DNA of 64,000 nt, taken from the NCBI GenBank assembly GCA_963205185.1, contig CAUJHZ010000061.1, forward strand, positions 62,001-126,000, read 5' to 3'. The notes beneath the pieces are model-generated. The model searched no databases. It was not told where the DNA came from and worked only from the letters and a program-made list of their open reading frames with translations. Numbering within the stretch: the first letter of the stretch is position 1; every line of letters starts with the position of its first letter. Shown here in pieces: positions 1-64,000 of this stretch. This stretch comes from Planctomycetota bacterium (lineage in GTDB: Bacteria > Planctomycetota > Phycisphaerae > Phycisphaerales > UBA5793). Position numbers and translations under genes: made by a program.

Positions 1-348
1 GAGTACGCGGATCGTGACGTTGGTCAGCGGGCTGAAGCGCGACGGCTCGGTCTCGACGACGAGGCGCCAGCGCGCCTGCTGCATCTGGGCATCGAGATCG
101 GCCGCGCTCTGGTCGCTGAACAGTTCCACTTCGACGAGCGAGTCGTTAAGTTGTTCGGCGGTGGTGAGGCCCGCCTCGAGCGCCGCCATCTTCGACACCG
201 CCAGGTCGGTGGCGATCTGCCGATCGCGCGAGCGGGCCAACGACGCCGTCATGCTCGTAGTCGAGACGAGGATGATCGAACCCGCCGTCACGAACAGCGA
301 CAGCGCGATGAGAATCTCAAGCAGCAGCGCGCCGCGGCGGGCGATCAT
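1..348 (-). CDS. Type II secretion-type pseudopilin (GspI/GspJ-like), 3' end outside window
   Basis: The reading frame starts at ATG 348 and stays open to the window edge, giving 116 codons without a stop. The protein begins MIARRGALLLEILIALSLF, a short basic leader followed by a hydrophobic helix with Glu five residues into it, which is the class III prepilin pattern. It would be cleaved and N-methylated by a prepilin peptidase and form part of the periplasmic pseudopilus. The start overlaps the stop of the upstream gspH-like gene (ATGA), so the two are translationally coupled. The order F-G-H-this fits GspI, but GspJ or a generic type IV pilin-like protein cannot be excluded because the C-terminal half is missing. 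Confidence 0.75.
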   Translation of the reverse strand, partial: MIARRGALLLEILIALSLFVTAGSIILVSTTSMTASLARSRDRQIATDLAVSKMAALEAGLTTAEQLNDSLVEVELFSDQSAADLDAQMQQARWRLVVETEPSRFSPLTNVTIRVL

Positions 349-1151
349 GGCTCACTCTCCGTTGAGCCTTGCTCGTCAGGTTCAAGCACGCCGCCCGCAT
401 CCGGAGGCGCGACCTCGACCGCACTCCGCGTCACCTGCCCCGTCCAGGGATTGATCTCGATGCGCGATTGTCGTCCGCCCGCATCCACAATCGTGAAGGA
501 CGCATCACCGAAGGTCGATCCGTCGGGCATGTAGACAAGAAGGGAGACGGGCTGCGCGTCCTCGAGCGAGAAATGGTCCTGCTCGCCGGCCGGAGCAGAC
601 GGGCGGCCTGAAAGAGCATCCTCAGTTGCTTCCTCTTCCGCCGCCGCACCGGTCTGGATTCGAAACCCCTCAGGCAGAACAAGGCGCAGGCGCGAGCCGC
701 CCAGCGCCAGTGTCTTTGGATCATCGCCCGCGGCCGCGCCGAGCCGGGCCGATGGTGTGAGTTGATCCGTTGACTCCTGCGGCGATGCGGCGCTTTCGGT
801 GGAATCACTGTGCAAACCGCTCGCGTCATCGTCCGGCACGACGCTGGTGTCAAGCCATGCGGCATAGAGGGCGCGCTCGCCCGGCTCCCAGAGCAGCTGC
901 ACCGGTCGCCGCTGCCGCTGCGCCTCGGCGCGCGCCAGCGCGAGCGTGGCGATGACCTGGTCTGCCGTGGCGTCGAAGCGCGTGCTCTCGAAGCGCCGCG
1001 TCATCGCGGGGATGGCGACCGCCGCGGCCGCGACGAGCAGCACCAGCACGATGAGAATCTCAATGAGCGTCAGACCGGCGCGGCAAGGAGACGCCGACGA
1101 ACACCGGCGAAGCGATCGCGGCCGCGCGGCACGGTGCCGCGGGCGGACCAT
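345..1151 (-). CDS. GspH-like pseudopilin
   Basis: 268 aa. After an unusually long basic leader of about 25 residues comes the prepilin motif G-LTLIEILIVL and a hydrophobic helix (roughly residues 26-48). The mature part contains the helix 'FDATADQVIATLALARAEAQRQRRPVQ' style pattern seen in GspH/FimT pseudopilins, then a low-complexity Ser/Glu/Ala stretch (about residues 105-135) and a beta-rich C-terminus ending in a Glu-rich tail. Position after gspG and before a gspI/J-like gene supports the minor pseudopilin role at the pseudopilus tip. No clear Shine-Dalgarno precedes ATG 1151, so the true start could be a little further downstream; the long leader suggests this too. Confidence 0.75.
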   Translation of the reverse strand: MVRPRHRAARPRSLRRCSSASPCRAGLTLIEILIVLVLLVAAAAVAIPAMTRRFESTRFDATADQVIATLALARAEAQRQRRPVQLLWEPGERALYAAWLDTSVVPDDDASGLHSDSTESAASPQESTDQLTPSARLGAAAGDDPKTLALGGSRLRLVLPEGFRIQTGAAAEEEATEDALSGRPSAPAGEQDHFSLEDAQPVSLLVYMPDGSTFGDASFTIVDAGGRQSRIEINPWTGQVTRSAVEVAPPDAGGVLEPDEQGSTESEP

Positions 1152-1199
1152 CTCAGCCGCAGCGTCGATGCTCGCGGACAGGCTGCACCTCCCACTCGG

Positions 1200-1724
1200 T
1201 CAGATTCCGCTGTCGCCCGAATCAGTCTCTTCGTCGGTTGACTCGTCGAGTTTGATGTCGTCGGCCGTGCCCTCTTCGCCGTCCTTGCCGTTGGACCAGA
1301 GTTCGTACTTGCGGCCGTCGGCTTCTTCGCCGGTCGCGCCCGCCTCGTCGTCGATGGGCCGGTAGCCGTACTCGTTGCCCCAGCGGTCCTTGAGGTTCTT
1401 CTTGCCCTGGGCGAAGTAGTTGCCCATGTGCTTGCTCTGCTCGTTCTCATCCTCGAGTTTGGTCTTGTCCCAGAGCGCGGCGATGCCTTCATCCTCGGTG
1501 GGGTAGCGACCCATGTCGAGATAGAACTGCTCGAGTGCCGACTCGATCATGCGCAACTGGACGCGCTCGGTGTCTTCGAGCGCCTGGTCGCGGCGGGGCA
1601 TGAGATTGACGGCCACGATGGCGCCGATGGCCAGGACGATCACCAGCACGATGAGCACTTCAATGAGCGTGAAGCCCGCGGCAGCGCGTCGGCGCATCGC
1701 GCGGGGCGAGAATCGGTGAGCCAT
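1200..1724 (-). CDS. gspG: Major pseudopilin GspG
   Basis: 174 aa from ATG 1724. AAGGAG touches an upstream ATG at 1730 but is six bases from ATG 1724, so the latter is the better start (MAHRFSPRAMRRR). The prepilin motif AAG-FTLIEVLIVLVIVLA follows, then the GspG signature region: a long helix (ERVQLRMIESALEQFYLDMGRYPTEDEG), KDRWGNEYGYR and the calcium-loop segment YELWSNGKDGEEGTADDIK, which carries the acidic ligands typical of GspG. The product polymerises into the type II secretion pseudopilus. The C-terminus has an acidic DESTDEETDSGDS tail that is longer than usual. The downstream gspH-like gene starts 49 bases later. Confidence 0.92.
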   Translation of the reverse strand: MAHRFSPRAMRRRAAAGFTLIEVLIVLVIVLAIGAIVAVNLMPRRDQALEDTERVQLRMIESALEQFYLDMGRYPTEDEGIAALWDKTKLEDENEQSKHMGNYFAQGKKNLKDRWGNEYGYRPIDDEAGATGEEADGRKYELWSNGKDGEEGTADDIKLDESTDEETDSGDSGI

Positions 1725-1836
1725 GTTCATCTCCTTGCACTCGGCGTCAGATGGGCCGCAACGGCGGTCGCGTCGATTATACCGACCGAACCCCGTTCGG
1801 ATTTCACCTGCTGCCCGCCCCCGGGGCCAATGGCCC

Positions 1837-3030
1837 TCACCCGCCGGCCTGCGCACTGAGCAGCACCAGCGGCACCACCAGCGCCAGGATGATGAACAGC
1901 AGCGTGGCGCCAAGCAAAAGCAGCAGAAGCGGCTCGAGCAGCCGCACCGCCGTACTCAGCAGGCGATCGACGCGCGACTCGATCGTTTCGGCAATCGACA
2001 CCAGCACTTCTTCCAGGTTATTGGCCGACTCGCCAATTCGAATGACTTCAATGACATCCTCTTCAAACAGCCCGCTCGACGCCAGCGGCTCGGCCAGCGT
2101 CTCGCCTGATTGCACGGACTTGGTCGCCTTCTCGATGGCCTCGATCATCACGGCGTTGCCGGTCGCTTCCTTACTGATGTTCATGGCCTGGAGCATCGGG
2201 ATGCCGTTGGCCAGCAGCGTGCCCAGGATGCGGCAGAAGCGCGCCACTGCCGTGCTCGACACGAGCGGCCCGATGATCCACACGTGCAGCACGTGGCGCG
2301 ACACCCACTGCCGCACTTCCGTCTGCTGCCGGGCCCACCAGGCAAAAGCGACCAGCGCGGCCATCGCGACGAGCACGAGCCAGCCGTGCTGCGTGAGAAG
2401 ATCGCTGGCGCCCATGACGATGCGCGTGGGCAGAGGCAGCGTGCCGATGCCTTCGAGCATCGAGCGAAACTTGGGAACAAAAATGATCATGACCGACACG
2501 ACCACGATCGTGCCCACCACCACGAGCACGATCGGATAGATCATCGAACTGAGAATCGTCGAGCGCAGCTCCGCCTGGCGGTGCAGGAACATGGCCAGGC
2601 GCTTGAGGACTTCTTCGAGAAAGCCGCCGCGCTCGCCGGCGCGCACCATCGCGATGTGAATTGTCGGAAAGGTGCGCGGGTGTTTGGCCATCGACTCAGC
2701 CAGTCCTTCGCCATCCGATACGTCTTCCGCGATGCGGCCGATGACCGCGCCGAGTTTGGGATTGCTCTTGCTGCGGCTGAGCAGTTGCAGCGCGCGCAGA
2801 ATCGGCACGCCGCTGTGAAGCAGTTCGCCCAGTTGCCGGTAGAACGTGGACATCGCCCGCGTCGAGACGCGCACGCCTCGCTCCGAAACACCCGTCTGCT
2901 CGCGCACCTGCACGGGAAAAAGCGACTTGGCTTCGAGGTCGGCCACCACGGCCTGCGTGCTGTGCCCGGCCGCCTGTCCGACCACGCGCTCGCCGGCAGT
3001 GTTCTTGGCGATGTACTCGAAGACGGGCAT
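1837..3030 (-). CDS. gspF: Type II secretion inner-membrane platform protein GspF
   Basis: 397 aa, the usual size for GspF/PilC. The start MPVFEYIAKNTAGE at ATG 3030 is the conserved family N-terminus; a longer frame to 3174 exists but is not family-like. Two GspF domains are visible (about residues 60-185 and 265-385), each with the pattern FYRQLGELLHSGVPILRAL / FCRILGTLLANGIPMLQAM, and three hydrophobic segments (about 165-195, 215-240 and 370-395). It is the polytopic protein that links the secretion ATPase to pseudopilus assembly. It heads this operon here: no gspE is adjacent, the next gene upstream being divergent. No strong ribosome-binding site is seen. Confidence 0.92.
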   Translation of the reverse strand: MPVFEYIAKNTAGERVVGQAAGHSTQAVVADLEAKSLFPVQVREQTGVSERGVRVSTRAMSTFYRQLGELLHSGVPILRALQLLSRSKSNPKLGAVIGRIAEDVSDGEGLAESMAKHPRTFPTIHIAMVRAGERGGFLEEVLKRLAMFLHRQAELRSTILSSMIYPIVLVVVGTIVVVSVMIIFVPKFRSMLEGIGTLPLPTRIVMGASDLLTQHGWLVLVAMAALVAFAWWARQQTEVRQWVSRHVLHVWIIGPLVSSTAVARFCRILGTLLANGIPMLQAMNISKEATGNAVMIEAIEKATKSVQSGETLAEPLASSGLFEEDVIEVIRIGESANNLEEVLVSIAETIESRVDRLLSTAVRLLEPLLLLLLGATLLFIILALVVPLVLLSAQAGG

Positions 3031-3076
3031 GGGAAAGCGTAGGAAGGGGCGGGGAGGAGTCGAGGCATCGAGGCTC

Positions 3077-3116
3077 GGTGCCGTGGTCAAGCGAGGCTCT
3101 GGGAGCGCAGGCCACG
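3077..3116 (+). repeat. Dispersed hairpin repeat, copy 1 (subtype B, core only)
   Basis: A 40-bp core beginning GGTGCCGTGGTC and ending GGCCACG, in the divergent intergenic region between gspF and the QueD-like gene. The outer arms CGTGGTC/GGCCACG pair through seven positions (one G-T), and inside them GCTC-TGG-GAGC forms a second stem. The same core recurs at 62711 (subtype B), and with a one-base-longer variant at 54449 and three times from 59625 (subtype A). The tail that follows the core in the other copies (CGAATC at a fixed distance) is not recognisable here. Confidence 0.8.
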
Positions 3117-3198
3117 CGGGCCCGCCAGCTTCTGCGTGGCGAGGAAACTCCCCGCTGGACTGCGCCACCTGCATTTCGCCGCGACTCTATGATTGGCA

Positions 3199-3987
3199 AT
3201 GCTCCTGCTCACCCGCACCGTCCGCTTCTGCATTGGACAGCCCGGCGCGCGGGTGGACGGGGCCGCCGGCGGCCGGCACAACACCTTCGCCGCGTGGCCG
3301 AGCATGCGCGGCCTGGGCCGGTACTACGAGATTGACGTGCAGTGCGCCGGGCAGGCCGATCCCGTCACGGGCTACTTCCGCAACATCCGCGACATCGACC
3401 AGGCGGTGCGGCAGGGCGCGCTGCCGATCATCGACGCCGCGATCCGCGACGATCCCAGCGCCGAGCCTTGGACGCTCATGGCGCCTCTGCTGCGGGCGGT
3501 GAACGACGAACTGGGCGGCAGCGTACGACAGTTGACGTGGCGCCTCACGCCGTTTTACAGCGTTTCGATGGAGACCGATTCCATGGCCCAGTGCGTGATC
3601 CGACAGCAGTTCGAGTTCGCCGCATCGCACCGGCTCGATTGCGAGAGCCTCTCGCCGCAGGAGAACCGCCGCCTCTTCGGCAAGTGCAACAATGAAGCGG
3701 GCCACGGGCACAACTACCGCGTCGAAGTCGCCGTGGCGATCGACCTCGGCTCGCCGTTCAGCCTGGCGGACCTCGAGGCGGTCGTCAGTCGCGTGCTCAT
3801 CGAGCGCTTCGACCACAAGTATCTCAACGTGGACTGCGCCGAGTTCGCCGATCTGAATCCCAGCGTGGAGAACATCGCGCGCGTGTCGCACGATCTGCTC
3901 GAGCCGGAACTGACCGCAGCCGCCATGAAGTTGCGCGCCGTCACGGTCTGGGAGACGGACAAGACCAGTTGCACCTATCCGGGTTAG
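3199..3987 (+). CDS. 6-carboxytetrahydropterin synthase/PTPS-family protein with two T-folds
   Basis: 262 aa from ATG 3199 (a TTG two codons earlier is also possible). The C-terminal half (from about residue 135) is a complete PTPS/QueD domain: FEFAASHRL, GKCNNEAGHGHNYRVEV, FDHKYLN and a C-terminal E-x-CTYPG. These provide the zinc histidines (ASHR, HGH) and the catalytic Cys/Asp/His/Glu set. The N-terminal half looks like a degenerate second T-fold (RHNTFAAWPSMRGLGRYYEIDV, DPVTGYFRNIRDID) without the histidines. The family converts dihydroneopterin triphosphate toward queuosine precursor or tetrahydropterin; which reaction applies here is not decidable. It precedes the vWA gene by nine bases and may be cotranscribed with it. 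Confidence 0.85.
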   Translation: MLLLTRTVRFCIGQPGARVDGAAGGRHNTFAAWPSMRGLGRYYEIDVQCAGQADPVTGYFRNIRDIDQAVRQGALPIIDAAIRDDPSAEPWTLMAPLLRAVNDELGGSVRQLTWRLTPFYSVSMETDSMAQCVIRQQFEFAASHRLDCESLSPQENRRLFGKCNNEAGHGHNYRVEVAVAIDLGSPFSLADLEAVVSRVLIERFDHKYLNVDCAEFADLNPSVENIARVSHDLLEPELTAAAMKLRAVTVWETDKTSCTYPG

Positions 3988-3996
3988 AGAACCGAC

Positions 3997-6900
3997 TTGC
4001 CTCTCATTCGCGTTGAACATCCCGAGGCGCTGTGGCTGCTGCTGCTGGCCGTTCCGTTTGCCGCGGCGGGCTGGTGGCTGCTCTCGTCTTCGGACCGGTT
4101 CCGCAAGGGCGTGATCGTCGCGATGCGCGTGGTCGTGTTCGTGCTGCTCGTGCTCGTGCTGGCGGGGCTGTCGCGCGAGGAAAAGCACGATCAACTCACC
4201 GTGATCGGCCTGGCGGACATCAGCGGCTCGGTGCGTCATTTTGCCGATTTTCCACCGATCGCCGATACTGCGCCGCCCGACAACCTCGCGTACATCCGCA
4301 AGTGGTTCCGTGACGCCACGCAGCAGCGCCGCACGGGCGACCGCTTCGGCCTGATCGTCTTCGACGGAGCAGCGCGCGCCGTTACCGCGCCCACGGTCGC
4401 CAAGCAGTACCACGACCACCCCTTCGACATCGTGCAGCGCGAGGGCACCAACCTCGCGCAGGCCATCGAGTTCGGCCTGGCGATGTTCCCGCCGGACTCG
4501 GCCCGGCGGCTCGTGCTCTTCACCGACGGCGTCGAAACAGCCGGCTCGGCGCTCGCCGCCGCGATGGATGCAGCCGGCGTCAGCGAGAGCGCCCGCGGCG
4601 TGCCCATCGACGTCGTCCCGGTCTCCTATCGCGTCGCCGCCGAGGTGCAGGTTGATCGCGTCGAAGTGCCCGCCAACGCGCGGCCCGGCCAGCGCATCAC
4701 GGCGCGCGTGGTGATTCAGTCCACCGCAGCCGCGTCCGGCCGGCTCGATCTGCTGCTCGAAGGCGAGCCGCTCGATCTCAACGGCCGCGAGCCGGGCCGC
4801 TCGCGACCGGTGCAACTCAAGCCCGGCACCAACGTGCAACTCATCGAAGTCGAGCTGGCGCCGACTGCGGTGAATCGCTTCAACGCGGTGTTCACGCTTG
4901 ACGATCCGTCGCAGGACACGATGCTGGAAAACAACGTCGCCGAGGCGTTCACCGTCACGCCCCAGCAGGGCGCGGTTCTCGTGGTGAACAACGTGTACAA
5001 CGGCGACGGCACAATCCTGCCCACGGTGCTGGAGCAAGCCGGCATGACCGTCAAGGTCGTCGGCCCGCGCGACCTGCCGCCCAACCCGGTCGAACTCCAG
5101 GCCTACGACCTCATCATCCTCGAAAACCTCCCGGCCGAGGAAGTGCCCGCCGACCAGCAGAAGCTCCTCGCGCAGTACGTGCAGGATTTCGGCGGCGGAT
5201 TGGTCATGGTCGGCGGCTATGACAGCTTCGGCGCCGGCGGGTGGATCGACACGCCGCTTGATCCCATCATCCCCGTGGATATGCGCATTCCCGATGAACT
5301 GCGCGTGCCGACCGCGGCGATTGCGATCGTGCTCGACCGCTCCGGCTCCATGAACGACGCAGGCGGTCCGAGCCAGACCAAGCAGGAGGTCGCCAACGAA
5401 GGCGCGGCCGTCGCCATCGCCACGCTCGATCGCATGGACTACATCACCGTGATCGCCTTCAGCGGCGGCGCCGACGTGGTGGTGCCCATCCGGCGCGTCG
5501 GCGACGCCAAGGAAATCGCTAAGAAGGTGCGGTCGATCACCGGCGACGGCGGCACGAACATGGGTCCCGCGCTCCGCCAGGCCGAGCAGTCGCTCAAGAG
5601 CATCGAGGCCGACGTCAAGCACGTCATCTGCCTCACCGACGGCCGCAGCATGCCTGACGACTTCATCGGCATCGCCCGCTCGATGCGGCAGAATGGCATC
5701 ACGCTCAGCACCATCGCGGTCGGCCAGGACATCGACGGTCCGCTGCTGAGCCAGCTGGCGACGGAAGGCGGCGGCGAGTTTTACGCCGTCATCAACCCGC
5801 GCATCCTGCCGCGCATCTTCGTCAAGGAGATCCGCGTGGTGCGCCGGCCCCTGGTGCGCGAGATTCCCTTCACGCCGTTTGTCGAGACTGCCGGCTCGCC
5901 GCTCACCGACGCCCTGCCGCGCCCGATTCCGCAGTTGGGCGGGCTTGTGCTGACCCAGCCGCGCGACAATCCGGATGTGAACCTGCTGATGGTCGCGCCC
6001 GAGGGCCAGCCAATTCTGGCGCACTGGCAGGCGGGCCTCGGGCGCGTGGCCGCCTTCACCTCTGATGCGCACGACCGCTGGGCTCGCGAATGGATCGACT
6101 GGCCGGGCTACCGGCAGATGTGGACCGCGCTGGCGCGCATGATCGCCCGGCCGGCGGGAAGCAGCAACTTCGAACTGATGACGACCTTTGACGGCGATCG
6201 ACTCGTCGTCACCCTGCGCCACGTCGATATTGACGCAGATGAAGACAAACAGCCTTCGCCCACGATGGTCTCCGTGCCGGGCGTGGCCTACATGCCCGAT
6301 GGCCGGCGCATCGAACTGCGCCTGCGCCCCACGGGGCCCGGAACCTATTCCACGGTTCTGCCCGCCGAAGACAGCGGCCATTACGTCGTGGCGCTCACGC
6401 CGCGCCTGGCCGGCGGCGCGGTGGACCTCGTCATCGGCGGCGTGAGTCGCAGTTCAGGCATCGAATACCGCCGGCTGGTCAGCAACATCGACCTGCTCGA
6501 CGAGATCGCCGCTCGCACCGGCGGCCGACTGCTCGACTGGCGGAACCCCGGGGAGGCAAACCTCTTCGACCGCAAGGAGATTCCACCCAGCATCGGGCTC
6601 GTGCCGATGTGGGGGCCGCTGCTCATTCTCGCCACGCTGCTGTTCGTGATGGATGTAGCCTCGCGCCGCATCGCGTGGAGCACCCCGGCCGTCGTTAACG
6701 CCCTGCGGCGGGCCAGGGCGCGCGTGGGGATGGGCGGTCTCGTCACCACTGGAGAAGCGACCGCAGTCGGTTCGCTTCGGCGCGCCGTCGATGCGATCGA
6801 GCAGCGGCTCACGTCGGAGCGCGAATCGTTCGAGCAGCGCCGCCAGCCACTGCGCGACGAAGCATCAGAAACGATTGAACCGGCGCCAGAGGCCCAACCC

Positions 6901-7143
6901 GTTGGGCAAGCCCCGGCGGAACCGACACCCGAGGATCTCGAGAAGATTGAGCAGGAGCGCGAAGCCCGGCGGCGCGCCCTGGCTCAAAAGCGCCGCGAAG
7001 CGCTCGCGGCCATCAAGGGCAAGACGCCTCCGCCGGATCCGACCGGCCCGGCCGAGCCGCCCACTCCGCCCGCCGACGGCCCGCGCACCTCGCAGACTCT
7101 CGCCGAGCGCATGCGCAAACGCCGCGAGCAGGAGCGCGGCTGA
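3997..7143 (+). CDS. Large membrane protein with two von Willebrand A domains and a glutamine-amidotransferase-like fold
   Basis: 1048 aa from TTG 3997; the N-terminus MPLIRVEHPEALWLLLL is the typical start of BatA-like vWA proteins, so the TTG is likely. Two membrane helices (about 11-29 and 38-58) precede a first vWA-like segment with DISGS (74-78) and LVLFTDG. A ThuA/GATase1-like segment follows (about 325-425, GAVLVVNN ... GGGLVMVGGYDSFG). A full vWA domain with MIDAS DRSGS (about 447) and HVICLTDG comes next, then a second beta-rich region, a membrane helix (about 868-888) and a charged Pro-rich C-terminus. The role is unknown; such proteins are common in planctomycetes and are thought to assemble periplasmic complexes. 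Its stop lies six bases from that of the convergent ABC-F gene. Confidence 0.88.
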   Translation: MPLIRVEHPEALWLLLLAVPFAAAGWWLLSSSDRFRKGVIVAMRVVVFVLLVLVLAGLSREEKHDQLTVIGLADISGSVRHFADFPPIADTAPPDNLAYIRKWFRDATQQRRTGDRFGLIVFDGAARAVTAPTVAKQYHDHPFDIVQREGTNLAQAIEFGLAMFPPDSARRLVLFTDGVETAGSALAAAMDAAGVSESARGVPIDVVPVSYRVAAEVQVDRVEVPANARPGQRITARVVIQSTAAASGRLDLLLEGEPLDLNGREPGRSRPVQLKPGTNVQLIEVELAPTAVNRFNAVFTLDDPSQDTMLENNVAEAFTVTPQQGAVLVVNNVYNGDGTILPTVLEQAGMTVKVVGPRDLPPNPVELQAYDLIILENLPAEEVPADQQKLLAQYVQDFGGGLVMVGGYDSFGAGGWIDTPLDPIIPVDMRIPDELRVPTAAIAIVLDRSGSMNDAGGPSQTKQEVANEGAAVAIATLDRMDYITVIAFSGGADVVVPIRRVGDAKEIAKKVRSITGDGGTNMGPALRQAEQSLKSIEADVKHVICLTDGRSMPDDFIGIARSMRQNGITLSTIAVGQDIDGPLLSQLATEGGGEFYAVINPRILPRIFVKEIRVVRRPLVREIPFTPFVETAGSPLTDALPRPIPQLGGLVLTQPRDNPDVNLLMVAPEGQPILAHWQAGLGRVAAFTSDAHDRWAREWIDWPGYRQMWTALARMIARPAGSSNFELMTTFDGDRLVVTLRHVDIDADEDKQPSPTMVSVPGVAYMPDGRRIELRLRPTGPGTYSTVLPAEDSGHYVVALTPRLAGGAVDLVIGGVSRSSGIEYRRLVSNIDLLDEIAARTGGRLLDWRNPGEANLFDRKEIPPSIGLVPMWGPLLILATLLFVMDVASRRIAWSTPAVVNALRRARARVGMGGLVTTGEATAVGSLRRAVDAIEQRLTSERESFEQRRQPLRDEASETIEPAPEAQPVGQAPAEPTPEDLEKIEQEREARRRALAQKRREALAAIKGKTPPPDPTGPAEPPTPPADGPRTSQTLAERMRKRREQERG

Positions 7144-7149
7144 CGCGCC

Positions 7150-9111
7150 TTACTCGGTTTCATCCGCCCTGCGCGACCATTCGAATTCGAGAGGTTCGAG
7201 TTCGGCAGCGAGCGCGGCCCGTTCATCGCTCAACTTCTTTGTCTTGCGGCCGTCGGTGTGGACGCGCACGTCCATGAGCGACTCGTCAATGGCGCGGATG
7301 CGCTTCTCGATCTCCTCGATGCGCGTTTCGAGTTTGGACATGCTCATCTTTGTCAGCGCCCCGCCCGAGGGAGCCGCTTTTTCCGGTTTCTTTGGTTTCG
7401 CTGCAGGCGCCACCGGCTGCTCGCGCTTTCGCTCCGCGGCTTGTGCCTTGGCCTGCGCCGCCGCCGCGGTCTCGCGCTGCCTGAGTTCTTTCCACGCGGT
7501 GTAGTTGCCGGCCACCTGCCGCACCTCGCCCTGGCCGTCGAGCGCGATGATGCGATCCACGCACGCGTCGAGCAGCGCGCGATCGTGGCTGATGAGCAGC
7601 ATCGTGCCGTCAAATCCCGTCTCGGGGTTGAGTGCCGCTTCGAGCCGCTCGGAGGACGGGATGTCGAAGTGGTTCGTCGGCTCGTCGAGCACGAGGACGT
7701 TGTGCCCGCCCGCCACGAGCCCGGCGAGGATCACGCGGCTGCGCTCGCCGCCGCTGAGCACGCGCAGCACCTTGTCCTGGTCGTCGCCGCTGAAAAGAAA
7801 CGCCCCGGCGAGATCGCGCGCCTGCTGCTCGCTGGCGCGACGACCGCCGTCGATCGACAGGATGACCGACTGCAGGTATTCCCACACCGTCAGGTTGAGA
7901 TCGAGCCCCTCGTGCAACTGGCTGAAGTGCCCGATGCTCACGTTGCTGCCGATGCGCACCTTGCCGGAGTCGGGGTTCATCTCGCCGATGAGACACTTGG
8001 CCAGCGTGGACTTACCGCTGCCGTTGGGGCCGATGATGCCGATGCGCTCGCCGCGCCCGATGGAGATCTCCAGATCGTGAAACAGCGGCCGGCCGTCGTA
8101 AGCCTTGCTCAGCCCTTCGGCGCTGAAGACGATGTCGCCCGTGCGCGGCGCCTTGGGCAGGTTCAGGCGCATCACGTCCATTTCCATCGGCCGGTCGATG
8201 GTCTCGTTGTCGATGTAGCGCTCGAGGCGCGAGAGGCGGCCCTGGGCCTGCCTGGCCCGCTGGCCCGCGCGGTAGCGGTCGATGAACCGCTGCTCGCTGC
8301 GGATGCGGTCCTGCTGTTTCTCGTACACGCGCTGCTCGACCACCTTGCGCTCGGCCCGCAGTTCGCGGAACTTGGCGTAGTTGCCCGGATACGTCGAGAC
8401 GCGGCCGGGCTCGAGTTCGATAATCCGGTGCACGACGCGATCGAGCAGGTAGCGATCGTGGCTGACGACGATGACCGTGCCCTTGAACTGCTCGGCGAGG
8501 AAGTTCTCGAGCCACTGCCGCCCGTCGATGTCGAGGTGGTTCGTCGGTTCGTCGAGCAGCAGCAGGTCCGGATTCTCGAGCAGCAGCCGCGCCAGCGCCG
8601 CGCGCGAGCGCTGCCCGCCCGAAAGCGCCGAGACCGGCAGTTCAAACTGCTCATCGACGAAACCCAGGCCGTGCAGCGTCTCCTTGATGCGGTGCTCCAC
8701 CGCGTAGCCGCCCAGCCGCTGCACTTCGCCCTCGAGCCGCTCGTAGCGCTTCATGATGCGCTCGAGTTCGTCGCCGCTTGTCTCGCCCATGCGGTGCGCC
8801 AGTTCGTGCATCTGCTCGTGCGCGGCGTGCAGTTCGGCAAAGGCGCTTTCGGCAATGTCAAAAACCGTCATGCCCGGCTCAAACTTCGGATCCTGCGCGA
8901 GATAACCCACGCGCGCGCCGCGCTGCACGATCGCCTCGCCGCTCTCGGCAGCAAACTCGCCGGCGATCAGCCGCAGCAGCGTTGACTTGCCCGCGCCGTT
9001 GCGGCCGACCAGCCCGACCCGCTCGCCCGGCTCGACTGAAAACGTCACGCCGTCGAGCACCCGGCGGATGCCGATCGAATACGTCACATTCGTCAATGCC
9101 AGAAGGGGCAT
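7150..9111 (-). CDS. ABC-F family ATPase (Uup/EttA/YheS type)
   Basis: 653 aa, two ABC domains without membrane segments. Domain 1 has Walker A GRNGAGKST (37-45), signature LSGGQRSR (163-170) and Walker B LLLLDEPTNHLD (183-194). The charged linker helices (about 245-305) correspond to the P-site tRNA interaction motif. Domain 2 has GPNGSGKST (361-369), LSGGERSR (452-459) and VLVLDEPTNHFD. The C-terminal about 110 residues are Ala/Lys/Pro-rich followed by a predicted coiled coil, as in Uup/YheS. ABC-F proteins act on the ribosome to relieve stalling or confer antibiotic protection; the exact subgroup cannot be set from sequence reading alone. It lies 45 bases after nuoI on the same strand. Confidence 0.93.
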   Translation of the reverse strand: MPLLALTNVTYSIGIRRVLDGVTFSVEPGERVGLVGRNGAGKSTLLRLIAGEFAAESGEAIVQRGARVGYLAQDPKFEPGMTVFDIAESAFAELHAAHEQMHELAHRMGETSGDELERIMKRYERLEGEVQRLGGYAVEHRIKETLHGLGFVDEQFELPVSALSGGQRSRAALARLLLENPDLLLLDEPTNHLDIDGRQWLENFLAEQFKGTVIVVSHDRYLLDRVVHRIIELEPGRVSTYPGNYAKFRELRAERKVVEQRVYEKQQDRIRSEQRFIDRYRAGQRARQAQGRLSRLERYIDNETIDRPMEMDVMRLNLPKAPRTGDIVFSAEGLSKAYDGRPLFHDLEISIGRGERIGIIGPNGSGKSTLAKCLIGEMNPDSGKVRIGSNVSIGHFSQLHEGLDLNLTVWEYLQSVILSIDGGRRASEQQARDLAGAFLFSGDDQDKVLRVLSGGERSRVILAGLVAGGHNVLVLDEPTNHFDIPSSERLEAALNPETGFDGTMLLISHDRALLDACVDRIIALDGQGEVRQVAGNYTAWKELRQRETAAAAQAKAQAAERKREQPVAPAAKPKKPEKAAPSGGALTKMSMSKLETRIEEIEKRIRAIDESLMDVRVHTDGRKTKKLSDERAALAAELEPLEFEWSRRADETE

Positions 9112-9156
9112 GGTTGCGGAAGTCTACTTTTGAAGTGGAACGAAACGCCGCCGCGC

Positions 9157-9714
9157 TCACATCGGCTTGTCGCCGATCGTCTGGTCGAAGGCTGCGAGCA
9201 GTTTGGTCTTGTCGAAGATCATCTCCGGCCGAGACGTGCCGACGATGGCGTACTGCGGCGTGAGTTCGATTGCATCGACCGGGCACGCTTCTTCGCACAT
9301 GCCGCAGTAGATGCACCGCAGTTCATCAATGTCGAACTGCTTGGGATACTTCTCGCGATCGTCCCAGGGCGACTCTTCGGCAACGATGTGAATGCAGTGC
9401 GCCGGGCACGCCGTCGAGCACATGAAGCACGCGACGCACTTGACGCGCCCGTCCTCATCCTTGTTGAGCCGGTGCACGCCGCGGAAGTTGCCGGGGTAGA
9501 TCCCGCCGTCGAGCACGTCGTGGTCCTCGCGGCGCTCTTCGGGGTACTGCAGCACGCGGTCGTGGTAGGCGCCCTTGCCATCGCGCCCGATGTTGCCCAG
9601 CATGTGGCGCAGCGTGACGCCCAGACCTTTGAATATGGCAGGCAGAAACGCCGACTCGTATCGCCCGAGGTTCGGCGGCGTCAGGACGACGACATCTTCA
9701 TCGCGCATTGGCAT
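9157..9714 (-). CDS. nuoI: NADH-quinone oxidoreductase subunit I (NuoI)
   Basis: 185 aa from ATG 9714 (ATG 9708 is an alternative; no clear ribosome-binding site for either). Two ferredoxin motifs are present, CVACFMCSTACP and CIYCGMCEEACP, followed by the family C-terminal segment VDAIELTPQYAI. In complex I these bind clusters N6a and N6b and carry electrons from the peripheral arm toward quinone. The segment GLGVTLRHMLGN near the N-terminus matches the amphipathic region of NuoI. Unusually for this subunit there are no nuoH, nuoJ or other nuo genes next to it in the window; its neighbours are a HAF-repeat protein and an ABC-F ATPase. Confidence 0.9.
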   Translation of the reverse strand: MPMRDEDVVVLTPPNLGRYESAFLPAIFKGLGVTLRHMLGNIGRDGKGAYHDRVLQYPEERREDHDVLDGGIYPGNFRGVHRLNKDEDGRVKCVACFMCSTACPAHCIHIVAEESPWDDREKYPKQFDIDELRCIYCGMCEEACPVDAIELTPQYAIVGTSRPEMIFDKTKLLAAFDQTIGDKPM

Positions 9715-9823
9715 AAGGCCAATTGTAGCGGCCGGCCCGTCGCGGCGGAAGTCGGGGTTTGGCCCGGGTGTAGCCCAATCCATGGCCCCCGCGTAGCGGA
9801 GCGGGTTGACCAGCAGGTGTCCG

Positions 9824-11182
9824 TCACTCAAACGTCCACGTTACGGTGTGACTGATCTCGCATTCGGAGGGGGCGATGGCCTGCATGCGGATGGTGCGGC
9901 CGTGCGCGGCGTTGGGGACGTTGACGGTGATGGTGGCGACGCCATCGGCGTCGGCGCGGACGATGGGCGAAGTCTGCGGATCGCGGATGAGCAGTGTGCC
10001 GCCGGGGCAGGAGGGGCGGATCTTCTGCGCGCCTTCGCGTGTGCCGTAGGCGAGGAGGACGCGCTGATCGGGCAGTAGGCCGGTGACGGTGATGGTGTTG
10101 GGCTGTCCTGCGATGCCCGGCGCGGGATCCGACAACAGGAAGCGGTAGGGTGTCACGAGATACCCCCGGCCGTCGCCATCAATGTTCTCCCCGTAGGCCG
10201 CGATCTGGCCCGCGTCGTTGATGTCGTGGGCCTGCACCAGCCTCACGCCCGGATGGCGCGGAATGAGGTCGTTGACGTCGAACAGCTGAAACTGTCCGCC
10301 CTGCTTCTCCCACACGACGGCATGCTGTTGTCCGTTTGCGCATCGGGGATCGGCGTTTGATTCACCCGCGATGACGCCGTTGTTGTTGATGGCCCATGCG
10401 AGCGCCGAACACTTGCCGATGGCTGGCAGCACGGTTCGCACACCAGCGCTCCAGTGGAAAGCGCCCACCTGCGTGAGCCGCGCCACCACCTCGCCGTGAT
10501 CATTGATGCCGCTGGCGCCGCCGGACTGGTCGAGGGGCTCGCCGCCGACGTCGATCATCTGCCCATCGCGCCAGAGCACGGGCCGCTGGATGTTCTGCAC
10601 GTTGTACGCCGACCCGACGGCGTGGCCGAGTTCATTAACGCCGTAGACACTGCTGGCTTGCGTGCTCAGCTGGGAGGCGCGTGTTCCTGTCCAAAGAGTG
10701 GCCACATCTCCTGCGCCAAAACAGTATCCGCCGCTGACTAACGATGGCCAACGTGCGTCGTCACAACAGGTCGTGCTGCCCCGGCTCATTCCCGGAAGCA
10801 GGCCCAGCCGGTGGATTCCCTGCGTGGCCGTCCACACTATTGGATGAAAAACAGACCCGCCGCCAATGAGCGTCGCCTTCCCGACCACGACGCCGCCGCT
10901 GCCGATCCCAGCCAGTTGAGGCCGCTCATACCCTTCCGGCGTCGGCACGATGAGGAGTTGGCCGTTCACCCAGACCACCGGTGTAGGAAACGGACTTCCT
11001 GATCCGCCCACGACCCTGGCAAAATCGTCAAGCTCCTCCACACTCGATGAATCCCGCCCAGGCGCCACGCCAATGGAGATCACCTCATAACCGGTCACAC
11101 CCGTCGGCTGCGCGACCGCGACTGCAGCGCCGACCGCGATCAAAAAGTACGCCGTCAAAGTCTGAACGTGTCGAACTGACAT
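9824..11182 (-). CDS. Secreted HAF-repeat protein
   Basis: 452 aa with a signal peptide (MSVRHVQTLTAYFLIAVGA ... AVAVAQ). The body has several HAF-type repeats of the form (A/G)xxINxxGxVxGxS ... xxxxW: VYGVNELGHAVGSAYN, ASGINDHGEVVARL, AWAINNNGVIAGES, AHDINDAGQIAAYG, each followed by a Trp-containing strand. The C-terminal about 100 residues form a separate beta-sandwich-like domain (AGQPNTITVTGL ... HTVTWTFE), similar in style to the C-terminal segment of the FG-GAP protein at 43431. Function is unknown; such proteins are exported in many planctomycetes. It is divergent from the sulfatase gene and 109 bases upstream of nuoI. Confidence 0.8.
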   Translation of the reverse strand: MSVRHVQTLTAYFLIAVGAAVAVAQPTGVTGYEVISIGVAPGRDSSSVEELDDFARVVGGSGSPFPTPVVWVNGQLLIVPTPEGYERPQLAGIGSGGVVVGKATLIGGGSVFHPIVWTATQGIHRLGLLPGMSRGSTTCCDDARWPSLVSGGYCFGAGDVATLWTGTRASQLSTQASSVYGVNELGHAVGSAYNVQNIQRPVLWRDGQMIDVGGEPLDQSGGASGINDHGEVVARLTQVGAFHWSAGVRTVLPAIGKCSALAWAINNNGVIAGESNADPRCANGQQHAVVWEKQGGQFQLFDVNDLIPRHPGVRLVQAHDINDAGQIAAYGENIDGDGRGYLVTPYRFLLSDPAPGIAGQPNTITVTGLLPDQRVLLAYGTREGAQKIRPSCPGGTLLIRDPQTSPIVRADADGVATITVNVPNAAHGRTIRMQAIAPSECEISHTVTWTFE

Positions 11183-11404
11183 GAGGCGCCTCCCGGGCTC
11201 AACTACACTGCAAGTTTACACCACTATTCGGGAACAAGGCGCAGGCGGTGGGGTTTTGCTCGTGGAGAGTTCCGCCCTGATGTTTCCTCGCCCCGGCACT
11301 TTGAACGCTGTCAAGCCGGGCGACGCCGGTACATTGGAGTTGAGCCAGCGCGACCGCTCCCGTCAGACGGCGCGATCTTCAGGCTCACGAGGGAGGATCG
11401 AGAG

Positions 11405-13441
11405 ATGTCACTGCAACGTAAGACACAGATGGCGATGATGATGCTGGGCTGTGCGCTCGCCGTACCCGTTCTCGCGCAGTCGCGGCCGAACCTCATTTTC
11501 ATTCTCACGGATGACCAGGGGGTCGATGCGATCGAGTGGCCTGTGGGCACGGGCGATCCCGCCGTGCACACGCCGACGCTCAATGCGCTGGCGGCGCAGG
11601 GCGTGTCGTTCAGCAACTGCCGGGTGAACCCGAACTGCTCGCCGACGCGCGCCTGCCTCATGACGGGCCGCAACGCGATGGACACGGGCGTGTGCGGCGT
11701 GCTCGGCCGGTACAACGGCGCCAACCCCTGCACGGGCTCGGACATCACGGGCATTCCAGCCCAGGTGACCAACCGCATGGCGCTGCAGACGCACGAGTGG
11801 ACACTCGCCGAAGTCCTCAGCGAACTCGAGGAGGAAGAGTACTACACCATTCTCATCGACAAGTGGCACCTCGGCTACAACGAGGGGGGCGAGAGTCTGG
11901 GACTGAACCCGGAGTTGCAGGGATTCGACGCGTACTTCGACTGGAAGGAGATCATCTGCGATGGATTCGAAGAGGATCGCTTCAACGCCGATGAGCACAT
12001 GCTGGCCATGCTCGACAACGCGCTCGACGCGGTGGGCGAGCATGAGCCGTATGCGCTGTTCTACCACACCATCACGCCGCACGGTCGGCACGACGACACC
12101 GATGGCCTGAGCTGGTGGCAGATCAGCCAGGAGAATCAGCAATCGCTGATTCCGATCACGATGAATCTCGCCAGCGATCCGGCCTACCCCAGCAATGGGC
12201 TTCGCTTCCTCCAGAACCTGGAAGCCATCGACTCAACGATTCGAATCCTGCTGGACAGTCTCGGCGTCATCGACGCAGAAGAGCAGGGCTACCCGTATAT
12301 CACTGACTCCGACACCGTTGTCTTCTTCATGAGCGACAACGGCACCGACCCGCGCCTCGCAGGTCCGAGGGCCAAGAACACGCTCTACGAAGGCGGCATC
12401 CGCGTACCGCTCTTCGTCATGGGGGAGGGCGTCCCGGGCAACGTGAACGACCCGATCATCGAGGATCGTCCCGTAACTCATGTGGACGTCTTTGAGACGA
12501 TTTGCGACATCGTGCAGGCGAGTGAGAGCGAGCGCGGCAACGCCGCGGGCGCCTTCCCTCGCCGCGGCATCACCTTCGCCGACGCCATCAACTGGGGCGA
12601 CCCGCCGGCGCAGGAACGCGAATTTACACTGTGCAGCCTTGGAGAGGCCGACAGCGGAGTCCAGACCTGGAAGGTCGCCCTGGTCTGGGGCGATCAGTGG
12701 AAACTCATCTGCTCATCGGGTGGTGCTGGCTTTGCCGACATGACCAGCGATGAGTTCTACGACCTCGCGAACGACCCGGATGAAGAAGTGAATCTCATCG
12801 AGTCGAACTTGTCGGTCGAGGAGATGACGGCCTACCTCGCCATGCGCGACAGGATCGTCGATGAGTGGCCGACGGCTGTCTCCCAGGCGCTGCCGGCGGA
12901 ACCGAAGTACTTCCACGTGGAGCAGCACGCGTACTTCTCCCCGACATCGTGGTACGTGCTCGTGGTGAACGTTGAAAACGACGAAGGAACCATGACCTAC
13001 ATCGACGACGAGTTCTACGACCACTACAACGACCCGGACCACGACTGTGACCTCAATTTCTCGCAATGTCGCAACATGACTCCGTGGGAGGAGGGTCTGC
13101 GCAACGCCCTCAGAGCTCAGATGCTGACGGCTTTGGGGAATGGATCGGCGGCGCCCGATGTGCGCGTCGTGGATGTTCCGCTCTTATCGACGTTGGTCAT
13201 GAACGACAACCAGAACGTGGTCGGCGGTGTGGCGATGACCGTCGGCCACCGGGACGTGGGAGACACTCAGAACGAAGTCGAATTCCGCGCGCGGCTGATC
13301 TTCAACTTCGGCGCCGAACTCGCATTCCCGGATGGCTTTGACGAAACCGACCTGATCGACGCGCAGGTGATCGTGTTCTTCAGCCACGACTCGGTCCTGC
13401 TCGATCCCGAGAACCCGAGCAGCAGTTACCTTCGACAATGA
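11405..13441 (+). CDS. Exported sulfatase (arylsulfatase/alkaline phosphatase superfamily), reading frame interrupted near the 3' end
   Basis: 678 aa with a signal peptide (cleavage after LAQ at about residue 25) preceded by GGAGG-like AGGGAGGAT. The metal-binding N-terminus RPNLIFILTDDQG and the sulfatase signature CSPTRACLMTGR with the formylglycine-precursor Cys78 are intact. Further marks are DKWHLGY, FFMSDNGTD and KNTLYEGGIRVPLF. The enzyme would hydrolyse sulfate esters in the periplasm or outside after Cys-to-formylglycine maturation; no maturase is in the window. The frame ends at TGA 13439-13441, but the protein sequence clearly continues in the +1 frame (next entry). This is a natural frameshift or an assembly/sequencing error. 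Confidence 0.88.
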   Translation: MSLQRKTQMAMMMLGCALAVPVLAQSRPNLIFILTDDQGVDAIEWPVGTGDPAVHTPTLNALAAQGVSFSNCRVNPNCSPTRACLMTGRNAMDTGVCGVLGRYNGANPCTGSDITGIPAQVTNRMALQTHEWTLAEVLSELEEEEYYTILIDKWHLGYNEGGESLGLNPELQGFDAYFDWKEIICDGFEEDRFNADEHMLAMLDNALDAVGEHEPYALFYHTITPHGRHDDTDGLSWWQISQENQQSLIPITMNLASDPAYPSNGLRFLQNLEAIDSTIRILLDSLGVIDAEEQGYPYITDSDTVVFFMSDNGTDPRLAGPRAKNTLYEGGIRVPLFVMGEGVPGNVNDPIIEDRPVTHVDVFETICDIVQASESERGNAAGAFPRRGITFADAINWGDPPAQEREFTLCSLGEADSGVQTWKVALVWGDQWKLICSSGGAGFADMTSDEFYDLANDPDEEVNLIESNLSVEEMTAYLAMRDRIVDEWPTAVSQALPAEPKYFHVEQHAYFSPTSWYVLVVNVENDEGTMTYIDDEFYDHYNDPDHDCDLNFSQCRNMTPWEEGLRNALRAQMLTALGNGSAAPDVRVVDVPLLSTLVMNDNQNVVGGVAMTVGHRDVGDTQNEVEFRARLIFNFGAELAFPDGFDETDLIDAQVIVFFSHDSVLLDPENPSSSYLRQ

Positions 13442-13808
13442 TCGGGATACCGACGTTATCACGCTGCACAAGATGCTGAACACATCGACCGACTTCTGGA
13501 ACACCAGCAATTACGTGGATACTCCGCTGGGCCAGTTCGAGCCGGCGCCGCAAATCATTGCGATTCCATTTGACGAACTTCCCGAGGCCGCCATCCGCGT
13601 GCTCCCCATGCCTTCCGGAACGCCGGTGAGTTTCGGACACAACGCAGACCTGTTGGAGGCCGTCCAGGACTGGCTCCAAACTCCGACGAGTCACTACGGC
13701 ATCATGCTCAAGGCGGAGAAACTGACCACCGTCGCCAATGGCGATCAGGAGGTGAATTTCATGCGCCAGGCGGTGCTCCGACTGACGTTCAAGCGAAATG
13801 TGAACTGA
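13428..13808 (+). pseudogene. Frameshifted C-terminal continuation of the sulfatase gene
   Basis: Reading the +1 frame from about 13428 gives TFDNDRDTDVITLHKML and then an uninterrupted coding-like segment to TGA 13806-13808, ending RLTFKRNVN. Its composition and acidic beta-rich style match the end of the sulfatase frame (VIVFFSHDSVLLDPENP). A start at ATG 13473 has no ribosome-binding site, so an independent gene is unlikely. The shift of one base would fuse it to the upstream frame as an additional C-terminal domain of about 125 residues. Confidence 0.6.
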
Positions 13809-13858
13809 CGGCCTTTAGTGCGGCGGAGGAGCATGGCTCCTCCGCCGCCATCGTCAGA
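13805..13858 (+). terminator. Strong hairpin after the sulfatase gene
   Basis: A perfect 13-bp stem GCGGCGGAGGAGC with an ATG triloop (13820-13848), enclosed by CTGACG/CGTCAG arms. It begins at the sulfatase stop. No T-tract follows, so termination may be Rho-assisted or the hairpin may act as a 3' stabiliser. The rest of the gap up to 14139 shows nothing recognisable. Confidence 0.6.
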
Positions 13859-14139
13859 TTGCGGACTCGGACACCGAGGCACCGGAAGTTCCGAGATGGT
13901 GATCGCGCGCCGGATCGCTCCGGCGACGTGGCGCCCGCCGACTACCCGTGCCGTGAAGCACACCGCCTCACATTGATGCCGCGAAGTTGCATGGAATAGC
14001 CGTGCGCCGGGCGCATCTCCAATGCAGCCCGCTCCCACCGGAGCGGCAAGACAAATCGGACGGCAAGGTGCAGCCACGCGGGCCGCGTGAAAGCGGCGAG
14101 GCCATCGTGCGTCCGATTCGAACGAGAAAGGAGACCGTC

Positions 14140-14970
14140 ATGCTCACCCGCGCCAACACCTCCCTCTTCCACCGCCACCTCGCGCTGGCCGCGCCCATCT
14201 TCGGCGCTGCACTCTGGCTGCTGGCGCCGGCGAGCACCGCCCTGGCCGCCGACCCACCCTGCCATCGCGGCGGTTACACCGTGCAGCGCACTTCCGTGCG
14301 CATCGTCATCGGCGGCCGCTTCGGCGACCGGCGCGACCGCAGCCGATGCGACAGCCGGTGCGATGACCGCTGCGACGGACGGCACGAAGACTGCGGCCGC
14401 GACTGGGACCGCGGGCGCGATTACGGCCGGCATGACGACCTGCTCTATCGCGGCGGCTCTCACTTTGGCGGCGACCGGTACTACGGCCTCGAATCCCAGG
14501 CCTGGTGCGAACTCACCAGCGGCCGCTACGTTCGCGCCAAGCGCGATTTCCTCGATCAGATTGAGTGCCATCCCTGCGAGCCGGTGCCGCGCGTCGGCTA
14601 CGCCATCGCCTGCGGCCGCCTGGAACACTGGCGCGAGGCCGAATCCTCGATGCGCCGGGCCGTGGATCTCGATGTCGAGGCGTTCGACGCCATCTGCGTC
14701 GATTCCGAACTCCGCCGCGAAATCCGCTGCCTCCTCGACGAGTACGAATCGCAACTGCGCCACTGCAGCACCGAAGCCGACGTGCACTTCATGATCGCGT
14801 CGCTGCAGAGCCTGCTGGGCAACTGGAACGCGGCGCTGTGCTCGATCGAGAACGCCCGGCGCTTCGGCGACTGCTCCTCTTCGGCCCGCAAACTGCAGTG
14901 CTTCATCGAAGAGCACCTCAAGTGCGAGCCGCACCGCGAAGGAAGAGAAACAGGCCGCGGACGCCATTGA
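14140..14970 (+). CDS. Secreted Arg/Asp/Cys-rich protein with TPR-like C-terminus
   Basis: 276 aa. AAAGGAG is six bases before ATG 14140, which fixes this start against a longer frame. A signal peptide (HLALAAPIFGAALWLLAPASTALA) precedes a mature N-terminus with an extreme Arg/Asp/Cys composition, including CDSRCDDRCDGRHEDC and repeated RDYGR/RDWDRG patterns (about residues 60-110). The C-terminal half (about 120-250) is helical and reads like two or three TPR-type repeats (WCELTSGRYVRAKRDF, GRLEHWREAESSMRRAV, LGNWNAALCSIENARRFG). Function unknown. The Cys/Asp-rich region could bind metal or form disulfides, but that is a guess. Confidence 0.75.
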   Translation: MLTRANTSLFHRHLALAAPIFGAALWLLAPASTALAADPPCHRGGYTVQRTSVRIVIGGRFGDRRDRSRCDSRCDDRCDGRHEDCGRDWDRGRDYGRHDDLLYRGGSHFGGDRYYGLESQAWCELTSGRYVRAKRDFLDQIECHPCEPVPRVGYAIACGRLEHWREAESSMRRAVDLDVEAFDAICVDSELRREIRCLLDEYESQLRHCSTEADVHFMIASLQSLLGNWNAALCSIENARRFGDCSSSARKLQCFIEEHLKCEPHREGRETGRGRH

Positions 14971-15032
14971 TGGATGAGCCGCGCCAGCGCCTGCCGCGGC
15001 GCGGCTGACATCCGAATTCGTATCCGCCGTGC

Positions 15033-15060
15033 AATCGGGGCGAGCCTCTTCGCCCCGGTT
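15033..15060. terminator. Bidirectional hairpin between convergent genes
   Basis: CGGGGCGA (15036-15043) pairs with TCGCCCCG (15050-15057) around a six-base loop, and the flanking AAT/GTT extend the stem by further pairs. It sits between the stops of the convergent genes ending at 14970 and 15062. Confidence 0.6.
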
Positions 15061-15061
15061 G

Positions 15062-16162
15062 TCATTTGGATTCCGGCCGCACGCGCAGGTCCTGCAGTGC
15101 GTTGATCGTCGAACCCGGCACCGCCGGCAGACCCAGCAGTGACAAAGCCAGGTTGCCCGCATCGCCGTTGCGGATCGGCTGCAGCCGCGCCGCCGCTTCA
15201 TCCTCGGCGCTGCCCGGCCGATCGGACCCCGGATCGCGGCGCGTCTCGACATTGATCTCGTACAGATCGAAGCGCTGCGCCTGATTGCCCAGCCACACGA
15301 TGAATGGAATCGTGTAATTCGCCGCCTTTGTTGCGTCGAGGTGGGTCTTGAACGGAGCGCCGCCGCCGTGGTCCGTGGTGAGGATGATCGCCGTGCGGCC
15401 CCGATGCGCTTCGTCGGCATCGATCGCATCAACCAGGCGGCCGAGCTGAACATCGATCGCCTGCACCGCCTGCATGTACGGCGATCCGACTGTGCGATCC
15501 CACCCGCTGGCGTGTCCGGTCAGATCGGTATCGGCGTAGTGCAGAAACACCAGGCCGCGATCCCAGTCGTGCAGCGCTTCGATCGCCCGGCTGGTGACAT
15601 CGTCGATGCTCGGACACAGGGCGGCTCTCGTAATGGTGAGATCCTGCTCGTCATCGCCTGAGTTGTAACTCTTGATCCACAGCGAGAACTTGCTCTTGCC
15701 GTAGTAGAGTGCCGTGGGCACATCGTGCTCGTGCGCGACGTCGAAGATGCTGACGATCGCGCGGCCCGCGTGCGACTGCAGCGTCGCCAGTGGCGGCGGA
15801 TCGGTATTGGCCGTCCACAGGTGCCCGTGCGATCCCTTGACCGGCCGGCCGGTGATCATGCAGGTGTGGTTGGGCAGTGTGATGGTGTAGTCTGCGTCGG
15901 TGCGCGCGTTGTGCGTGCTCGCGCCGCTCTCGAGCCGCGCGAAATTCGGCAGCACATCGGGGCCATGCTCGGCGACAAGTCCGGGCAGCAATCCATCCAC
16001 GCTCACGAGAAAGACGAAGTCATACGGCGCTTCCGCATGCGCCGCCTTCGCCTGAGAATCCAATGGACCCTCAGCGGGCGGCGACGGCTCGACCATCGGC
16101 GGGTCGACCAGACCGCCGAGAAGAAGCGCCGCGGCGATCAGACAGGAAAGTGCGCGTTGCAT
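15062..16162 (-). CDS. Exported alkaline-phosphatase-superfamily enzyme (type I phosphodiesterase/pyrophosphatase-like)
   Basis: 366 aa with an N-terminal signal peptide (MQRALSCLIAAALLLGG). The metal-site motifs of the phosphodiesterase/nucleotide pyrophosphatase branch are visible: FLVSVDGL, the probable Thr nucleophile in ADYTITLPNHTCMITGRP, HYADTDLTGHASG and LTTDHGGG. This arrangement predicts a two-zinc periplasmic phosphodiesterase or phosphatase of unknown substrate. The gene is followed by the bidirectional hairpin at 15033-15060. It is preceded 34 bases upstream by the SLC13 transporter on the same strand, so the three genes acyP, transporter and this enzyme may form one transcript. 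Confidence 0.85.
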   Translation of the reverse strand: MQRALSCLIAAALLLGGLVDPPMVEPSPPAEGPLDSQAKAAHAEAPYDFVFLVSVDGLLPGLVAEHGPDVLPNFARLESGASTHNARTDADYTITLPNHTCMITGRPVKGSHGHLWTANTDPPPLATLQSHAGRAIVSIFDVAHEHDVPTALYYGKSKFSLWIKSYNSGDDEQDLTITRAALCPSIDDVTSRAIEALHDWDRGLVFLHYADTDLTGHASGWDRTVGSPYMQAVQAIDVQLGRLVDAIDADEAHRGRTAIILTTDHGGGAPFKTHLDATKAANYTIPFIVWLGNQAQRFDLYEINVETRRDPGSDRPGSAEDEAAARLQPIRNGDAGNLALSLLGLPAVPGSTINALQDLRVRPESK

Positions 16163-16196
16163 GCCAAACCCTCACCTCGCGCGCAACGGGCGGCGT

Positions 16197-17765
16197 TCAC
16201 CCGCCCAGTAGCACCGGCGCCACGTCAAAGTACGTGAGCAGGAAGACCAGCGCGATGCCGATGATATTAAGCCACAATCCCGCCTTGCACATCTGCGCGA
16301 TCGTGATTTCACCGGAGCCGAACACGATCGCGTTGGGCGGCGTGGCCACGGGCATCATAAATGCCAGGCTCACGGAGATCGTCGCCGGCACAATGAGCAG
16401 AATCGGCTCAATGCCCAGGCCCAGGGCGATCGCGCTGAGCACCGGCAGGAACGTCGCGATCGTGGCCGTGTTGCTCGTCAGTTCGGTCAGAAAGACCAGC
16501 AGCGTGATTACCGCAAGCACGAGCAGCCACTCTGGCACGTTCTGCATCGACTGCACGCCGAGGCCGATGGCTTCGGCCAATCCGGAACTTCGGACCGCTG
16601 CGGCGAGACTGAGCCCGCCTCCGAAAAGCAGCAGCGTACCCCAGGGCAATTTCACCGCTTGCTCCCACGTCAGCAGGAACACCCCCCGCTTCCAGTCGAC
16701 AGGCAGACCGAAGAGCACGAGCGCTGCGCCGATCGCGATCACCGAATCGTTCACGCCCGCCAGCGGCCGCCACGACGACGAGCCGATCTCGATGCGCGCC
16801 AGCATCGGCCGCGTCACCCACAGGATCGCGGTGATGAGAAACACGACCAGCACCGCAAGTTCGGCGCGCGACATCGGGCCCTGGATTTCGAGTTCGCGCC
16901 GGATCAGTGCCCGTCCGCCGGGGATCTCGCGGATCCTGATGGGATACACCACGCGCGTGAGCACCGCCCAGGCGATGGGGATGAACACGATCACGAACGG
17001 CACGCCGACGAGCATCCAACGCGCGAAGGAAATCTCGATGCCGAGCTGCATGAGGTGCTCCACCATGAAGATATTGGGCGGCGTGCCGATGATCGTGCCC
17101 ACGCCGCCGATCGAGGCGCCATACGCCGTGCCCAGCAGCAGGCACACGGCAAAGTTGAATTGCCCGCCGGCGCCGGTGGGAACCTGTCCGCCTGCCTTCT
17201 CGATCTCGCGCCGCACGAGCGTGATGACGCTGGTGGCGATGGGCAGCATCATCACGACCGTGGCGGTGTTGGACACCCACATGCTCAGTGCCGCGCTGGC
17301 GATCATGAACCCGGCCACCAGCGCCGCAGGCCGCGTGCCCACGAGCAGAACAATGCTCAGCGCCAGGCGCCGGTGCAGCCCCCAGCGCTCCATGGCCAGC
17401 GCCATCATGAACCCGCCCATGAACAGGAAGATCACGTCTTCGGCATACGGGGCCGCCGCCTGGGCTGCGCTGATCTTGCCGCCGGTGAGCAAGGGAAAGA
17501 GAGCGATGGGAAGCAAAGCAGTCGCCGCGATCGGCAGCGCCTCGGTGATCCACAGCGTGGCCATGAACACGCCCACGGCGGCGACGATGCGCCCGGCAGG
17601 GCCCATTACTACCTCACCACCGGCGCCGCGCACCTCCGCCGGCAGCAGAACCCACACCATCAGCGCCAGGATCGGCGCCAGGCCCAGGCCGATCCACCGC
17701 GCCAGATGCGACCGCGCTTCGGTCGGCTCGTCGGCACCCGCCATGACCCGGTCGGGCGCGGTCAT
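16197..17765 (-). CDS. SLC13/DASS-family sodium:dicarboxylate (or sulfate) symporter
   Basis: 522 aa, about 12 hydrophobic segments. Both family SNT motifs are present (WVSNTATVVMMLP and LTSNTATIATFLP), together with GTPPN and VATPPNAIVFGSG, which form the sodium and substrate sites in VcINDY-type carriers. It imports di- or tricarboxylates, or possibly sulfate, with sodium. The start ATG 17765 overlaps the acylphosphatase stop (ATGA), indicating translational coupling. A longer open frame upstream is out of family and ignored. Confidence 0.9.
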   Translation of the reverse strand: MTAPDRVMAGADEPTEARSHLARWIGLGLAPILALMVWVLLPAEVRGAGGEVVMGPAGRIVAAVGVFMATLWITEALPIAATALLPIALFPLLTGGKISAAQAAAPYAEDVIFLFMGGFMMALAMERWGLHRRLALSIVLLVGTRPAALVAGFMIASAALSMWVSNTATVVMMLPIATSVITLVRREIEKAGGQVPTGAGGQFNFAVCLLLGTAYGASIGGVGTIIGTPPNIFMVEHLMQLGIEISFARWMLVGVPFVIVFIPIAWAVLTRVVYPIRIREIPGGRALIRRELEIQGPMSRAELAVLVVFLITAILWVTRPMLARIEIGSSSWRPLAGVNDSVIAIGAALVLFGLPVDWKRGVFLLTWEQAVKLPWGTLLLFGGGLSLAAAVRSSGLAEAIGLGVQSMQNVPEWLLVLAVITLLVFLTELTSNTATIATFLPVLSAIALGLGIEPILLIVPATISVSLAFMMPVATPPNAIVFGSGEITIAQMCKAGLWLNIIGIALVFLLTYFDVAPVLLGG

Positions 17766-18046
17766 CTGCGAATCTCGAAGGAATCGAATCCTCCCGAGGC
17801 CGCGGTGCGCTCGATGCGCTCGCTCTGGATGAAGCCGTTCATGTCGGTGCGGATGCGGCCGAGCAGTTCGTCGAGCCGCCGGGGTGTGTCCTCGGCCGTG
17901 AGGCGAACGGAGCCATCCTGCTCGTTGCGCACCCAGCCGGGAATCCCCAGCCGCCGCGCGGCCCGGGCGGCGGTCATTCGAAACCCGACCCCCTGCACGC
18001 GTCCCTCGAAAATGACCGTCCATCGCTCGGTCTGCGAGCCGCTCAT
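17762..18046 (-). CDS. acyP: Acylphosphatase
   Basis: 94 aa, the normal family length. ATG 18046 has GGAG six bases upstream, which selects it over the more distal ATGs. The signature FEGRVQGVGFRMTAARAARRLGIPGWVRNEQDGSV contains the phosphate-binding loop, the catalytic Arg (GVGFR) and the catalytic Asn (VRNEQDGSV). It hydrolyses acyl phosphates in the cytosol. Coupled by ATGA to the SLC13 transporter; divergent from the GbsR-type regulator. Confidence 0.95.
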   Translation of the reverse strand: MSGSQTERWTVIFEGRVQGVGFRMTAARAARRLGIPGWVRNEQDGSVRLTAEDTPRRLDELLGRIRTDMNGFIQSERIERTAASGGFDSFEIRR

Positions 18047-18133
18047 GTCTGACTCCATCGGGAGGGCACGGGGCATTGAAGCACAGCGCCCGATCGAATC
18101 CAGCGCGGGATGGTGGATCGGGTCCGTCACCCT

Positions 18134-18153
18134 GTTTCAAATATTTTTGAAAC
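18134..18153. promoter_or_regulatory. Perfect palindromic operator candidate
   Basis: GTTTCAAA-N4-TTTGAAAC, a perfect 8-bp inverted repeat with an AT-rich centre in otherwise GC-rich DNA. It lies in the divergent gap between acyP (start 18046) and the GbsR-type regulator gene (start 18183). Its centre is about 40 bases before the regulator start. Size and symmetry suit a dimeric winged-helix repressor. Confidence 0.6.
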
Positions 18154-18182
18154 AACTAGTGGCCGGCGAAGAGGTGGCCGCT

Positions 18183-18788
18183 ATGCTCGAAAGAACCCCC
18201 ATGAACGCCTCCGCCAAGCCACATCGGGCCGCCGACCACAGCCGCCAGGGCCGCTCGGGCCAGCCGCTGCACGAGGGGCAGAACCGCTTTGTCAGCATCT
18301 GGGGTGAGATGGGGTCTTCGTGGGGGATCCCGCGCACCATGGCCGAGGTCCACGCCCTGCTCTACATCGTGGGCCAGCCGCTCAACACCGACCAGATCAT
18401 GGAGCGACTCTCCATCAGCCGAGGCAGCGCGAGCATGTCGCTCAAGTCCCTCCACGACTGGGGCCTCATCAGCCGCGTGCACAAGCGCGGCGACCGCAAG
18501 GAGTACTATCGCGCCGAGCAGGATGTCTGGCAGGTTTTTCGCATTATCACCCGTGAGCGCAAGCGGCGGGAGATCGACCCCGTTCTCATGGCGCTGCACG
18601 ACTGTCGCGATCTCACCGGCCCACGGCGCCCGCAGGACGCCGGCGATGAACAGGTGGAGTCGCACAATGAGCGTCTCGATCGGATGATTGAATTCATCGA
18701 ACTCATTGACTCGCTCGCGGACCAGTTCGTCAGCCCGGCGGGCAAGGGTCTCCAACTGGCCGTGGGCCTGCTCGGGAAGGCGGTCTGA
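18183..18788 (+). CDS. GbsR/MarR-type winged-helix transcriptional regulator
   Basis: 201 aa from ATG 18183, which has GAGGT about eight bases upstream; ATG 18201 is a shorter alternative. The central segment FVSIWGEMGSSWGIPRTMAEVHALLYIVGQPL followed by MERLSISRGSASMSLKSLHDWGLISRV is the GbsR-type helix-turn-helix plus wing. The C-terminal helices (about 125-190) would serve dimerisation. GbsR-type regulators control, among others, osmoprotectant and transporter genes, so regulation of the divergent acyP-transporter operon is plausible. The palindrome 18134-18153 is the obvious site. Confidence 0.9.
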   Translation: MLERTPMNASAKPHRAADHSRQGRSGQPLHEGQNRFVSIWGEMGSSWGIPRTMAEVHALLYIVGQPLNTDQIMERLSISRGSASMSLKSLHDWGLISRVHKRGDRKEYYRAEQDVWQVFRIITRERKRREIDPVLMALHDCRDLTGPRRPQDAGDEQVESHNERLDRMIEFIELIDSLADQFVSPAGKGLQLAVGLLGKAV

Positions 18789-18792
18789 CGTG

Positions 18793-19365
18793 ATGCGCGC
18801 TCCGCAGGTCGTTGAGGCCCCCCGCACCCGGCGTAGTGATGCGCCGGCGACCGACGCCGCTCCCGTACGCCTGGTCCGCGCCACGTGGAGCATCCACGCG
18901 CCGGGCGACGGCGGCGACATCCCCACGACTGCCCTCGCGGGCGCCGATGTGGACTGGCACCATCGGCCCGCGCCTCACCTGCAGGCAGAGGGTCGCCCGC
19001 CCGTGCTCGTTCTCACCTTCTGGCGCCAGTCGGCGCCGGGCGACGACGATTCGCGCCGCGTGCTGGCCGTGTTCTCGAGCGATCCCTCCGTCGGCGCCGC
19101 CGGGCTTCCGGCGCAGGTCGCATCCTTCGATCTCGCCGAGGCGCCTTCGGGAATGAGCCTCGAGGTGCGATGCGGCGGACCGGTCTTTCGGATCGCACAG
19201 TGGAAGGCTGCGGGCGAAGTGGTGCCGCTGACTTGGTGCCGAAGCATGGCGCCTAGCCTGCTCGGCCTGGCCGGCGGGCAGTATCGCCTTGTCGAGGCGT
19301 CCATCGACGCAGACCCGGCGCTTCGCCTGGCGCGCCGCGCCCGACGCTCGCTCGAAGCGGTGTGA
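18793..19365 (+). CDS. Hypothetical protein downstream of the GbsR-type gene
   Basis: 190 aa from ATG 18793 (GTG 18790 is also possible), four bases after the regulator stop and so probably cotranscribed. There is no signal peptide or membrane segment. A beta-rich middle (VRLVRATWSIHAPG, PPVLVLTFWRQSAPGDDDSRRVLAVFSSD, GMSLEVRCGGPVFRIAQWKAAGEVVPLTW) and an Arg-rich helical C-terminus are seen. I do not recognise the family. Confidence 0.65.
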   Translation: MRAPQVVEAPRTRRSDAPATDAAPVRLVRATWSIHAPGDGGDIPTTALAGADVDWHHRPAPHLQAEGRPPVLVLTFWRQSAPGDDDSRRVLAVFSSDPSVGAAGLPAQVASFDLAEAPSGMSLEVRCGGPVFRIAQWKAAGEVVPLTWCRSMAPSLLGLAGGQYRLVEASIDADPALRLARRARRSLEAV

Positions 19366-19797
19366 GCCACCACGTATCCACAATTCGTGCGCAATGTACA
19401 CACGCGCGTCTGCGAAAAAAAATTTGCGCGGCGCAAACACTTGTATTTGCAATGTTCCCGGACGTGTGGACGCGAATTGCTCTCACGAGATGCTTGTGAA
19501 TCGCTCATGGACGTGGTATTCTGTAGCCGAACCAGGACGGTTCAGAGGATCGGGCCGAGGGTGGTCTCGAACAGTTCTCATTCCTTCTGATTTCTGCCGC
19601 CGCACCGCGCCGCGCAGTGTTCCACCCTCCGCCGCTCCTCTGCCATAGTGTTTGCCCGCCGAGGTGCGAACGGACTCCCCCCGCAGGTGATTGACAAGAG
19701 TGTGGCATCGGCGCCGAAAGGCTCCGGTGACGGGGTGGACTGGAACCGTTTCGGCTTTAACGCATCGAGACATCTGAACTCGAAGGAAGAGGGAACA
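19366..19797. other. Upstream region of dnaA with DnaA-box-like and palindromic sequences
   Basis: This 432-base gap holds no gene I can support. GTATCCACA at 19374-19382 matches the DnaA box TTATCCACA at eight of nine positions if the first base is ignored as T/G, and a TGTGGA core lies at 19465-19470. A run of A residues is followed by TTTGCGC-G-GCGCAAA (19423-19437). The section 19410-19450 is the most AT-rich part. These are features of dnaA promoter/oriC regions, but the number of boxes is low. Confidence 0.4.
19494..19522 (+). promoter_or_regulatory. Sigma-70-type promoter candidate for dnaA
   Basis: TTGTGA (19494-19499), a 17-base spacer and TATTCT (19517-19522). Good spacing and four of six plus five of six consensus-like positions; the transcript would have a leader of about 270 bases before the dnaA start. 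Confidence 0.4.
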
Positions 19798-21255
19798 GTG
19801 GCTGCAACCGCTGCGGCAAACGGTATGGCTGCGCGCCTGTGCGAAGATCTGGCACACCGGCTTGGACCCGCCAAGTTCGGTCTCTGGTTCGAGCGCACCG
19901 CGCAGTTGCACGTCGAAAACGACCGCCTGCGGATTACTGTGCCTACCCGTTTCCACGCCGACTGGATCGAACGCCACTTCCGCCAGGATCTCCGTGATTC
20001 CACCGCCAGCGCCGCGGGCGTCGATCTGCCCCTCGAACTCGCGGTGGAGCCCAGGGCCTTTCCCGGCCTCGCCGCGGAAATGGCTTCAGCCGCCGCCGGC
20101 GCGACGTCCGTTCCGCCGCACCTGCCGCGAAAGCGACGGACGGCGGGGTCGATCAGTTCGCGCTTCGATGCGCGCTTCGGGCTCGATCGCTTCGTCGTTG
20201 GCATCAGCAACGAGATGGCCTACCGCGCCGCGTCCGCCATGGCCGACGGCAACGCGACGTTCAACCCGCTGTTCATCCACGGCGGGTGCGGGCTGGGCAA
20301 GACGCACCTGCTGCAGGGCATCTGCCGCCGCTGCCGCGAGAGCCGGCCGGACTTCCGCCTGCGCTACGTCACCGGCGAGCAGTTCACCAATGAGTTCATC
20401 GCCGCGGTACGGTCCAATGATCTCGACTCCTTCCGCCGCCCGTACCGGGAACTGGACCTGCTGGCGATCGACGATGTTCATTTCCTGTCCAACAAGAAGG
20501 CGACCCAGAACGAGTTTCTCGCCACCTTCGACGCCATCGGGCTCGTGGGCTCGCGCGTCGTGCTCGCCAGCGACGAGCACCCGCGGCAGATCCGCCAGTT
20601 CCACCAGCGGCTGGTGAGCCGCCTGCTCTCGGGCATGGTTGTCGAGATCCAACTTCCGGACATCGAGACGAGGCGGCAGATCATCGCGCGATGGGCGCGC
20701 GAAAAAGGGCTGACGTTCCATCCGGCGGCGGTGGAGGCGCTGGCGGAACGCTGCATCGGGTCCGTGCGCGAGATCGAGGGCACACTGACCCGGCTTGAGG
20801 CCCTCGCGATGATCAGCGACGGGCAGCAGGCGGCTCACGGGACGCGCGGCGGCGAAGTCGGCATGGTGCTCGTGAGCCGCCTGTTCGGCGAGCAGGCGGA
20901 GGACATGCGGCCCAACGTCCGCGTCGAGACGATCATGTCCGCCGTCGCCCAGCGCCTCGGCGTCGAGCCCAGCCGGCTCGCCGGCGCCAGCCGGCACCGC
21001 GACGTCGTGCTGGCGCGTTCGCTTACGGCGTATCTGGCGAGGAAACTCACCACCCGGAGTTTCCCCGAAATCGCTCGCGCCATGGGCCGCTCCAATCACA
21101 GCACCATCGTCACCGCCGCCCAGCGCATCGAGCGCCAACTTTCCGCAGACGCCCGCGTAACCCTCCGCGACGCCGAGGCGCCCATGTCGTTGCGATACCT
21201 TGTCGATTCCCTGCGCGTCGGCCTCACGCGGCCGCGCTCCGCCGCCTCGCCCTGA
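19798..21255 (+). CDS. dnaA: Chromosomal replication initiator DnaA
   Basis: 485 aa from GTG 19798, which is preceded by GGAAGAGGG at suitable distance; a longer frame to 19648 exists but lacks a site. Domain I is recognisable (LCEDLAHRLGPAKFGLWFERT ... WIERHF). The AAA+ domain has Walker A GGCGLGKTHLLQ and Walker B LLAIDDVHFL. Sensor and arginine-finger regions follow (RVVLASDEHPRQI, LVSRLLSGMVVEIQ). Domain IV carries the DnaA signature with ASRHRDVVLARSLTAYLARKLT and GRSNHSTIVTA, which binds DnaA boxes. No dnaN or recF is adjacent. It initiates chromosome replication. A strong hairpin at 21287-21320 follows. Confidence 0.95.
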   Translation: MAATAAANGMAARLCEDLAHRLGPAKFGLWFERTAQLHVENDRLRITVPTRFHADWIERHFRQDLRDSTASAAGVDLPLELAVEPRAFPGLAAEMASAAAGATSVPPHLPRKRRTAGSISSRFDARFGLDRFVVGISNEMAYRAASAMADGNATFNPLFIHGGCGLGKTHLLQGICRRCRESRPDFRLRYVTGEQFTNEFIAAVRSNDLDSFRRPYRELDLLAIDDVHFLSNKKATQNEFLATFDAIGLVGSRVVLASDEHPRQIRQFHQRLVSRLLSGMVVEIQLPDIETRRQIIARWAREKGLTFHPAAVEALAERCIGSVREIEGTLTRLEALAMISDGQQAAHGTRGGEVGMVLVSRLFGEQAEDMRPNVRVETIMSAVAQRLGVEPSRLAGASRHRDVVLARSLTAYLARKLTTRSFPEIARAMGRSNHSTIVTAAQRIERQLSADARVTLRDAEAPMSLRYLVDSLRVGLTRPRSAASP

Positions 21256-21286
21256 CGCGGGCGGCCCCAACCGAATCCCCTCCGAC

Positions 21287-21320
21287 CGCGGCGTCGGCCA
21301 CCCCTTCGGCCGACGCCGCG
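21287..21320 (+). terminator. Hairpin terminator after dnaA
   Basis: A perfect 13-bp stem, CGCGGCGTCGGCC (21287-21299) with GGCCGACGCCGCG (21308-21320), and an eight-base loop. It is followed by CGTTCTTC, without a long T-run. Confidence 0.65.
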
Positions 21321-21389
21321 CGTTCTTCAGGACGGGCACGAGTTCCACTTTCGCACGCGTCAGGCAGCACGCCTGAATAGACTCCAGCA

Positions 21390-22910
21390 ATGCGCCGCTC
21401 GTCACTGCTCCGCTTTTTCCTGCTGCTGCTCGCCCTGACCGTCGCCGCATCCGGCGTCCAGGCCGGCGACGATCGATTCGATGATGCCGTCCGCGTCATG
21501 CGCCGCGCCACCACCGTTCGATCGACGGGCGAGCACATTCTCTTTCTAAGCAGCCTGCGCCAGCTGAGCGATCCGGATCTGCAGCCGCTGTTCAGTTCGC
21601 TCAGCCAGGTGAAGAACTCGACGATCCAGACCAATGCGGTGCTCGGCCTGGCCGAGCTGTCCAAGACCCACCGTATCGACCCGTGGAAACTCAGCCAGAT
21701 CAAGGACACCCGCTTCCGCGCCATGGCCATCATCCAGGCGCGCAGCGATGATCTCATCGGCCCCGAGGAACTGCGGCAGATCCTCACCTGGGACGATCTC
21801 ACCGAAGACCTTCGCGTGTACGTCATGATGGTGCTGGTGGGCATGGACGAACCGGTGGAGGTCGAAGCGCTGCGCAAACTGATGAAGGACGGCAAACTGC
21901 CCGGAACGCGCGCCTACGCGGCGCTGGCGCTGCGTCACCTCGGCCACCCGGAGGAGACCGACGAGCCGCTCAAGGGCGTCGATGCGCTCCCGCCGCAGGT
22001 GCGCGACAGCGCCCTGCGCGAGATCTTCGGCACCATGGAGTACATGAAACTCACCGGCGCCGCCCCCTGGGTCCGCGAGCAGATCAAGAGCGGCCAACTC
22101 AGTCCCGGCACCGAAGACGCGGCGCTGCACATCCTGTTAAAACTCGACCCGAAATCCGGCGCCGAGCTGTGGCAGGCGCGCTACGCCGACGCGGCCGGCG
22201 CCGGCGCCAAGGTGCGCCTGACGCTGATGCTGCTCGAAGTGGCCGACCGGGTGGATGCAAGCCTGTTCGCGCCGGCTGCGGCGGATGAGAACGCACTGCT
22301 CGCCAACCTCGGCCGCGCCGGCCAGATGATCGCCGCGCAGCGGCACGACGCCGCTGTGCTGCTGGACCTCATCGCCCAGCACCATCCGCTCAGTACGGCG
22401 TGGGTCCTGGAGCACGCCCGAAGCTTGCCGCCGGAATCCGCCTCACCCCTCCACGCCGCCATGATCGCCGACACGCTCGAAGAAGGCGCGGCGCGCAACG
22501 ACCGCCTGGAACTGGCCCGTCTCGCCAGCGCCGAACTGATCAAGATCGATCCCGCCGCCCTTCGCACGGCGCTCGACGCCGCCCTCGCCCGCCAGCGCCT
22601 GGTCACCATCGAGAGCATCCTCTCGGGCGCGCTGACCGGAGCGAGACCAGAGGCGCTGCAACTCATCGAAGGCGTCGAGCAGTGGAACTCCAACCGCGCC
22701 CAGTCGCTGGCGCTGATCATCAAGGCGCGCTATGCCGAAACGCTCACGGATGAAGACCTCGCGCAACTGAGCCTCGTGTTCCGCGGCGGCGGCTCGGTGA
22801 CCGACGCAGCCGAAGTGCAGGCGGCGTGGCTCTACCTCCGCCGGACCTCGCAGCAGGGTCAGGCGCTCGCGGCTATCCTGAGCGACCTCTCAGACGGCGC
22901 CGACCATTGA
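21390..22910 (+). CDS. Exported helical-repeat protein of unknown function
   Basis: 506 aa with a signal peptide (LLRFFLLLLALTVAASGVQA). The mature part is almost wholly alpha-helical with HEAT/TPR-like periodicity, for example SLSQVKNSTIQTNAVLGLAEL, TRAYAALALRHLGHPEE and MIADTLEEGAARNDRLELARLA. There are no catalytic motifs. Such proteins act as scaffolds; the partner is unknown. It opens a plus-strand series with the DegT aminotransferase 21 bases downstream. Confidence 0.75.
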   Translation: MRRSSLLRFFLLLLALTVAASGVQAGDDRFDDAVRVMRRATTVRSTGEHILFLSSLRQLSDPDLQPLFSSLSQVKNSTIQTNAVLGLAELSKTHRIDPWKLSQIKDTRFRAMAIIQARSDDLIGPEELRQILTWDDLTEDLRVYVMMVLVGMDEPVEVEALRKLMKDGKLPGTRAYAALALRHLGHPEETDEPLKGVDALPPQVRDSALREIFGTMEYMKLTGAAPWVREQIKSGQLSPGTEDAALHILLKLDPKSGAELWQARYADAAGAGAKVRLTLMLLEVADRVDASLFAPAAADENALLANLGRAGQMIAAQRHDAAVLLDLIAQHHPLSTAWVLEHARSLPPESASPLHAAMIADTLEEGAARNDRLELARLASAELIKIDPAALRTALDAALARQRLVTIESILSGALTGARPEALQLIEGVEQWNSNRAQSLALIIKARYAETLTDEDLAQLSLVFRGGGSVTDAAEVQAAWLYLRRTSQQGQALAAILSDLSDGADH

Positions 22911-22931
22911 CACACTGAAAGATCGAACGCC

Positions 22932-24122
22932 ATGAGCAACGGCCAGGACATCCCGCTCAGCAGACCTGACATCACCGCGCTGGAGATCGACCACGTCGTG
23001 AAGGTGCTCAAGTCCGGCCGGCTGAGCATCGGTCCGGTGCAGGAGCAGTTCGAAGCGCTCGTCGCCGCCCGCGCCGGCGTCGAGCACGCCGTCGCCGTCT
23101 CGAGCGGCACGTGCGGCCTGCACCTGGCGCTGTTGGCTCTGGGCATCAAGCCCGGCGACGAAGTCATCACCACGCCGTTCTCATTCGTCGCGTCCTCCAA
23201 CGCCATTCTCTACGTCGGCGCCAAGCCCGTCTTCGTGGACATCAACCCGCGAACGCTCAATCTCGATCCAGCGCAGGTCGAGGCGGCAATCACGCCGCGC
23301 ACCAAAGCCGTGCTCGCGGTCGAGGCGTTCGGCAACCCGGCGCACATGCCCGAAATGGCCAGTCTGTGCCACAAGCACGAGATCCCGCTCATCGAAGATT
23401 CCTGCGAGGGCTTCGGCGGCTCTCACCGCGGCCGGCCCATCGGCAGTTTCGGTCGCGTGGGCGTATTCGCGTTCTACCCGAACAAGCAGATCACCTGCGG
23501 CGAGGGCGGGATGATCGTCACCGACGACGAACGCATCGCCAACCTCTGCCGTTCGATGCGCAACCAGGGTCGACCCATCGATCCAACCGACTCCGCCGAA
23601 CCATCCTGGCAGAATCCCGGCTCGTGGCTCATGCATGAGCGGCTTGGTTACAACTATCGGCTGAGCGAAATCCACGCCGCGCTGGGCGTGGCGCAGTGCA
23701 AGCGGCTCGGAGAGATCCTGGAGAAGCGAAACGCCGTGGCGAGCAAGTACATGTCCCGCCTCATGGGCATGCCCGACGTCATCCTTCCCACCGTCGATCC
23801 CGAGACGGCGATGAGCTGGTTCGTCTTCGTGGTGCGGCTCAGCAGCGAGTTCCACGCCGAGAACCGCGACCGGATCCTCGCAGGCATGCGCCGCCACGAA
23901 GTCGGCGTGAGCAATTACTTCCCGCCGATTCACCTCCAGCCTTTCTACATGCGGCAGTTCGGCTTCAGCGACGGCGATTTCCCCATCACCGAGTCAGTCG
24001 CCCAGCGCACCATCGCCCTGCCTTTCCACACGCGGCTGGGCGAGCGCGAGATCGACCTCGTCTGCCAGACGCTCGAAGTGATGATCCAGCGCGAAAAGTT
24101 CACCATCGATCGCGGCTCGTGA
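22932..24122 (+). CDS. DegT/DnrJ/EryC1/StrS-family PLP-dependent aminotransferase
   Basis: 396 aa. The family hallmarks are AVSSGTCGLHLALLALGI, VITTPFSFVASSNAI, IEDSCEGFGG (PLP-ring aspartate), the PLP lysine in FAFYPNKQITCGEGG and the C-terminal NYFPPIHLQPFYM. These enzymes transaminate keto-sugars for deoxyaminosugars in lipopolysaccharide, glycans or antibiotics. No sugar-nucleotide genes lie nearby, so the substrate is open. The stop overlaps the start of the HAD gene (GTGA). Confidence 0.92.
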   Translation: MSNGQDIPLSRPDITALEIDHVVKVLKSGRLSIGPVQEQFEALVAARAGVEHAVAVSSGTCGLHLALLALGIKPGDEVITTPFSFVASSNAILYVGAKPVFVDINPRTLNLDPAQVEAAITPRTKAVLAVEAFGNPAHMPEMASLCHKHEIPLIEDSCEGFGGSHRGRPIGSFGRVGVFAFYPNKQITCGEGGMIVTDDERIANLCRSMRNQGRPIDPTDSAEPSWQNPGSWLMHERLGYNYRLSEIHAALGVAQCKRLGEILEKRNAVASKYMSRLMGMPDVILPTVDPETAMSWFVFVVRLSSEFHAENRDRILAGMRRHEVGVSNYFPPIHLQPFYMRQFGFSDGDFPITESVAQRTIALPFHTRLGEREIDLVCQTLEVMIQREKFTIDRGS

Positions 24123-24787
24123 CCCGTCCCGACGTCCAGCTCGTGTGCTTCGATCTTGGCGGAGTGCTCGTGCGCATCTGCCGCACCTGGGAAGAGGCCT
24201 GCGCCCGCATCGGCCTCGAGGTGCGCTCAAACGACGCCTGGGAGCAGACGAGGCCCCAGCGCCGCGAACTCACGGGACTCTACGGCACCGGCCGCATCGA
24301 TTGCGCCTCGTACGCTCGGCGCATCTCCGAACTCATGGGCGGTCTCTACAGCCCCGAGGAGATCACGCGCGTTCACGACGCCTGGACCATCGAAGACTAT
24401 CCCGATGTGCAACGCGTCGTCGCCGCACTCAACGAGAGAGGCACGCCGACGGCCTGCCTCTCGAACACGAACCACGGCCACTGGGTGCGCCTCGCGCACG
24501 AAGAGAACGGCTGCGCGCGCCCGGGCCATCCGGAGTTCCCCGTGGTCCGGCTCATCCGCCACCGCTACGCGTCGCATCTCATGGGTTTGGCCAAACCCGA
24601 CGCCGCCATCTACGCCGCCTTTCAACGAGCAGTCGAAGTCGAGCCCGGCCGCATCCTCTTCTTCGATGACCTCGAAGAGAACATCGCGGCAGCGCGGCAG
24701 GCCGGGTGGCTGGCGCGGCAGATCGACTATCGAACCGACACCGCACCGCAGATCGAATCCCAGCTGCGCGGATTCGGCCTGATCTGA
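24119..24787 (+). CDS. HAD-superfamily phosphatase (YihX-like)
   Basis: 222 aa from GTG 24119, which overlaps the DegT stop and is therefore translationally coupled. Motif I is VCFDLGGVLV (nucleophile Asp, with Gly in place of the second Asp as in the YihX branch). Motif II is ACLSNTN, motif III GLAKPDAAIY and motif IV ILFFDDLEENIAAARQAG. An alpha-helical cap lies between motifs I and II. It dephosphorylates a small phosphorylated metabolite in the cytosol; the coupling hints at a sugar phosphate related to the aminotransferase pathway. Confidence 0.88.
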   Translation: MTRPDVQLVCFDLGGVLVRICRTWEEACARIGLEVRSNDAWEQTRPQRRELTGLYGTGRIDCASYARRISELMGGLYSPEEITRVHDAWTIEDYPDVQRVVAALNERGTPTACLSNTNHGHWVRLAHEENGCARPGHPEFPVVRLIRHRYASHLMGLAKPDAAIYAAFQRAVEVEPGRILFFDDLEENIAAARQAGWLARQIDYRTDTAPQIESQLRGFGLI

Positions 24788-24816
24788 TTTCCCCAGCCCG
24801 ACCCTACCATTTCAGC

Positions 24817-25353
24817 GTGTCGGACGAGCCTGATGATCCTGATGGTCCTGACGACGAATCACAACCGCCGGCGCGGCCCCTTCCCAGGGGCCCCGTCCGC
24901 CCGAGCTGCCCCGGCTGCGGCTACGACTTGAGCGGCACACTCGAATCGCCCCACCAGCGCTGCCCCGAGTGCGGCCGAGAGTGGACCATCGATGAACTCG
25001 CGGTGCAGCACGTTCAGCAGGTCACCGGGCGCAGGCCGCCCAGTCGTTTCTTCCAGGCGGTCTCGCCGGGGCTCACCATCGCGTGCCTGCTGCTCGTCGG
25101 GCTCATCTTCGGCCCGCCCGTGACGTGGCTGACCTTTCCCGTCGCCGCGGCGCTGGCGGTGCTGGCCACGGTAGAGTGGAGTCGCGACGTGTATCGGCGC
25201 TCGCTCAAGCAGCCGCGCAGCCGAATGGGCCGGGTCATGCACGTCACCATTCTGACGGTCCTGTTCGTGGCGGGCAACGCCGTCGTCATCGCGCTGCTCG
25301 GCGTGCTCATGCTGCTGGCGGTCTCATCATGCAGCCTGCTCGGCTCGCGCTGA
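24817..25353 (+). CDS. Zinc-ribbon membrane protein of unknown function
   Basis: 178 aa from GTG 24817. An acidic/Pro-rich N-terminus is followed by a zinc ribbon CPGCGYDLSGTLESPHQRCPECG (about residues 30-52) and then three hydrophobic segments (about 85-102, 104-120, 148-172). Similar small proteins with CPxCGYDLxG ribbons are frequent in planctomycetes. No function can be assigned. Confidence 0.7.
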   Translation: MSDEPDDPDGPDDESQPPARPLPRGPVRPSCPGCGYDLSGTLESPHQRCPECGREWTIDELAVQHVQQVTGRRPPSRFFQAVSPGLTIACLLLVGLIFGPPVTWLTFPVAAALAVLATVEWSRDVYRRSLKQPRSRMGRVMHVTILTVLFVAGNAVVIALLGVLMLLAVSSCSLLGSR

Positions 25354-25461
25354 CACGCATGCCCCCGAAACACGCCCCAATCGGCTGCCGCGGCCTGTCC
25401 CCCCTCGGCGGCGGCGACTACCGTTGTGCCCAGCCGCCTGCGGCTGATCCGGAGGATGCCC

Positions 25462-26577
25462 GTGTCCGCTGTCGTGAATGATTTTGAGAAAGCCATGGAG
25501 GCCATTGCGTCGCTGGCGTGCGCCGAGCGCTGGGACAACGTCGGCCTGCTCGTGGGCAGCCGGGCCGCGGCGGTCACGCGCGCGCTGCTGACGATCGATC
25601 TCACCTCCAAGGTGCTCGACGAAGCCATCAGCGAAGGCGTCGATCTGATCTGCACCTACCACCCGGTCATGTTCAAACCGATCCAGCGGCTTACGGACCT
25701 GGACGCCAAGAGCGAGATTCTGCTCCGAGCCATCCGGGCCGGCATCGCCATCTACTCGCCGCACACCGCTCTGGACTCCGCCGCGGGCGGATTGACGGAC
25801 TGGCTGGCCGACGCCGTGGGCCAGGGGTATCGCCGGCCGCTGGTCGTCGCGGAGTCGCTGCCCGCTTCCCAGGAACTCAAAGTCGTCACCTTCGCGCCCG
25901 TGGACGCCATCGACCGCCTGCGCGATGTGATGTCCAGCGCCGGGGCCGGTCGCATCGGGGCGTACGACCACTGCTCGTTCAGCGCTGCCGGCACCGGCAC
26001 GTTTCGCGGCGACGCCACCACCAGCCCCGCGGTCGGCGCCAAGGAGCGCTTCGAGCGCGTCGAGGAGCAGCGCCTGGAGATGGTCTGCCCCGCGTCGGCT
26101 CTGCACGTGCTCATCTCCACCCTGCGTCAGTTCCACCCTTACGAAGAGCCTGCGGTCGATGTCTATCCGCTCCGCGCCAAGCCGCTGTTCAACGTCGGCG
26201 GCGGGCGCAAGGTGGTACTCGACCAACCGACGACGGTCGCCGAGATCGCCGAGCGCATCAAGGCGCATCTCAAGATCGCCGCGGTGAAATCGACCGATCC
26301 GACGCAGGTCGTGCGCCAGGTGGGCGTCGTGCCCGGCTCGGGAGGCGACTTCGTCGAGACCGCCATGAGCCAGGAGTGCGAACTGTTCATCACCGGCGAA
26401 CTCACCTACCACACCGCGCTGAGCGCCTGGACGCGCGGCTGCGCCGTCATGCTCACCGGCCACGCCAACAGCGAGCGCGGCTTCCTGCCGATCCTCGCCA
26501 AACGCCTCAGCGAGCGGCTCGAGGGCGTCGAGATCGTCCTCAGCAGCGCCGATCGCACGTTCTTCGAGATCATCTGA
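25462..26577 (+). CDS. Nif3-like dinuclear metal centre protein (GTP cyclohydrolase I type 2 family)
   Basis: 371 aa, the long form with a central PII-like insert (about residues 130-235). GGAGG directly touches ATG 25456 but is six bases before GTG 25462, so the GTG is preferred. Metal-ligand segments are WDNVGLLVG, CTYHPVMFKP, YSPHTALDSAAGG and the C-terminal ITGELTYHTALSAWTRG with GHANSERGFL. Members form hexamers with two metals per subunit; physiological roles are uncertain. Confidence 0.92.
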   Translation: MSAVVNDFEKAMEAIASLACAERWDNVGLLVGSRAAAVTRALLTIDLTSKVLDEAISEGVDLICTYHPVMFKPIQRLTDLDAKSEILLRAIRAGIAIYSPHTALDSAAGGLTDWLADAVGQGYRRPLVVAESLPASQELKVVTFAPVDAIDRLRDVMSSAGAGRIGAYDHCSFSAAGTGTFRGDATTSPAVGAKERFERVEEQRLEMVCPASALHVLISTLRQFHPYEEPAVDVYPLRAKPLFNVGGGRKVVLDQPTTVAEIAERIKAHLKIAAVKSTDPTQVVRQVGVVPGSGGDFVETAMSQECELFITGELTYHTALSAWTRGCAVMLTGHANSERGFLPILAKRLSERLEGVEIVLSSADRTFFEII

Positions 26578-26608
26578 TCGGCGCTTGCACGACGTGCGAA
26601 GATATCTC

Positions 26609-26703
26609 CCGCAGAGAACGCCGAAAGCGCTGAGAGATCCGGAAAACGGGCTTTGAGCCAGGTTTCATTCCTGTTCTCTCCGCCGTCTCAGCGATCGCTG
26701 CGG
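26609..26703. repeat. Imperfect inverted repeat between convergent genes
   Basis: A 28-base left arm (26609-26636) matches the complement of the right arm (26676-26703) at 21 of 28 positions. The arms have the CGCAGAG/GAGAG purine-rich style of the intergenic inverted repeats common in environmental bacteria. It lies between the convergent ends of the Nif3-like and AsmA-like genes and resembles in style the repeat at 33928-34073. It may serve both genes as a terminator. Confidence 0.55.
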
Positions 26704-26735
26704 CAAAAACAGTTCAACGCCCGCTTGCGCACGCA

Positions 26736-29700
26736 TCACTTCTTCGGCTTGAAGAGGTCGTCGATGACGTTGTCGATCAGGTTGCCGCCGATGTTTTTGA
26801 AGAACTCGTCGGCGACGCGCTTGGCGCCTTTGGGATCGGGCTTGATCTCCGGCTTGTCGATCGGGCCGCGCACCACGAGGTAGAACGGCACGTTGAGCGG
26901 AATGTCCGTCAGGAACGCCGGGGCGATCTTCGTCATGTCCGCGAACACGCTCTTCCAGCCGATGAGCGGCACCGACGCGAGCAGGTCGAGTTTGCGGTTG
27001 ACCAGGTCTACCTTGCCGCTGGTCGTAATCTCGAACGCCTGCGACTGCATGATGAACTGGTCATACTGCAGCACGCCTTTGCTGATGCGCCCCGTGATGG
27101 GCGGGATGGTCGTTTCGACGCGGTCAGGCTCGCTCTGGTCGGTCTTGGGTTTCAACTGTCCGAGAAACTCGCCGAGAATCCCCTTGGTGGGCACGTACAG
27201 CTGCCCGAGATCGAGCGTGAACTGCCCGTCGAGTTTGGACACATCGCCATCGAGCGGCAGCACGAGCCGCGGCGCATTGAATGCGATCGGCCCGGCCTTC
27301 TTGCGCACGTCGTAGAGCAGCGGGTTGACGTTGGTCAGCAGCGTCGAAGACATCTCCGGCGTCACTTCGAGCGACGCCGACACCGGGTTGGCCGCCTCGA
27401 TGACCAGCGTGTTGTCGCGGAGATCGGCTTTTGGAATCGCCAGCGTCCCATTTGGCGTGGTGAACGATGCGGCCAGCGTGCCGCCGCCGGCGTGCGCATC
27501 GGCAAGATCGAGGTGCAGATCCATCGCCGGGCCCAGCGCCGCCACGAGTTTGCCATCCATGCGCGCCAGGGCATCGATGATGGCGACAGGCGCGCCTTTC
27601 ATTTCGCCGCGCAGGCCGTAGCGCCGATCTTCCGCCGCCGAAGAAGCGGCACGCACTGAACTGGTCAACTCGATGCCGCCGGCGGGCGCGGTGCCCATCT
27701 GCGAGGCGCTGCGCAGCTGCGCGATGATGCCCTCGGCCAGGTTCGTGCCGCCGATGGTCAGCAGCGTATCCGTCAACGACAGGTCCGTCGTGCCCTGCCG
27801 CAGCGCCAGGCGCGGCACGCGCACGTCGGCGTCGATGGCCAACTGGCTGGGGTCGTACGCGCCGCCGCTCAGCGCCGCCAGCGGCAGTGAGACGCTGCGG
27901 ACCGTCGCGCTGAAGTCAGAATCCTCCAGCGCCGTCCACGTCGCCGGCGATTCGCCGCCGCCGTCCGCCCATTCATTGAGCAGCGACGTCAGTCGCGCGC
28001 GGTCGAGGTGCGCCGTCACGGTGCCGGGCGTGTTGACGATCAGCCGATCTTCCGTGATGCGCCCGGCGATGCTCGCCGAAGCCTGATCGAACTTCGCCGA
28101 CACGCGCAGGTCGTCGGTCAACTCACCCTGTTCGTTGAGAACCGAGCCCAGTTCGAGGTTTCCGCGCCGGCCCAGCCACGACGTGAGCAGACCGGTGTCG
28201 AGCGCCAGCGTGCGTTCGAGCCCCGTGACGTTGATGTCGCTGACCGTGACGCGGCCGCGCGATCGCGTCCAGTCACCGCCGATGGTGTAGCGCAGATCGG
28301 AGGAGATCCCCGCGATCGGATTCTGGCCGTCGCTGACCTGGCCGCTCAATGCGTACCGGCCCACGCCGTCGAGCCCTGCGGCCCAGTCGGCATTGAGCTT
28401 CGCATCGACGGCCGTGATCGTGCCGGGCACCTTGGCGATGCCGGTGAGGACCGCGCGCGGCGAAGTGGCATCGAGTTTGAGCGGCCACGCGTTGAACTCA
28501 GCCCCGGCGGGCGCGGGACTGGGGGTGCTCAGCGTGAAGGTCAGATCGGCCGGCTCGGCCAGCGCCGCCGCAGGCTCGGGACCGAGAAGCGCCGCCACCA
28601 GCGCCGGCGTGGCGCGCTGCGTGCCGCGCAGCTCAAACAGTGGCTGCTCATTCTGCACCGCGTAGGTCAACTGCACGTTCGTGCGCTCGCCGCGCACCGA
28701 TGCGTTCGCCGACAAGCCCGCCGCGTGCGCGAGCCCGTTGAGCGACACGCGCACCGGTCCGCCGAGCGTCTCGGTCACCACGTCCTGCTGCTCGCCCGCC
28801 CAGGCGTTGACGACCTCGAGCGGCACGGCCACGTCAGCGGTCTCAAATGCGACCGTCCGCGCCGCGGCGTCGAGCGCGTTGGTCACTTCGCTCTTGCCGT
28901 GGAGATTCAGCGCTGAGCCGTTCTGCTTGAGCGAAGCCTGGATGTCAGCAGCAATCGATTCACTCATGGATTCAGTGCGGAAGTCGATCGCAAGATGGTC
29001 GATGTCGTACTGCTTGGGTGGCGCCGCCGCCGCGCCCTCTGCAGCCGGCGGCGTGTAGATGCCGCGCGCGCCATCGAGCACCACCGAACCGCGCAGCGCG
29101 GCGGCTTTCCACGAGTCCGGACTCGACTCGGTGGGCAGCGAGAACTCAAGCGAATCGAGTCGAACCTGCGCCCGGCCGCCTTCGAGCAACTGAATCTCCG
29201 GCGCCGACTCGGCCAGCAGCGCCGCCAGGCGATCGCGCAGAGCCGGACTCACGGTGAGAACCGCCTCGGCCGGCCGACTCTCGAGCAGTTCGACGTGCCC
29301 GTCGATGAGCCGCAGATCCGCCTTGGCGCTGCCCTGCGCTGACGCCGCAGTGAAGTTCAACCACGTGGCGCTCGCGTCGCTGGGCGGCGAACCAGCGGCG
29401 ACCTCCACGCGCAGCAGCATCGGGCCGGCCGCATCGACAATCCAACCATCGGCCCCGGCGAGCGAATCGATGAGCGACGTCGGCACGCTCTGCGTGCGCA
29501 GCAGCCCGCCGAGACCGAGCGTCTCGCCCGACCAGCGGCCGTCTTTCGTAAACGCGCGAAGCAGCGTCACCTGCCCCTGAATTGGCGCTGCGACCTGCTG
29601 GCCCGGCTCGGCCAGGTGCGAAACCACCTCAGCACCCGACATGAACGTGATTTCGCTCGTCGGGTCGTTGCTCGTGATGTGCACTGCAAGATTGCGAATG

Positions 29701-30887
29701 TCCGCAGCCGTCACATCCTCGCGCCCTGTATCAAACGACGCGGCGTCGATCGCGAGCGTCGCATCGATCTTCGCCGTCGAAAGATCCAGCGGTGCCTCGC
29801 CCGCGGGCAGTTGCACGCTCAGCGTCTGGATGTGCAGGTTCGCCGTGGCCTGCTGCGAAAGCGTCAGGCCCGAAAGCGCGTCGATGCCGACGAGCGCTTC
29901 GAGCGTCTTCTGTTCAGCGCTCAGGCGGGCGCTTCCGGTGGTGACGTTGAGCCGGCGCTGGGCATCGACCGTGGCGGCCAGTTCGGCCTGGGCGCGCGGG
30001 GCTTGGAACTTGAGCGTCGCCTCACCGCCGTTCATGCCGCCACTGGCGACGATGCTCACATTGGCTGACTCGCCCAGCGCAGCGCTGAGCCGGCCGCGCT
30101 CGCCGATCATCTGCTCGATGATGGGCACGGGGAGGTTCTCGCCCTTGAGATCGACGTTGATGCGCGCCTGGTCCACCTGCACCGAGCCGTCCGCCGCGGC
30201 GAAGTCGCTCATTGACGCATCGATCTGGAACGAACCCTCCGATGACCCCACCTCCGTCGCACCGCCGAGGTTGATGGTGACCGGCGAGCGGCCGTCAATG
30301 GCGAAGCGGCCGTGCACATCGCGCACCGCCATCGCCGGCTGCGCCGAACCCGGCAACGGCACGTACTTCACGTTCACCTGGTCGAGTTCGATCGCGGCCT
30401 TCACGCCCTCGGGGATGATGATGTCGCTGAGATCTTCAGCCTTGCCGGTCGGCGCCGGCTTGGAGTCGCGCCCCGGCTTGGGCCCGGGCGCCGAATCGCG
30501 CTTCGCCGGCGATTCGTAGACCGTCACATCACCCGAAAGCGCCACGGTGCCGAAATCGCGCGAGCCGCGCGCCCAGGACCAGAGCGAACCCTTGAACGAC
30601 GCCGAGACGTCGGCGATCTCGCGCCCCTGCGCATCGCGCACCTGCAGGCCGCGGATGGACTGACTGCCGCTCCACGTCAGGTCGAGGCCGTCGATCGAAA
30701 TCTGCGCCGCCGGTGAAGAGATCTTTGAGGCAATGAATGATCGACCCGCGCCAGTCCCCAGCAGCCACGGCAACTGCCACAGCGCGGCAAGAATGAGCAC
30801 GACGATTGCCGCAAAAGCAATCGCCAGCCATTTCTTCCATCGCCGCGGCTTTCGCGGCCCCTGCGTGTCTGCGCTGCCGGCCATCAT
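26736..30887 (-). CDS. Very large AsmA/TamB-like membrane-anchored protein
   Basis: 1383 aa (ATG 30884 is an alternative one codon later). A basic N-terminus is followed by one membrane helix (WLAIAFAAIVVLILAALWQLPWLLG). The remainder is a long periplasmic beta-rich body with the repeated xLxGxVxL style of AsmA-like and bridge-type lipid transport proteins. The C-terminal segment GKVDLVNRKLDLLASVPLIGW ... VPFYLVVRGPIDKPEIKPD is the AsmA-like C-terminal signature. Members span the periplasm and influence outer-membrane lipid transport. Apparently a single gene, separated by 186 bases from proS. Confidence 0.8.
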   Translation of the reverse strand: MMAGSADTQGPRKPRRWKKWLAIAFAAIVVLILAALWQLPWLLGTGAGRSFIASKISSPAAQISIDGLDLTWSGSQSIRGLQVRDAQGREIADVSASFKGSLWSWARGSRDFGTVALSGDVTVYESPAKRDSAPGPKPGRDSKPAPTGKAEDLSDIIIPEGVKAAIELDQVNVKYVPLPGSAQPAMAVRDVHGRFAIDGRSPVTINLGGATEVGSSEGSFQIDASMSDFAAADGSVQVDQARINVDLKGENLPVPIIEQMIGERGRLSAALGESANVSIVASGGMNGGEATLKFQAPRAQAELAATVDAQRRLNVTTGSARLSAEQKTLEALVGIDALSGLTLSQQATANLHIQTLSVQLPAGEAPLDLSTAKIDATLAIDAASFDTGREDVTAADIRNLAVHITSNDPTSEITFMSGAEVVSHLAEPGQQVAAPIQGQVTLLRAFTKDGRWSGETLGLGGLLRTQSVPTSLIDSLAGADGWIVDAAGPMLLRVEVAAGSPPSDASATWLNFTAASAQGSAKADLRLIDGHVELLESRPAEAVLTVSPALRDRLAALLAESAPEIQLLEGGRAQVRLDSLEFSLPTESSPDSWKAAALRGSVVLDGARGIYTPPAAEGAAAAPPKQYDIDHLAIDFRTESMSESIAADIQASLKQNGSALNLHGKSEVTNALDAAARTVAFETADVAVPLEVVNAWAGEQQDVVTETLGGPVRVSLNGLAHAAGLSANASVRGERTNVQLTYAVQNEQPLFELRGTQRATPALVAALLGPEPAAALAEPADLTFTLSTPSPAPAGAEFNAWPLKLDATSPRAVLTGIAKVPGTITAVDAKLNADWAAGLDGVGRYALSGQVSDGQNPIAGISSDLRYTIGGDWTRSRGRVTVSDINVTGLERTLALDTGLLTSWLGRRGNLELGSVLNEQGELTDDLRVSAKFDQASASIAGRITEDRLIVNTPGTVTAHLDRARLTSLLNEWADGGGESPATWTALEDSDFSATVRSVSLPLAALSGGAYDPSQLAIDADVRVPRLALRQGTTDLSLTDTLLTIGGTNLAEGIIAQLRSASQMGTAPAGGIELTSSVRAASSAAEDRRYGLRGEMKGAPVAIIDALARMDGKLVAALGPAMDLHLDLADAHAGGGTLAASFTTPNGTLAIPKADLRDNTLVIEAANPVSASLEVTPEMSSTLLTNVNPLLYDVRKKAGPIAFNAPRLVLPLDGDVSKLDGQFTLDLGQLYVPTKGILGEFLGQLKPKTDQSEPDRVETTIPPITGRISKGVLQYDQFIMQSQAFEITTSGKVDLVNRKLDLLASVPLIGWKSVFADMTKIAPAFLTDIPLNVPFYLVVRGPIDKPEIKPDPKGAKRVADEFFKNIGGNLIDNVIDDLFKPKK

Positions 30888-31073
30888 CAGTCACCCGTGC
30901 CTTAAGATCGGCTAATCCTAGCCCTCAGGGCGGCGATGTGAGAATCACTGCGGCGCGCGGCGTCGATCGCGTTTGCCTGAACAGACAGGCATCGCTCGGC
31001 GAATACTGCTCCCTCACAGGCGCGGCTCGTCTCGGCCTTCGGCCTCGTCACGTGCGATAGACTGCCTAACACA

Positions 31074-32834
31074 TTACGGCGCCGTGCAGCGCATCACGAC
31101 CTCGTCGATCTTCACGAGTTCGCCCCGGCCGAGTGAGCCGTCGCGCCGGACCATCTCCACGCAGCCCTGCGCCAGCGCCTTGTCGCCGATCGTCAGCCGC
31201 GTCGGGATGCCGATGAGGTCCGCATCCTTGAACTTCGGCCCCGGGCGCTCGTCGCGGTCATCCACGAGCACATCGAGCCCCGCCTCGGTCAGGTCGCGTT
31301 CGAGGCGGTCGGTCACCTCGCGCGCTTCGCCCTCGTACTTGATCGGCGTGATGATGACATCAAACGGCGCGATCGACGCCGGCCAGCGGATGCCGTTCTC
31401 ATCGTTGTTCATCTCGATGGCGGATGCGACGATGCGCCCGATGCCGATGCCGTAGCACCCCATGATGACCGATCGCTTCTGCTGCTTTTCATCCGACACG
31501 GCAAAGCCCATCGCATCCGAATACTTCGTGCCGAGTTTGAACACGTGACCGACTTCGATGCCCTTGCTGGCGCGGAGCACCCCGCCGTCGTTGAGCGGCG
31601 AAGGATCGCCTTCCATCGCGTTGCGGATGTCGGCGACGTGCACCTTGATCCCTTTGTCGAGTACCTCGCGCTTCCAGTTGAAGTGCTTGACGTGGTGGTC
31701 CATCTCGTCCGCGCCAGTCGCCCAGAAGCCTCCTTGTGCGGCATCCGGATCGGCAATCACCCAGCATTCGGTGCGGCCCGCCGCGCCAGCCGGCGAGACG
31801 TAACCGATGGCAAAGTCCGCCGCGCGCGCTTCGCCTTCGCTCCCTTCCGTCTGGAGCGTGAGCGATCGATCGATCTGCTCGCGCAACGCATCGCGCACCT
31901 TGCCTTCGTTCACGTCGTGATGGCCGCACACGACCGCCAGCACCCAGCCGCGCCGCTCGCCCGCCGACCACGGCCAGACGATCGTCTTGAGCATGCGCTG
32001 CGGCTTGACCTTGAGGAAATCCGACACGCCTTCGATGCCGGGCAGATTCGGCGTGTGCACCTTCGTCAGTTCGCCCGTCGGCGCCGCGCTCAGGTCGTGC
32101 GGGCGCTGCCCGATGCCGCATTTCTCTACGTTTGCGGCGTAGTTGCCCTTGTCGCTCTTGAGGATCGTGTCTTCGCCCACCGGCGAGTTGCACATGAACT
32201 CGTGACTCGCGCTGCCGCCGATCGGACCGCTCTCGGCTTCGACGATCGAGTAATCCAGCCCGCAGCGATCGAAGATGTTGCAGTACGCCTGGTACATCTT
32301 GTCGTACGTCTCGTTGAGCCCGCCCGGCCCCTCCAGCTCGACGTGGAACGAGTAGGCGTCCTTCATGAGGAACTCGCGGCAGCGCAGCACGCCGAAGCGC
32401 GGCCGAAACTCGTCGCGATACTTCGTCTGAATCTGGTAGAGGTTGAGCGGCAACTGGCGGTACGACGTCACGTACGCCATCATGAGTTCGGTGATGACTT
32501 CTTCGTGCGTCGGCCCCAGCGCGCTGGCCCGGCCGTGGCGATCGGTCAATTTGAAGAGGTTGTCGCCGTAGTCGATGTCGCGCTTGGTGTCGGCGTAAAA
32601 CTCCATGGGAATCAGGGCCGGCATGAGCAGTTCGCTCGCCCCGGCGGCATTCATCTCTTCGCGCACGATGTTCATCACGCGCTGTAGCACCCGCATGCCC
32701 AGCGGCAGGTAGTCGTAGAGCCCGGCGCCGACCTGGCGGATCAGCCCGGCCCGGAGCATCAACTGGTGCGACGGGACGACGGCATCCGCCGGCACCTGCC
32801 GCGACGTCGGAATGAGCGTTTGCGACCATTTCAT
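31074..32834 (-). CDS. proS: Prolyl-tRNA synthetase, bacterial type
   Basis: 586 aa, consistent with the bacterial type with an editing insertion. Class II motif 1 region is QVGAGLYDYLPLGMRVLQRV, motif 2 is RFGVLRCREFLMKDAYSFH and motif 3 is MGCYGIGIGRIVASAIE. The INS editing domain occupies about residues 230-385, and the anticodon-binding domain begins near APFDVIITPI (about 475). It charges tRNA-Pro. Divergent from the Ca/Na antiporter gene. Confidence 0.95.
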   Translation of the reverse strand: MKWSQTLIPTSRQVPADAVVPSHQLMLRAGLIRQVGAGLYDYLPLGMRVLQRVMNIVREEMNAAGASELLMPALIPMEFYADTKRDIDYGDNLFKLTDRHGRASALGPTHEEVITELMMAYVTSYRQLPLNLYQIQTKYRDEFRPRFGVLRCREFLMKDAYSFHVELEGPGGLNETYDKMYQAYCNIFDRCGLDYSIVEAESGPIGGSASHEFMCNSPVGEDTILKSDKGNYAANVEKCGIGQRPHDLSAAPTGELTKVHTPNLPGIEGVSDFLKVKPQRMLKTIVWPWSAGERRGWVLAVVCGHHDVNEGKVRDALREQIDRSLTLQTEGSEGEARAADFAIGYVSPAGAAGRTECWVIADPDAAQGGFWATGADEMDHHVKHFNWKREVLDKGIKVHVADIRNAMEGDPSPLNDGGVLRASKGIEVGHVFKLGTKYSDAMGFAVSDEKQQKRSVIMGCYGIGIGRIVASAIEMNNDENGIRWPASIAPFDVIITPIKYEGEAREVTDRLERDLTEAGLDVLVDDRDERPGPKFKDADLIGIPTRLTIGDKALAQGCVEMVRRDGSLGRGELVKIDEVVMRCTAP

Positions 32835-32947
32835 AGGCCACGATGGTAGGCGTTGGCTGTCGCAGGCGGACGCTGCCGGGACATGGCGGGACGCGCGGGC
32901 AATCTACCATTGCACCTGCCGCACGGAGCGGTTCGAGGAGAAAAGCA

Positions 32948-33907
32948 ATGCTTGCCGCATGGGGTTGGATCGGTCTGGGGCTGCTGCTCACCTTTGGCGG
33001 AGCCGAGGCGTTCGTCCGCGCCGCCGCGTCGATCGCCGCCCGGCTGGGCGTCCCGGCGCTGGTCATCGGCCTGACGGTCGTCGCGTGGGGCACGAGCGCG
33101 CCCGAACTGGTCGTCTCGACCTTTGCCTCCCTCAACGGCCAGGGCGGCATCGCGCTGGGCAACGTCGTCGGCTCGAACATCTTTAACATCGCCGCCATCG
33201 TCGGCCTCGCCGCGGTCGTCTATCCCATGCGCGTGCACGTGCAACTCATCCGCCTCGACATCCCGCTGATGATCGGCCTGTCAGTCCTTCTCGCGGCGCT
33301 GCTGCTTGACGCCGAAATCTCGCGCATCGATGCGGCCGTGTTCGTCACCGGGATGATCGCCTACACCGCCTTTTCCTTCCGCGCCGCGGCGAAGCAACCA
33401 CCGGCGGAGATCGAAGCCGAATTCGCGCAAGGCAACCCGCCCGTTCACCGCCACGTGCTGCTCGATCTCGCCCTGTTCGTCGGCGGCCTGGTGGCGCTCG
33501 TGCTCGGCTCGCGGGCGCTGGTCACTGGGGCCGTCGAGATCGCCCGCGCTATGCACATCAGCGAAACCATCATCGGCCTGACCATCGTCGCGGCCGGCAC
33601 GAGCCTGCCCGAACTGGCCACCTCCACCGTCGCCGCCGTGCGCAAGCAGCCCGACATCGCCATCGGCAACATCGTCGGCTCGAACATCTTCAACATCCTG
33701 GGAATCCTCGGCATCGCCGGGCTCATCGCGCCGATGCAGGCGCCCGATCTCTCGCGACTCGACCTGGGCGCGATGCTTGTGTTCGCCATCGCGCTGCTGC
33801 CGCTCGCGTGGACGGGCCTGGCGATCAAGCGCGCCGAAGGCGCCCTGCTGCTGCTGGGTTACGTTATCTACCTCTGGCTCATGTGGCCCAGCCCCGCGAG
33901 CGCGTGA
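32948..33907 (+). CDS. Calcium/sodium antiporter (CaCA family, YrbG-like)
   Basis: 319 aa from ATG 32948 with GAGGAG seven bases upstream. There are ten hydrophobic segments and two inverted alpha-repeats, VVAWGTSAPELVVST ... GNVVGSNIFNI and VAAGTSLPELATST ... GNIVGSNIFNI, which form the ion-binding sites. It exchanges calcium or another cation for sodium or protons across the inner membrane. It ends against the inverted repeat 33928-34073. Confidence 0.93.
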   Translation: MLAAWGWIGLGLLLTFGGAEAFVRAAASIAARLGVPALVIGLTVVAWGTSAPELVVSTFASLNGQGGIALGNVVGSNIFNIAAIVGLAAVVYPMRVHVQLIRLDIPLMIGLSVLLAALLLDAEISRIDAAVFVTGMIAYTAFSFRAAAKQPPAEIEAEFAQGNPPVHRHVLLDLALFVGGLVALVLGSRALVTGAVEIARAMHISETIIGLTIVAAGTSLPELATSTVAAVRKQPDIAIGNIVGSNIFNILGILGIAGLIAPMQAPDLSRLDLGAMLVFAIALLPLAWTGLAIKRAEGALLLLGYVIYLWLMWPSPASA

Positions 33908-33927
33908 GATTCAGACGATCCCACGAC

Positions 33928-34073
33928 GAGGCGCGGAGATCGCGGAGAGATCCAGTATGGCCGCGAAAAGGCAGAGAAGACTCAAGAGCGAAATCGCAGA
34001 TAGGACATTCAATTCCCTCTTGCGTCTCTTGTGCTTCTTTGCGGCCGAGGAATCTCTGCGCTCTCCGCGCCTC
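33928..34073. repeat. Long imperfect inverted repeat between convergent genes
   Basis: Left arm about 33928-33988 (starts GAGGCGCGGAGA) and right arm about 34015-34073 (complement starts GAGGCGCGGAGA) pair over most of 60 bases, including GGCCGC and CAAGAG segments. The purine-rich GCGGAGAG/GCAGAGA wording is typical of a class of intergenic inverted repeats widespread in environmental bacteria. It lies between the antiporter and ABC permease stops. Any open frames across it are by-products. Confidence 0.7.
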
Positions 34074-34114
34074 TGCGTGAGAAGTCGAGCGGATAAACGT
34101 ACCTGTCCCGTTTG

Positions 34115-35947
34115 TCAGTTCGTGCCGGCGAGGCGGCGGACCGTCATGTCGAACGTCCGGCCGTTGGGCCCGAGCATGGCGCGGTGGATGGCGTACACCA
34201 CCGCCGCGTATGCCGCCGTCGCGATCGCCGAGCCCACCACCAGCGCAATGCGGGCGCTGGACATGTCGTCGGCGATCGCATCGGTCATGCCCACTTCGGG
34301 ATAGACGATGCTCAAAATGGCCGATGCCGGCGAGAGTGATGAGAACACCGGCCCGATCACGCTCACGCCCTTGCCCGCCTGGTAGGTGCACAGGCTGAGC
34401 ATGCCCACGACCGCCACGATCACGCCGACGGCCGCGATCACCGAGCCGATTGTGCCGCGGCTCTTGAGACTCCAACTCAACCCCACCATCACGCAGAACG
34501 CGATGAACGGCACGAGCGTGAAGGGCAGCAGCAGCGCGCCCTCGGGCAGGATGAACGGCACCGAGCGCGTCATGGTGTTGGCCGTCACGCTCATCGTCAC
34601 GCCCCCGGCCGCGCCGATGCCGCCGACGAGCACGTAGAGCGCAAAGATGAGCAGCGTCGCGATGGGCACGGCCATCATCGGGACCATGAAACTCACGATG
34701 CCGCGCAACTTGCCGCTCACGTAGTACGCCGGCGTGATGGGCGTGGTGAGCAGAATGTCCAGCGTGCCGTCTTCGCGCTCGCGGCTGATGGCCGTGGCCG
34801 ACACGTTGATGGCCGTGAGCGTGATGATCGCCACCTCGGTTGAAATGATCGTCAGCGCCGCCTGGCGCAGGGAGATGAGGCTCATCTGCCCGAAGTGGTA
34901 GAGGCAGATGGCGCCGATGGCGATGATGAGACCGAGTCCGATGAAGCCGTAGCGGGCGATGATGGCGCCCATCGTATTGCGCTTGCCCGACGCTTCGCGC
35001 CAGGCGATGGGGTTCTGCCAGACATCGCGCGTGCCGGCGATGCGGGCCCGGCGGGCGCCGAAGCGCTGGAGGCGCTTGAAGATCGACGAGCCGCCCTGCC
35101 GCGCGCCGATGACGCGGAGGAAAATCGTGGACCACCCGATGAGCGCCAGGCTCAGCAGGCCGCACAGCCAGCAGTACGTCGCCACCGGCGAGCCGAACCA
35201 CGCGCGGTAGAGCCAGCCGCGCCCGATCAGGTCCGCCGCGGCATAGGGGTGATAGTTCTCGCTGTCGAGCAGCACGCGCTGCGCAAGGAACGGGTTGAGC
35301 GGCGTCACCCACGTCGTCTCGCCTGCAGAGCCGCGGAACGAGAAGTCCAGCGACCACGTGACGGCGATGTAGATCACCACGGTGATGTAGAAGAGGAAGA
35401 CGGCGCGCCGGCCCGCCTGCCGGCTCACGCTCATGGCGATGGCGATCGCGCCCACGAGGATCGCCGCCGCAGCGCCGATGGCGTAGGAGAGAAAGATCGA
35501 CCGCCCCGGCACACCGCCGAAGTATTGCGTCACCGCGAACAGCGGCAGGCTGCTCACGAGCATCGCCAGGATGAAGAACAGCCGGCCGAAGAGATTGCCC
35601 AGAACGATCTGCAGCGAGTTGAGCGGCGTGGTAAGGAGAATGTCCCACGTGCGCGGGTTGGCTTCCTGCGCGATCGCCCCGGCCATGAACACCGGCGCCA
35701 GCAGGCAGATCATGCCCAGTTGCAGATACGCCACGAACTGAAAAGCCGTCGCCCCCGCCGACGCCATCTCGCGCAGGTCTACACCCTGCTGGCCCAGCAG
35801 CGCCGCCAGCAGCGTGATGGTGATCGCCGCAAGGTAGCCCGAGCGAATGAGCAGGTGCCGCGTGCGCTTGGAGCCGTTGGATACCAGGCGCACGGCGATG
35901 GGGTTGGTGATGATGAGGCGCAGTAACCAGTTGAGCACGGCCGGCAT
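34115..35947 (-). CDS. ABC-2-type transporter permease with two homologous halves
   Basis: 610 aa from ATG 35947 (TTG 35956 also in frame). There are twelve or more hydrophobic segments in two similar halves. Each half has a marker AIAQEANPRTWDILLTTPL (about 93-111) or AISREREDGTLDILLTTPI (about 402-420), the amphipathic coupling region of ABC-2 permeases, here fused in tandem. An ATPase partner is not in the window. The substrate is unknown; ABC-2 exporters move lipids, polysaccharides or drugs. Confidence 0.85.
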   Translation of the reverse strand: MPAVLNWLLRLIITNPIAVRLVSNGSKRTRHLLIRSGYLAAITITLLAALLGQQGVDLREMASAGATAFQFVAYLQLGMICLLAPVFMAGAIAQEANPRTWDILLTTPLNSLQIVLGNLFGRLFFILAMLVSSLPLFAVTQYFGGVPGRSIFLSYAIGAAAAILVGAIAIAMSVSRQAGRRAVFLFYITVVIYIAVTWSLDFSFRGSAGETTWVTPLNPFLAQRVLLDSENYHPYAAADLIGRGWLYRAWFGSPVATYCWLCGLLSLALIGWSTIFLRVIGARQGGSSIFKRLQRFGARRARIAGTRDVWQNPIAWREASGKRNTMGAIIARYGFIGLGLIIAIGAICLYHFGQMSLISLRQAALTIISTEVAIITLTAINVSATAISREREDGTLDILLTTPITPAYYVSGKLRGIVSFMVPMMAVPIATLLIFALYVLVGGIGAAGGVTMSVTANTMTRSVPFILPEGALLLPFTLVPFIAFCVMVGLSWSLKSRGTIGSVIAAVGVIVAVVGMLSLCTYQAGKGVSVIGPVFSSLSPASAILSIVYPEVGMTDAIADDMSSARIALVVGSAIATAAYAAVVYAIHRAMLGPNGRTFDMTVRRLAGTN

Positions 35948-36001
35948 GGCGGTCAAGTGTAGCCGCGCTGCCGTGCCGCCCGCCTCTCACTCCGGTCATG
36001 C

Positions 36002-36029
36002 AAAAAGGCCCGGACGTGATGTCCGGGCC
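36002..36029 (-). terminator. Intrinsic terminator for the secreted-protein gene
   Basis: On the minus strand, GGCCCGGAC - five-base loop - GTCCGGGCC is followed directly by TTTTTG. Perfect 9-bp GC stem plus T-run, 28 bases after the stop at 36057. Confidence 0.9.
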
Positions 36030-36056
36030 CAGGGACGACCAGGTTTGCTCCAGAGG

Positions 36057-37130
36057 TTACGGGATCTGCGCAACGTTGCTCGTGTTGCACGAACCCGCTT
36101 CGACGAGTTGCAGGAAGCGGCGGCACGCTGCGGTGCCCGCGGTGCCGTTCACCGATCCGCTGCCGCTGCCGGTGCCGATGGTGCGCACGAGTTGCACGCC
36201 GTTCTGCACTCCCAGTTGAGTGCCGGCGCACGGCCCGCCGGGAATGATCGTCGTGCCCTGGTTCTGACCGAAGACGATGCCCTGCTGCTCGCTAGGCGTC
36301 GCGCCGTTCCAGTTGACTGTGATCGTGCCGGGGCACTGGCCGCTGATCGACAGCAGATAGCCGCCGAGCAGTTCAGGAATGAGATAGCCGCGCCAAGTCG
36401 TGTTCAGGCCGTCGGCGACCCAGACCATGTTGTTGCCCCAGCCGAAGCTGAAGTGCGAGTCGAAGTTCGTCCCCGCGCCATTGAGGACGGTGTTGCCCAC
36501 GCGCGTTCCGGCGGCGTCCCACGCGGACAGATTGCCGTTCGAGTAGGTGAGGTAGTATCCGCCGGCGCAGATGACGCCGCGGTTGTTCGGATAGGATCCC
36601 TCGCTGAACATCGAGCCGTAGCCGCTCAGCGCCACGGTCCCCATGGAGCTGCCTGAAAGGCTCCATCGCGAGATCGTGCCGTTGCTGTGCGCGATGTACT
36701 CGCTTCCGGTGCTGTCAAAGACGACGTTGGACTGCGCGTCGGGAATGCCGCCCGACAGCGTCAGGTGCGTTGTGAACACACCCGGGCTCGTCTGGCGAAC
36801 GATGTCATTGCTGGCAAAGCCGCGGCCGTACACCTGCGCGCCGTTGCCGCCGACGGAGAAAACGGCGCGGAAGTCAATGCCCGGCTGATACGAGGCGACG
36901 TAGTTGCCGCCGCTGTCGAAGTCGGCCAGGCGGTTGCCGCCCGAACTGCCGCCAGCGCACGTCCAGTAGTGACTGCCGTCAAACGTGATGCCCATCGGGT
37001 GCTGCTCGAGTTGAGCCGGGCTGCCGTCGAACGACGTCGTCTGGTTGTAGGAGGGCTGGAAAATGCCCTGTCCAAAGGCGCTTGACCCGGCCAGGATCGC
37101 CACCGGGACCACCAAATGCACGCGTTTCAT
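36057..37130 (-). CDS. Secreted beta-propeller-like protein of unknown function
   Basis: 357 aa from ATG 37130, with GAGGAAG upstream, rather than a longer frame to 37157. A signal peptide ends at about SSAFGQ. The mature protein is Gly/Ser/Asn-rich with repeated strands of the form MGITFDGSHYWTCAGG, NRLADFDSGGNYVAS and DSTGSEYIAHSNGTISRWS, resembling a beta-propeller. The C-terminal segment (YLLSISGQCPGTITVNWNGATP ... GPCAGTQLGVQNG) is a separate beta-sandwich-like module seen in planctomycete exported proteins. Function unknown. Confidence 0.75.
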   Translation of the reverse strand: MKRVHLVVPVAILAGSSAFGQGIFQPSYNQTTSFDGSPAQLEQHPMGITFDGSHYWTCAGGSSGGNRLADFDSGGNYVASYQPGIDFRAVFSVGGNGAQVYGRGFASNDIVRQTSPGVFTTHLTLSGGIPDAQSNVVFDSTGSEYIAHSNGTISRWSLSGSSMGTVALSGYGSMFSEGSYPNNRGVICAGGYYLTYSNGNLSAWDAAGTRVGNTVLNGAGTNFDSHFSFGWGNNMVWVADGLNTTWRGYLIPELLGGYLLSISGQCPGTITVNWNGATPSEQQGIVFGQNQGTTIIPGGPCAGTQLGVQNGVQLVRTIGTGSGSGSVNGTAGTAACRRFLQLVEAGSCNTSNVAQIP

Positions 37131-37269
37131 CTCGATTCTTCCTCTCTCCGGTCTCACCGGAATGCCACAGTGCGCGCCGGGGCCACGTGCTCCGGCAGAG
37201 ATCGCAGTCTACCACATTCTGCTCGCGAACACAAGACCTCTCCACCGGAAACGACCACCCGTCATCAGA

Positions 37270-38178
37270 TCACCCCGCCGGGAACACTTCCGCCAGGCGC
37301 GCCAGCCGGGCGCTCGCACCGGCGACCTCCGCCCGCACCGCATCCGCATCCATCGCGGCCGCCGGAAAGCGGTTCTGCCGCCGGTAGTACTCCAACGGAT
37401 CGGCCCCATTGGGCTTGATGGTGATCCGATACTTCCACCCGTCGAGCACCTCGTACACCGGAAACAGCCCGCTGCCCACCGCCAGGCGCACCAGTTCGAT
37501 CGACTCAGCAGGCTCGGATTTCCAGCCCGTCGGACAGGGCGAGTGAATGAGCAGGAAGCGGAAGCCTTCCAGGTGCAGCGCTGTGTCGAGTTTGCGCGCG
37601 AAATCTTCGGGGTGCGCAATCGAGAGCGTCGCCGCGTAGGGGATGCGGTGCGCCGCCATGATCGCCATGATGTCCTTCTTGCGCTCCTGTTTGCCGACGG
37701 GCGTCGTCGTCGTCCGCGCGCCGGGCGGTGTGGCCGAACTGCGCTGCCCGCCCGTGTTGCCGTAGATCTCATTGTCGTAGCAGATGTAGATGATGTGCTC
37801 GTTGCGCTCGGCGGCGGCGCTCAACGCCGCCATGCCGATGTCGTAGGTTCCGCCGTCGCCCGCCCAGCAGATGACCTGATGCGGCTCATCGTTGAGGTCG
37901 CGCACCGCCGCCACGCCCGATGCGAACGCCGGGCTCGCGGCGAACGTCGATGCGAGCACCGGCACGCTGTAGCCCGTCGTCGGATAGCCGCCCGCCGTGA
38001 CGATGCCGCAGCACGCGGGGATGACAAGCTGACACTTCTGTCCGGCGCTCTTGAGCGCTCGATCGAGCATGATCAGCCCGACGCTCATGCCGCAGCCGCC
38101 GCAGTTCGTGTTGCCGGGGCGCACGAGGCACTCGTCGCAGCAGGTGATCGGGTCCTGCGTCTCCAGGGTGACGTTCAT
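37270..38178 (-). CDS. porB: 2-oxoacid:ferredoxin oxidoreductase beta subunit (pyruvate type)
   Basis: 302 aa. The N-terminus carries the cluster cysteines in CLVRPGNTNCGGCG. Thiamine-diphosphate residues are visible in CWAGDGGTYDIGMAALSAA and CYDNEIYGNTGGQRS, and SATPPGARTTTTPVGK follows as in PorB. With PorA and the gamma/delta parts it oxidatively decarboxylates pyruvate (or a related 2-oxoacid) to acyl-CoA, reducing ferredoxin, or runs in reverse. ATG 38178 overlaps the porA stop (ATGA). Confidence 0.92.
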   Translation of the reverse strand: MNVTLETQDPITCCDECLVRPGNTNCGGCGMSVGLIMLDRALKSAGQKCQLVIPACCGIVTAGGYPTTGYSVPVLASTFAASPAFASGVAAVRDLNDEPHQVICWAGDGGTYDIGMAALSAAAERNEHIIYICYDNEIYGNTGGQRSSATPPGARTTTTPVGKQERKKDIMAIMAAHRIPYAATLSIAHPEDFARKLDTALHLEGFRFLLIHSPCPTGWKSEPAESIELVRLAVGSGLFPVYEVLDGWKYRITIKPNGADPLEYYRRQNRFPAAAMDADAVRAEVAGASARLARLAEVFPAG

Positions 38179-39350
38179 CGGTCGATCCCTTTCCAGACCG
38201 GCTTGCCGGCGCTGCGCCGGTCGAGCAGGTCGTCGATGACTTCCTCGAGCATCGCGGGCGTCACGTCGCCGCCGCACACTCCGGTGAGATAGTCCTGCAT
38301 CAGCACCCCGTCGCGCCGGCCCTGCATCGCCGCTCGCAGGTCGTGCCACCACACCCCGCCCACGCCCGCGGCATAGTCGCGGTCGAGCACGCCGATCTTC
38401 GTCGCCCTGGGCATGGCGTCGAGCAGCGCTTCACCGGGCAGCGGCCGGAACATCTTCATCTTGACCATGCCGATCTTCTCGCCGCGCGCCCGCCGGTTGC
38501 GCACCACTTCGCGGGCCGTCGAAGCGATCGTGCCTGAGGCGATGAGCACCGCCTCGGCATCCTCAGTTTCGAAAGCGCTGATCGCGCCGCCGGGATCGCG
38601 GCCGAAGATCTTTTCAAACGCGGCGCGATGCTCTTCATACGCCGCCGCGACGCGCTCCATCGCTTCGTCAATCTCGAGCCTCTGCGAGAGCGTCTCGCGC
38701 GGCCAGGTGAGCCCGCCCACCGTCGTCGGCCGCTCGAAGCGCAGCTGGTGCGGCAGATTCAGCGGCGGTAGGAACCGATCCACCAGGTCCTGCTCGGGCA
38801 GGTCCGTCTCCATCTGGGTGTGCGAGAGAATGAACGCGTCCATGATGACCATCACCGGCAGCAGGATGCGCGAGTCTTCCGCCAACCGGAACGCCAGCAC
38901 CGTCGAGTCGAGCACCTCCTGGTTGGTCTCACAGTACAACTGGATCATGGGAAAGTCGCGCAGGTAGAGCGTGTCGCCCTGGTCGGCCCAGATGTTCCAC
39001 GGCGGGCCAAGCGTGCGATTGACCGCCGCGAGGACGATCGGCAGGCGGTAGTAGCCGGCGACCATGATGTTCTCGGTCATGTACGCCAACCCGTTGGATG
39101 AACTCGCCGTGAACGCGCGGGCACCGGCCATCGCCGCACCGATCGACACGCCCATCGCGCTGTGCTCGCTTTCGACGGCGATGACGCGCCCTTTCGTGAA
39201 CGGGAACCGCGCGACGAATTCGACGATCTCCGTCTGCGGCGTGATCGGATAGATGCCGCATGCCGCTCCGCGCCCCACCCGGTTCGCCTCCGCCGCGACG
39301 CTCAGCGCGTAGCCGGCCGCGTGATTGCCCGTCACCACTTCGATGGCCAT
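38175..39350 (-). CDS. porA: 2-oxoacid:ferredoxin oxidoreductase alpha subunit (pyruvate type)
   Basis: 391 aa. Typical PorA segments are CGIYPITPQTEIVEFVA, VESEHSAMGVSIGAAMAGARAFTASSSNGL, GPPWNIWADQGDTLYLRD and a C-terminal domain with GMVKMKMFRPLPGEALLDAMP. The W-x-DQxDTL segment favours pyruvate over branched-chain oxoacids, but this is an inference. It is preceded 30 bases upstream by the fused gamma/GltD/delta gene and coupled to porB. Confidence 0.92.
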   Translation of the reverse strand: MAIEVVTGNHAAGYALSVAAEANRVGRGAACGIYPITPQTEIVEFVARFPFTKGRVIAVESEHSAMGVSIGAAMAGARAFTASSSNGLAYMTENIMVAGYYRLPIVLAAVNRTLGPPWNIWADQGDTLYLRDFPMIQLYCETNQEVLDSTVLAFRLAEDSRILLPVMVIMDAFILSHTQMETDLPEQDLVDRFLPPLNLPHQLRFERPTTVGGLTWPRETLSQRLEIDEAMERVAAAYEEHRAAFEKIFGRDPGGAISAFETEDAEAVLIASGTIASTAREVVRNRRARGEKIGMVKMKMFRPLPGEALLDAMPRATKIGVLDRDYAAGVGGVWWHDLRAAMQGRRDGVLMQDYLTGVCGGDVTPAMLEEVIDDLLDRRSAGKPVWKGIDR

Positions 39351-39380
39351 GGCGGCCTTCCTTTCACGTCGCTGCGGCCA

Positions 39381-41591
39381 CTACAGGCGCGACATCACCA
39401 CCACGCCGCGCGGACATTCGGCAGCGCACACACCGCACCCCTTGCAGTAGTCGTAGTCGAAACTGAACTCGTGACCCACGCGCTTGAGCACGCCCTCGGG
39501 GCAGTACGTCACGCAGCGATCGCATTCGTTGCACACGCCGCAACTCAGGCACCGCTCGGCTTCACTCGGATCAGCCGCGGTCGCGCGCACCTCGCCGAAA
39601 TCGAGCCGGCGCTCCTCCGCCGGCCGCGACATGCCGTGATGCGCCGGCTGCGACTCGAAGAGATGCAGCCTCAGCCCCTTGGCGTGGATCACTTCCTGCG
39701 CCTCGGGCGTAAGGCCCGGCTGCTCCTGCCCGGTGAAGACGTAATGAATGGCCACCGCCGCCCGCCGCCCGCTGCCGATCGCCGCCGCGACGGTGCCGTC
39801 GCCGCTGGCGAGATCGCCGATGGCATACACCGGCGTTTCGAGCAGGCCCATCACATCCTCGCCATCATGCACCACCGTGCCTTCGGGAAAGATCGAAAGC
39901 TCAGGCGACTGCCCCAGCGCCAGCAGGACGCGATCGCACTCGATTGCGAAGTCCGAACCCGTCACTTCGACTGGACGACGGCGCCCCGATTCATCCGGCT
40001 CGCCCGGCCTCATCCGGCGGCAGATGAGTCTCTTGCGCCGGCCGCCGCGCATTGGCTCGATGCGCACCGGCAGTGTGAGATAGTCGCAGAGGACGCCTTC
40101 TTCGAGCGCCTCGTCGATCTCTTCGTCGATCGCCGGCATCTCCTGGCGCGTGCGGCGATAGACGATGCGCGCGCCCGCAGCGCCGAGGCGCAGAGCGGAG
40201 CGCGCGGCGTCGAACGCCGTGTTGCCGCCGCCGACGATCACCACCGTCTCCCCATCGACGCGGATCTGGTTTCGCACGGCGCGATCGAGAAAGTCGATGC
40301 CCTGCATCACCGTTTCCCCGTCGCCGCCCGCGCCGAGATCCAGGCTGCGCAGTTCCTGCAGACCCGTCGCCACGAGGACCGCATCGAATTCGAGCGTGAG
40401 CCGGTAGAGATCACGCCGCTCGATGCGGCTGTTGAGCCGAACGTCCACGCCCAGTCCGATGATGCGATCGATCTCGCGATCGAGTACATCGCGCGGCAGG
40501 CGGTACGGCGGAATGCCCGTGCGCAGCAGCCCGCCAAGTTCATCGCCCGCCTCGATGAGCGTCACGCCATAGCCAAGCAGCGCGAGGTGATACGCCGCAG
40601 TGAGCCCCGCCGGACCCGACCCGATGATGCCGACGCGCTGGGCCAGTCGCGGTTGCGCCTGCAGCCGCGCCTGGCCGTGATCGCCCGCGTAGCGCTCGAG
40701 ATCGCGCACGTTCACGCCCTCATCCAGCGCGTGGCGATTGCACGACTCCATGCACGGCGCCGGGCAGACGCGCCCGCACACCGAAGGGAACGGCGTCGTG
40801 CGCAGCAGCGTCTCCAGCGCCAGATCCGTCTGTCGGCGCGCCAGGGCCTGCAGAAAGCCCTGCACGTCGTTGCCCGCCGGGCACACGTGGTTGCACGGCG
40901 GCGTCCACTGCCGCCGGTGCGGCTGCTGGGTCGCCCACTGCCCGGTGCGAATCGCCGGCCGCTGGGCGCCGCCTCCATCAACGATGCCCTGCACGCGCGC
41001 TGTCGGCGTCGCAGGATGCGTCGCCTGCGCGCCCTGCCGATCGATGTCCTCCACGAACACCACGCGCTCATGTGCCTGCTCGGCGGCAGTGAAGTTGCTG
41101 CCGCGAAAGCCCAGATGCTCGAGCGCTTCGTGCACGCTCTCGAGTTCAAACTCAAAAACCCGCGCCGCCGCGCCCGCCAGCGCCGTGTTGACGATCGGCA
41201 CGCTGCGCGTTCCAAGTTCGTTTTCGCGCGCAATGGCCGTTGCGTCCACCGTCGCCACGCGATAGCCCGGAAAGCGCTCGGCGAACTCGTAGGGCAGGCG
41301 CGGGTCGTTGATGAGAATCCAGCCGTTGGGCTTGAGGCCGCTCGTGATCGCCGGCCCGACGAGCGTGGCGTCGAGCACGATGACGTGATCGGGCTCATAG
41401 ATGAGGTTGCGATTGGTAATCGGCTGCCGGTCGTAGCGGCAAAAGGCCTGCAGCGGCGCGCCCGAGCGCTCGGCGGCATACAAGCCAAACGCCTGCACCG
41501 AATAGCCGTGCAGAAAGCGGCAGGTGGCGATGATCTTGGCCAGCGTGACGCCGCCCTGACCTCCGCGGCCATGAATCCGGATCTCGATCAT
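39381..41591 (-). CDS. Fused 2-oxoacid oxidoreductase gamma subunit, GltD-like flavoprotein and delta ferredoxin
   Basis: 736 aa from ATG 41591 (GGAGG six bases upstream; a longer frame to 41612 would contain the site). Residues 1 to about 185 are the gamma subunit (MIEIRIHGRGGQGGVTLAKI). About 225-640 is a glutamate-synthase small-subunit-like oxidoreductase, with N-terminal Cys motifs (CNHVCPAGNDVQGF, CGRVCPAPCMESCNR), an FAD site GIIGSGPAGLTAAYHLA, an NAD(P) site VVIVGGGNTAFDAARSA and a GDLASGDGTVAAAI end. About 690-735 has two ferredoxin motifs (CLSCGVCNECDRCVTYCP, CKGCGVCAAECP). The fusion could connect NAD(P)H with the ferredoxin of the PorAB enzyme in one complex. Confidence 0.9.
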   Translation of the reverse strand: MIEIRIHGRGGQGGVTLAKIIATCRFLHGYSVQAFGLYAAERSGAPLQAFCRYDRQPITNRNLIYEPDHVIVLDATLVGPAITSGLKPNGWILINDPRLPYEFAERFPGYRVATVDATAIARENELGTRSVPIVNTALAGAAARVFEFELESVHEALEHLGFRGSNFTAAEQAHERVVFVEDIDRQGAQATHPATPTARVQGIVDGGGAQRPAIRTGQWATQQPHRRQWTPPCNHVCPAGNDVQGFLQALARRQTDLALETLLRTTPFPSVCGRVCPAPCMESCNRHALDEGVNVRDLERYAGDHGQARLQAQPRLAQRVGIIGSGPAGLTAAYHLALLGYGVTLIEAGDELGGLLRTGIPPYRLPRDVLDREIDRIIGLGVDVRLNSRIERRDLYRLTLEFDAVLVATGLQELRSLDLGAGGDGETVMQGIDFLDRAVRNQIRVDGETVVIVGGGNTAFDAARSALRLGAAGARIVYRRTRQEMPAIDEEIDEALEEGVLCDYLTLPVRIEPMRGGRRKRLICRRMRPGEPDESGRRRPVEVTGSDFAIECDRVLLALGQSPELSIFPEGTVVHDGEDVMGLLETPVYAIGDLASGDGTVAAAIGSGRRAAVAIHYVFTGQEQPGLTPEAQEVIHAKGLRLHLFESQPAHHGMSRPAEERRLDFGEVRATAADPSEAERCLSCGVCNECDRCVTYCPEGVLKRVGHEFSFDYDYCKGCGVCAAECPRGVVVMSRL

Positions 41592-41835
41592 CGGCAACCT
41601 CCCGGGCTGCATGTCAGCGACATGACCCCAGGATCACAGCGGCCGATGAGCCTTTCCCCAATGACGCGGCCCGCCGATCCGGGCGATCAGTCCCTGATCC
41701 ATGTGATTATCGAGGATTGGGCGCGCCGGACATACGGGGCGAGATTCCCGAAAGCGCACCGCCGCCTCCGGGCAGCCGACCGCGGGAGCCTCGCAGGTTG
41801 GAGCGGGCAAGAGGCGCGAGAACCGCACCTCCAAA

Positions 41836-41908
41836 GGCCGGAGCGGGATTCGAACCCGCGAATAACGGATTTGCAATCCGTCCCCTTGGACCGCTTGGGT
41901 ATCCGGCC
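41836..41908 (-). tRNA. tRNA-Cys (anticodon GCA)
   Basis: 73 nt. On the minus strand the acceptor arms GGCCGGA/TCCGGCC pair fully, the anticodon stem ACGGA/TCCGT encloses loop TTGCAAA with anticodon GCA, and the T-arm is GCGGG-TTCGAAT-CCCGC. No CCA is encoded. The D-arm CCC/GGG has a long loop, as in other tRNA-Cys. Confidence 0.95.
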
Positions 41909-41969
41909 GGTCGATCCCAAGGGTAGACGACGAGCCCGGAAATGACAACGCGGCCCCCGTGCCGCATCC

Positions 41970-42998
41970 TCAGCACGCGCGCTCCAGAACAAACGCACAG
42001 TCCCGCTCGCCTTCCAGCCGCCCCGTCGCCAACTCAATCGCCGCATCTGATTCGTCAATCGCGATCCACGTTCGCCCGGAGCGCTGCGCCGCCACTGCCG
42101 TCGTTCCGCTGCCGCAGCACGGGTCCATCACGGTGCCGCCCTTTGGGCACAGCGACTCGATGAGCACCTCCAGCAGCCGCAGCGGCTTTTGCGTCGGATA
42201 GCCGCAGCGCTGCGCATCCGTCGCCGCCAGCGCCGGAATGTCGAGCACCGATTCGAGCGGTTTGCCGCCCTTGAAGTCGTAGCGCTTGCCGTAACTCATC
42301 ATGTACCGGCCGCGCTCATCCTCATGGCAATACTTGCGGCTCTGCGCTGGCGTCACTTCGCCGCGCTGCCTTCTGAAGTAGTACCCGCTCGATCTGCCGT
42401 ACACGGCAATACAGTCGTGCTTGCGCAAAAAGTGGCGCGAGGCTGTCGCGTTGCCCAAGCCGTACTTCCAGATGAGTTCGTTGATGAACCGCTCGGCGCC
42501 GAAGTGCTCGTCGAGCAGGCAGCGCGCGTGGGCCGAGGCGCGATAATCGACATGCACCGCCATCGAGCCCGTCTCGCGCAGCACCGGCCGGCACAGGGCC
42601 ACGAGATCATCAAGGAAATTGAGATACTGCGTTTCGTCCCACCGGTCGCCGTAGGCCGTCTGCCGCCCACCGCCGCCATCCCGGCCGGCGCGGAGGAAGT
42701 GATCGCGATCGGTTCTGAACGGCGGATCGACGTAGATGAAATCCACCGACGCGCCGGGCACGCTCGCCAGCGCAGCGCGAAAGTCGCCGTGCACGAGCCG
42801 GTTGCCCCCCGCCTGCCCGATCGTCCGCACGAGTTCGACGCGCCCCGCTCGCGTCTGCGGCCGCCTTCGCCGCCCGGCCTCGTCAAACTTGCCGGGCCAG
42901 ACGAGTTGCACCCCCGCCGGCGCATCGGAGGGCGCAGCGACCTCCACGGCTCCCAGAGCCGGTTCCGACGCATCCTGGGCCGTTCGAGGGCGCGGCAT
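41970..42998 (-). CDS. Orphan beta-class DNA methyltransferase (N4-cytosine/N6-adenine)
   Basis: 342 aa. Catalytic motif IV is DPPF (91-94) in VDFIYVDPPFRTDRDHF. Motif X/I lies at the C-terminus (YPTQKPLRLLEVLIESLC, then MDPCCGSGTTAVAA), the order that defines the beta class. A target-recognition region occupies about 150-260. The first 60 residues are a low-complexity extension. No restriction endonuclease is adjacent, so it is probably a regulatory or orphan enzyme. It lies between tRNA-Cys and tRNA-Ile genes, a common insertion setting, although no integrase is present. Confidence 0.9.
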   Translation of the reverse strand: MPRPRTAQDASEPALGAVEVAAPSDAPAGVQLVWPGKFDEAGRRRRPQTRAGRVELVRTIGQAGGNRLVHGDFRAALASVPGASVDFIYVDPPFRTDRDHFLRAGRDGGGGRQTAYGDRWDETQYLNFLDDLVALCRPVLRETGSMAVHVDYRASAHARCLLDEHFGAERFINELIWKYGLGNATASRHFLRKHDCIAVYGRSSGYYFRRQRGEVTPAQSRKYCHEDERGRYMMSYGKRYDFKGGKPLESVLDIPALAATDAQRCGYPTQKPLRLLEVLIESLCPKGGTVMDPCCGSGTTAVAAQRSGRTWIAIDESDAAIELATGRLEGERDCAFVLERAC

Positions 42999-43122
42999 GG
43001 GCCAATCATAAGCGATCCCGCCGTCTTGACGGCACGGCGTGACGCGCCGATACTTGCCTTCCCGCCGCGGCCGGCTTCCAATCGCATCGGATGGCGATTG
43101 GGGGTCCCGCCCCGCGACGAGC

Positions 43123-43196
43123 GGGCTTGTAGCTCAGTTGGTCAGAGCGCACCGCTGATAACGGTGAGGTCGGAGGTTCGAATCCTCCCAGGCCCA
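43123..43196 (+). tRNA. tRNA-Ile (anticodon GAT)
   Basis: 74 nt. Acceptor arms GGGCTTG/CAGGCCC pair with one G-T, the anticodon stem ACCGC/ACGGT-type arm encloses GAT, and the T-arm is GGAGG-TTCGAAT-CCTCC. D-loop AGCTCAGTTGGTCAGAGC is canonical. CCA is not encoded. Confidence 0.95.
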
Positions 43197-43245
43197 TTCA
43201 AAGGCCCGGCTGCCACCGCACCCGGTCCCATAGCCCAAGCCGACC

Positions 43246-43279
43246 CGCCGCCGAGAGACTCGGCGGCGTTTGGTTTTTT
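43246..43279 (+). terminator. Intrinsic terminator after tRNA-Ile
   Basis: CGCCGCCGAG - AGA - CTCGGCGGCG, a perfect 10-bp stem (43246-43268) followed by TTTGGTTTTTT. It lies 50 bases after the tRNA. Confidence 0.92.
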
Positions 43280-43430
43280 CTCAAGTTTCGTCAAGACGCC
43301 GCACCCCGTTTCGGGTACGCTGGAAGAGATCGCCAATGCTGCGAGTTACGCTCCATGACCAGAAGCGTGATTCGCGTTTGTGCCGGGACCGCATCGCGAT
43401 CCATGAGAGGGAATCCAGATTGGAGAGACA

Positions 43431-44978
43431 ATGGCCGCATCGCACTCGTGCAAGGCAACTGGCTTCGTCGGCCTGTCACCGCTAGCTCTCAGTCTTGGCG
43501 CGACCGGCGTTTCGGTTGGTTCGGCCAGTGGCCAGATCCAGTTGGAGCGGTGGCTTGACTTCCAGAGTGAGCGTGTCATTCGGGAATACGTGACTGCGGA
43601 CCTCAATGGCGATGAGTTGAACGATGTCGCGCTGCTAGACGGCAATCTGTGGGTCTATTTCAACAACGGAGACGGAACATTCGAACAGGTCGATCTGGGC
43701 ATCGATGTCTGGCTCGGCCATGGCCTGAACGCGGAAGATCTCGATCGCATCGGAACCATCGATCTGGTCTGGGCAAACAACTCCCCGAGCCTCTTCGTCT
43801 ACTACAACGACGGCACTGGCCGGAATGGTGAACTCAGGGAGTTTCCCATCGATGGCCATGGACTGAACAACCTCGTCGTCGCCGACCTGGAGGGAGATGG
43901 CTACGCGGATGTGGTCGGCAGCGCGGAAGAAGGCTGGCACGTTGGTACTGCAACCATATATGTCATTGCAAACCGATTCGGTGAGTTCGAAGAGACCCAG
44001 GCGATATCCGCCGGTGTAAGCGACTTGCTCGCGTGCCGGGCCGGAGACTTTGATGGTGATGGCGATGCAGACGTTGCGGCGCTCACTGCCGATTGGTACG
44101 ACTACTTCGGCTACCTGAAGCTGGACTTTGCTCAGATCAGCGTGCTGACGAATACCGGGGCTGGCGAATTGGAGTTGTCTCATAGCATTCGGTTGCCCTA
44201 CGGCCAAGGTCGCGACGAAGCTCCAATGGGGTTGGCGACGGGAGACATGGATGGAGATAGCGACCTCGATCTGGTCATTAGCACCTACTACGACGATCCT
44301 GAAGTTCGCATACTGGAGAACCTCGGGAATGCAGGGAGCTTTATCGTCCACCCCGCGATTCCCATCGGCAGTTGGCCGCCGAGTCACTCGTGGGTGTCAG
44401 TCCGCGACCTTGATGGAGATGGTCGGCTGGACATTGTCTTCTCCAGCGCGCCAAACGAAACGTACTGGACGCTCCAGAACGACGGTGCCCTTACCTTTAC
44501 AGCCACCGAGTATCCGCTGAATCGCCCAGCAGCGGGATTGCCTCACCTCGCCGATCTGACGCGCGACGGACGATACGATTTGCTCGTTGGAGAATACTTC
44601 GGCATTGAGTTTGTGCGAAACATCTCGCCGCTCAGCGGTCCGTACCTTGAGCACGGCCCGCTGCATCGCGGGCAGTTGGTTGACTTGGTTGTCACGGAAG
44701 CCGAACCCGGCGAGAAGGTGTACTTCCTCTGCTCTCTGCAGGGAACAGGAAACTCACTTGGCATCGAGGAACTCGGCGGACTCACTCTGGACCTCCAATC
44801 CCCGATCCGGACGGTCACCAGTGTCCGCGCCGATGAAAATGGCACGGCACGAACGCGGGTGAGGGTCCCTTCCTCTGCTCTTCTCAGATCAATCGGGCTG
44901 CAAGCCGTCATTCGAAGGGGACCGGAAGGACAAGAGTCGGTTAAGACTCCGTTCGATGAAGCGCGAATTCGTGAGTGA
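43431..44978 (+). CDS. Exported FG-GAP/VCBS-repeat protein
   Basis: 515 aa from ATG 43431, with GGAGAG five bases upstream. A weak signal sequence (LSPLALSLGATGVSVGSASGQ) precedes at least five FG-GAP/VCBS-type repeats with calcium-loop patterns: DLNGDELNDVAL, DLEGDGYADVVG, DFDGDGDADVAA, DMDGDSDLDLVI, DLDGDGRLDIVF. These fold as an integrin-like beta-propeller. A C-terminal beta-domain (GPLHRGQLVDLVVTEAEPGEKVYFLCSLQG) follows. Extracellular, function unknown. Its coding sequence is noticeably less GC-rich than its neighbours. Confidence 0.82.
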   Translation: MAASHSCKATGFVGLSPLALSLGATGVSVGSASGQIQLERWLDFQSERVIREYVTADLNGDELNDVALLDGNLWVYFNNGDGTFEQVDLGIDVWLGHGLNAEDLDRIGTIDLVWANNSPSLFVYYNDGTGRNGELREFPIDGHGLNNLVVADLEGDGYADVVGSAEEGWHVGTATIYVIANRFGEFEETQAISAGVSDLLACRAGDFDGDGDADVAALTADWYDYFGYLKLDFAQISVLTNTGAGELELSHSIRLPYGQGRDEAPMGLATGDMDGDSDLDLVISTYYDDPEVRILENLGNAGSFIVHPAIPIGSWPPSHSWVSVRDLDGDGRLDIVFSSAPNETYWTLQNDGALTFTATEYPLNRPAAGLPHLADLTRDGRYDLLVGEYFGIEFVRNISPLSGPYLEHGPLHRGQLVDLVVTEAEPGEKVYFLCSLQGTGNSLGIEELGGLTLDLQSPIRTVTSVRADENGTARTRVRVPSSALLRSIGLQAVIRRGPEGQESVKTPFDEARIRE

Positions 44979-45073
44979 TTGCCCTGGCTGAGCGGATTGC
45001 CCCGTCTCCGAATTGTCCGCCATGCTAATGTTGTCGCCAGTGGTCTCCGAGGCTTTAGGAATCGAAAGCACGG

Positions 45074-46405
45074 ATGGGCATTCCCAACCCGAATGAGCCA
45101 GCGCCGGCCGTGCTTCGCCGGGACGTCGGGGTGTTCGGCGCGACGATGATGGGCATGGGCTCGATCGTCGGCACCGGCGTGTTCGTCAGCATCGGCATCG
45201 CCGCGGGCCTCGCCGGGCCCGCCGTCATCCTCGCCATCGTCATCGCGGCCGCGCTGGCCGTGTGCAACGCGCTGAGCAGCGCCCAGCTCGCGGCGCGCTA
45301 CCCCGTCAGCGGCGGCACGTACGAATACGGCTACCGCCTGCTCAACGGGCCCGCGGGCTTCACCGCCGGCTGGATGTTTCTCTGCGCCAAGAGCGCCTCG
45401 GCCGCCACGGCGGCGCTCGGCTTTGCCGGCTACCTGCTGCACAGTCTCGACGTTCCCGCCGACGGCCGCCTCGTTCCCGTCGCCGTCGGCTGCGTGGCGA
45501 TTCTCACGGCCGTTGTCCTCGCCGGCGTGCGCCGGGCCAGCGGGTTCAACATTGTCATCGTCTCCATCACCCTGGCGTCGCTCACGGCGTTCATCCTCGC
45601 GGGGCTGCCCACGGTTGCGCAGCGCGGCGGCGCCAACCTGACGCCGTTCTTTGATAGCGCCGGCGGCAGCGCCTGGGATTCGCTGCGGGCGCTGCTGCAC
45701 GCCTGCGCGCTCATGTTCGTCGCCTACACCGGCTACGGCCGCATCGCCACGCTGGGTGAAGAGGTCCGCTCGCCGCGGCAGACGATCCCGCGCGCGATCA
45801 TCATCACGCTCATTCTCTCGGCGTCGCTCTATGTGGCGGTGTCTGTCGTCGCCGTGGGCGCGCTGGGTTCGGCGCGCCTGAGCGAGGCGACGCAGTCGCA
45901 GGCGGCGCCGCTGGAGATCGCCGCCGAGCATCTCGCGTGGCCGCAGGTGCGCTGGATCGTCGCCGTGGGAGCGATGACGGCGATGCTCGGCGTGCTGCTC
46001 AATCTCATTCTCGGCCTGTCGCGCGTGCTGCTGGCCATGGGCAGGCGGCGCGACATGCCCGCAGCGGTCGCGAAGATCAGCGCCCGCCACAGCACGCCCT
46101 TCGTCGCCGTCATCCTCGTCGGCATCATGATCGCGGGCCTGGCGTGCATCGGCAGCGTGAAGACGACGTGGTCGTTCAGCGCCTTCACCGTGCTCATCTA
46201 CTACGCCATCACGAATCTCGCAGCGCTGCGCCTGCCGGCCGAGCAGCGCCTCTACTCGCGCCTCTTCTCGTGGGGCGGATTGATCGGCTGCATCTTCCTC
46301 GCGTTGTGGGTGGAGTCGCAGATCTGGCTCGCCGGACTGGGCCTCATCGCCGCGGGCCTGGTCTGGCACACCGTCGCCCGCACACTCGCGCGGCGGCGGG
46401 GGTGA
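45074..46405 (+). CDS. APC-family amino acid permease
   Basis: 443 aa with about twelve membrane helices. The helix-1 sodium/substrate motif GMGSIVGTGVFVSIG, the helix-6 motif ACALMFVAYTGYGRIATLGEEVRSPRQTIPRAI and the following cytoplasmic loop are characteristic of the amino acid/polyamine/organocation superfamily. The substrate cannot be read from the sequence. It ends 21 bases from the convergent Cys-rich gene. Confidence 0.9.
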   Translation: MGIPNPNEPAPAVLRRDVGVFGATMMGMGSIVGTGVFVSIGIAAGLAGPAVILAIVIAAALAVCNALSSAQLAARYPVSGGTYEYGYRLLNGPAGFTAGWMFLCAKSASAATAALGFAGYLLHSLDVPADGRLVPVAVGCVAILTAVVLAGVRRASGFNIVIVSITLASLTAFILAGLPTVAQRGGANLTPFFDSAGGSAWDSLRALLHACALMFVAYTGYGRIATLGEEVRSPRQTIPRAIIITLILSASLYVAVSVVAVGALGSARLSEATQSQAAPLEIAAEHLAWPQVRWIVAVGAMTAMLGVLLNLILGLSRVLLAMGRRRDMPAAVAKISARHSTPFVAVILVGIMIAGLACIGSVKTTWSFSAFTVLIYYAITNLAALRLPAEQRLYSRLFSWGGLIGCIFLALWVESQIWLAGLGLIAAGLVWHTVARTLARRRG

Positions 46406-46426
46406 TCATCACCCGCTCGGCGCGGC

Positions 46427-46798
46427 TCAGCCGGGATGCTGACGCCTGGACGTCTCAACCTTTTCGAGCGCATCGACGACCAAGCTGGCATAGCGGCTCA
46501 GCGGACACTGCCGCGTCGCGCGCGGCGCACAGAAGTCGCCCGCGGTATGGTGGCTTTGGCACGACTGGCAGATGAGTTCGCGCATGGCGTCTTCATACGG
46601 CGCCAGCGACTCAGAGTGAATGCGATGGACGATCAGCCGGAGGCGCGGCAGGTTCAAAAAGATCGTGCATCCCGGCTCGCAGGGACGCGGCTCATCGAAG
46701 GGCCAGTCGCCCCCGGCCGGCTCGCGCTGGCTGCATTGGGGGCAAACTTCGGCGCGCAGGCCGCGCTTCATGACTTCGAGTGTGGGCAGATGTTGCAT
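46427..46798 (-). CDS. Cys-rich hypothetical protein at the end of the ccm operon
   Basis: 123 aa from ATG 46796-46798, preceded by a G-rich site. Eight cysteines are arranged C19-x2-C22, C40-x3-C44, C77-x2-C80 and C90-x7-C98, with HH at 83-84, suggesting two zinc or iron-sulfur sites. There is no signal peptide or membrane helix, so it should be cytosolic. None of the CxxC motifs is followed by His, so it is not a c-type cytochrome. It starts 39 bases after the ccmD-like gene, which suggests cotranscription. Family not recognised. Confidence 0.65.
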   Translation of the reverse strand: MQHLPTLEVMKRGLRAEVCPQCSQREPAGGDWPFDEPRPCEPGCTIFLNLPRLRLIVHRIHSESLAPYEDAMRELICQSCQSHHTAGDFCAPRATRQCPLSRYASLVVDALEKVETSRRQHPG

Positions 46799-46837
46799 GG
46801 CAGACCCCCCGGGCGCACCGGCCCGCAGGAAATTGGA

Positions 46838-46966
46838 TCAGAAGCCGCCTCGACCACGGCCGGAGCGCGTCAGACGCGAATGCTCCAGCCACGACCACAT
46901 CGCAAAGCCGCCGATGAGAATGAAACTCACTGCATAAGCGAGAATGGCATACTGCGTTGCGTTCAC
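46838..46966 (-). CDS. ccmD: CcmD-like small membrane protein
   Basis: 42 aa from GTG 46966, with GGAGG five to six bases upstream; the start overlaps the ccmC stop (GTGA). The sequence starts MNATQYAILAYAVSFILIGG and has one membrane helix followed by WSWLEHSRLTRSGRGRGGF, the short basic tail typical of CcmD. CcmD associates with CcmC and helps release holo-CcmE. Identification rests on size, topology and position; sequence conservation in this family is low. Confidence 0.75.
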   Translation of the reverse strand: MNATQYAILAYAVSFILIGGFAMWSWLEHSRLTRSGRGRGGF

Positions 46967-47664
46967 GCCTGACCTCCTGCCGGCACGAGGCGCGGCTCAT
47001 CGAGTTCTTCCGCTGGTTCGCTCGCCGCCCGCTGCAGCCGGTTGATCCGCATCGACGTGACGATCAGCCCCGCGGCCAGCATCGTCATGGGGACGAACCA
47101 GGCCAGCAGCGTCAGGCGCATTTCCGGCGCCATCGAGATCGTCTTGGGATGGATGTCGGGCAGCAGTTTGGTGGACAGCCACACGAGCGGCACATCCATG
47201 AATGCAATCACGCCGTACACCGCGCAGATGAGCGCCCGCCGCTGGCTCGACTCGATCGACGGCCGAATCATGAGATAGACGACGTAGAGCAGCCAGAGAA
47301 TCAAGCTGAAGGTGAGGCGCGGCGTCCACTGCCACCACGCACCCCAGGCGCTGCGGCCCCAGATCATGCCGGTGAGCAGCACGATGCTCGCCAGCAGCAC
47401 GGCCACCTTGGCGGCGGCAAAGCCGAGATCATCCCACCACGAGCGGCGCTGCAGCAGGTACATCACGCTGCAGATGAATACCACGAAGCAGGCGACAAAG
47501 GTATTGATCGCCGCCGGCAGGTGGATGTAGAAGACCTTCTGAACGTCGCCCATCGTCTCTTCGCGCGGCGTCCACCAGACCATCATGCCCGTCACCGCGG
47601 CCAGCAGGCAGAAGGTGACGATCCCATAGACCGGACCGACGATTCTCACACGTGCGGATTTCAT
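46963..47664 (-). CDS. ccmC: Haem handling protein CcmC
   Basis: 233 aa from ATG 47664 (GAGGAG seven bases upstream); a longer frame overlaps ccmB. There are six membrane helices. The tryptophan-rich signature MIWGRSAWGAWWQWTPRLTFSLILWLLY is present, with Thr where many CcmC have Asp (WxWD). The external haem-ligand histidines are in VFYIHLPAA and in KLLPDIHPKTI. CcmC loads haem onto CcmE in the inner membrane. Confidence 0.92.
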   Translation of the reverse strand: MKSARVRIVGPVYGIVTFCLLAAVTGMMVWWTPREETMGDVQKVFYIHLPAAINTFVACFVVFICSVMYLLQRRSWWDDLGFAAAKVAVLLASIVLLTGMIWGRSAWGAWWQWTPRLTFSLILWLLYVVYLMIRPSIESSQRRALICAVYGVIAFMDVPLVWLSTKLLPDIHPKTISMAPEMRLTLLAWFVPMTMLAAGLIVTSMRINRLQRAASEPAEELDEPRLVPAGGQA

Positions 47665-47678
47665 CGCAGCACTCCTCT

Positions 47679-48356
47679 TCACGCTTCGAGCACGACATCG
47701 AACACGAGCCACGAAGCAGCCAGAAACATCAGATCGAACGCAATCAGCAGCGCCAGGCCGCTGCCCGCCAGCGACGTGCCGTGCTCGAACAGGTTCGCCA
47801 GCACGCGCGTCGAGATGAGAACGACCGGCAGGGTGATGGGGAACACCAGCATCGCCAGCAGCCCGCCCGCCAGTCGCGTGCTGCTGGTCAGGGCGGCAAA
47901 GAGCGTGCCGACCGCGGCGTAGCCGATCATGCTCACAGCCATGACCAGCGCAAAGCCGCCCGGCGCCACCGAAAGATCAAACTGGAAGAACATGATGCCC
48001 ACCGGCGTGACGACCAGCGCCAGCGCGAACATGAGCACAAGATTGGCCAGCAGCTTCGCCGCGTAGATCGAGCCGCGATCGATCGGCGCCAGCAGCAGGC
48101 CGGCCAGGGCGTCGTCGTGGCGCTCGACGGCCATGGTCTTTTCGAAGATGAGCACGCCGCCGAACAGGTACGCCACCCAGAGAATCGCCGTGGCCGTCAA
48201 TCCGCCCGAGCCGCCGCCCGAGCCCAGCCCGAGCGCAAGCACGACGACGATGAGCACCGCGAGCACGACGACCAGGCCGATCGTCTGCCGGCCGCGCGCT
48301 TCGATGCGCAGGTCCTTGAGCGTCAGCATCGTGATGTGGCGGATCGCGCGTGTCAT
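47679..48356 (-). CDS. ccmB: Haem exporter subunit CcmB
   Basis: 225 aa with six hydrophobic segments. Family segments are MLTLKDLRIEARGRQTIGLVVV at the N-terminus and GVLIFEKTMAVERHDDALAGLLLAPIDRGSIYAAKLLANL after helix 2. CcmB is the membrane part of the CcmAB complex that releases holo-CcmE from CcmC. The start overlaps the ccmA stop by four bases (ATGA). Confidence 0.93.
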   Translation of the reverse strand: MTRAIRHITMLTLKDLRIEARGRQTIGLVVVLAVLIVVVLALGLGSGGGSGGLTATAILWVAYLFGGVLIFEKTMAVERHDDALAGLLLAPIDRGSIYAAKLLANLVLMFALALVVTPVGIMFFQFDLSVAPGGFALVMAVSMIGYAAVGTLFAALTSSTRLAGGLLAMLVFPITLPVVLISTRVLANLFEHGTSLAGSGLALLIAFDLMFLAASWLVFDVVLEA

Positions 48357-49180
48357 CGCTGCTCGATCTCCCGCAGCACCTGCTCAACTGTCAGTTCGCT
48401 CGCGGCGGCGTCCAGCGCCAGCCGCCCTTTGCGCAGCACCAGCACGCGCTCGGCCAGCCGCAGGCTCTGCCGCACATCGTGGTTGGCCAGGAGCACGGCC
48501 ATGCCCTGCTCGTTGAGCTGGGCCATGAGACGCTCGACGGTGTCCACTGACGGCGCATCGAGCCCGGCGAACGGTTCATCGGCGAGCAGCAGGCGCGGTT
48601 CGTGAAGAAGCGCCCGGGCGATGGAAACCCGTTGGACCATGCCTCGACTGAACGTCTTGACAGGGTCGTGCGCCCGATCCACAAGGCCCACGAAATCGAG
48701 CAGGTCCATCGCGCGGACGCCTGGTTCGGAAAGATCATGCAAACGGCCGAAGAAGACGAGATTCTCCAGGGCCGAAAGGTCTCGATAGAGCATCGACTGG
48801 TGGCCGATGAGCCCGATGCCGGCCCGGATGAGCGCGCCCTGGCGGCGCGAGTTGCGACCGAAGATCTCGAGTTCGCCGCGCGTCGGCGTCGTGAGCGTGG
48901 AGAGCAGGCGCAGCAGCGTCGTCTTGCCGGCGCCGTTGGCGCCCAGCAGCGCCGCGTAGCAGCCGGCGGGCACGTCAAACGTCAGGTCGCGCAGGATCGG
49001 ACGGTCATCGAGCACCTTGTGCACGCCCACGGCATGCACGGCCGGCAGCATCGCCGCGCTCTCGCTCTGCGCGAGGCGGAGCACGCGGCGGGAGTCGGAC
49101 TGCCCGGTGCGCGCCTCAATCGCCCCGGCTTGAGTGAACCGGGGGATGTCCGCATGCTGGATGGTGAGTCGAGCCGTCAT
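48353..49180 (-). CDS. ccmA: Cytochrome c maturation ATPase CcmA
   Basis: 275 aa from the first ATG; ATG 49051 (MLPAVHAVGVHKVLDD) would give the more usual family length of about 232 residues, and neither has a strong ribosome-binding site. ABC ATPase motifs: Walker A GANGAGKTT, Q-loop GHQSMLYRDLSALENLVFFG, signature FSRGMVQRVSIARAL, Walker B LLLADEP and H-loop NHD. It powers release of holo-CcmE with CcmB. It starts 12 bases after the unknown exported gene. Confidence 0.92.
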   Translation of the reverse strand: MTARLTIQHADIPRFTQAGAIEARTGQSDSRRVLRLAQSESAAMLPAVHAVGVHKVLDDRPILRDLTFDVPAGCYAALLGANGAGKTTLLRLLSTLTTPTRGELEIFGRNSRRQGALIRAGIGLIGHQSMLYRDLSALENLVFFGRLHDLSEPGVRAMDLLDFVGLVDRAHDPVKTFSRGMVQRVSIARALLHEPRLLLADEPFAGLDAPSVDTVERLMAQLNEQGMAVLLANHDVRQSLRLAERVLVLRKGRLALDAAASELTVEQVLREIEQR

Positions 49181-49192
49181 GGCGGTGGTGTT

Positions 49193-50326
49193 TCAGTTCG
49201 TCGCCTGCGCCTGGCGCGGCGCCTTGAGGAAGATTGCCGCGACGCCCGCGAGCAGCACGATGCCGCCGCCGATCGCCGCGAACAGTTTGATTTGCGAGTT
49301 CCTCTGGCTCACTGATGCGAGATCAGCCGAAGCCGGCAGTTGGCCGATCGAGAGCCCGACGAGTTGCCCCGGCTCCATGGCCTCCGCCTGGAACATGCGC
49401 ACGTTCACCTGCCCCATGGGCTCGGAGCCGGCGTCGGTCATTCCTTTCAGCTCGACTTCGCTGCCGTCATCGACGAAGAACGCGACCATGTTGTCGGTCG
49501 GCGCCGGCGCGGAGACGAGCACTTCCGATGCATCCTGGGCGTTGGGCACGAGATACATGAACGTAAACTGACTGCGACCGGGCATCATGGGCATCTGCAC
49601 GCTCAGCAGCCCATCGGGATCGAGCCGCGTGCAGCACCAGCCGTGGAATCCGCCCACGAGTTGCACCTGCGAGGCTGTCTTGGGCAGGCGGAACTGGGCC
49701 GCGTCGCGCTTGGGCTCGGGCGAATCATCCACCGGCGTGCCGAGCCACGTGCTCTGGCCGGGGTTGTTGGTGATGACCGTCTCATGGACGAGGATGCCCT
49801 CGGCGCTGCGCTCGATCTGGACGTGCCGCATGGCGACGTGCCAGCCCGGCCGCTCTTCAGTCGTGTCGTAGACGGTGACTTCGACGGTGGTCTCGGGCGA
49901 CGTTGGCGAGATCGCCGTGCCCGTGTTCTGGTAATGCACACCGCTGAATCCCACCTGCACGACCGGCGTGACTTCCATCGCGACCGGGAGATTCTCGAAC
50001 ACCACCACGCCGTGTTCATCGAGTTCGGCCTGCTCGGAGTGGACGACCTGTCCGCGATGCACCAGCAGGATCTCAACCGGCGCCACGCCGACTTCGCTCC
50101 CATACGGCGTACCCTGAACGGCTCGCACGGCGACGCGGCCGATTGCGGCCTGCGCCATACGCTCGCGCAGCGCCGCTTCGTCGAGCGGCGTCGGCTGCAC
50201 GGCGCCGGCGGGATCGGCCGCCGGGGGAGCGCCCGCGTCGGGATTGGCGCCCGGCGCGATCTGCCCCAGGGTTGCGGCGGCGAAGCAACTCGTGATTATC
50301 GCGGAGACAAGCAGAAGACGTTTCAT
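49193..50326 (-). CDS. Exported, C-terminally membrane-anchored protein within the ccm operon
   Basis: 377 aa. A signal peptide (LLLVSAIITSCFAAATLG), a Pro/Ala-rich spacer, then beta-rich domains: about residues 62-160 read like a carboxypeptidase-regulatory/transthyretin-like fold (GVAPVEILLVHRGQVVHSEQAELDEHGVVVFENLP) and 160-300 another beta domain with GWCCTRLDPDG. A C-terminal membrane helix (LFAAIGGGIVLLAGVAAIFL) with a short basic tail follows. It is placed between ccmF and ccmA, 34 bases after ccmF. It has no CxxCH and no thioredoxin motif. A role in cytochrome maturation is suggested only by location. Confidence 0.75.
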   Translation of the reverse strand: MKRLLLVSAIITSCFAAATLGQIAPGANPDAGAPPAADPAGAVQPTPLDEAALRERMAQAAIGRVAVRAVQGTPYGSEVGVAPVEILLVHRGQVVHSEQAELDEHGVVVFENLPVAMEVTPVVQVGFSGVHYQNTGTAISPTSPETTVEVTVYDTTEERPGWHVAMRHVQIERSAEGILVHETVITNNPGQSTWLGTPVDDSPEPKRDAAQFRLPKTASQVQLVGGFHGWCCTRLDPDGLLSVQMPMMPGRSQFTFMYLVPNAQDASEVLVSAPAPTDNMVAFFVDDGSEVELKGMTDAGSEPMGQVNVRMFQAEAMEPGQLVGLSIGQLPASADLASVSQRNSQIKLFAAIGGGIVLLAGVAAIFLKAPRQAQATN

Positions 50327-50360
50327 GGATCAACCTTCCAGCAGTATGGTCACAGAGGGG

Positions 50361-52553
50361 TCACGAAGGGCACGAGACAGATGCAGCCGGTCCGGTGCGC
50401 AGATCGCCTGTGGAGGAAGCAGCCCTGGTGAGCGCGGCCGCAGGCGCCGGCGCCATCGCCGGACGCTGCCGCCGTCGTGGTCCGCCACCGGAAGAAGTGC
50501 TGTCCTCGCAGTCGTCTGGTCGCATCGACGAACCTTTGTTGGCTGAAGTGGTCATGCCCTTCGTGCGCCCCTCCTGTGTGAGTTTACCGTTCGAGGCGGC
50601 GATCGCCGCCTTGCTGATTCTTGGCAGAATGCAGATGATCGTTCCGAAGACCAGGATCGCCGAGCCGATCCAGATCCACATGGTGAGCGGGTTGATGATC
50701 GCCTTGATCGCCGTCACCTTGCCGCCCGACTCCCAGCCGGCGAGGATGAGGTAGAGGTCCTCGCGCCAGTTCGAGCGGATCGCCACCTGGGCCGACGGCT
50801 CATCGGGCCGCTTGTCGTAGAAGCGCCGCTCGGGCGACACATCGACGACCTTGCCGCCCGGCAGAGTCGCGTCGATCGACGCAACCACGGCCGTGTAATT
50901 GCCGCGCGGCACTTCCTTGAGACCATTGAAGGTGAGGGTGTAACGCCCGGCATTGAACGTCTCGCCCGGTGCGATCTGGTGCGTGCTCTCCTGAGGGAAC
51001 AGGCTCGAGCCCGCGAAGCCGATCACCAGCAGCGCCATGCCGAGGTGCACCACAAAGCCGCCCCAGCGCCGGTGGTTGGCGTCGAGCAGTCTCCAGGCAA
51101 CCGGCAGCGCGCCCGCGCCGCTGTGGGCCCGCTCGGCGCGAACCGAGTGCGCGAAGTGCACGAGCACCGCGATGATCGTCACTGCCGTAAACAGCGTCAC
51201 CAGAAGCGCCCAGGCATTGTGCACACCCAGCACGGCTGCGGCGGCCGTCAGGACCGCGCCGGCGATGCCCGGGCCGATCAGGCTGCGGCCGAGCCGCTTG
51301 CCTGCCTGGTGCCCGTAGACGAGCGCCGGCGCCGTGGCCATCAGGCCGATGAGGACGAGGCCGATGGGCGCCACCGTGTGGTTGTAGAACTTCGGACCCA
51401 CGGTCATTTCATTCGCGAACGTGCGGCTGATGACCGGCCACATCGTGCCCACCAGGGTGATGAGCATCATGATCACGAGCAGCACGTTGGCGATGAGCAC
51501 CACGCCCTCGCGCTCGAGCATGCTCGACAGCCGACGCTGCGGCGCAAGGGTATTCCACCGCCAGGCAAACACGCCAAGGCTCGCCACAACCAGAGAGATG
51601 ATGAAGTAGAGGAAGAACGTGCCGACCAGTGACTTCTCGAATCCATGCACCGACGAGACCACACCGCTTCGCGTGATGTAGGTGCCGAAGATGCACAGGA
51701 TGAACGTCGTGGCGACCAGGGCTACGTTCCAGCGCTTGAACACGCCCCGGTGATCCTGCATGATGACCGAGTGCAGCAGCGCCGTGCCCGTGAGCCACGG
51801 CAGCAGCGAGGCGTTTTCAACCGGATCCCAGCCCCAGTAGCCGCCCCAGCCCAGTTCGATATACGCCCACCACGCGCCGATCATGATGCCCGCGCCCAGC
51901 GTGATCCATGAGAAGAGCACCCAGCGGCGGATGTCGGCCAGCCAGCGCGCGTCGGTGCGGCGCTCGGCCATGGCGCCGACCATCGCGGCAAAGGGCACCG
52001 CGAACCCGGCGTAGCCCAGGAACAGCGTCGGCGGGTGAATGATCATCGCCAGGTCCTGCAGTTGCGGATTCAGGCCCTTGCCGTCGGCAGGTGCGAGTCC
52101 CGCCACCACTTCAAATGGATTGGCCGCAAACAGCAGCAGCGCGCCAAAGAAGCCGCAGATCGCGCCAAGCACGCCGATCGTCACCGCTTCGCCGGTGCCG
52201 CGATTGGCCCGTCGGCTCATGACAGCGATCGTGCTCATCCAGGCGATCATGCCGCCCCAGAGCAGCAGGCTGCCTTCCTGGCCGGCCCAGAACGCCGCGA
52301 ATTTGAAGCCCATGGGCAGAGCCCGCTCGGTGTAGGACGCCACGTAAGCGAGTCGGAAGTCGCTCTGCAGCAGCGCGACGAGCAGCAGCGCGCCGGCGGC
52401 GGTGAGGCATGCGGCGAAGGCGCCCACGCCCCAGCGGGCCGCGCTCAGCGCCCGCGATGACCCCAGTCGCACTGCGGCGAGGCTGGCGATAATGACCGCC
52501 ATGCAGGCGAGCGTCGCCACGGCGAGAATGGATGTGCCGATCGTCGGGATCAT
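50361..52553 (-). CDS. ccmF: Haem lyase core subunit CcmF
   Basis: 730 aa with about 15 hydrophobic segments. The WWD motif is WGGYWGWDPVENASLLPWLTGTALLHS, and CcmF-type segments GSLLLWGGMIAWMSTIAVMS and MIIHPPTLFLGYAGFAVPFAAM surround it. CcmF accepts haem from CcmE and attaches it to apocytochrome. A periplasmic domain with RRFYDKRPDEPSAQVAIRSNWREDLYLILAGW lies near the C-terminus, followed by the last helix. An unusual Ala/Pro/Ser-rich tail of about 75 residues comes after it. ATGA overlap with ccmE. Confidence 0.94.
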   Translation of the reverse strand: MIPTIGTSILAVATLACMAVIIASLAAVRLGSSRALSAARWGVGAFAACLTAAGALLLVALLQSDFRLAYVASYTERALPMGFKFAAFWAGQEGSLLLWGGMIAWMSTIAVMSRRANRGTGEAVTIGVLGAICGFFGALLLFAANPFEVVAGLAPADGKGLNPQLQDLAMIIHPPTLFLGYAGFAVPFAAMVGAMAERRTDARWLADIRRWVLFSWITLGAGIMIGAWWAYIELGWGGYWGWDPVENASLLPWLTGTALLHSVIMQDHRGVFKRWNVALVATTFILCIFGTYITRSGVVSSVHGFEKSLVGTFFLYFIISLVVASLGVFAWRWNTLAPQRRLSSMLEREGVVLIANVLLVIMMLITLVGTMWPVISRTFANEMTVGPKFYNHTVAPIGLVLIGLMATAPALVYGHQAGKRLGRSLIGPGIAGAVLTAAAAVLGVHNAWALLVTLFTAVTIIAVLVHFAHSVRAERAHSGAGALPVAWRLLDANHRRWGGFVVHLGMALLVIGFAGSSLFPQESTHQIAPGETFNAGRYTLTFNGLKEVPRGNYTAVVASIDATLPGGKVVDVSPERRFYDKRPDEPSAQVAIRSNWREDLYLILAGWESGGKVTAIKAIINPLTMWIWIGSAILVFGTIICILPRISKAAIAASNGKLTQEGRTKGMTTSANKGSSMRPDDCEDSTSSGGGPRRRQRPAMAPAPAAALTRAASSTGDLRTGPAASVSCPS

Positions 52554-52996
52554 TGGTCGCTGTCTCCGTAAGCGTCGTCGCCTTGCTCGGTCATCTCTTT
52601 GCTGTGCGGCGAGGACGGGTCGTACTTACTGGCGCACTTGGTCAGCAGCATGTCAGACTGGAATACGCCGTTCTCATCGAGCGCGCCTTCGACCACGACC
52701 TCGTGGCCGGGCTTGAACATGTCCGGCACCGCGCCCTTGTATTCGACGCGCAGGCTCTGCCCATTGCTCACCAGGTCGAACTTCGCGTACAGCAGGCCGG
52801 GGTTGCAGTCCACGTTCTCCAGGCCCACGCTGCCCGTCAGGCGCACGCGGCGTGAGTGAAACTCGGTCTGCTCGATGAACGCATCGGCATTCATCGAATA
52901 GACCCAGCCGGTTCGAACGCCGGCCTGCACGAGGTAGGCCACCGCGCCGCCGATGACCAGCAGAGCGATGACGACTTTGGTTCGGATGCTTGCCAT
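52550..52996 (-). CDS. ccmE: Haem chaperone CcmE, CxxxY variant
   Basis: 148 aa from ATG 52996 with GGAG seven bases upstream. A single N-terminal membrane anchor (VVIALLVIGGAVAYLVQAG) precedes the OB-fold (RVRLTGSVG, LRVEYKGAVPDMFKPGHEVVVEGALDENGVFQSDMLLTKC). The haem-binding motif is C121-A-S-K-Y125. Classical CcmE has HxxxY here; the CxxxY form is known from archaea and some bacteria such as Desulfovibrio, which lack CcmH. First gene of the operon, divergent from the multihaem cytochrome cluster. Confidence 0.94.
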   Translation of the reverse strand: MASIRTKVVIALLVIGGAVAYLVQAGVRTGWVYSMNADAFIEQTEFHSRRVRLTGSVGLENVDCNPGLLYAKFDLVSNGQSLRVEYKGAVPDMFKPGHEVVVEGALDENGVFQSDMLLTKCASKYDPSSPHSKEMTEQGDDAYGDSDQ

Positions 52997-53520
52997 GTCG
53001 GTTCTCCGGGATCGCGTCCCGCTTGCCCTGTAACAACAGCGGTGCCACGGCCACAAGCGCCCGGCAAAACTCCGCCGCCGCCCGCTTCCGGACGCGGCCG
53101 CCGGCCCCAAACCGACCCGAAAAACAGGGTCTGTTGCCCGAATATCCGCTGTCGGACGGCTGCATTGGCGTGCGAGCGCGAGCGCGATGAATCGAGGAAA
53201 GGCGCGGCGGCGGCGCCCGGCGGGCCAAGGCGGTCTCCCGCGACGCTCGCGGATTCTCAGCGCTGGGAACAGCCGCGCAACTGCTTTCTTGGCGGTGGGA
53301 CCATCCATCTTGCCTCACCCCTGTGCTGGCGGCGCAGGGGCCCACAAGGGCTGGTTTATCGGCTTTGGGCCCGATTACAGTCGGGGAAGCCGCCCCGCAC
53401 GCCGTGGCACGGTTCTTGTTCCATTACCGGTGGCTCGCACAAAGTAACGGATGCGGGCGGGCGGCTTTGAACCGGCGGCCGAGAATGAACAGGGCCGCAC
53501 TGACAAAAAGGAGATGTACA
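52997..53520. other. Divergent control region between the ccm operon and the cytochrome cluster
   Basis: 524 bases without a gene I can support; open frames here lack sites and run through both strands. It contains the sigma-54-like element at 53405-53420 and the ribosome-binding site AAGGAG seven bases before the cytochrome start at 53521. No repeat of the hairpin family is seen in it. Confidence 0.5.
53405..53420 (+). promoter_or_regulatory. Sigma-54-like promoter candidate
   Basis: TGGCACG-GTTC-TTGTT matches the -24 element exactly with correct four-base spacing, and the -12 element TTGCW at four of five positions; the C of the usually invariant -12 GC is T. It would start transcription about 90 bases before the tetrahaem cytochrome gene. 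No sigma-54 activator is in the window. Confidence 0.35.
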
Positions 53521-54174
53521 ATGAAACGGCGCCATTTGATCAACCTCACAAGCCTGGCCGTACTCGCGTGCGGCGCAGCGGGAGCCAACGCCCAGATCGT
53601 GGGTAGCGCTCACGACTTCAGCAATGCGGGCTGGGCCGACAACCAGATTTGCAAACCCTGCCATACCCCCCACAACGCCATGACCGTTGACATCAACGGC
53701 TACGGCACCGATCGGCTCTGGAACCACGCGCTGCCGGCACAGAGCCAGGTCTACAACACCAATGAAGGCGATCTCACTCGTGACGACGCTCTCGACGCCA
53801 AGAGCATCCTTTGCATGGGCTGCCATGACGGCACCGTCGCGCTCGACTCCTTCGGCGGAGTGAACGGCGGCACCTACATCTTCGGCAGCGCGCTCATCGG
53901 CACCAACTTGACCAATGACCACCCGGTCGGCGGCGCCGCGGTCTGGAATCCCACCTATGAAGGCAGCCGGTACAATCCGCGCCTGAACTGGGAAAACCAG
54001 ACATTCGGGGACGACCGCATGGGCCGCCTCCAGGACATGCTCGTCGACGGCAACGTTGAGTCGGTCATCAGCTGCGTCACCTGCCACGAGCCTCACCGCC
54101 GGGGCGGCAATGACTTCCTGATGCGCATCGACAACACCGGCAGCCAGATGTGCCTGGCCTGCCACATCAAGTAA
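53521..54174 (+). CDS. Tetrahaem c-type cytochrome, possible OmcE-like nanowire subunit
   Basis: 217 aa. A signal peptide ends at ANA (residue 24). Four CxxCH sites are at 44-48, 98-102, 185-189 and 211-215. Five further histidines (31, 51, 69, 134, 192) in HDFS, TPHNA, WNHA, DHPVG and PHRRG could be distal ligands, enough for bis-His coordination of all haems. Size and haem number resemble the OmcE family that forms extracellular filaments. A hairpin 38 bases downstream (54212-54254) could make its transcript more abundant than the rest. It is the first gene of the cluster, with AAGGAG seven bases upstream. The nanowire idea is an inference from architecture. Confidence 0.88.
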   Translation: MKRRHLINLTSLAVLACGAAGANAQIVGSAHDFSNAGWADNQICKPCHTPHNAMTVDINGYGTDRLWNHALPAQSQVYNTNEGDLTRDDALDAKSILCMGCHDGTVALDSFGGVNGGTYIFGSALIGTNLTNDHPVGGAAVWNPTYEGSRYNPRLNWENQTFGDDRMGRLQDMLVDGNVESVISCVTCHEPHRRGGNDFLMRIDNTGSQMCLACHIK

Positions 54175-54211
54175 GATCGGTTCCGACGATCTGGTTCTTG
54201 ATCACTTCACC

Positions 54212-54254
54212 TTCCCCCTCCCGGGCGTTGATCGGCGCGGCCCGAGAGGGGGAA
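54212..54254 (+). terminator. Hairpin between tetrahaem cytochrome and propeller genes
   Basis: TTCCCCCTC/GAGGGGGAA (9 bp), one mismatch, then CGGGC/GCCCG (5 bp) and a 13-base loop. There is no T-run. It may act as a partial terminator or as 3'-end protection of the first gene's message. Confidence 0.55.
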
Positions 54255-54362
54255 CGGCTTGACGGACTCGATGATGGAATTGGAGCCGCCCGCCCGCACC
54301 CGTCCTCGTCCAATCGAGCCTCCCCGAAAACGCGCCGCTTCGAGACACGAAAAGGCATGGCC

Positions 54363-55721
54363 ATGACCTCTCGCATGCACATCCCCTCTCCTCGCCGCAT
54401 CGGCTCAGCCGCACTGCACGTGCTTGAAACCTGCATGAAGACCGCAGGGGTGCCGTGGTCGAAGCGACGCTTTGGGAGCGCCGGCCACGTGGTCGCGCGG
54501 ACCGCTCACGAATCGCTTTGCACATCGAGCGCGCTCGCCCTCGCTCTGCTGGCTCCGCTGCACGGCTGCTCGTCGAGTCCAAAGATGGCCGAGACGCCGA
54601 CCACCGTCGCCTCGCAGTACGCCTTTTGGCCGCCCTATCCCGATGAGCCGCGCCTTCAGTACCTCGTCTCGTTCCAGCACAGCGGCCAGGTTGCGCAGCG
54701 CAAGTCCAGCGCGCTCGAGGACATCATCTACGGCAAAGAGTCCAACGTGGACGCCGCGGTGAACAAGCCCTACGGCGTGGAGATGTGGAACGGCCGCATC
54801 TACACCTGCGATATTCGAGGCGGCGCCGTCATGGTTTTCGATCTGCGCAAGAAGCAGACGCGCATCATGGGAACCACGGGCCGGGAGATCCTCGTCCGCC
54901 CCACCGACATCGCCATCTCCGACGACGGCACGAAGTACGTCGCCGACCTCGGCCGCAATCTCGTCTTCGTCTTCGACGCCGACGAGCGCTTCGTCCGGAC
55001 CATCGGCATGAAGGACCTGCAGCCGGCGGGCCTGGCCGTCTTCGGCGATCGCCTCTTTGTCAGCAACTTTGTCGGCCAGTGCGTCGAGATCTTCGACCGC
55101 CGCACCGGCGATCACCTCGGCTCGTTCGGCGAGCCCGGAGACGACGACGGCCAGTTCGTCCGCCCGCTGGGCATCGAGGTCGATGCCGAGGGCAACGTCT
55201 ACGTCACCGACGTCATCCGATGCCGCCTGCAGAAGTTCAGCCCCGAAGGCGAGTTCCTTCTGGGCTTTGGCGTCATCACCAACAACATCGGCTCGTTCGT
55301 GCGGCCCAAGCACATCGCCGTGGACAAAGAGGGCATGATCTACGTCGTAGACGCTTCGTTCCAGAATGTGCAGCTCTTCAACCCCGAGGGCTACATCCTG
55401 ACTTTCTTCGGCGCGGCCGGGTCGCACCCGGGCGCGATGTTCCTCCCCGCCGGAATCACGATTCACTACGGCGACATGGATCTCTTCAAGCCCTACATCC
55501 ATCCCGACTTCGAAGCGCAGTACCTCGTGCTCGTCACCAATCAGTTCGGCGACGACAAGGTCTCTGTCTACGCTTTCGGGCAACTCAGACCGGGCGTGAC
55601 TGTTGAGGCAATCCGGGCCAGTCAGGCCGATATCAACCTGGGAGTCGAGGATGCCGACAAGGCCGAAGGCGACAAACCCGAAGTCACTCCTGACGAGCTG
55701 CCTCCAGATCTGAAACCGTGA
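54363..55721 (+). CDS. NHL beta-propeller lipoprotein 1 with repeat-derived leader
   Basis: 452 aa from ATG 54363 (AAAAGG seven bases upstream; ATG 54357 is too close). The first 52 residues include the hairpin repeat read in frame (VPWSKRRFGSAGH, about 30-42), and only then comes the lipoprotein signal SALALALLAPLHGC with lipid-anchor Cys69. The mature protein begins with the motif FWPPYPDEPRLQYLVSF and contains six NHL-type blades (KPYGVEMWNGRIYTCD, PAGLAVFGDRLFVSN, RPLGIEVDAEGNVYVTD, RPKHIAVDKEGMIYVVD and others). Propellers of this kind accompany porin-cytochrome complexes. It is a paralogue of the protein at 58433. Confidence 0.85.
   Translation: MTSRMHIPSPRRIGSAALHVLETCMKTAGVPWSKRRFGSAGHVVARTAHESLCTSSALALALLAPLHGCSSSPKMAETPTTVASQYAFWPPYPDEPRLQYLVSFQHSGQVAQRKSSALEDIIYGKESNVDAAVNKPYGVEMWNGRIYTCDIRGGAVMVFDLRKKQTRIMGTTGREILVRPTDIAISDDGTKYVADLGRNLVFVFDADERFVRTIGMKDLQPAGLAVFGDRLFVSNFVGQCVEIFDRRTGDHLGSFGEPGDDDGQFVRPLGIEVDAEGNVYVTDVIRCRLQKFSPEGEFLLGFGVITNNIGSFVRPKHIAVDKEGMIYVVDASFQNVQLFNPEGYILTFFGAAGSHPGAMFLPAGITIHYGDMDLFKPYIHPDFEAQYLVLVTNQFGDDKVSVYAFGQLRPGVTVEAIRASQADINLGVEDADKAEGDKPEVTPDELPPDLKP
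54449..54520 (+). repeat. Dispersed hairpin repeat, copy 2 (subtype A, full 72-bp unit, inside a gene)
   Basis: Core GGTGCCGTGGTC...GGCCACG at 54449-54489, then a 17-base variable stretch and CACGAATC, the same spacing as in the tandem copies at 59625. The unit is read in frame within the propeller lipoprotein leader. Outer arms CGTGGTC/GGCCACG and inner arms CGCT/AGCG can pair. Confidence 0.85.
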
Positions 55722-55735
55722 GGGAAGCGTGATCG

Positions 55736-56392
55736 ATGGCGAATCGATCGACCGGTCATGGATACCGCGCAGCCGGCTGGACCCTCGCGCTGGCCGTCCT
55801 CGCCCTGTGGAGTTGCGGCACGCCCGAGGAGCGCTACCGCACGCTGAGCATCTTCTTTGACGATGTCCCGCTGCCCGAGTCAATGCGCCCGACCGCGCTC
55901 GAGGCCGACGGCAGCCGCGTCGCCATCTCCGTGGTCACTCACGCCCCGTTTGCCAACGAGCAGTGCAGCGACTGCCACGGTGAAGTCGGCAAGTTCACCA
56001 TGTCGCTCGAAGGCTACTCCGGCGTGACCTCCAACGTCTGCCTCAAGTGCCACGAGGGCAAGCCCACCGAGCATCCGATCATGCACGGCCCCGTCGCGGC
56101 CGGCGAGTGTCTCGCGTGTCATGAAGCCCACGAATCGCGCTACGCGCATCTGCTCAAGCGCGCCAGCCCGACGCTGTGCCTCGAGTGCCACATCGGAGCG
56201 GAGGTCCAGGCCAGCGGCGCGCCCGAGCACGCCGATCTCACCGTGGATTGCCTCACCTGCCACTCGGGCCACGGCAGCGCATTGCCCTACTTCCTGCATG
56301 CGCCGATCGCGCCCGAGGCGCCCCCGGAGGATCAGCCGGCCGAGCAAGAAGCGCCCGCCGCCGCCGCGGATGAACCCGAGGCCGGCTCATGA
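55736..56392 (+). CDS. Pentahaem c-type cytochrome lipoprotein
   Basis: 218 aa. Lipoprotein signal LALAVLALWSC (lipid-anchor Cys27). Five CxxCH sites lie at 77-81, 102-106, 125-129, 148-152 and 172-176. Several PxH/ExH histidines nearby (THAP, EHPIMHGP, CHEAHESRYAH) could be distal ligands. The segment RTLSIFFDDVP before the first haem resembles a motif seen in porin-associated cytochromes of metal reducers. The C-terminus is an acidic Pro/Ala-rich tail. The stop overlaps the start of the beta-barrel gene (ATGA), so one-to-one synthesis with the barrel is likely; it would be the periplasmic electron-carrier side of a conduit. Confidence 0.9.
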   Translation: MANRSTGHGYRAAGWTLALAVLALWSCGTPEERYRTLSIFFDDVPLPESMRPTALEADGSRVAISVVTHAPFANEQCSDCHGEVGKFTMSLEGYSGVTSNVCLKCHEGKPTEHPIMHGPVAAGECLACHEAHESRYAHLLKRASPTLCLECHIGAEVQASGAPEHADLTVDCLTCHSGHGSALPYFLHAPIAPEAPPEDQPAEQEAPAAAADEPEAGS

Positions 56393-58425
56393 AGTCGCGC
56401 GGCGTCCAGCATCGCGCCGGCGCCGCGGCCACCGCCGCAGCGGCCGCCTTTGGCGTCGCCGCCGCCGCACTCGCGCAAGACCCCGCCCCGCCCGAGGAAG
56501 GCGGACCCATCGTCGTCGGCGAACGCAACGAGCAGTTAGAGTCCTTCGTCATTCAGCGCTTCCGCACGGCGCTCGAGTTCCTGTACCGTTACCGAACCGA
56601 TGAGCGCAAGCGCCCCGGCGAGCCGACCACCCGCGAGACCGAAGAGGTCATCCGCCCGAGCGTTCAGTTCTCGGCCGACGCCTACATCGTCCATCCCAAC
56701 TTCATTCAACTCTCGTTCATCGGCGGCCTGCAACTCGACCACACGACCCTCGACAGCCCCGCTCTCAATCTCAGCGAAGACACGACCACTCTCGACACCA
56801 ACTACGACTTTCGCGCTTTCATCCTCGGCCAGTCGTCGATGCCCGTCACGCTCTACTCCCGCCGCACGCAAACGAACATCGACCGCCTCTTCGGGCCTTC
56901 GCTCGACTCCACGCTGACCGAGCACGGCGGCATCGTGCAGTTCGTCAACGACCGCGCCCCGACCACGATCCAGTTCTTCCATCGCGATCAGGAGCAGACC
57001 GATGCAGGCGGACAGACCGATCTCGGAGTCGTGCAGGACACCTTCGACCTGCACAGCAACATCCGCGTCGCCGACCGGCAGACGCTGAGCCTCGACTACA
57101 CGCTCGATTCGATCCAGCAGTCCGGCGCCGGCCGGCAGGCTCAGGATTTCATCCGCCACGACGCCACCGCCCTGCACGTGCTCGACTTTGGCGACCGCGA
57201 CAGCCTGCGATCGCAACTCCGCTGGTTCGATCAGAGCGGCGACTCGCAACTCAGCCGCATCAGCCTCGACGAATCGCTGAGGCTCTATCACAGCGACACG
57301 CTCCAGACCCGCTACGACCTCTTCTACGAGAACCAGTCTCGCGCCGACTCCAACCAGGACTTCCTGCGCGGCAACTTCAATGTCCGCCACCGCCTCTACG
57401 GCAGTCTCGTCACCAGCGCCAACATCGGCGCCTCCACCCTCAACACCGACGGATTCACCAGCGACGAGTACTACGGCGACGTGACCTTCGACTACACCAA
57501 GAAAGTACCCTACGGGATCTTCACGGCCTCGGCGAGCGTCAGCGAGAATGTCCGCGCCAACGGGCCGCGCGGCACGCCGCTGCGCATCTTCGACGAGTCG
57601 CGCACCTTTAACGACCCCGCCCCCATCACCATCGCCAGGCAGAACATCCTGCCCGACTCGATCGTCATCACCGACATCAGCGGCCTCACCTTCTACGACG
57701 AAGGTCTCGATTACACCCTCAGCGTGTTCTTCGACCGCGTCGAGATCAGGCGCGTGATCGGCGGCGGCATCGTCGATGGCCAGACCGTGCTCATCGACTA
57801 CACCATCGGCCCTGAGCCGGCCAACACCGTCACCACCACCGGCCTGGGCTTCAGCGCCCGATACAGCATCAACGACGGATTGCTCAACGGCCTGGGCCTG
57901 TACATGCGCTACCTGCAGCGCGACGCGAGCATCGACAGCCCCCGGCCCAGCGAGTTCATCCTCGATGACTCGCGCGACCTCATTCTCGGCGCCGACTACT
58001 TCACCGGACCGCTTTCGCTCAATGCCGAATACGAAACCTATGACAGCGTCATCTCCCCGTTCGACGCCACGCGCTTCGAAGCCCGCTACGTGCACACGCT
58101 GGGCCGATTTTCTTCGCTGAGCCTCCTGGGCAGCTACCAGATGATCGATTACCCATCGCTCGACAACCACGTCGATCTCGCCACGGTTACGGCGTCATGG
58201 AACCAGCAGTTGACCAACCAGTTGCGCCTCAACGCCCAGCTCGTGTGGCGCGATGAGCGCGACGATCTGCAGGGCCACACCCAGGGCTTCGAGCAGCGAA
58301 TAAACTTGAACTGGCGCTACCGCCAGACGGAGATCTATGTCTCGGGACGCAATTCGATCTTCGATTCCTCCGCGGAAGAACGGCTGGCGCAGAGCGTCGA
58401 GGTCGGCTTCCGCAGGACCTTCTGA
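56389..58425 (+). CDS. Outer-membrane beta-barrel protein of a putative porin-cytochrome conduit
   Basis: 678 aa. An Ala-rich signal peptide ends near ALAQDP. The rest consists of alternating hydrophobic/polar strands with short turns and Tyr/Phe/Arg-rich strand ends, and the last strand ends VEVGFRRTF with a C-terminal Phe, the usual barrel-assembly signal. About 24-28 strands can be imagined from the length. No CxxCH is present. Coupled by ATGA to the pentahaem lipoprotein, in the position of MtrB/OmbB/ExtB-type porins that sheath cytochromes across the outer membrane. It is not visibly similar to those in short motifs, so the function is inferred from context. Confidence 0.82.
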   Translation: MKSRGVQHRAGAAATAAAAAFGVAAAALAQDPAPPEEGGPIVVGERNEQLESFVIQRFRTALEFLYRYRTDERKRPGEPTTRETEEVIRPSVQFSADAYIVHPNFIQLSFIGGLQLDHTTLDSPALNLSEDTTTLDTNYDFRAFILGQSSMPVTLYSRRTQTNIDRLFGPSLDSTLTEHGGIVQFVNDRAPTTIQFFHRDQEQTDAGGQTDLGVVQDTFDLHSNIRVADRQTLSLDYTLDSIQQSGAGRQAQDFIRHDATALHVLDFGDRDSLRSQLRWFDQSGDSQLSRISLDESLRLYHSDTLQTRYDLFYENQSRADSNQDFLRGNFNVRHRLYGSLVTSANIGASTLNTDGFTSDEYYGDVTFDYTKKVPYGIFTASASVSENVRANGPRGTPLRIFDESRTFNDPAPITIARQNILPDSIVITDISGLTFYDEGLDYTLSVFFDRVEIRRVIGGGIVDGQTVLIDYTIGPEPANTVTTTGLGFSARYSINDGLLNGLGLYMRYLQRDASIDSPRPSEFILDDSRDLILGADYFTGPLSLNAEYETYDSVISPFDATRFEARYVHTLGRFSSLSLLGSYQMIDYPSLDNHVDLATVTASWNQQLTNQLRLNAQLVWRDERDDLQGHTQGFEQRINLNWRYRQTEIYVSGRNSIFDSSAEERLAQSVEVGFRRTF

Positions 58426-58432
58426 GGGCCAC

Positions 58433-59581
58433 ATGCCGGCAATCGCGCGCGGCTCCAACTCGATCGCCTGCAGCACCGCACGCTACTGCGGCGCGGCGAC
58501 TTTGCTCGTCGCGACGCTGCTGCTGGCGGCGGGTTGCGCCAAGCCCGCGGGCGAACTCTTCCCCCCGCTGGCGGTGCCGCTCAGTTGGCCCAATCCCCCC
58601 GATGAGCCGCGCATCCACTACGTGGGTCAGATTGCCACCACCGCTGATCTCAAGGCCGCCAAACCGTTCGGCGAAGCCCTGCGCGAACTCTTCGCAGGAA
58701 AGAAGCCGATTCTCGGCCTCGTCAGCCCCATGGCCGTTGAGTTCGATGACCAGCGGCGCCTGTACGTGGCGGACACGGCCGCGCGGGTCGTGCACGTCTT
58801 CGACCTCGACAAGCGCAAGTACGAGCAGTGGATGCCTCCCGCGCCCGACACCTTCATCACGCCCGTCGGCCTCGCCCGCGCCGGTGACGGCCGCCTGTTC
58901 GTGGCCGATTCATCCACAGGTGTGGTGTGGCTGTTCGACTCAACCGGCCGGAGCATCGGCATGTGGGGTCTGGGCCATCTCATCCGCCCCTGCGGCCTGT
59001 CGTTCGACGAGCAGGGCCAGCGCCTCTTCGTCGCCGACGCCGGCGCGCATCGCGTCGCCATCTTTGGCCCCGGCGGCGAACTGCTCGCCACGCTCGGCTC
59101 GCGCGGCACGGCGCCCGGCTCATTCAACTTCCCCACTGACGTAGTCATCGACCATCAGGGGCGGCTCTACGTCACCGACGCACTCAACTGCCGCATTCAG
59201 CAGTTCGGCCCCGATCTCGCGCCGCGACTGCAGATCGGCAGCCGGGGCGACCTGCCCGGCTACTTCTCGCGCCCAAAGGGCATCGCTGTGGACAGCACCG
59301 ACCACCTCTACGTCATCGATGCACAATTCGAAGCGGTGCAGGTCTATTCCAGCGCCGGCCAACTTCTCATGGCCTTCGGGCGCGAGGGGCGCGGGCCCGG
59401 CGAGTTCTGGCTGCCCGCGGGAATCTGCATCGACGAGAGCGACCGGCTGTGGATCGCCGACACGTACAATCGAAGGGTGCAGGTCTTCGACTACCGCCCG
59501 CCGGCTCAGAGCCAGACCGACGCGCCGGACACCGGCCCCAACGCCGGACCAGGCCCTGCGCCCAAGGGAGCGACGCCATGA
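58433..59581 (+). CDS. NHL beta-propeller lipoprotein 2
   Basis: 382 aa from ATG 58433, with GAGGG close upstream, 7 bases after the barrel stop. Lipoprotein signal ATLLVATLLLAAGC (Cys35 approximately). The mature N-terminus LSWPNPPDEPRIHYVGQI parallels WPPYPDEPRLQYLVSF of the protein at 54363, showing they are paralogues. Six NHL blades are visible (SPMAVEFDDQRRLYVADT, TPVGLARAGDGRLFVADS, PCGLSFDEQGQRLFVADA, FPTDVVIDHQGRLYVTDA, RPKGIAVDSTDHLYVIDA, LPAGICIDESDRLWIADT). It has no repeat insertion. The stop overlaps the start of the large cytochrome (ATGA). Confidence 0.9.
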   Translation: MPAIARGSNSIACSTARYCGAATLLVATLLLAAGCAKPAGELFPPLAVPLSWPNPPDEPRIHYVGQIATTADLKAAKPFGEALRELFAGKKPILGLVSPMAVEFDDQRRLYVADTAARVVHVFDLDKRKYEQWMPPAPDTFITPVGLARAGDGRLFVADSSTGVVWLFDSTGRSIGMWGLGHLIRPCGLSFDEQGQRLFVADAGAHRVAIFGPGGELLATLGSRGTAPGSFNFPTDVVIDHQGRLYVTDALNCRIQQFGPDLAPRLQIGSRGDLPGYFSRPKGIAVDSTDHLYVIDAQFEAVQVYSSAGQLLMAFGREGRGPGEFWLPAGICIDESDRLWIADTYNRRVQVFDYRPPAQSQTDAPDTGPNAGPGPAPKGATP

Positions 59582-61461
59582 AACGGCCCCCTGATTCTCT
59601 CAGAACCTGTCTGAAAATCGCAACGGTGCCGTGGTCCAAGCGACGCTTTGGGAGCGCCGGCCACGCGAGCGAAGTGCTGCCACACGAATCACGACGGGTG
59701 CCGTGGTCGAAGCGACGCTCTGGGAGCGCCGGCCACGCGAGCGAAGTGCTGCCACACGAATCACGGCGGGTGCCGTGGTCGAAGCGACGCTTTGGGAGCG
59801 CCGGCCACGCGAGCGCAGCGCAGACAGACGAATCACGACGGCCTCGCTTCATGCTCAATCTCATCGCGCTGGCCGGCGGTCTGATCGTGGCATCGGCTGC
59901 GGCGGCGCAGCAGCAGAGCGTCGTCGATTCCGTACATAACCTCTCCGCCAGCGGGCCGGGCGATGTTCGCGCCGCGGCCGAAGAGCAAGTGTGCATCTTC
60001 TGCCACACGCCGCATCACGCTTCGCCGGTCGTGCCGCTGTGGAACCGCTCGATGCCGCTTGATGCCTACACGCCCTACACGAGCCGCGCGCTCGACGCCG
60101 AGCCCGGCCAGCCGACGGGCGATTCGAAGATGTGCCTGTCATGTCACGACGGCACGATCGCGCTCGGAGCCGTGCTCTCGCGCCCCAGTCCGATTGTCAT
60201 GCGCAGCGGCATCACCGTCATGCCGCCGGGCGGCTCCAACCTGGGCACCGATCTTTCCGATGATCATCCCGTCTCGTTCCGCTACACCTCGGCCCTGGCG
60301 GCGCAGGACCAGCACCTGAAACTGCCGGCCAATCTGCCGCCGGAGGTGCGCCTCGACGCCAACCAGGAGATGCAGTGCACGACGTGCCACGATCCGCACA
60401 ACAATGCGCTGGGCGATTTCCTCGTCATGCACAACGAGGATTCCAACCTCTGCCGCGCCTGCCATCAGATCGACTCGACCGACATCCTCGGCCACAGCAA
60501 CTGCAGTTCCTGCCACACGCCCCACACCGCCGCCAGCGGGCCCTATCTCCTGCGCGGCACGAACATCACCGAATCGTGCATGGACTGCCACGACGGCACC
60601 ATCCCCAATGCGCCCAACATCAGCCCCGACCTGCACAAACTCAGCGTGCACGACACCAACCGCGACATCGATCCGAGCGAGCCGATTCCCTTTGACGTCA
60701 CCTGCACCGACTGCCACGAGCCGCACACGATGAAGCATGGCGGCGCGTCGGCCCCTCGGGCCCCGCTGAACTTCGGCGATGCAAGCGGCATCACGCTCAC
60801 CGGCGCCATCATCCCCGTCGCGCAGTTCGAGTACGAAGTCTGCTTCAAGTGCCACGCGGACCGCAGCGCGATGGCGCCGGTCGTGACGCGGCAAGTAACG
60901 ACGGACAACCTGCGTTACAAGTTCGACTTCACCGCCGTGTCCTATCACCCCGTCGCCGCACCCGGCCGCAACAACGACGTGCCGAGCCTGCGGCCCGAGT
61001 GGACCACGGCGAGCATGATCTACTGCTACGACTGCCACAACTCCGACGCCGGGACCCGCAGCGGCGGCGGCGGGCCCGACGGCGTGCACGGCTCAAGCCA
61101 CGCGCCGCTGCTCGCGCGCCCGTATTCGATGATCGACTACACGAGCGAGAGCGCGACGAGTTACGCGCTGTGCTACCACTGCCACGAACGCAACAGCATC
61201 CTCGGCGACGAGTCGTTCCCCACGCACCGAAAGCACATCGTCGATGAGCGCACCACCTGCTCCACCTGTCACGATGCGCACGGCATCTCCTCGCAGGGCA
61301 GCACGATGAACAACAGCAACCTGATCAACTTCGACCTGTCGATCGTCTTCCCCGACCCGTCCTCGGGCCGCCTCGAATTCATCGACCAGGGCCGCTTCGC
61401 CGGCCAGTGCTTCCTGAGTTGCCACGGCGAAAACCACTCGCCGCGCGCGTATGGGGACTGA
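59578..61461 (+). CDS. Large multihaem c-type cytochrome (11 CxxCH plus one CxxxCH) with triplicated repeat leader
   Basis: 627 aa from ATG 59578, which has GGGAG seven bases upstream and overlaps the propeller stop. Residues about 17-88 are encoded by three 72-bp repeat units. A good signal peptide (MLNLIALAGGLIVASAAAA) begins only at Met92, ATG 59851, which lacks a ribosome-binding site. Eleven CxxCH sites follow, and a last site CFLSCH has three spacer residues. The first four haems share with the tetrahaem cytochrome at 53521 the order CHTPH - LWN - CHDGT - DHPV - CHDPH - CRACH, so the N-terminal part is a homologous tetrahaem module. It is a candidate outer-surface electron donor. Confidence 0.9.
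   Translation: MKRPPDSLRTCLKIATVPWSKRRFGSAGHASEVLPHESRRVPWSKRRSGSAGHASEVLPHESRRVPWSKRRFGSAGHASAAQTDESRRPRFMLNLIALAGGLIVASAAAAQQQSVVDSVHNLSASGPGDVRAAAEEQVCIFCHTPHHASPVVPLWNRSMPLDAYTPYTSRALDAEPGQPTGDSKMCLSCHDGTIALGAVLSRPSPIVMRSGITVMPPGGSNLGTDLSDDHPVSFRYTSALAAQDQHLKLPANLPPEVRLDANQEMQCTTCHDPHNNALGDFLVMHNEDSNLCRACHQIDSTDILGHSNCSSCHTPHTAASGPYLLRGTNITESCMDCHDGTIPNAPNISPDLHKLSVHDTNRDIDPSEPIPFDVTCTDCHEPHTMKHGGASAPRAPLNFGDASGITLTGAIIPVAQFEYEVCFKCHADRSAMAPVVTRQVTTDNLRYKFDFTAVSYHPVAAPGRNNDVPSLRPEWTTASMIYCYDCHNSDAGTRSGGGGPDGVHGSSHAPLLARPYSMIDYTSESATSYALCYHCHERNSILGDESFPTHRKHIVDERTTCSTCHDAHGISSQGSTMNNSNLINFDLSIVFPDPSSGRLEFIDQGRFAGQCFLSCHGENHSPRAYGD
59625..59840 (+). repeat. Three tandem 72-bp hairpin repeat units (subtype A) inside the cytochrome gene
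   Basis: Cores at 59625-59665, 59697-59737 and 59769-59809, spaced exactly 72 bases, each followed by a tail ending CACGAATCACGACGG or a close variant. The unit length is 24 codons, so the reading frame is kept. About 24 bases before the first core (AACCTGTCTGAAAATCGC) resemble the bases before the single copy at 54449. Inner stem CGCT/AGCG and outer stem CGTGGTC/GGCCACG are possible in copies 1 and 3; copy 2 has CGCTCTGGGAGCG. Confidence 0.95.
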
Positions 61462-61514
61462 CGCCATCCGATCTTCTACCTCCGGGGTCAAGTTACTAGA
61501 CGGAGTCTAAGCGC

Positions 61515-62033
61515 ATGAGCAAAGCAGGATGTCTTTCACTGGCCGCGATCGCGATGCTCGTTACTGTTATCGCTGCGGTGCTTGTTATGCGTGTCATAGC
61601 CTTCGATAATGCCATAACCATCATATACAATGTTCCCGATGGCTACCGCGGCCCGATTGCGATTACGTTTGCCTCGGGAAGTACACAAGCCCCAATACAT
61701 GACCGAACATTAACGATCGACATTCCCAAGGGCGGACGCACGACGCTTCCATGGTCACTGCCCAAAGGATGGACACGCTATGAGGTCACTACTCATAGCG
61801 GCACAAGCATACCGGTAGTAAGCGACGTGGCGGACATCCATGCGGATCAAGTTGGCGCATTCCCAGTTGATGTAGAAGTCCCTCCAGACGCCATAGACGG
61901 CCAATCCACAGGCCAGTTGCCGTCTACTCAATGGTTGTTCATTGGCACCATAGCAGAGTACCGGGCATTTGGAGCACTTCCGGTTTCGTCGAGGAATCCC
62001 GGTAGCGTTCCGATCTTGCCTCCCGAGAACTAA
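61515..62033 (+). CDS. Hypothetical membrane-anchored protein
   Basis: 172 aa. One N-terminal membrane helix (LSLAAIAMLVTVIAAVLVMRVIA) then a beta-rich extracytoplasmic domain (NAITIIYNVPDGYRGPIAITF). GGAG lies about ten bases upstream. Its base composition is clearly less GC-rich than the cytochrome genes, which suggests a different origin. I do not recognise the family. Confidence 0.65.
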   Translation: MSKAGCLSLAAIAMLVTVIAAVLVMRVIAFDNAITIIYNVPDGYRGPIAITFASGSTQAPIHDRTLTIDIPKGGRTTLPWSLPKGWTRYEVTTHSGTSIPVVSDVADIHADQVGAFPVDVEVPPDAIDGQSTGQLPSTQWLFIGTIAEYRAFGALPVSSRNPGSVPILPPEN

Positions 62034-62121
62034 TCCCTCGCGACAGTGTTCGACCAGTCAGGCACGACCCGCGGACGCGGACCAGCGCCGCCTTACGAGC
62101 GACAGTCACGGCAGTCATGAC

Positions 62122-62688
62122 ATGAAACGAACCCGCCAGCTTGCGCCCACCAAATCCGGCTTGTCGGAAGAGTCGAGCGAGGATCAAGAACGGGACAAGG
62201 ACGCATCATCTCCGAGTCATCTCAACGCTGCTGCGTTCGTGGTGGTGTTGCCCGTGCTGATCGCGATCATGGGCGTGGTCGTGATCTGGCCGTTCTTCAA
62301 GGCGCTGCACATCAGATCCAATCTGAGCCGGACCGACGGTTGGATCACTTCGCACACCGCATACCCTGGGACTTACCGCGGAATGCCGAAGTATGAAGTG
62401 CAGTATGCCTACGACATCAGTGGCGATGCCTTTGAATCCTCTCGCGTCTCGATTCTTCCGGGCAGCATGACGGCCACAGAGTGGTCGCAATTGCCTGCAA
62501 AGTTTCCAGTTGGATCAAGCGTGAATGTGTACTACCTGCCCAGTGATCCGACACAGGCCTGCCTGGACACCGACATTCCTGCAGTTTATTACGCCGCTAC
62601 CGCCGTCACCGGGTTGCTCGCGATCGGCTATGTGCTGGTCATGTTCACGCATTTCCGGTACGGTTGTCCCGGAAAGACGAGCACGTAG
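62122..62688 (+). CDS. Hypothetical two-helix membrane protein, DUF3592-like
   Basis: 188 aa from ATG 62122. A polar N-terminus, a membrane helix (FVVVLPVLIAIMGVVVIWPFF), a small domain with GWITSHTAYPG ... YEVQYAYDISGDAFESSRVSILPG ... FPVGSSVNVYYLPSDPTQACL, and a second helix (AATAVTGLLAIGYVLVMF). The pattern of a strand-rich loop ending in xVxVYYxPxxPxxxxL is that of DUF3592 proteins. Function unknown. Lower GC than neighbours, like the preceding gene. Confidence 0.7.
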   Translation: MKRTRQLAPTKSGLSEESSEDQERDKDASSPSHLNAAAFVVVLPVLIAIMGVVVIWPFFKALHIRSNLSRTDGWITSHTAYPGTYRGMPKYEVQYAYDISGDAFESSRVSILPGSMTATEWSQLPAKFPVGSSVNVYYLPSDPTQACLDTDIPAVYYAATAVTGLLAIGYVLVMFTHFRYGCPGKTST

Positions 62689-62710
62689 CGGGGTGGCGTG
62701 GCCAACCCGG

Positions 62711-62852
62711 GGTGCCGTGGTCAAGCGAGGCTCTGCGAGCGCAGGCCACGCGACGGCGCGCGTCGCGTGCGAATCACTTTGAACTCCCGCCGCGCATCTG
62801 CCTGGCCCGCCGGTCGGTCGCCGCGGCGACCCGACCTCTGGACCACGGCACC
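62711..62852 (+). repeat. Hairpin repeat copy (subtype B) facing an inverted head, MITE-like arrangement
   Basis: Left: core 62711-62750 followed, after the standard 17 bases, by TGCGAATCAC. Right: the 12-base head GGTGCCGTGGTC occurs inverted at 62852-62841, followed on its own strand by a hairpin GGTCGCC-GC-GGCGACC. The 142-bp block therefore has 12-bp perfect terminal inverted repeats. It starts 22 bases after the DUF3592-like stop. Confidence 0.75.
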
Positions 62853-62893
62853 GTATTGCCAGATGTCCGCGGTCGCCGCGCACGTGCCCGCGC

Positions 62894-63244
62894 TCAATCC
62901 GACCGGATGTAGACCTTGCGCTTCGAGCGGACGCTTGAGCCGCCGCCGCCCAGCGAGCCGAGATCGACGAGCACCGCGATGACGATCAGCACGATCCAGC
63001 CACCACTGACCGTGCCGTTGCCCGCATCGTGCGCCCAGGCGCACGCCAGGGTTGTGAAGGGCATGAAGAGGAACCCCAGAAACGGCCACAGCACGGTGTC
63101 GTACTGATCGCCCAGCCAGTCCGAAAAGATCACAATCAGCACGATGGCCACGCGCGGGGCGAAGATCGCGATGAGTCCCACGAGACAGGGCATGCACAAC
63201 GCTACGGCCGATCGGGGCCGGAGGCCACAGGATTTGACCTGCAT
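62894..63244 (-). CDS. Small polytopic membrane protein of unknown function
   Basis: 116 aa from ATG 63244. Two or three hydrophobic segments (SAVALCMPCLVGLIAIFAP RVAIVLIVIFSDWL split by Arg, LWPFLGFLFMPFTTLACAWAH, GGWIVLIVIAVLVDLGSLGGG) and a basic C-terminus. Looks like a conserved small integral membrane protein; no function known to me. Divergent from the MFS-like gene. Confidence 0.6.
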   Translation of the reverse strand: MQVKSCGLRPRSAVALCMPCLVGLIAIFAPRVAIVLIVIFSDWLGDQYDTVLWPFLGFLFMPFTTLACAWAHDAGNGTVSGGWIVLIVIAVLVDLGSLGGGGSSVRSKRKVYIRSD

Positions 63245-63296
63245 CGCCGTCGGCAGCCCACCATGAACCCCGCCGCCGCGCCTACTGTCGGCGGTC

Positions 63297-64000
63297 GTGC
63301 TTGGCTCGCTGAGCCCATCTTCGCTGCACCCCATGGCGCGCCGCAACTACCGGCACGAACTGCTCGCCGTGTGCACCTGGCCGGTTACCGCGGCAATGTT
63401 CGAGGGAGCCGTCACCGGCATTCTCGCCAAGAAGGCGTTCGACAACACGCCCGACTGGATCATCGCCACCCTCGCCGCCGCCCCGGCGTTCTGCAACATG
63501 TCGAGCCTCATCTGGGCCCGCCTGGCCAACGGTCGCCGCACGCTGCACAACCTGCTCATGCTGCAACTGGGCGTGGTGGCGCTGGTCGCGTGCATCGCCC
63601 TGCTTCCGCGCTCCGAGGCGGGTCTCTATCTCTTCACGCTGCTGGCCGTGCTCGCCCGCCTGCTCATGACCGGCGTGATCACGCTGCGCGCCGTGCTCTG
63701 GCGCGCCAACTACCGCCGCCACGAACGCGGCGCCATCACCGGACGGCTCATTCTCATCCAGACCATGCTCGTCTCGCTCACGGCGCTGCTGCTGGGCGCG
63801 CTGATGGACATCGACCGCGACAGCTTTCATTTCGTCTACGGCGCCGCGGTGCTCTTCGGCCTCGCGGGCGTGTGGTTCTTTTCGCGCTTGCGCCTGCGGC
63901 ATCCGTTTCTCATTCGGCCGACTCTGGCGCCGCGCGAGCACCCGCCCGGCGGCGCCCTGGCCGGCCTGCTGGCGGAATGGGCCGGCACGCTCAACGAGAT
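63297..64000 (+). CDS. MFS-like transporter, 5' part
   Basis: The frame runs to the window edge. GTG 63297 gives VLGSLSPSSLHPMARRNYRHELLA; ATG 63333 (MARRNYRHELL) is an alternative, and neither has a good ribosome-binding site. At least six hydrophobic segments follow in MFS-like order (VCTWPVTAAMFEGAVTGIL, WIIATLAAAPAFCNMSSLIWARLA, LHNLLMLQLGVVALVACIALL, LYLFTLLAVLARLLMTGVITLRAVLW, LILIQTMLVSLTALLLGALMD, FVYGAAVLFGLAGVWFF). RANYRRHERGAITGRL resembles the helix 4-5 loop of the superfamily. Substrate unknown. Confidence 0.7.
   Translation, partial: MLGSLSPSSLHPMARRNYRHELLAVCTWPVTAAMFEGAVTGILAKKAFDNTPDWIIATLAAAPAFCNMSSLIWARLANGRRTLHNLLMLQLGVVALVACIALLPRSEAGLYLFTLLAVLARLLMTGVITLRAVLWRANYRRHERGAITGRLILIQTMLVSLTALLLGALMDIDRDSFHFVYGAAVLFGLAGVWFFSRLRLRHPFLIRPTLAPREHPPGGALAGLLAEWAGTLNE

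Follow-up and report, generated by a model that had tools for sequence, protein, structure and literature searches.

We found six consecutive open reading frames on the plus strand of the window (the whole stretch of 64,000 nucleotides that was analysed), at positions 53521-61461, whose products are, in order, a tetrahaem cytochrome (g1), an NHL lipoprotein (g2), a pentahaem lipoprotein (g3), a barrel (g4), another NHL lipoprotein (g5), and a 12-haem cytochrome (g6). With a probability of about two in three, these proteins make up a porin-cytochrome conduit across the outer membrane that is dedicated to a cytochrome filament of the OmcE type. The host, a planctomycete, belongs to the Phycisphaerales, in the genus shared with the MAG UBA5793. 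The initial annotation had reported six consecutive plus-strand genes and read them as a conduit of the porin-cytochrome kind that includes two propeller lipoproteins; all six frames were recovered at the coordinates that it gave, and this reading is supported by the barrel model described below. The junction between g1 and g2 is loose (a gap of approximately 180-260 bp), g2 and g3 are separated by 14 bp, g3 and g4 share a true ATGA overlap at 56389-56392, g4 and g5 are separated by 7 bp, and g5 and g6 share an ATGA overlap if 59578 is the start of g6.

OmcE is a nanowire subunit of Geobacter. The first gene, g1 (53521..54174), which is preceded by a Shine-Dalgarno-like AAGGAG, encodes a secreted tetrahaem cytochrome of the OmcE family with four CxxCH motifs (motif count), and is a candidate nanowire subunit. 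It matched OmcE (7tfs_A) in phmmer with an E-value of 3.5e-13 over residues 9-217, that is, over its full length, and four histidines outside the CxxCH motifs (H31, H51, H134, and H192) are invariant across six relatives; g1 thus shows the two features used to assign a protein to this family, a full-length tetrahaem relationship and four distal histidines. The last gene, g6 (59578..61461, with an alternative start at 59851), encodes a 12-haem cytochrome (11 CxxCH and one CxxxCH) whose N-terminal domain is also OmcE-like: in a profile comparison with OmcE (7tfs), the first 210 positions of g6 matched with an E-value of 3.9e-38. The haem-motif cysteines and histidines of g6, together with many more histidines, do not vary among 21 sequences that represent several phyla, and a search for g6 in plasmids gave no match. 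Paired-CXXCH Pfam matches were found in g1, g3, and g6. The link to filament-type cytochromes drawn earlier is therefore reinforced, the tetrahaem g1 itself being OmcE-like. The structure model of g6 was unusable (pLDDT 39.7), which we counted against the conduit reading. Because neither g1 nor g6 has a lipobox, we can only infer on which side of the membrane g6 lies.

The other cytochrome, g3 (55736..56392), is an MtrA-related pentahaem lipoprotein with five CxxCH motifs (motif count), and resembles part of MtrA (6r2q_A; phmmer E-value 1.3e-9). In an alignment of 19 sequences, its lipobox Cys27, the five CxxCH motifs, and the distal histidines H69, H117, H132, H165, and H179 are all invariant. 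The overlapping g4 (56389..58425) encodes an outer-membrane beta-barrel of 678 amino acids with a C-terminal phenylalanine. Its AF2 model is confident (pLDDT 87.5) and has about 28 strands (by DSSP on a single model; 26 is possible), a small beta-domain at residues 398-473, and no plug; the large plug-less outer-membrane barrel expected of a conduit is thus found in the model. Among the solved structures listed by Foldseek, MtrB (6r2q_B) gave the best TM-scores against g4, and it also had the most residues aligned to the model (441, Z 16.7). TonB-type and LptD large barrels score almost as high, and this was counted against the conduit reading. Nothing in Pfam matched g4 above the cut-off, the MtrB/PioB family (PF11854) had no match in g4 or anywhere in the genome, and the g4 sequence had no significant match among solved structures, so that the likeness to MtrB is purely one of fold. 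The family comparison suggested in the initial annotation accordingly came out in two parts, with an OmcE match for g1 and the g6 N-terminus and no MtrB sequence-family match for g4, while g4 predicted alone gave a wide plug-less MtrB-like pore and not an unrelated transporter.

The two propeller genes, g2 (NHLa, 54357..55721) and g5 (NHLb, 58433..59581; lipobox LAAGC), both encode NHL beta-propeller lipoproteins, with Pfam E-values of 2.7e-15 and 6.8e-30, respectively, and the place of g2 between the OmcE-like and pentahaem genes is conserved. A dispersed 72-bp repeat occurs on the plus strand as a single copy at 54449..54520, in the signal-peptide region of g2, and as three tandem in-frame copies at 59625..59840, within the 5' part of g6. 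At the g6 site, the sister species L011 has one copy and L012-L014 have none; the g2-site copy is missing in L011. Because the repeat copies sit inside the signal-peptide regions, the exact starts of g2 and g6 are uncertain, and that of g2 was chosen by comparison with the sister species. In the strain analysed here the repeats interrupt both signal peptides, which was likewise counted against the conduit reading.

The six-gene module is not confined to planctomycetes. We compared 59 loci with a minimum length of 10 kb; they come from the phyla Planctomycetota, Desulfobacterota, Nitrospirota, and Gemmatimonadota. All six genes occur in order in 31 of these, the order barrel-NHLb-12-haem is kept in 53, and 48 have an OmcE-like gene. 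Beyond the genus and its nearest relative, identity is 15-45% for the barrel and 41-57% for the 12-haem protein. Since the gene set recurs across phyla, mostly in order, the arrangement is far above chance. Within Planctomycetota, the 12-haem gene was found in 20 of 392 sampled genomes (approximately 5%). In two relatives from the same taxonomic order as the host, a 10-haem gene replaces the 5-haem gene and no OmcE-like gene is nearby, and these also counted against the conduit reading. The set looks like a widespread, little-described type of bacterial wiring.

Given the homology of g3 and the fold of g4, the barrel would span the outer membrane as a wide sleeve, threaded by the MtrA-like g3, which would carry electrons through it. 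The 12-haem g6 may add its haems to the chain where one end of this sleeve opens, and its OmcE-like domain could dock to the g1 filament and so join it to the conduit; the two NHL lipoproteins might be assembly, gating, or docking factors. A more specific possibility, which we put forward tentatively, is that g6 is a socket: by imitating a filament subunit, its OmcE-like domain would couple a nanowire of the OmcE type to one particular conduit in the outer membrane; the operon would then be a complete wire-plus-connector, spread over several phyla.

At the inner side, remote multihaem cytochromes of recognised families may tie the conduit to the quinone pool. The module was earlier called self-contained, but it is not, because likely quinone-linked partners are encoded on the same contig at a distance of approximately 100 kb; these candidate inner-membrane partners comprise NapC/NirT-type 11-haem, b561 10-haem, b6-type pentahaem, and 13-haem cytochromes. 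In several relatives, NapC-like or 13-haem genes directly adjoin the module. The ccm genes placed opposite the module in the initial annotation are indeed there, and four were identified (CcmE, CcmF, an ABC ATPase, and CcmB); among the compared loci of the order, only those of the host genus and of G016 have ccmE/ccmF next to the module.

The module had also been described as one for electron export. The direction is not readable from sequence, and a net flow outward, to minerals or partner cells, is the more likely one. An inward conduit, which would supply periplasmic cytochromes with electrons taken up from Fe(II), an electrode, or partner cells, seems rather unlikely to us, although this direction has been proposed for Uet and for the similar locus of Geoalkalibacter. 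Conduits of this kind can run either way, and Uet is known from cathode-oxidising Tenderiales and iron-oxidising Gallionella (PMC10734462), while iron oxidation was proposed for a Geoalkalibacter locus with an OmcE-like gene, two NHL genes, and an MtoA-like gene (PMC12016550). However, MAG17, of the same genus as the present host, looks heterotrophic with nitrate respiration (PMC13055281). In favour of the filament-dedicated conduit, the genus had already been noted for markers of iron reduction, for nitrate respiration, and for oxidative phosphorylation (PMC13055281).

It is also unlikely that the barrel, with the propellers, is a port through which the tetrahaem subunit of the filament is secreted and assembled, with electron flow through the barrel secondary or absent. 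Such a port would fit the association of the OmcE-like gene with the barrel and propeller genes in the majority of loci, as well as several Geobacteraceae that have a related NHL gene and an apparently split 12-haem gene without a barrel, one such set being followed directly downstream by pilus/type II secretion genes. However, in most loci the gene for the MtrA-like lipoprotein cytochrome adjoins that for the barrel or overlaps it, as expected of a conduit, and the barrel shows none of the additional domains that characterise known secretion ports. A further reading, in which the cytochromes belong to a respiratory enzyme of the periplasm and the barrel is a transporter unrelated to them, is very improbable, and we rejected it: the matches to NrfB/NapC-type models are weak, partial, and below the cut-off, no catalytic subunit lies within the locus, and the barrel accompanies the same cytochromes across phyla without a TonB plug.

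Returning to the filament-dedicated conduit, its components have counterparts in several known systems. The OmcE filament (PDB 7tfs) resembles the whole of g1 and the N-terminal domain of g6; g6 differs in carrying eight further haem motifs, and g1, judged by its sequence, is a candidate filament former. MtrCAB (PDB 6r2q) is matched by g3 in sequence (MtrA) and by g4 in fold (MtrB), whereas the six genes include no MtrC/OmcA relative above the cut-off and no MtrB/PioB family member, and add the propellers and OmcE-like genes. ExtEFG of Geobacter sulfurreducens (PMC6148476) shares, in composition, a barrel, a pentahaem lipoprotein, and a dodecahaem periplasmic cytochrome; by description, it lacks an OmcE-like gene and propellers and is accompanied by YedY and Hox hydrogenase genes, none of which was recognised by eye among the reading frames that flank the module. 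OetABI and D. ferrophilus DFE_0448-0465 (PMC5539420, PMC10553843, PMC8322314, PMC9769857) likewise combine multihaem cytochromes with beta-propeller proteins, with bigger cytochromes and an isomerase, and D. ferrophilus was reported to have no apparent porin conduit, unlike the module. The Geoalkalibacter ferrihydriticus locus Ga0056053_02426-02431 (PMC12016550) has an OmcE homolog, two NHL genes, an MtoA-like cytochrome, and another multihaem cytochrome; its proposed direction is inward. No mtoB was reported for it; its barrel may have been overlooked, or it may have none.

The closest named system, compared by composition and description, is Uet (undecahaem electron transfer; Tenderiales and Gallionella; PMC10734462). 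In composition it shares an 11/12-haem paired-CXXCH cytochrome (UetJ), a tetrahaem extracellular cytochrome (UetA), a barrel (UetC), and two NHL proteins (UetHI). It differs in having three trihaem proteins and a peptidyl-prolyl isomerase, neither of which is encoded by the six genes; the pentahaem MtrA-like lipoprotein g3 stands where Uet has the trihaem proteins. A 2025 review found the relation of porin-cytochrome complexes to filaments unclear (PMC12307469). The recurrent association of a barrel and an MtrA-like cytochrome with an OmcE-like wire gene and a 12-haem cytochrome that itself has a domain like OmcE is a testable candidate for the joint between nanowire and outer membrane, and would extend nanowire-linked wiring to Planctomycetota.

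The six plus-strand reading frames of the initial annotation were all found at their positions. The first gene (53521-54174) encodes a tetrahaem cytochrome with a signal peptide and four CxxCH motifs. It is followed by a gene for an NHL propeller lipoprotein, ending at 55721, and by genes for a pentahaem lipoprotein (55736-56392), a 678-residue barrel without a Pfam family (56389-58425), a second NHL propeller lipoprotein (58433-59581), and a 12-haem cytochrome with 11 CxxCH motifs and one CxxxCH motif, ending at 61461. The pentahaem and barrel genes share an ATGA overlap, as do the second NHL and 12-haem genes if the latter starts at 59578; the remaining gaps are 7 and 14 bp, and only the first two genes are loosely spaced. 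The opposite strand carries genes for CcmE, CcmF, an ABC ATPase and CcmB.

The tetrahaem protein matches the nanowire subunit OmcE (7tfs), also tetrahaem, over its full length (E 3.5e-13). Four histidines outside the CxxCH motifs are kept, a number that, judged from the sequence, is sufficient for bis-His ligation of four haems. Two more OmcE-like tetrahaem genes are present in the host genome (L046:6188-6877 and L047:5873-6523), with 59-66% identity to the first. Positions 1-210 of the 12-haem profile also align to OmcE (E 3.9e-38), with eight further haem motifs after this domain; in an alignment of 21 sequences, the haem-motif residues and many other histidines are invariant. The pentahaem lipoprotein matches MtrA from the MtrCAB crystal structure (E 1.3e-9; the molecule name printed in this entry, entitled 'Structure of the Mtr complex', seems to be a deposition oddity), and its lipobox cysteine, five CxxCH motifs and five other histidines are all invariant in 19 sequences.

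The barrel model (mean pLDDT 87.5) shows some 28 long strands and a C-terminal Phe, and lacks an N-terminal plug. Among the Foldseek matches listed, MtrB (6r2q_B) reaches the top TM-scores (0.45/0.46), and in VIA-align it has the largest number of residues aligned to the model (441, Z 16.7), with TonB-dependent receptors and LptD close to it in Z; no match to an MtrB family was found. Strand parity in the model suggests that a small beta-domain inserted at residues 398-473 would face outside.

The 12-haem gene occurs in 20 of 392 genomes sampled in the host phylum and in 36 of 258 of a second class, and, whole or partial, in 31 of 48 of the Geobacter-type family. Carriers include Nitrospiraceae SURF_66, a deltaproteobacterial MAG (two copies), a Gemmatimonadales MAG, Geobacteraceae and Geomonas diazotrophica. 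Among 59 loci of 10 kb or more, which share ancestry among relatives and are thus not independent, the order barrel-NHL-12-haem is kept in at least 53, the last five genes in at least 38, and all six in at least 31; an OmcE-like tetrahaem gene lies somewhere in at least 48. These are lower bounds because contig ends cut some loci. By chance, three OmcE-like genes per 4.55 Mb would place one in about 1% of random 18-kb stretches. A 13-haem cytochrome gene is a common additional neighbour. Since the Planctomycetota rows of the 12-haem tree fall in more than one clade and the Nitrospiraceae row is nested in the second class, the sequences suggest that this gene moved between phyla. In the Geobacter-type family, L241, L242 and L244 lack a barrel and have a related NHL gene, then an apparently split 12-haem gene (4- and 7-haem); in L241 this arrangement immediately precedes genes of pilus/type II secretion (T2SSF, T2SSE, PilM, secretin), lying directly upstream of them. 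Some genomes have a second version of the module (L236, L238, L239), in which the OmcE-like gene lies downstream and a cytochrome frame with 20 haem motifs in about 1480 residues comes after it.

In this strain, the signal-peptide regions of the first NHL gene and the 12-haem gene are broken by one (54449-54520) and three (59625-59840) in-frame copies, respectively, of a 72-bp repeat; the sister species has none and one. Sequence comparison indicates recent insertion of these copies, with growth from one to three in the 12-haem gene. The repeats may change how both proteins are exported; alternatively, translation may begin downstream of them (12-haem gene, 59851). The repeat is dispersed and structured, with a core of about 45 bp in the 72-bp unit (in-frame reading VPWSKRRFGSAGHA), and is also found at 62710-62781, with about 15 more occurrences elsewhere in the genome; a signal-peptide location was not obvious for most other copies inspected. 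A copy at 3077-3121 accompanies a pseudopilin-like frame and a type II secretion/pilus-like gene, as judged by eye, at 345-3174.

The module was initially described as apparently self-contained. This does not hold here, because candidate inner-side partners lie about 100 kb away on the same contig; genes of the NapC-like or 13-haem type directly adjoin the module in several relatives. The distant cluster (L044, G000:C61:6319-18646) encodes NapC/NirT-type 11-haem, b561 10-haem and b6-type (C-terminal) five-haem proteins and three 13-haem cytochromes, and is likely a quinone-linked respiratory module. It is plausible that the host genome (4.55 Mb; four congeners in the collection) encodes a quinone-to-surface path. 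For a MAG that GTDB names g__UBA5793, recovered from a deep saline spring, oxidative phosphorylation and nitrate respiration were reported, along with 24 'iron reduction' matches in FeGenie, mostly DFE_04xx (PMC13055281). Beyond the gene families, order, conservation and barrel fold established here, we propose that the pentahaem lipoprotein would sit within the barrel, the 12-haem protein would serve as extension and filament connector, the tetrahaem protein would form the filament, the NHL proteins would act as assembly or docking factors, and the conduit would be joined to the quinone pool.

The Uet cluster agrees with the module in composition except that the pentahaem lipoprotein takes the place of its three trihaem proteins and isomerase. 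ExtEFG, an outward system, shares the barrel, pentahaem and dodecahaem components and otherwise differs. Uet is discussed as an inward system, as is a Geoalkalibacter locus similar to the module. This locus was already noted to combine MtoA-like cytochromes and two NHL proteins with a homolog of OmcE, 'although it lacks mtoB'; since the present barrel too matches no MtrB family, such barrels are easily missed. The features that may be new here are that the six genes recur as a set in different phyla and that the 12-haem protein begins with an OmcE-like domain.
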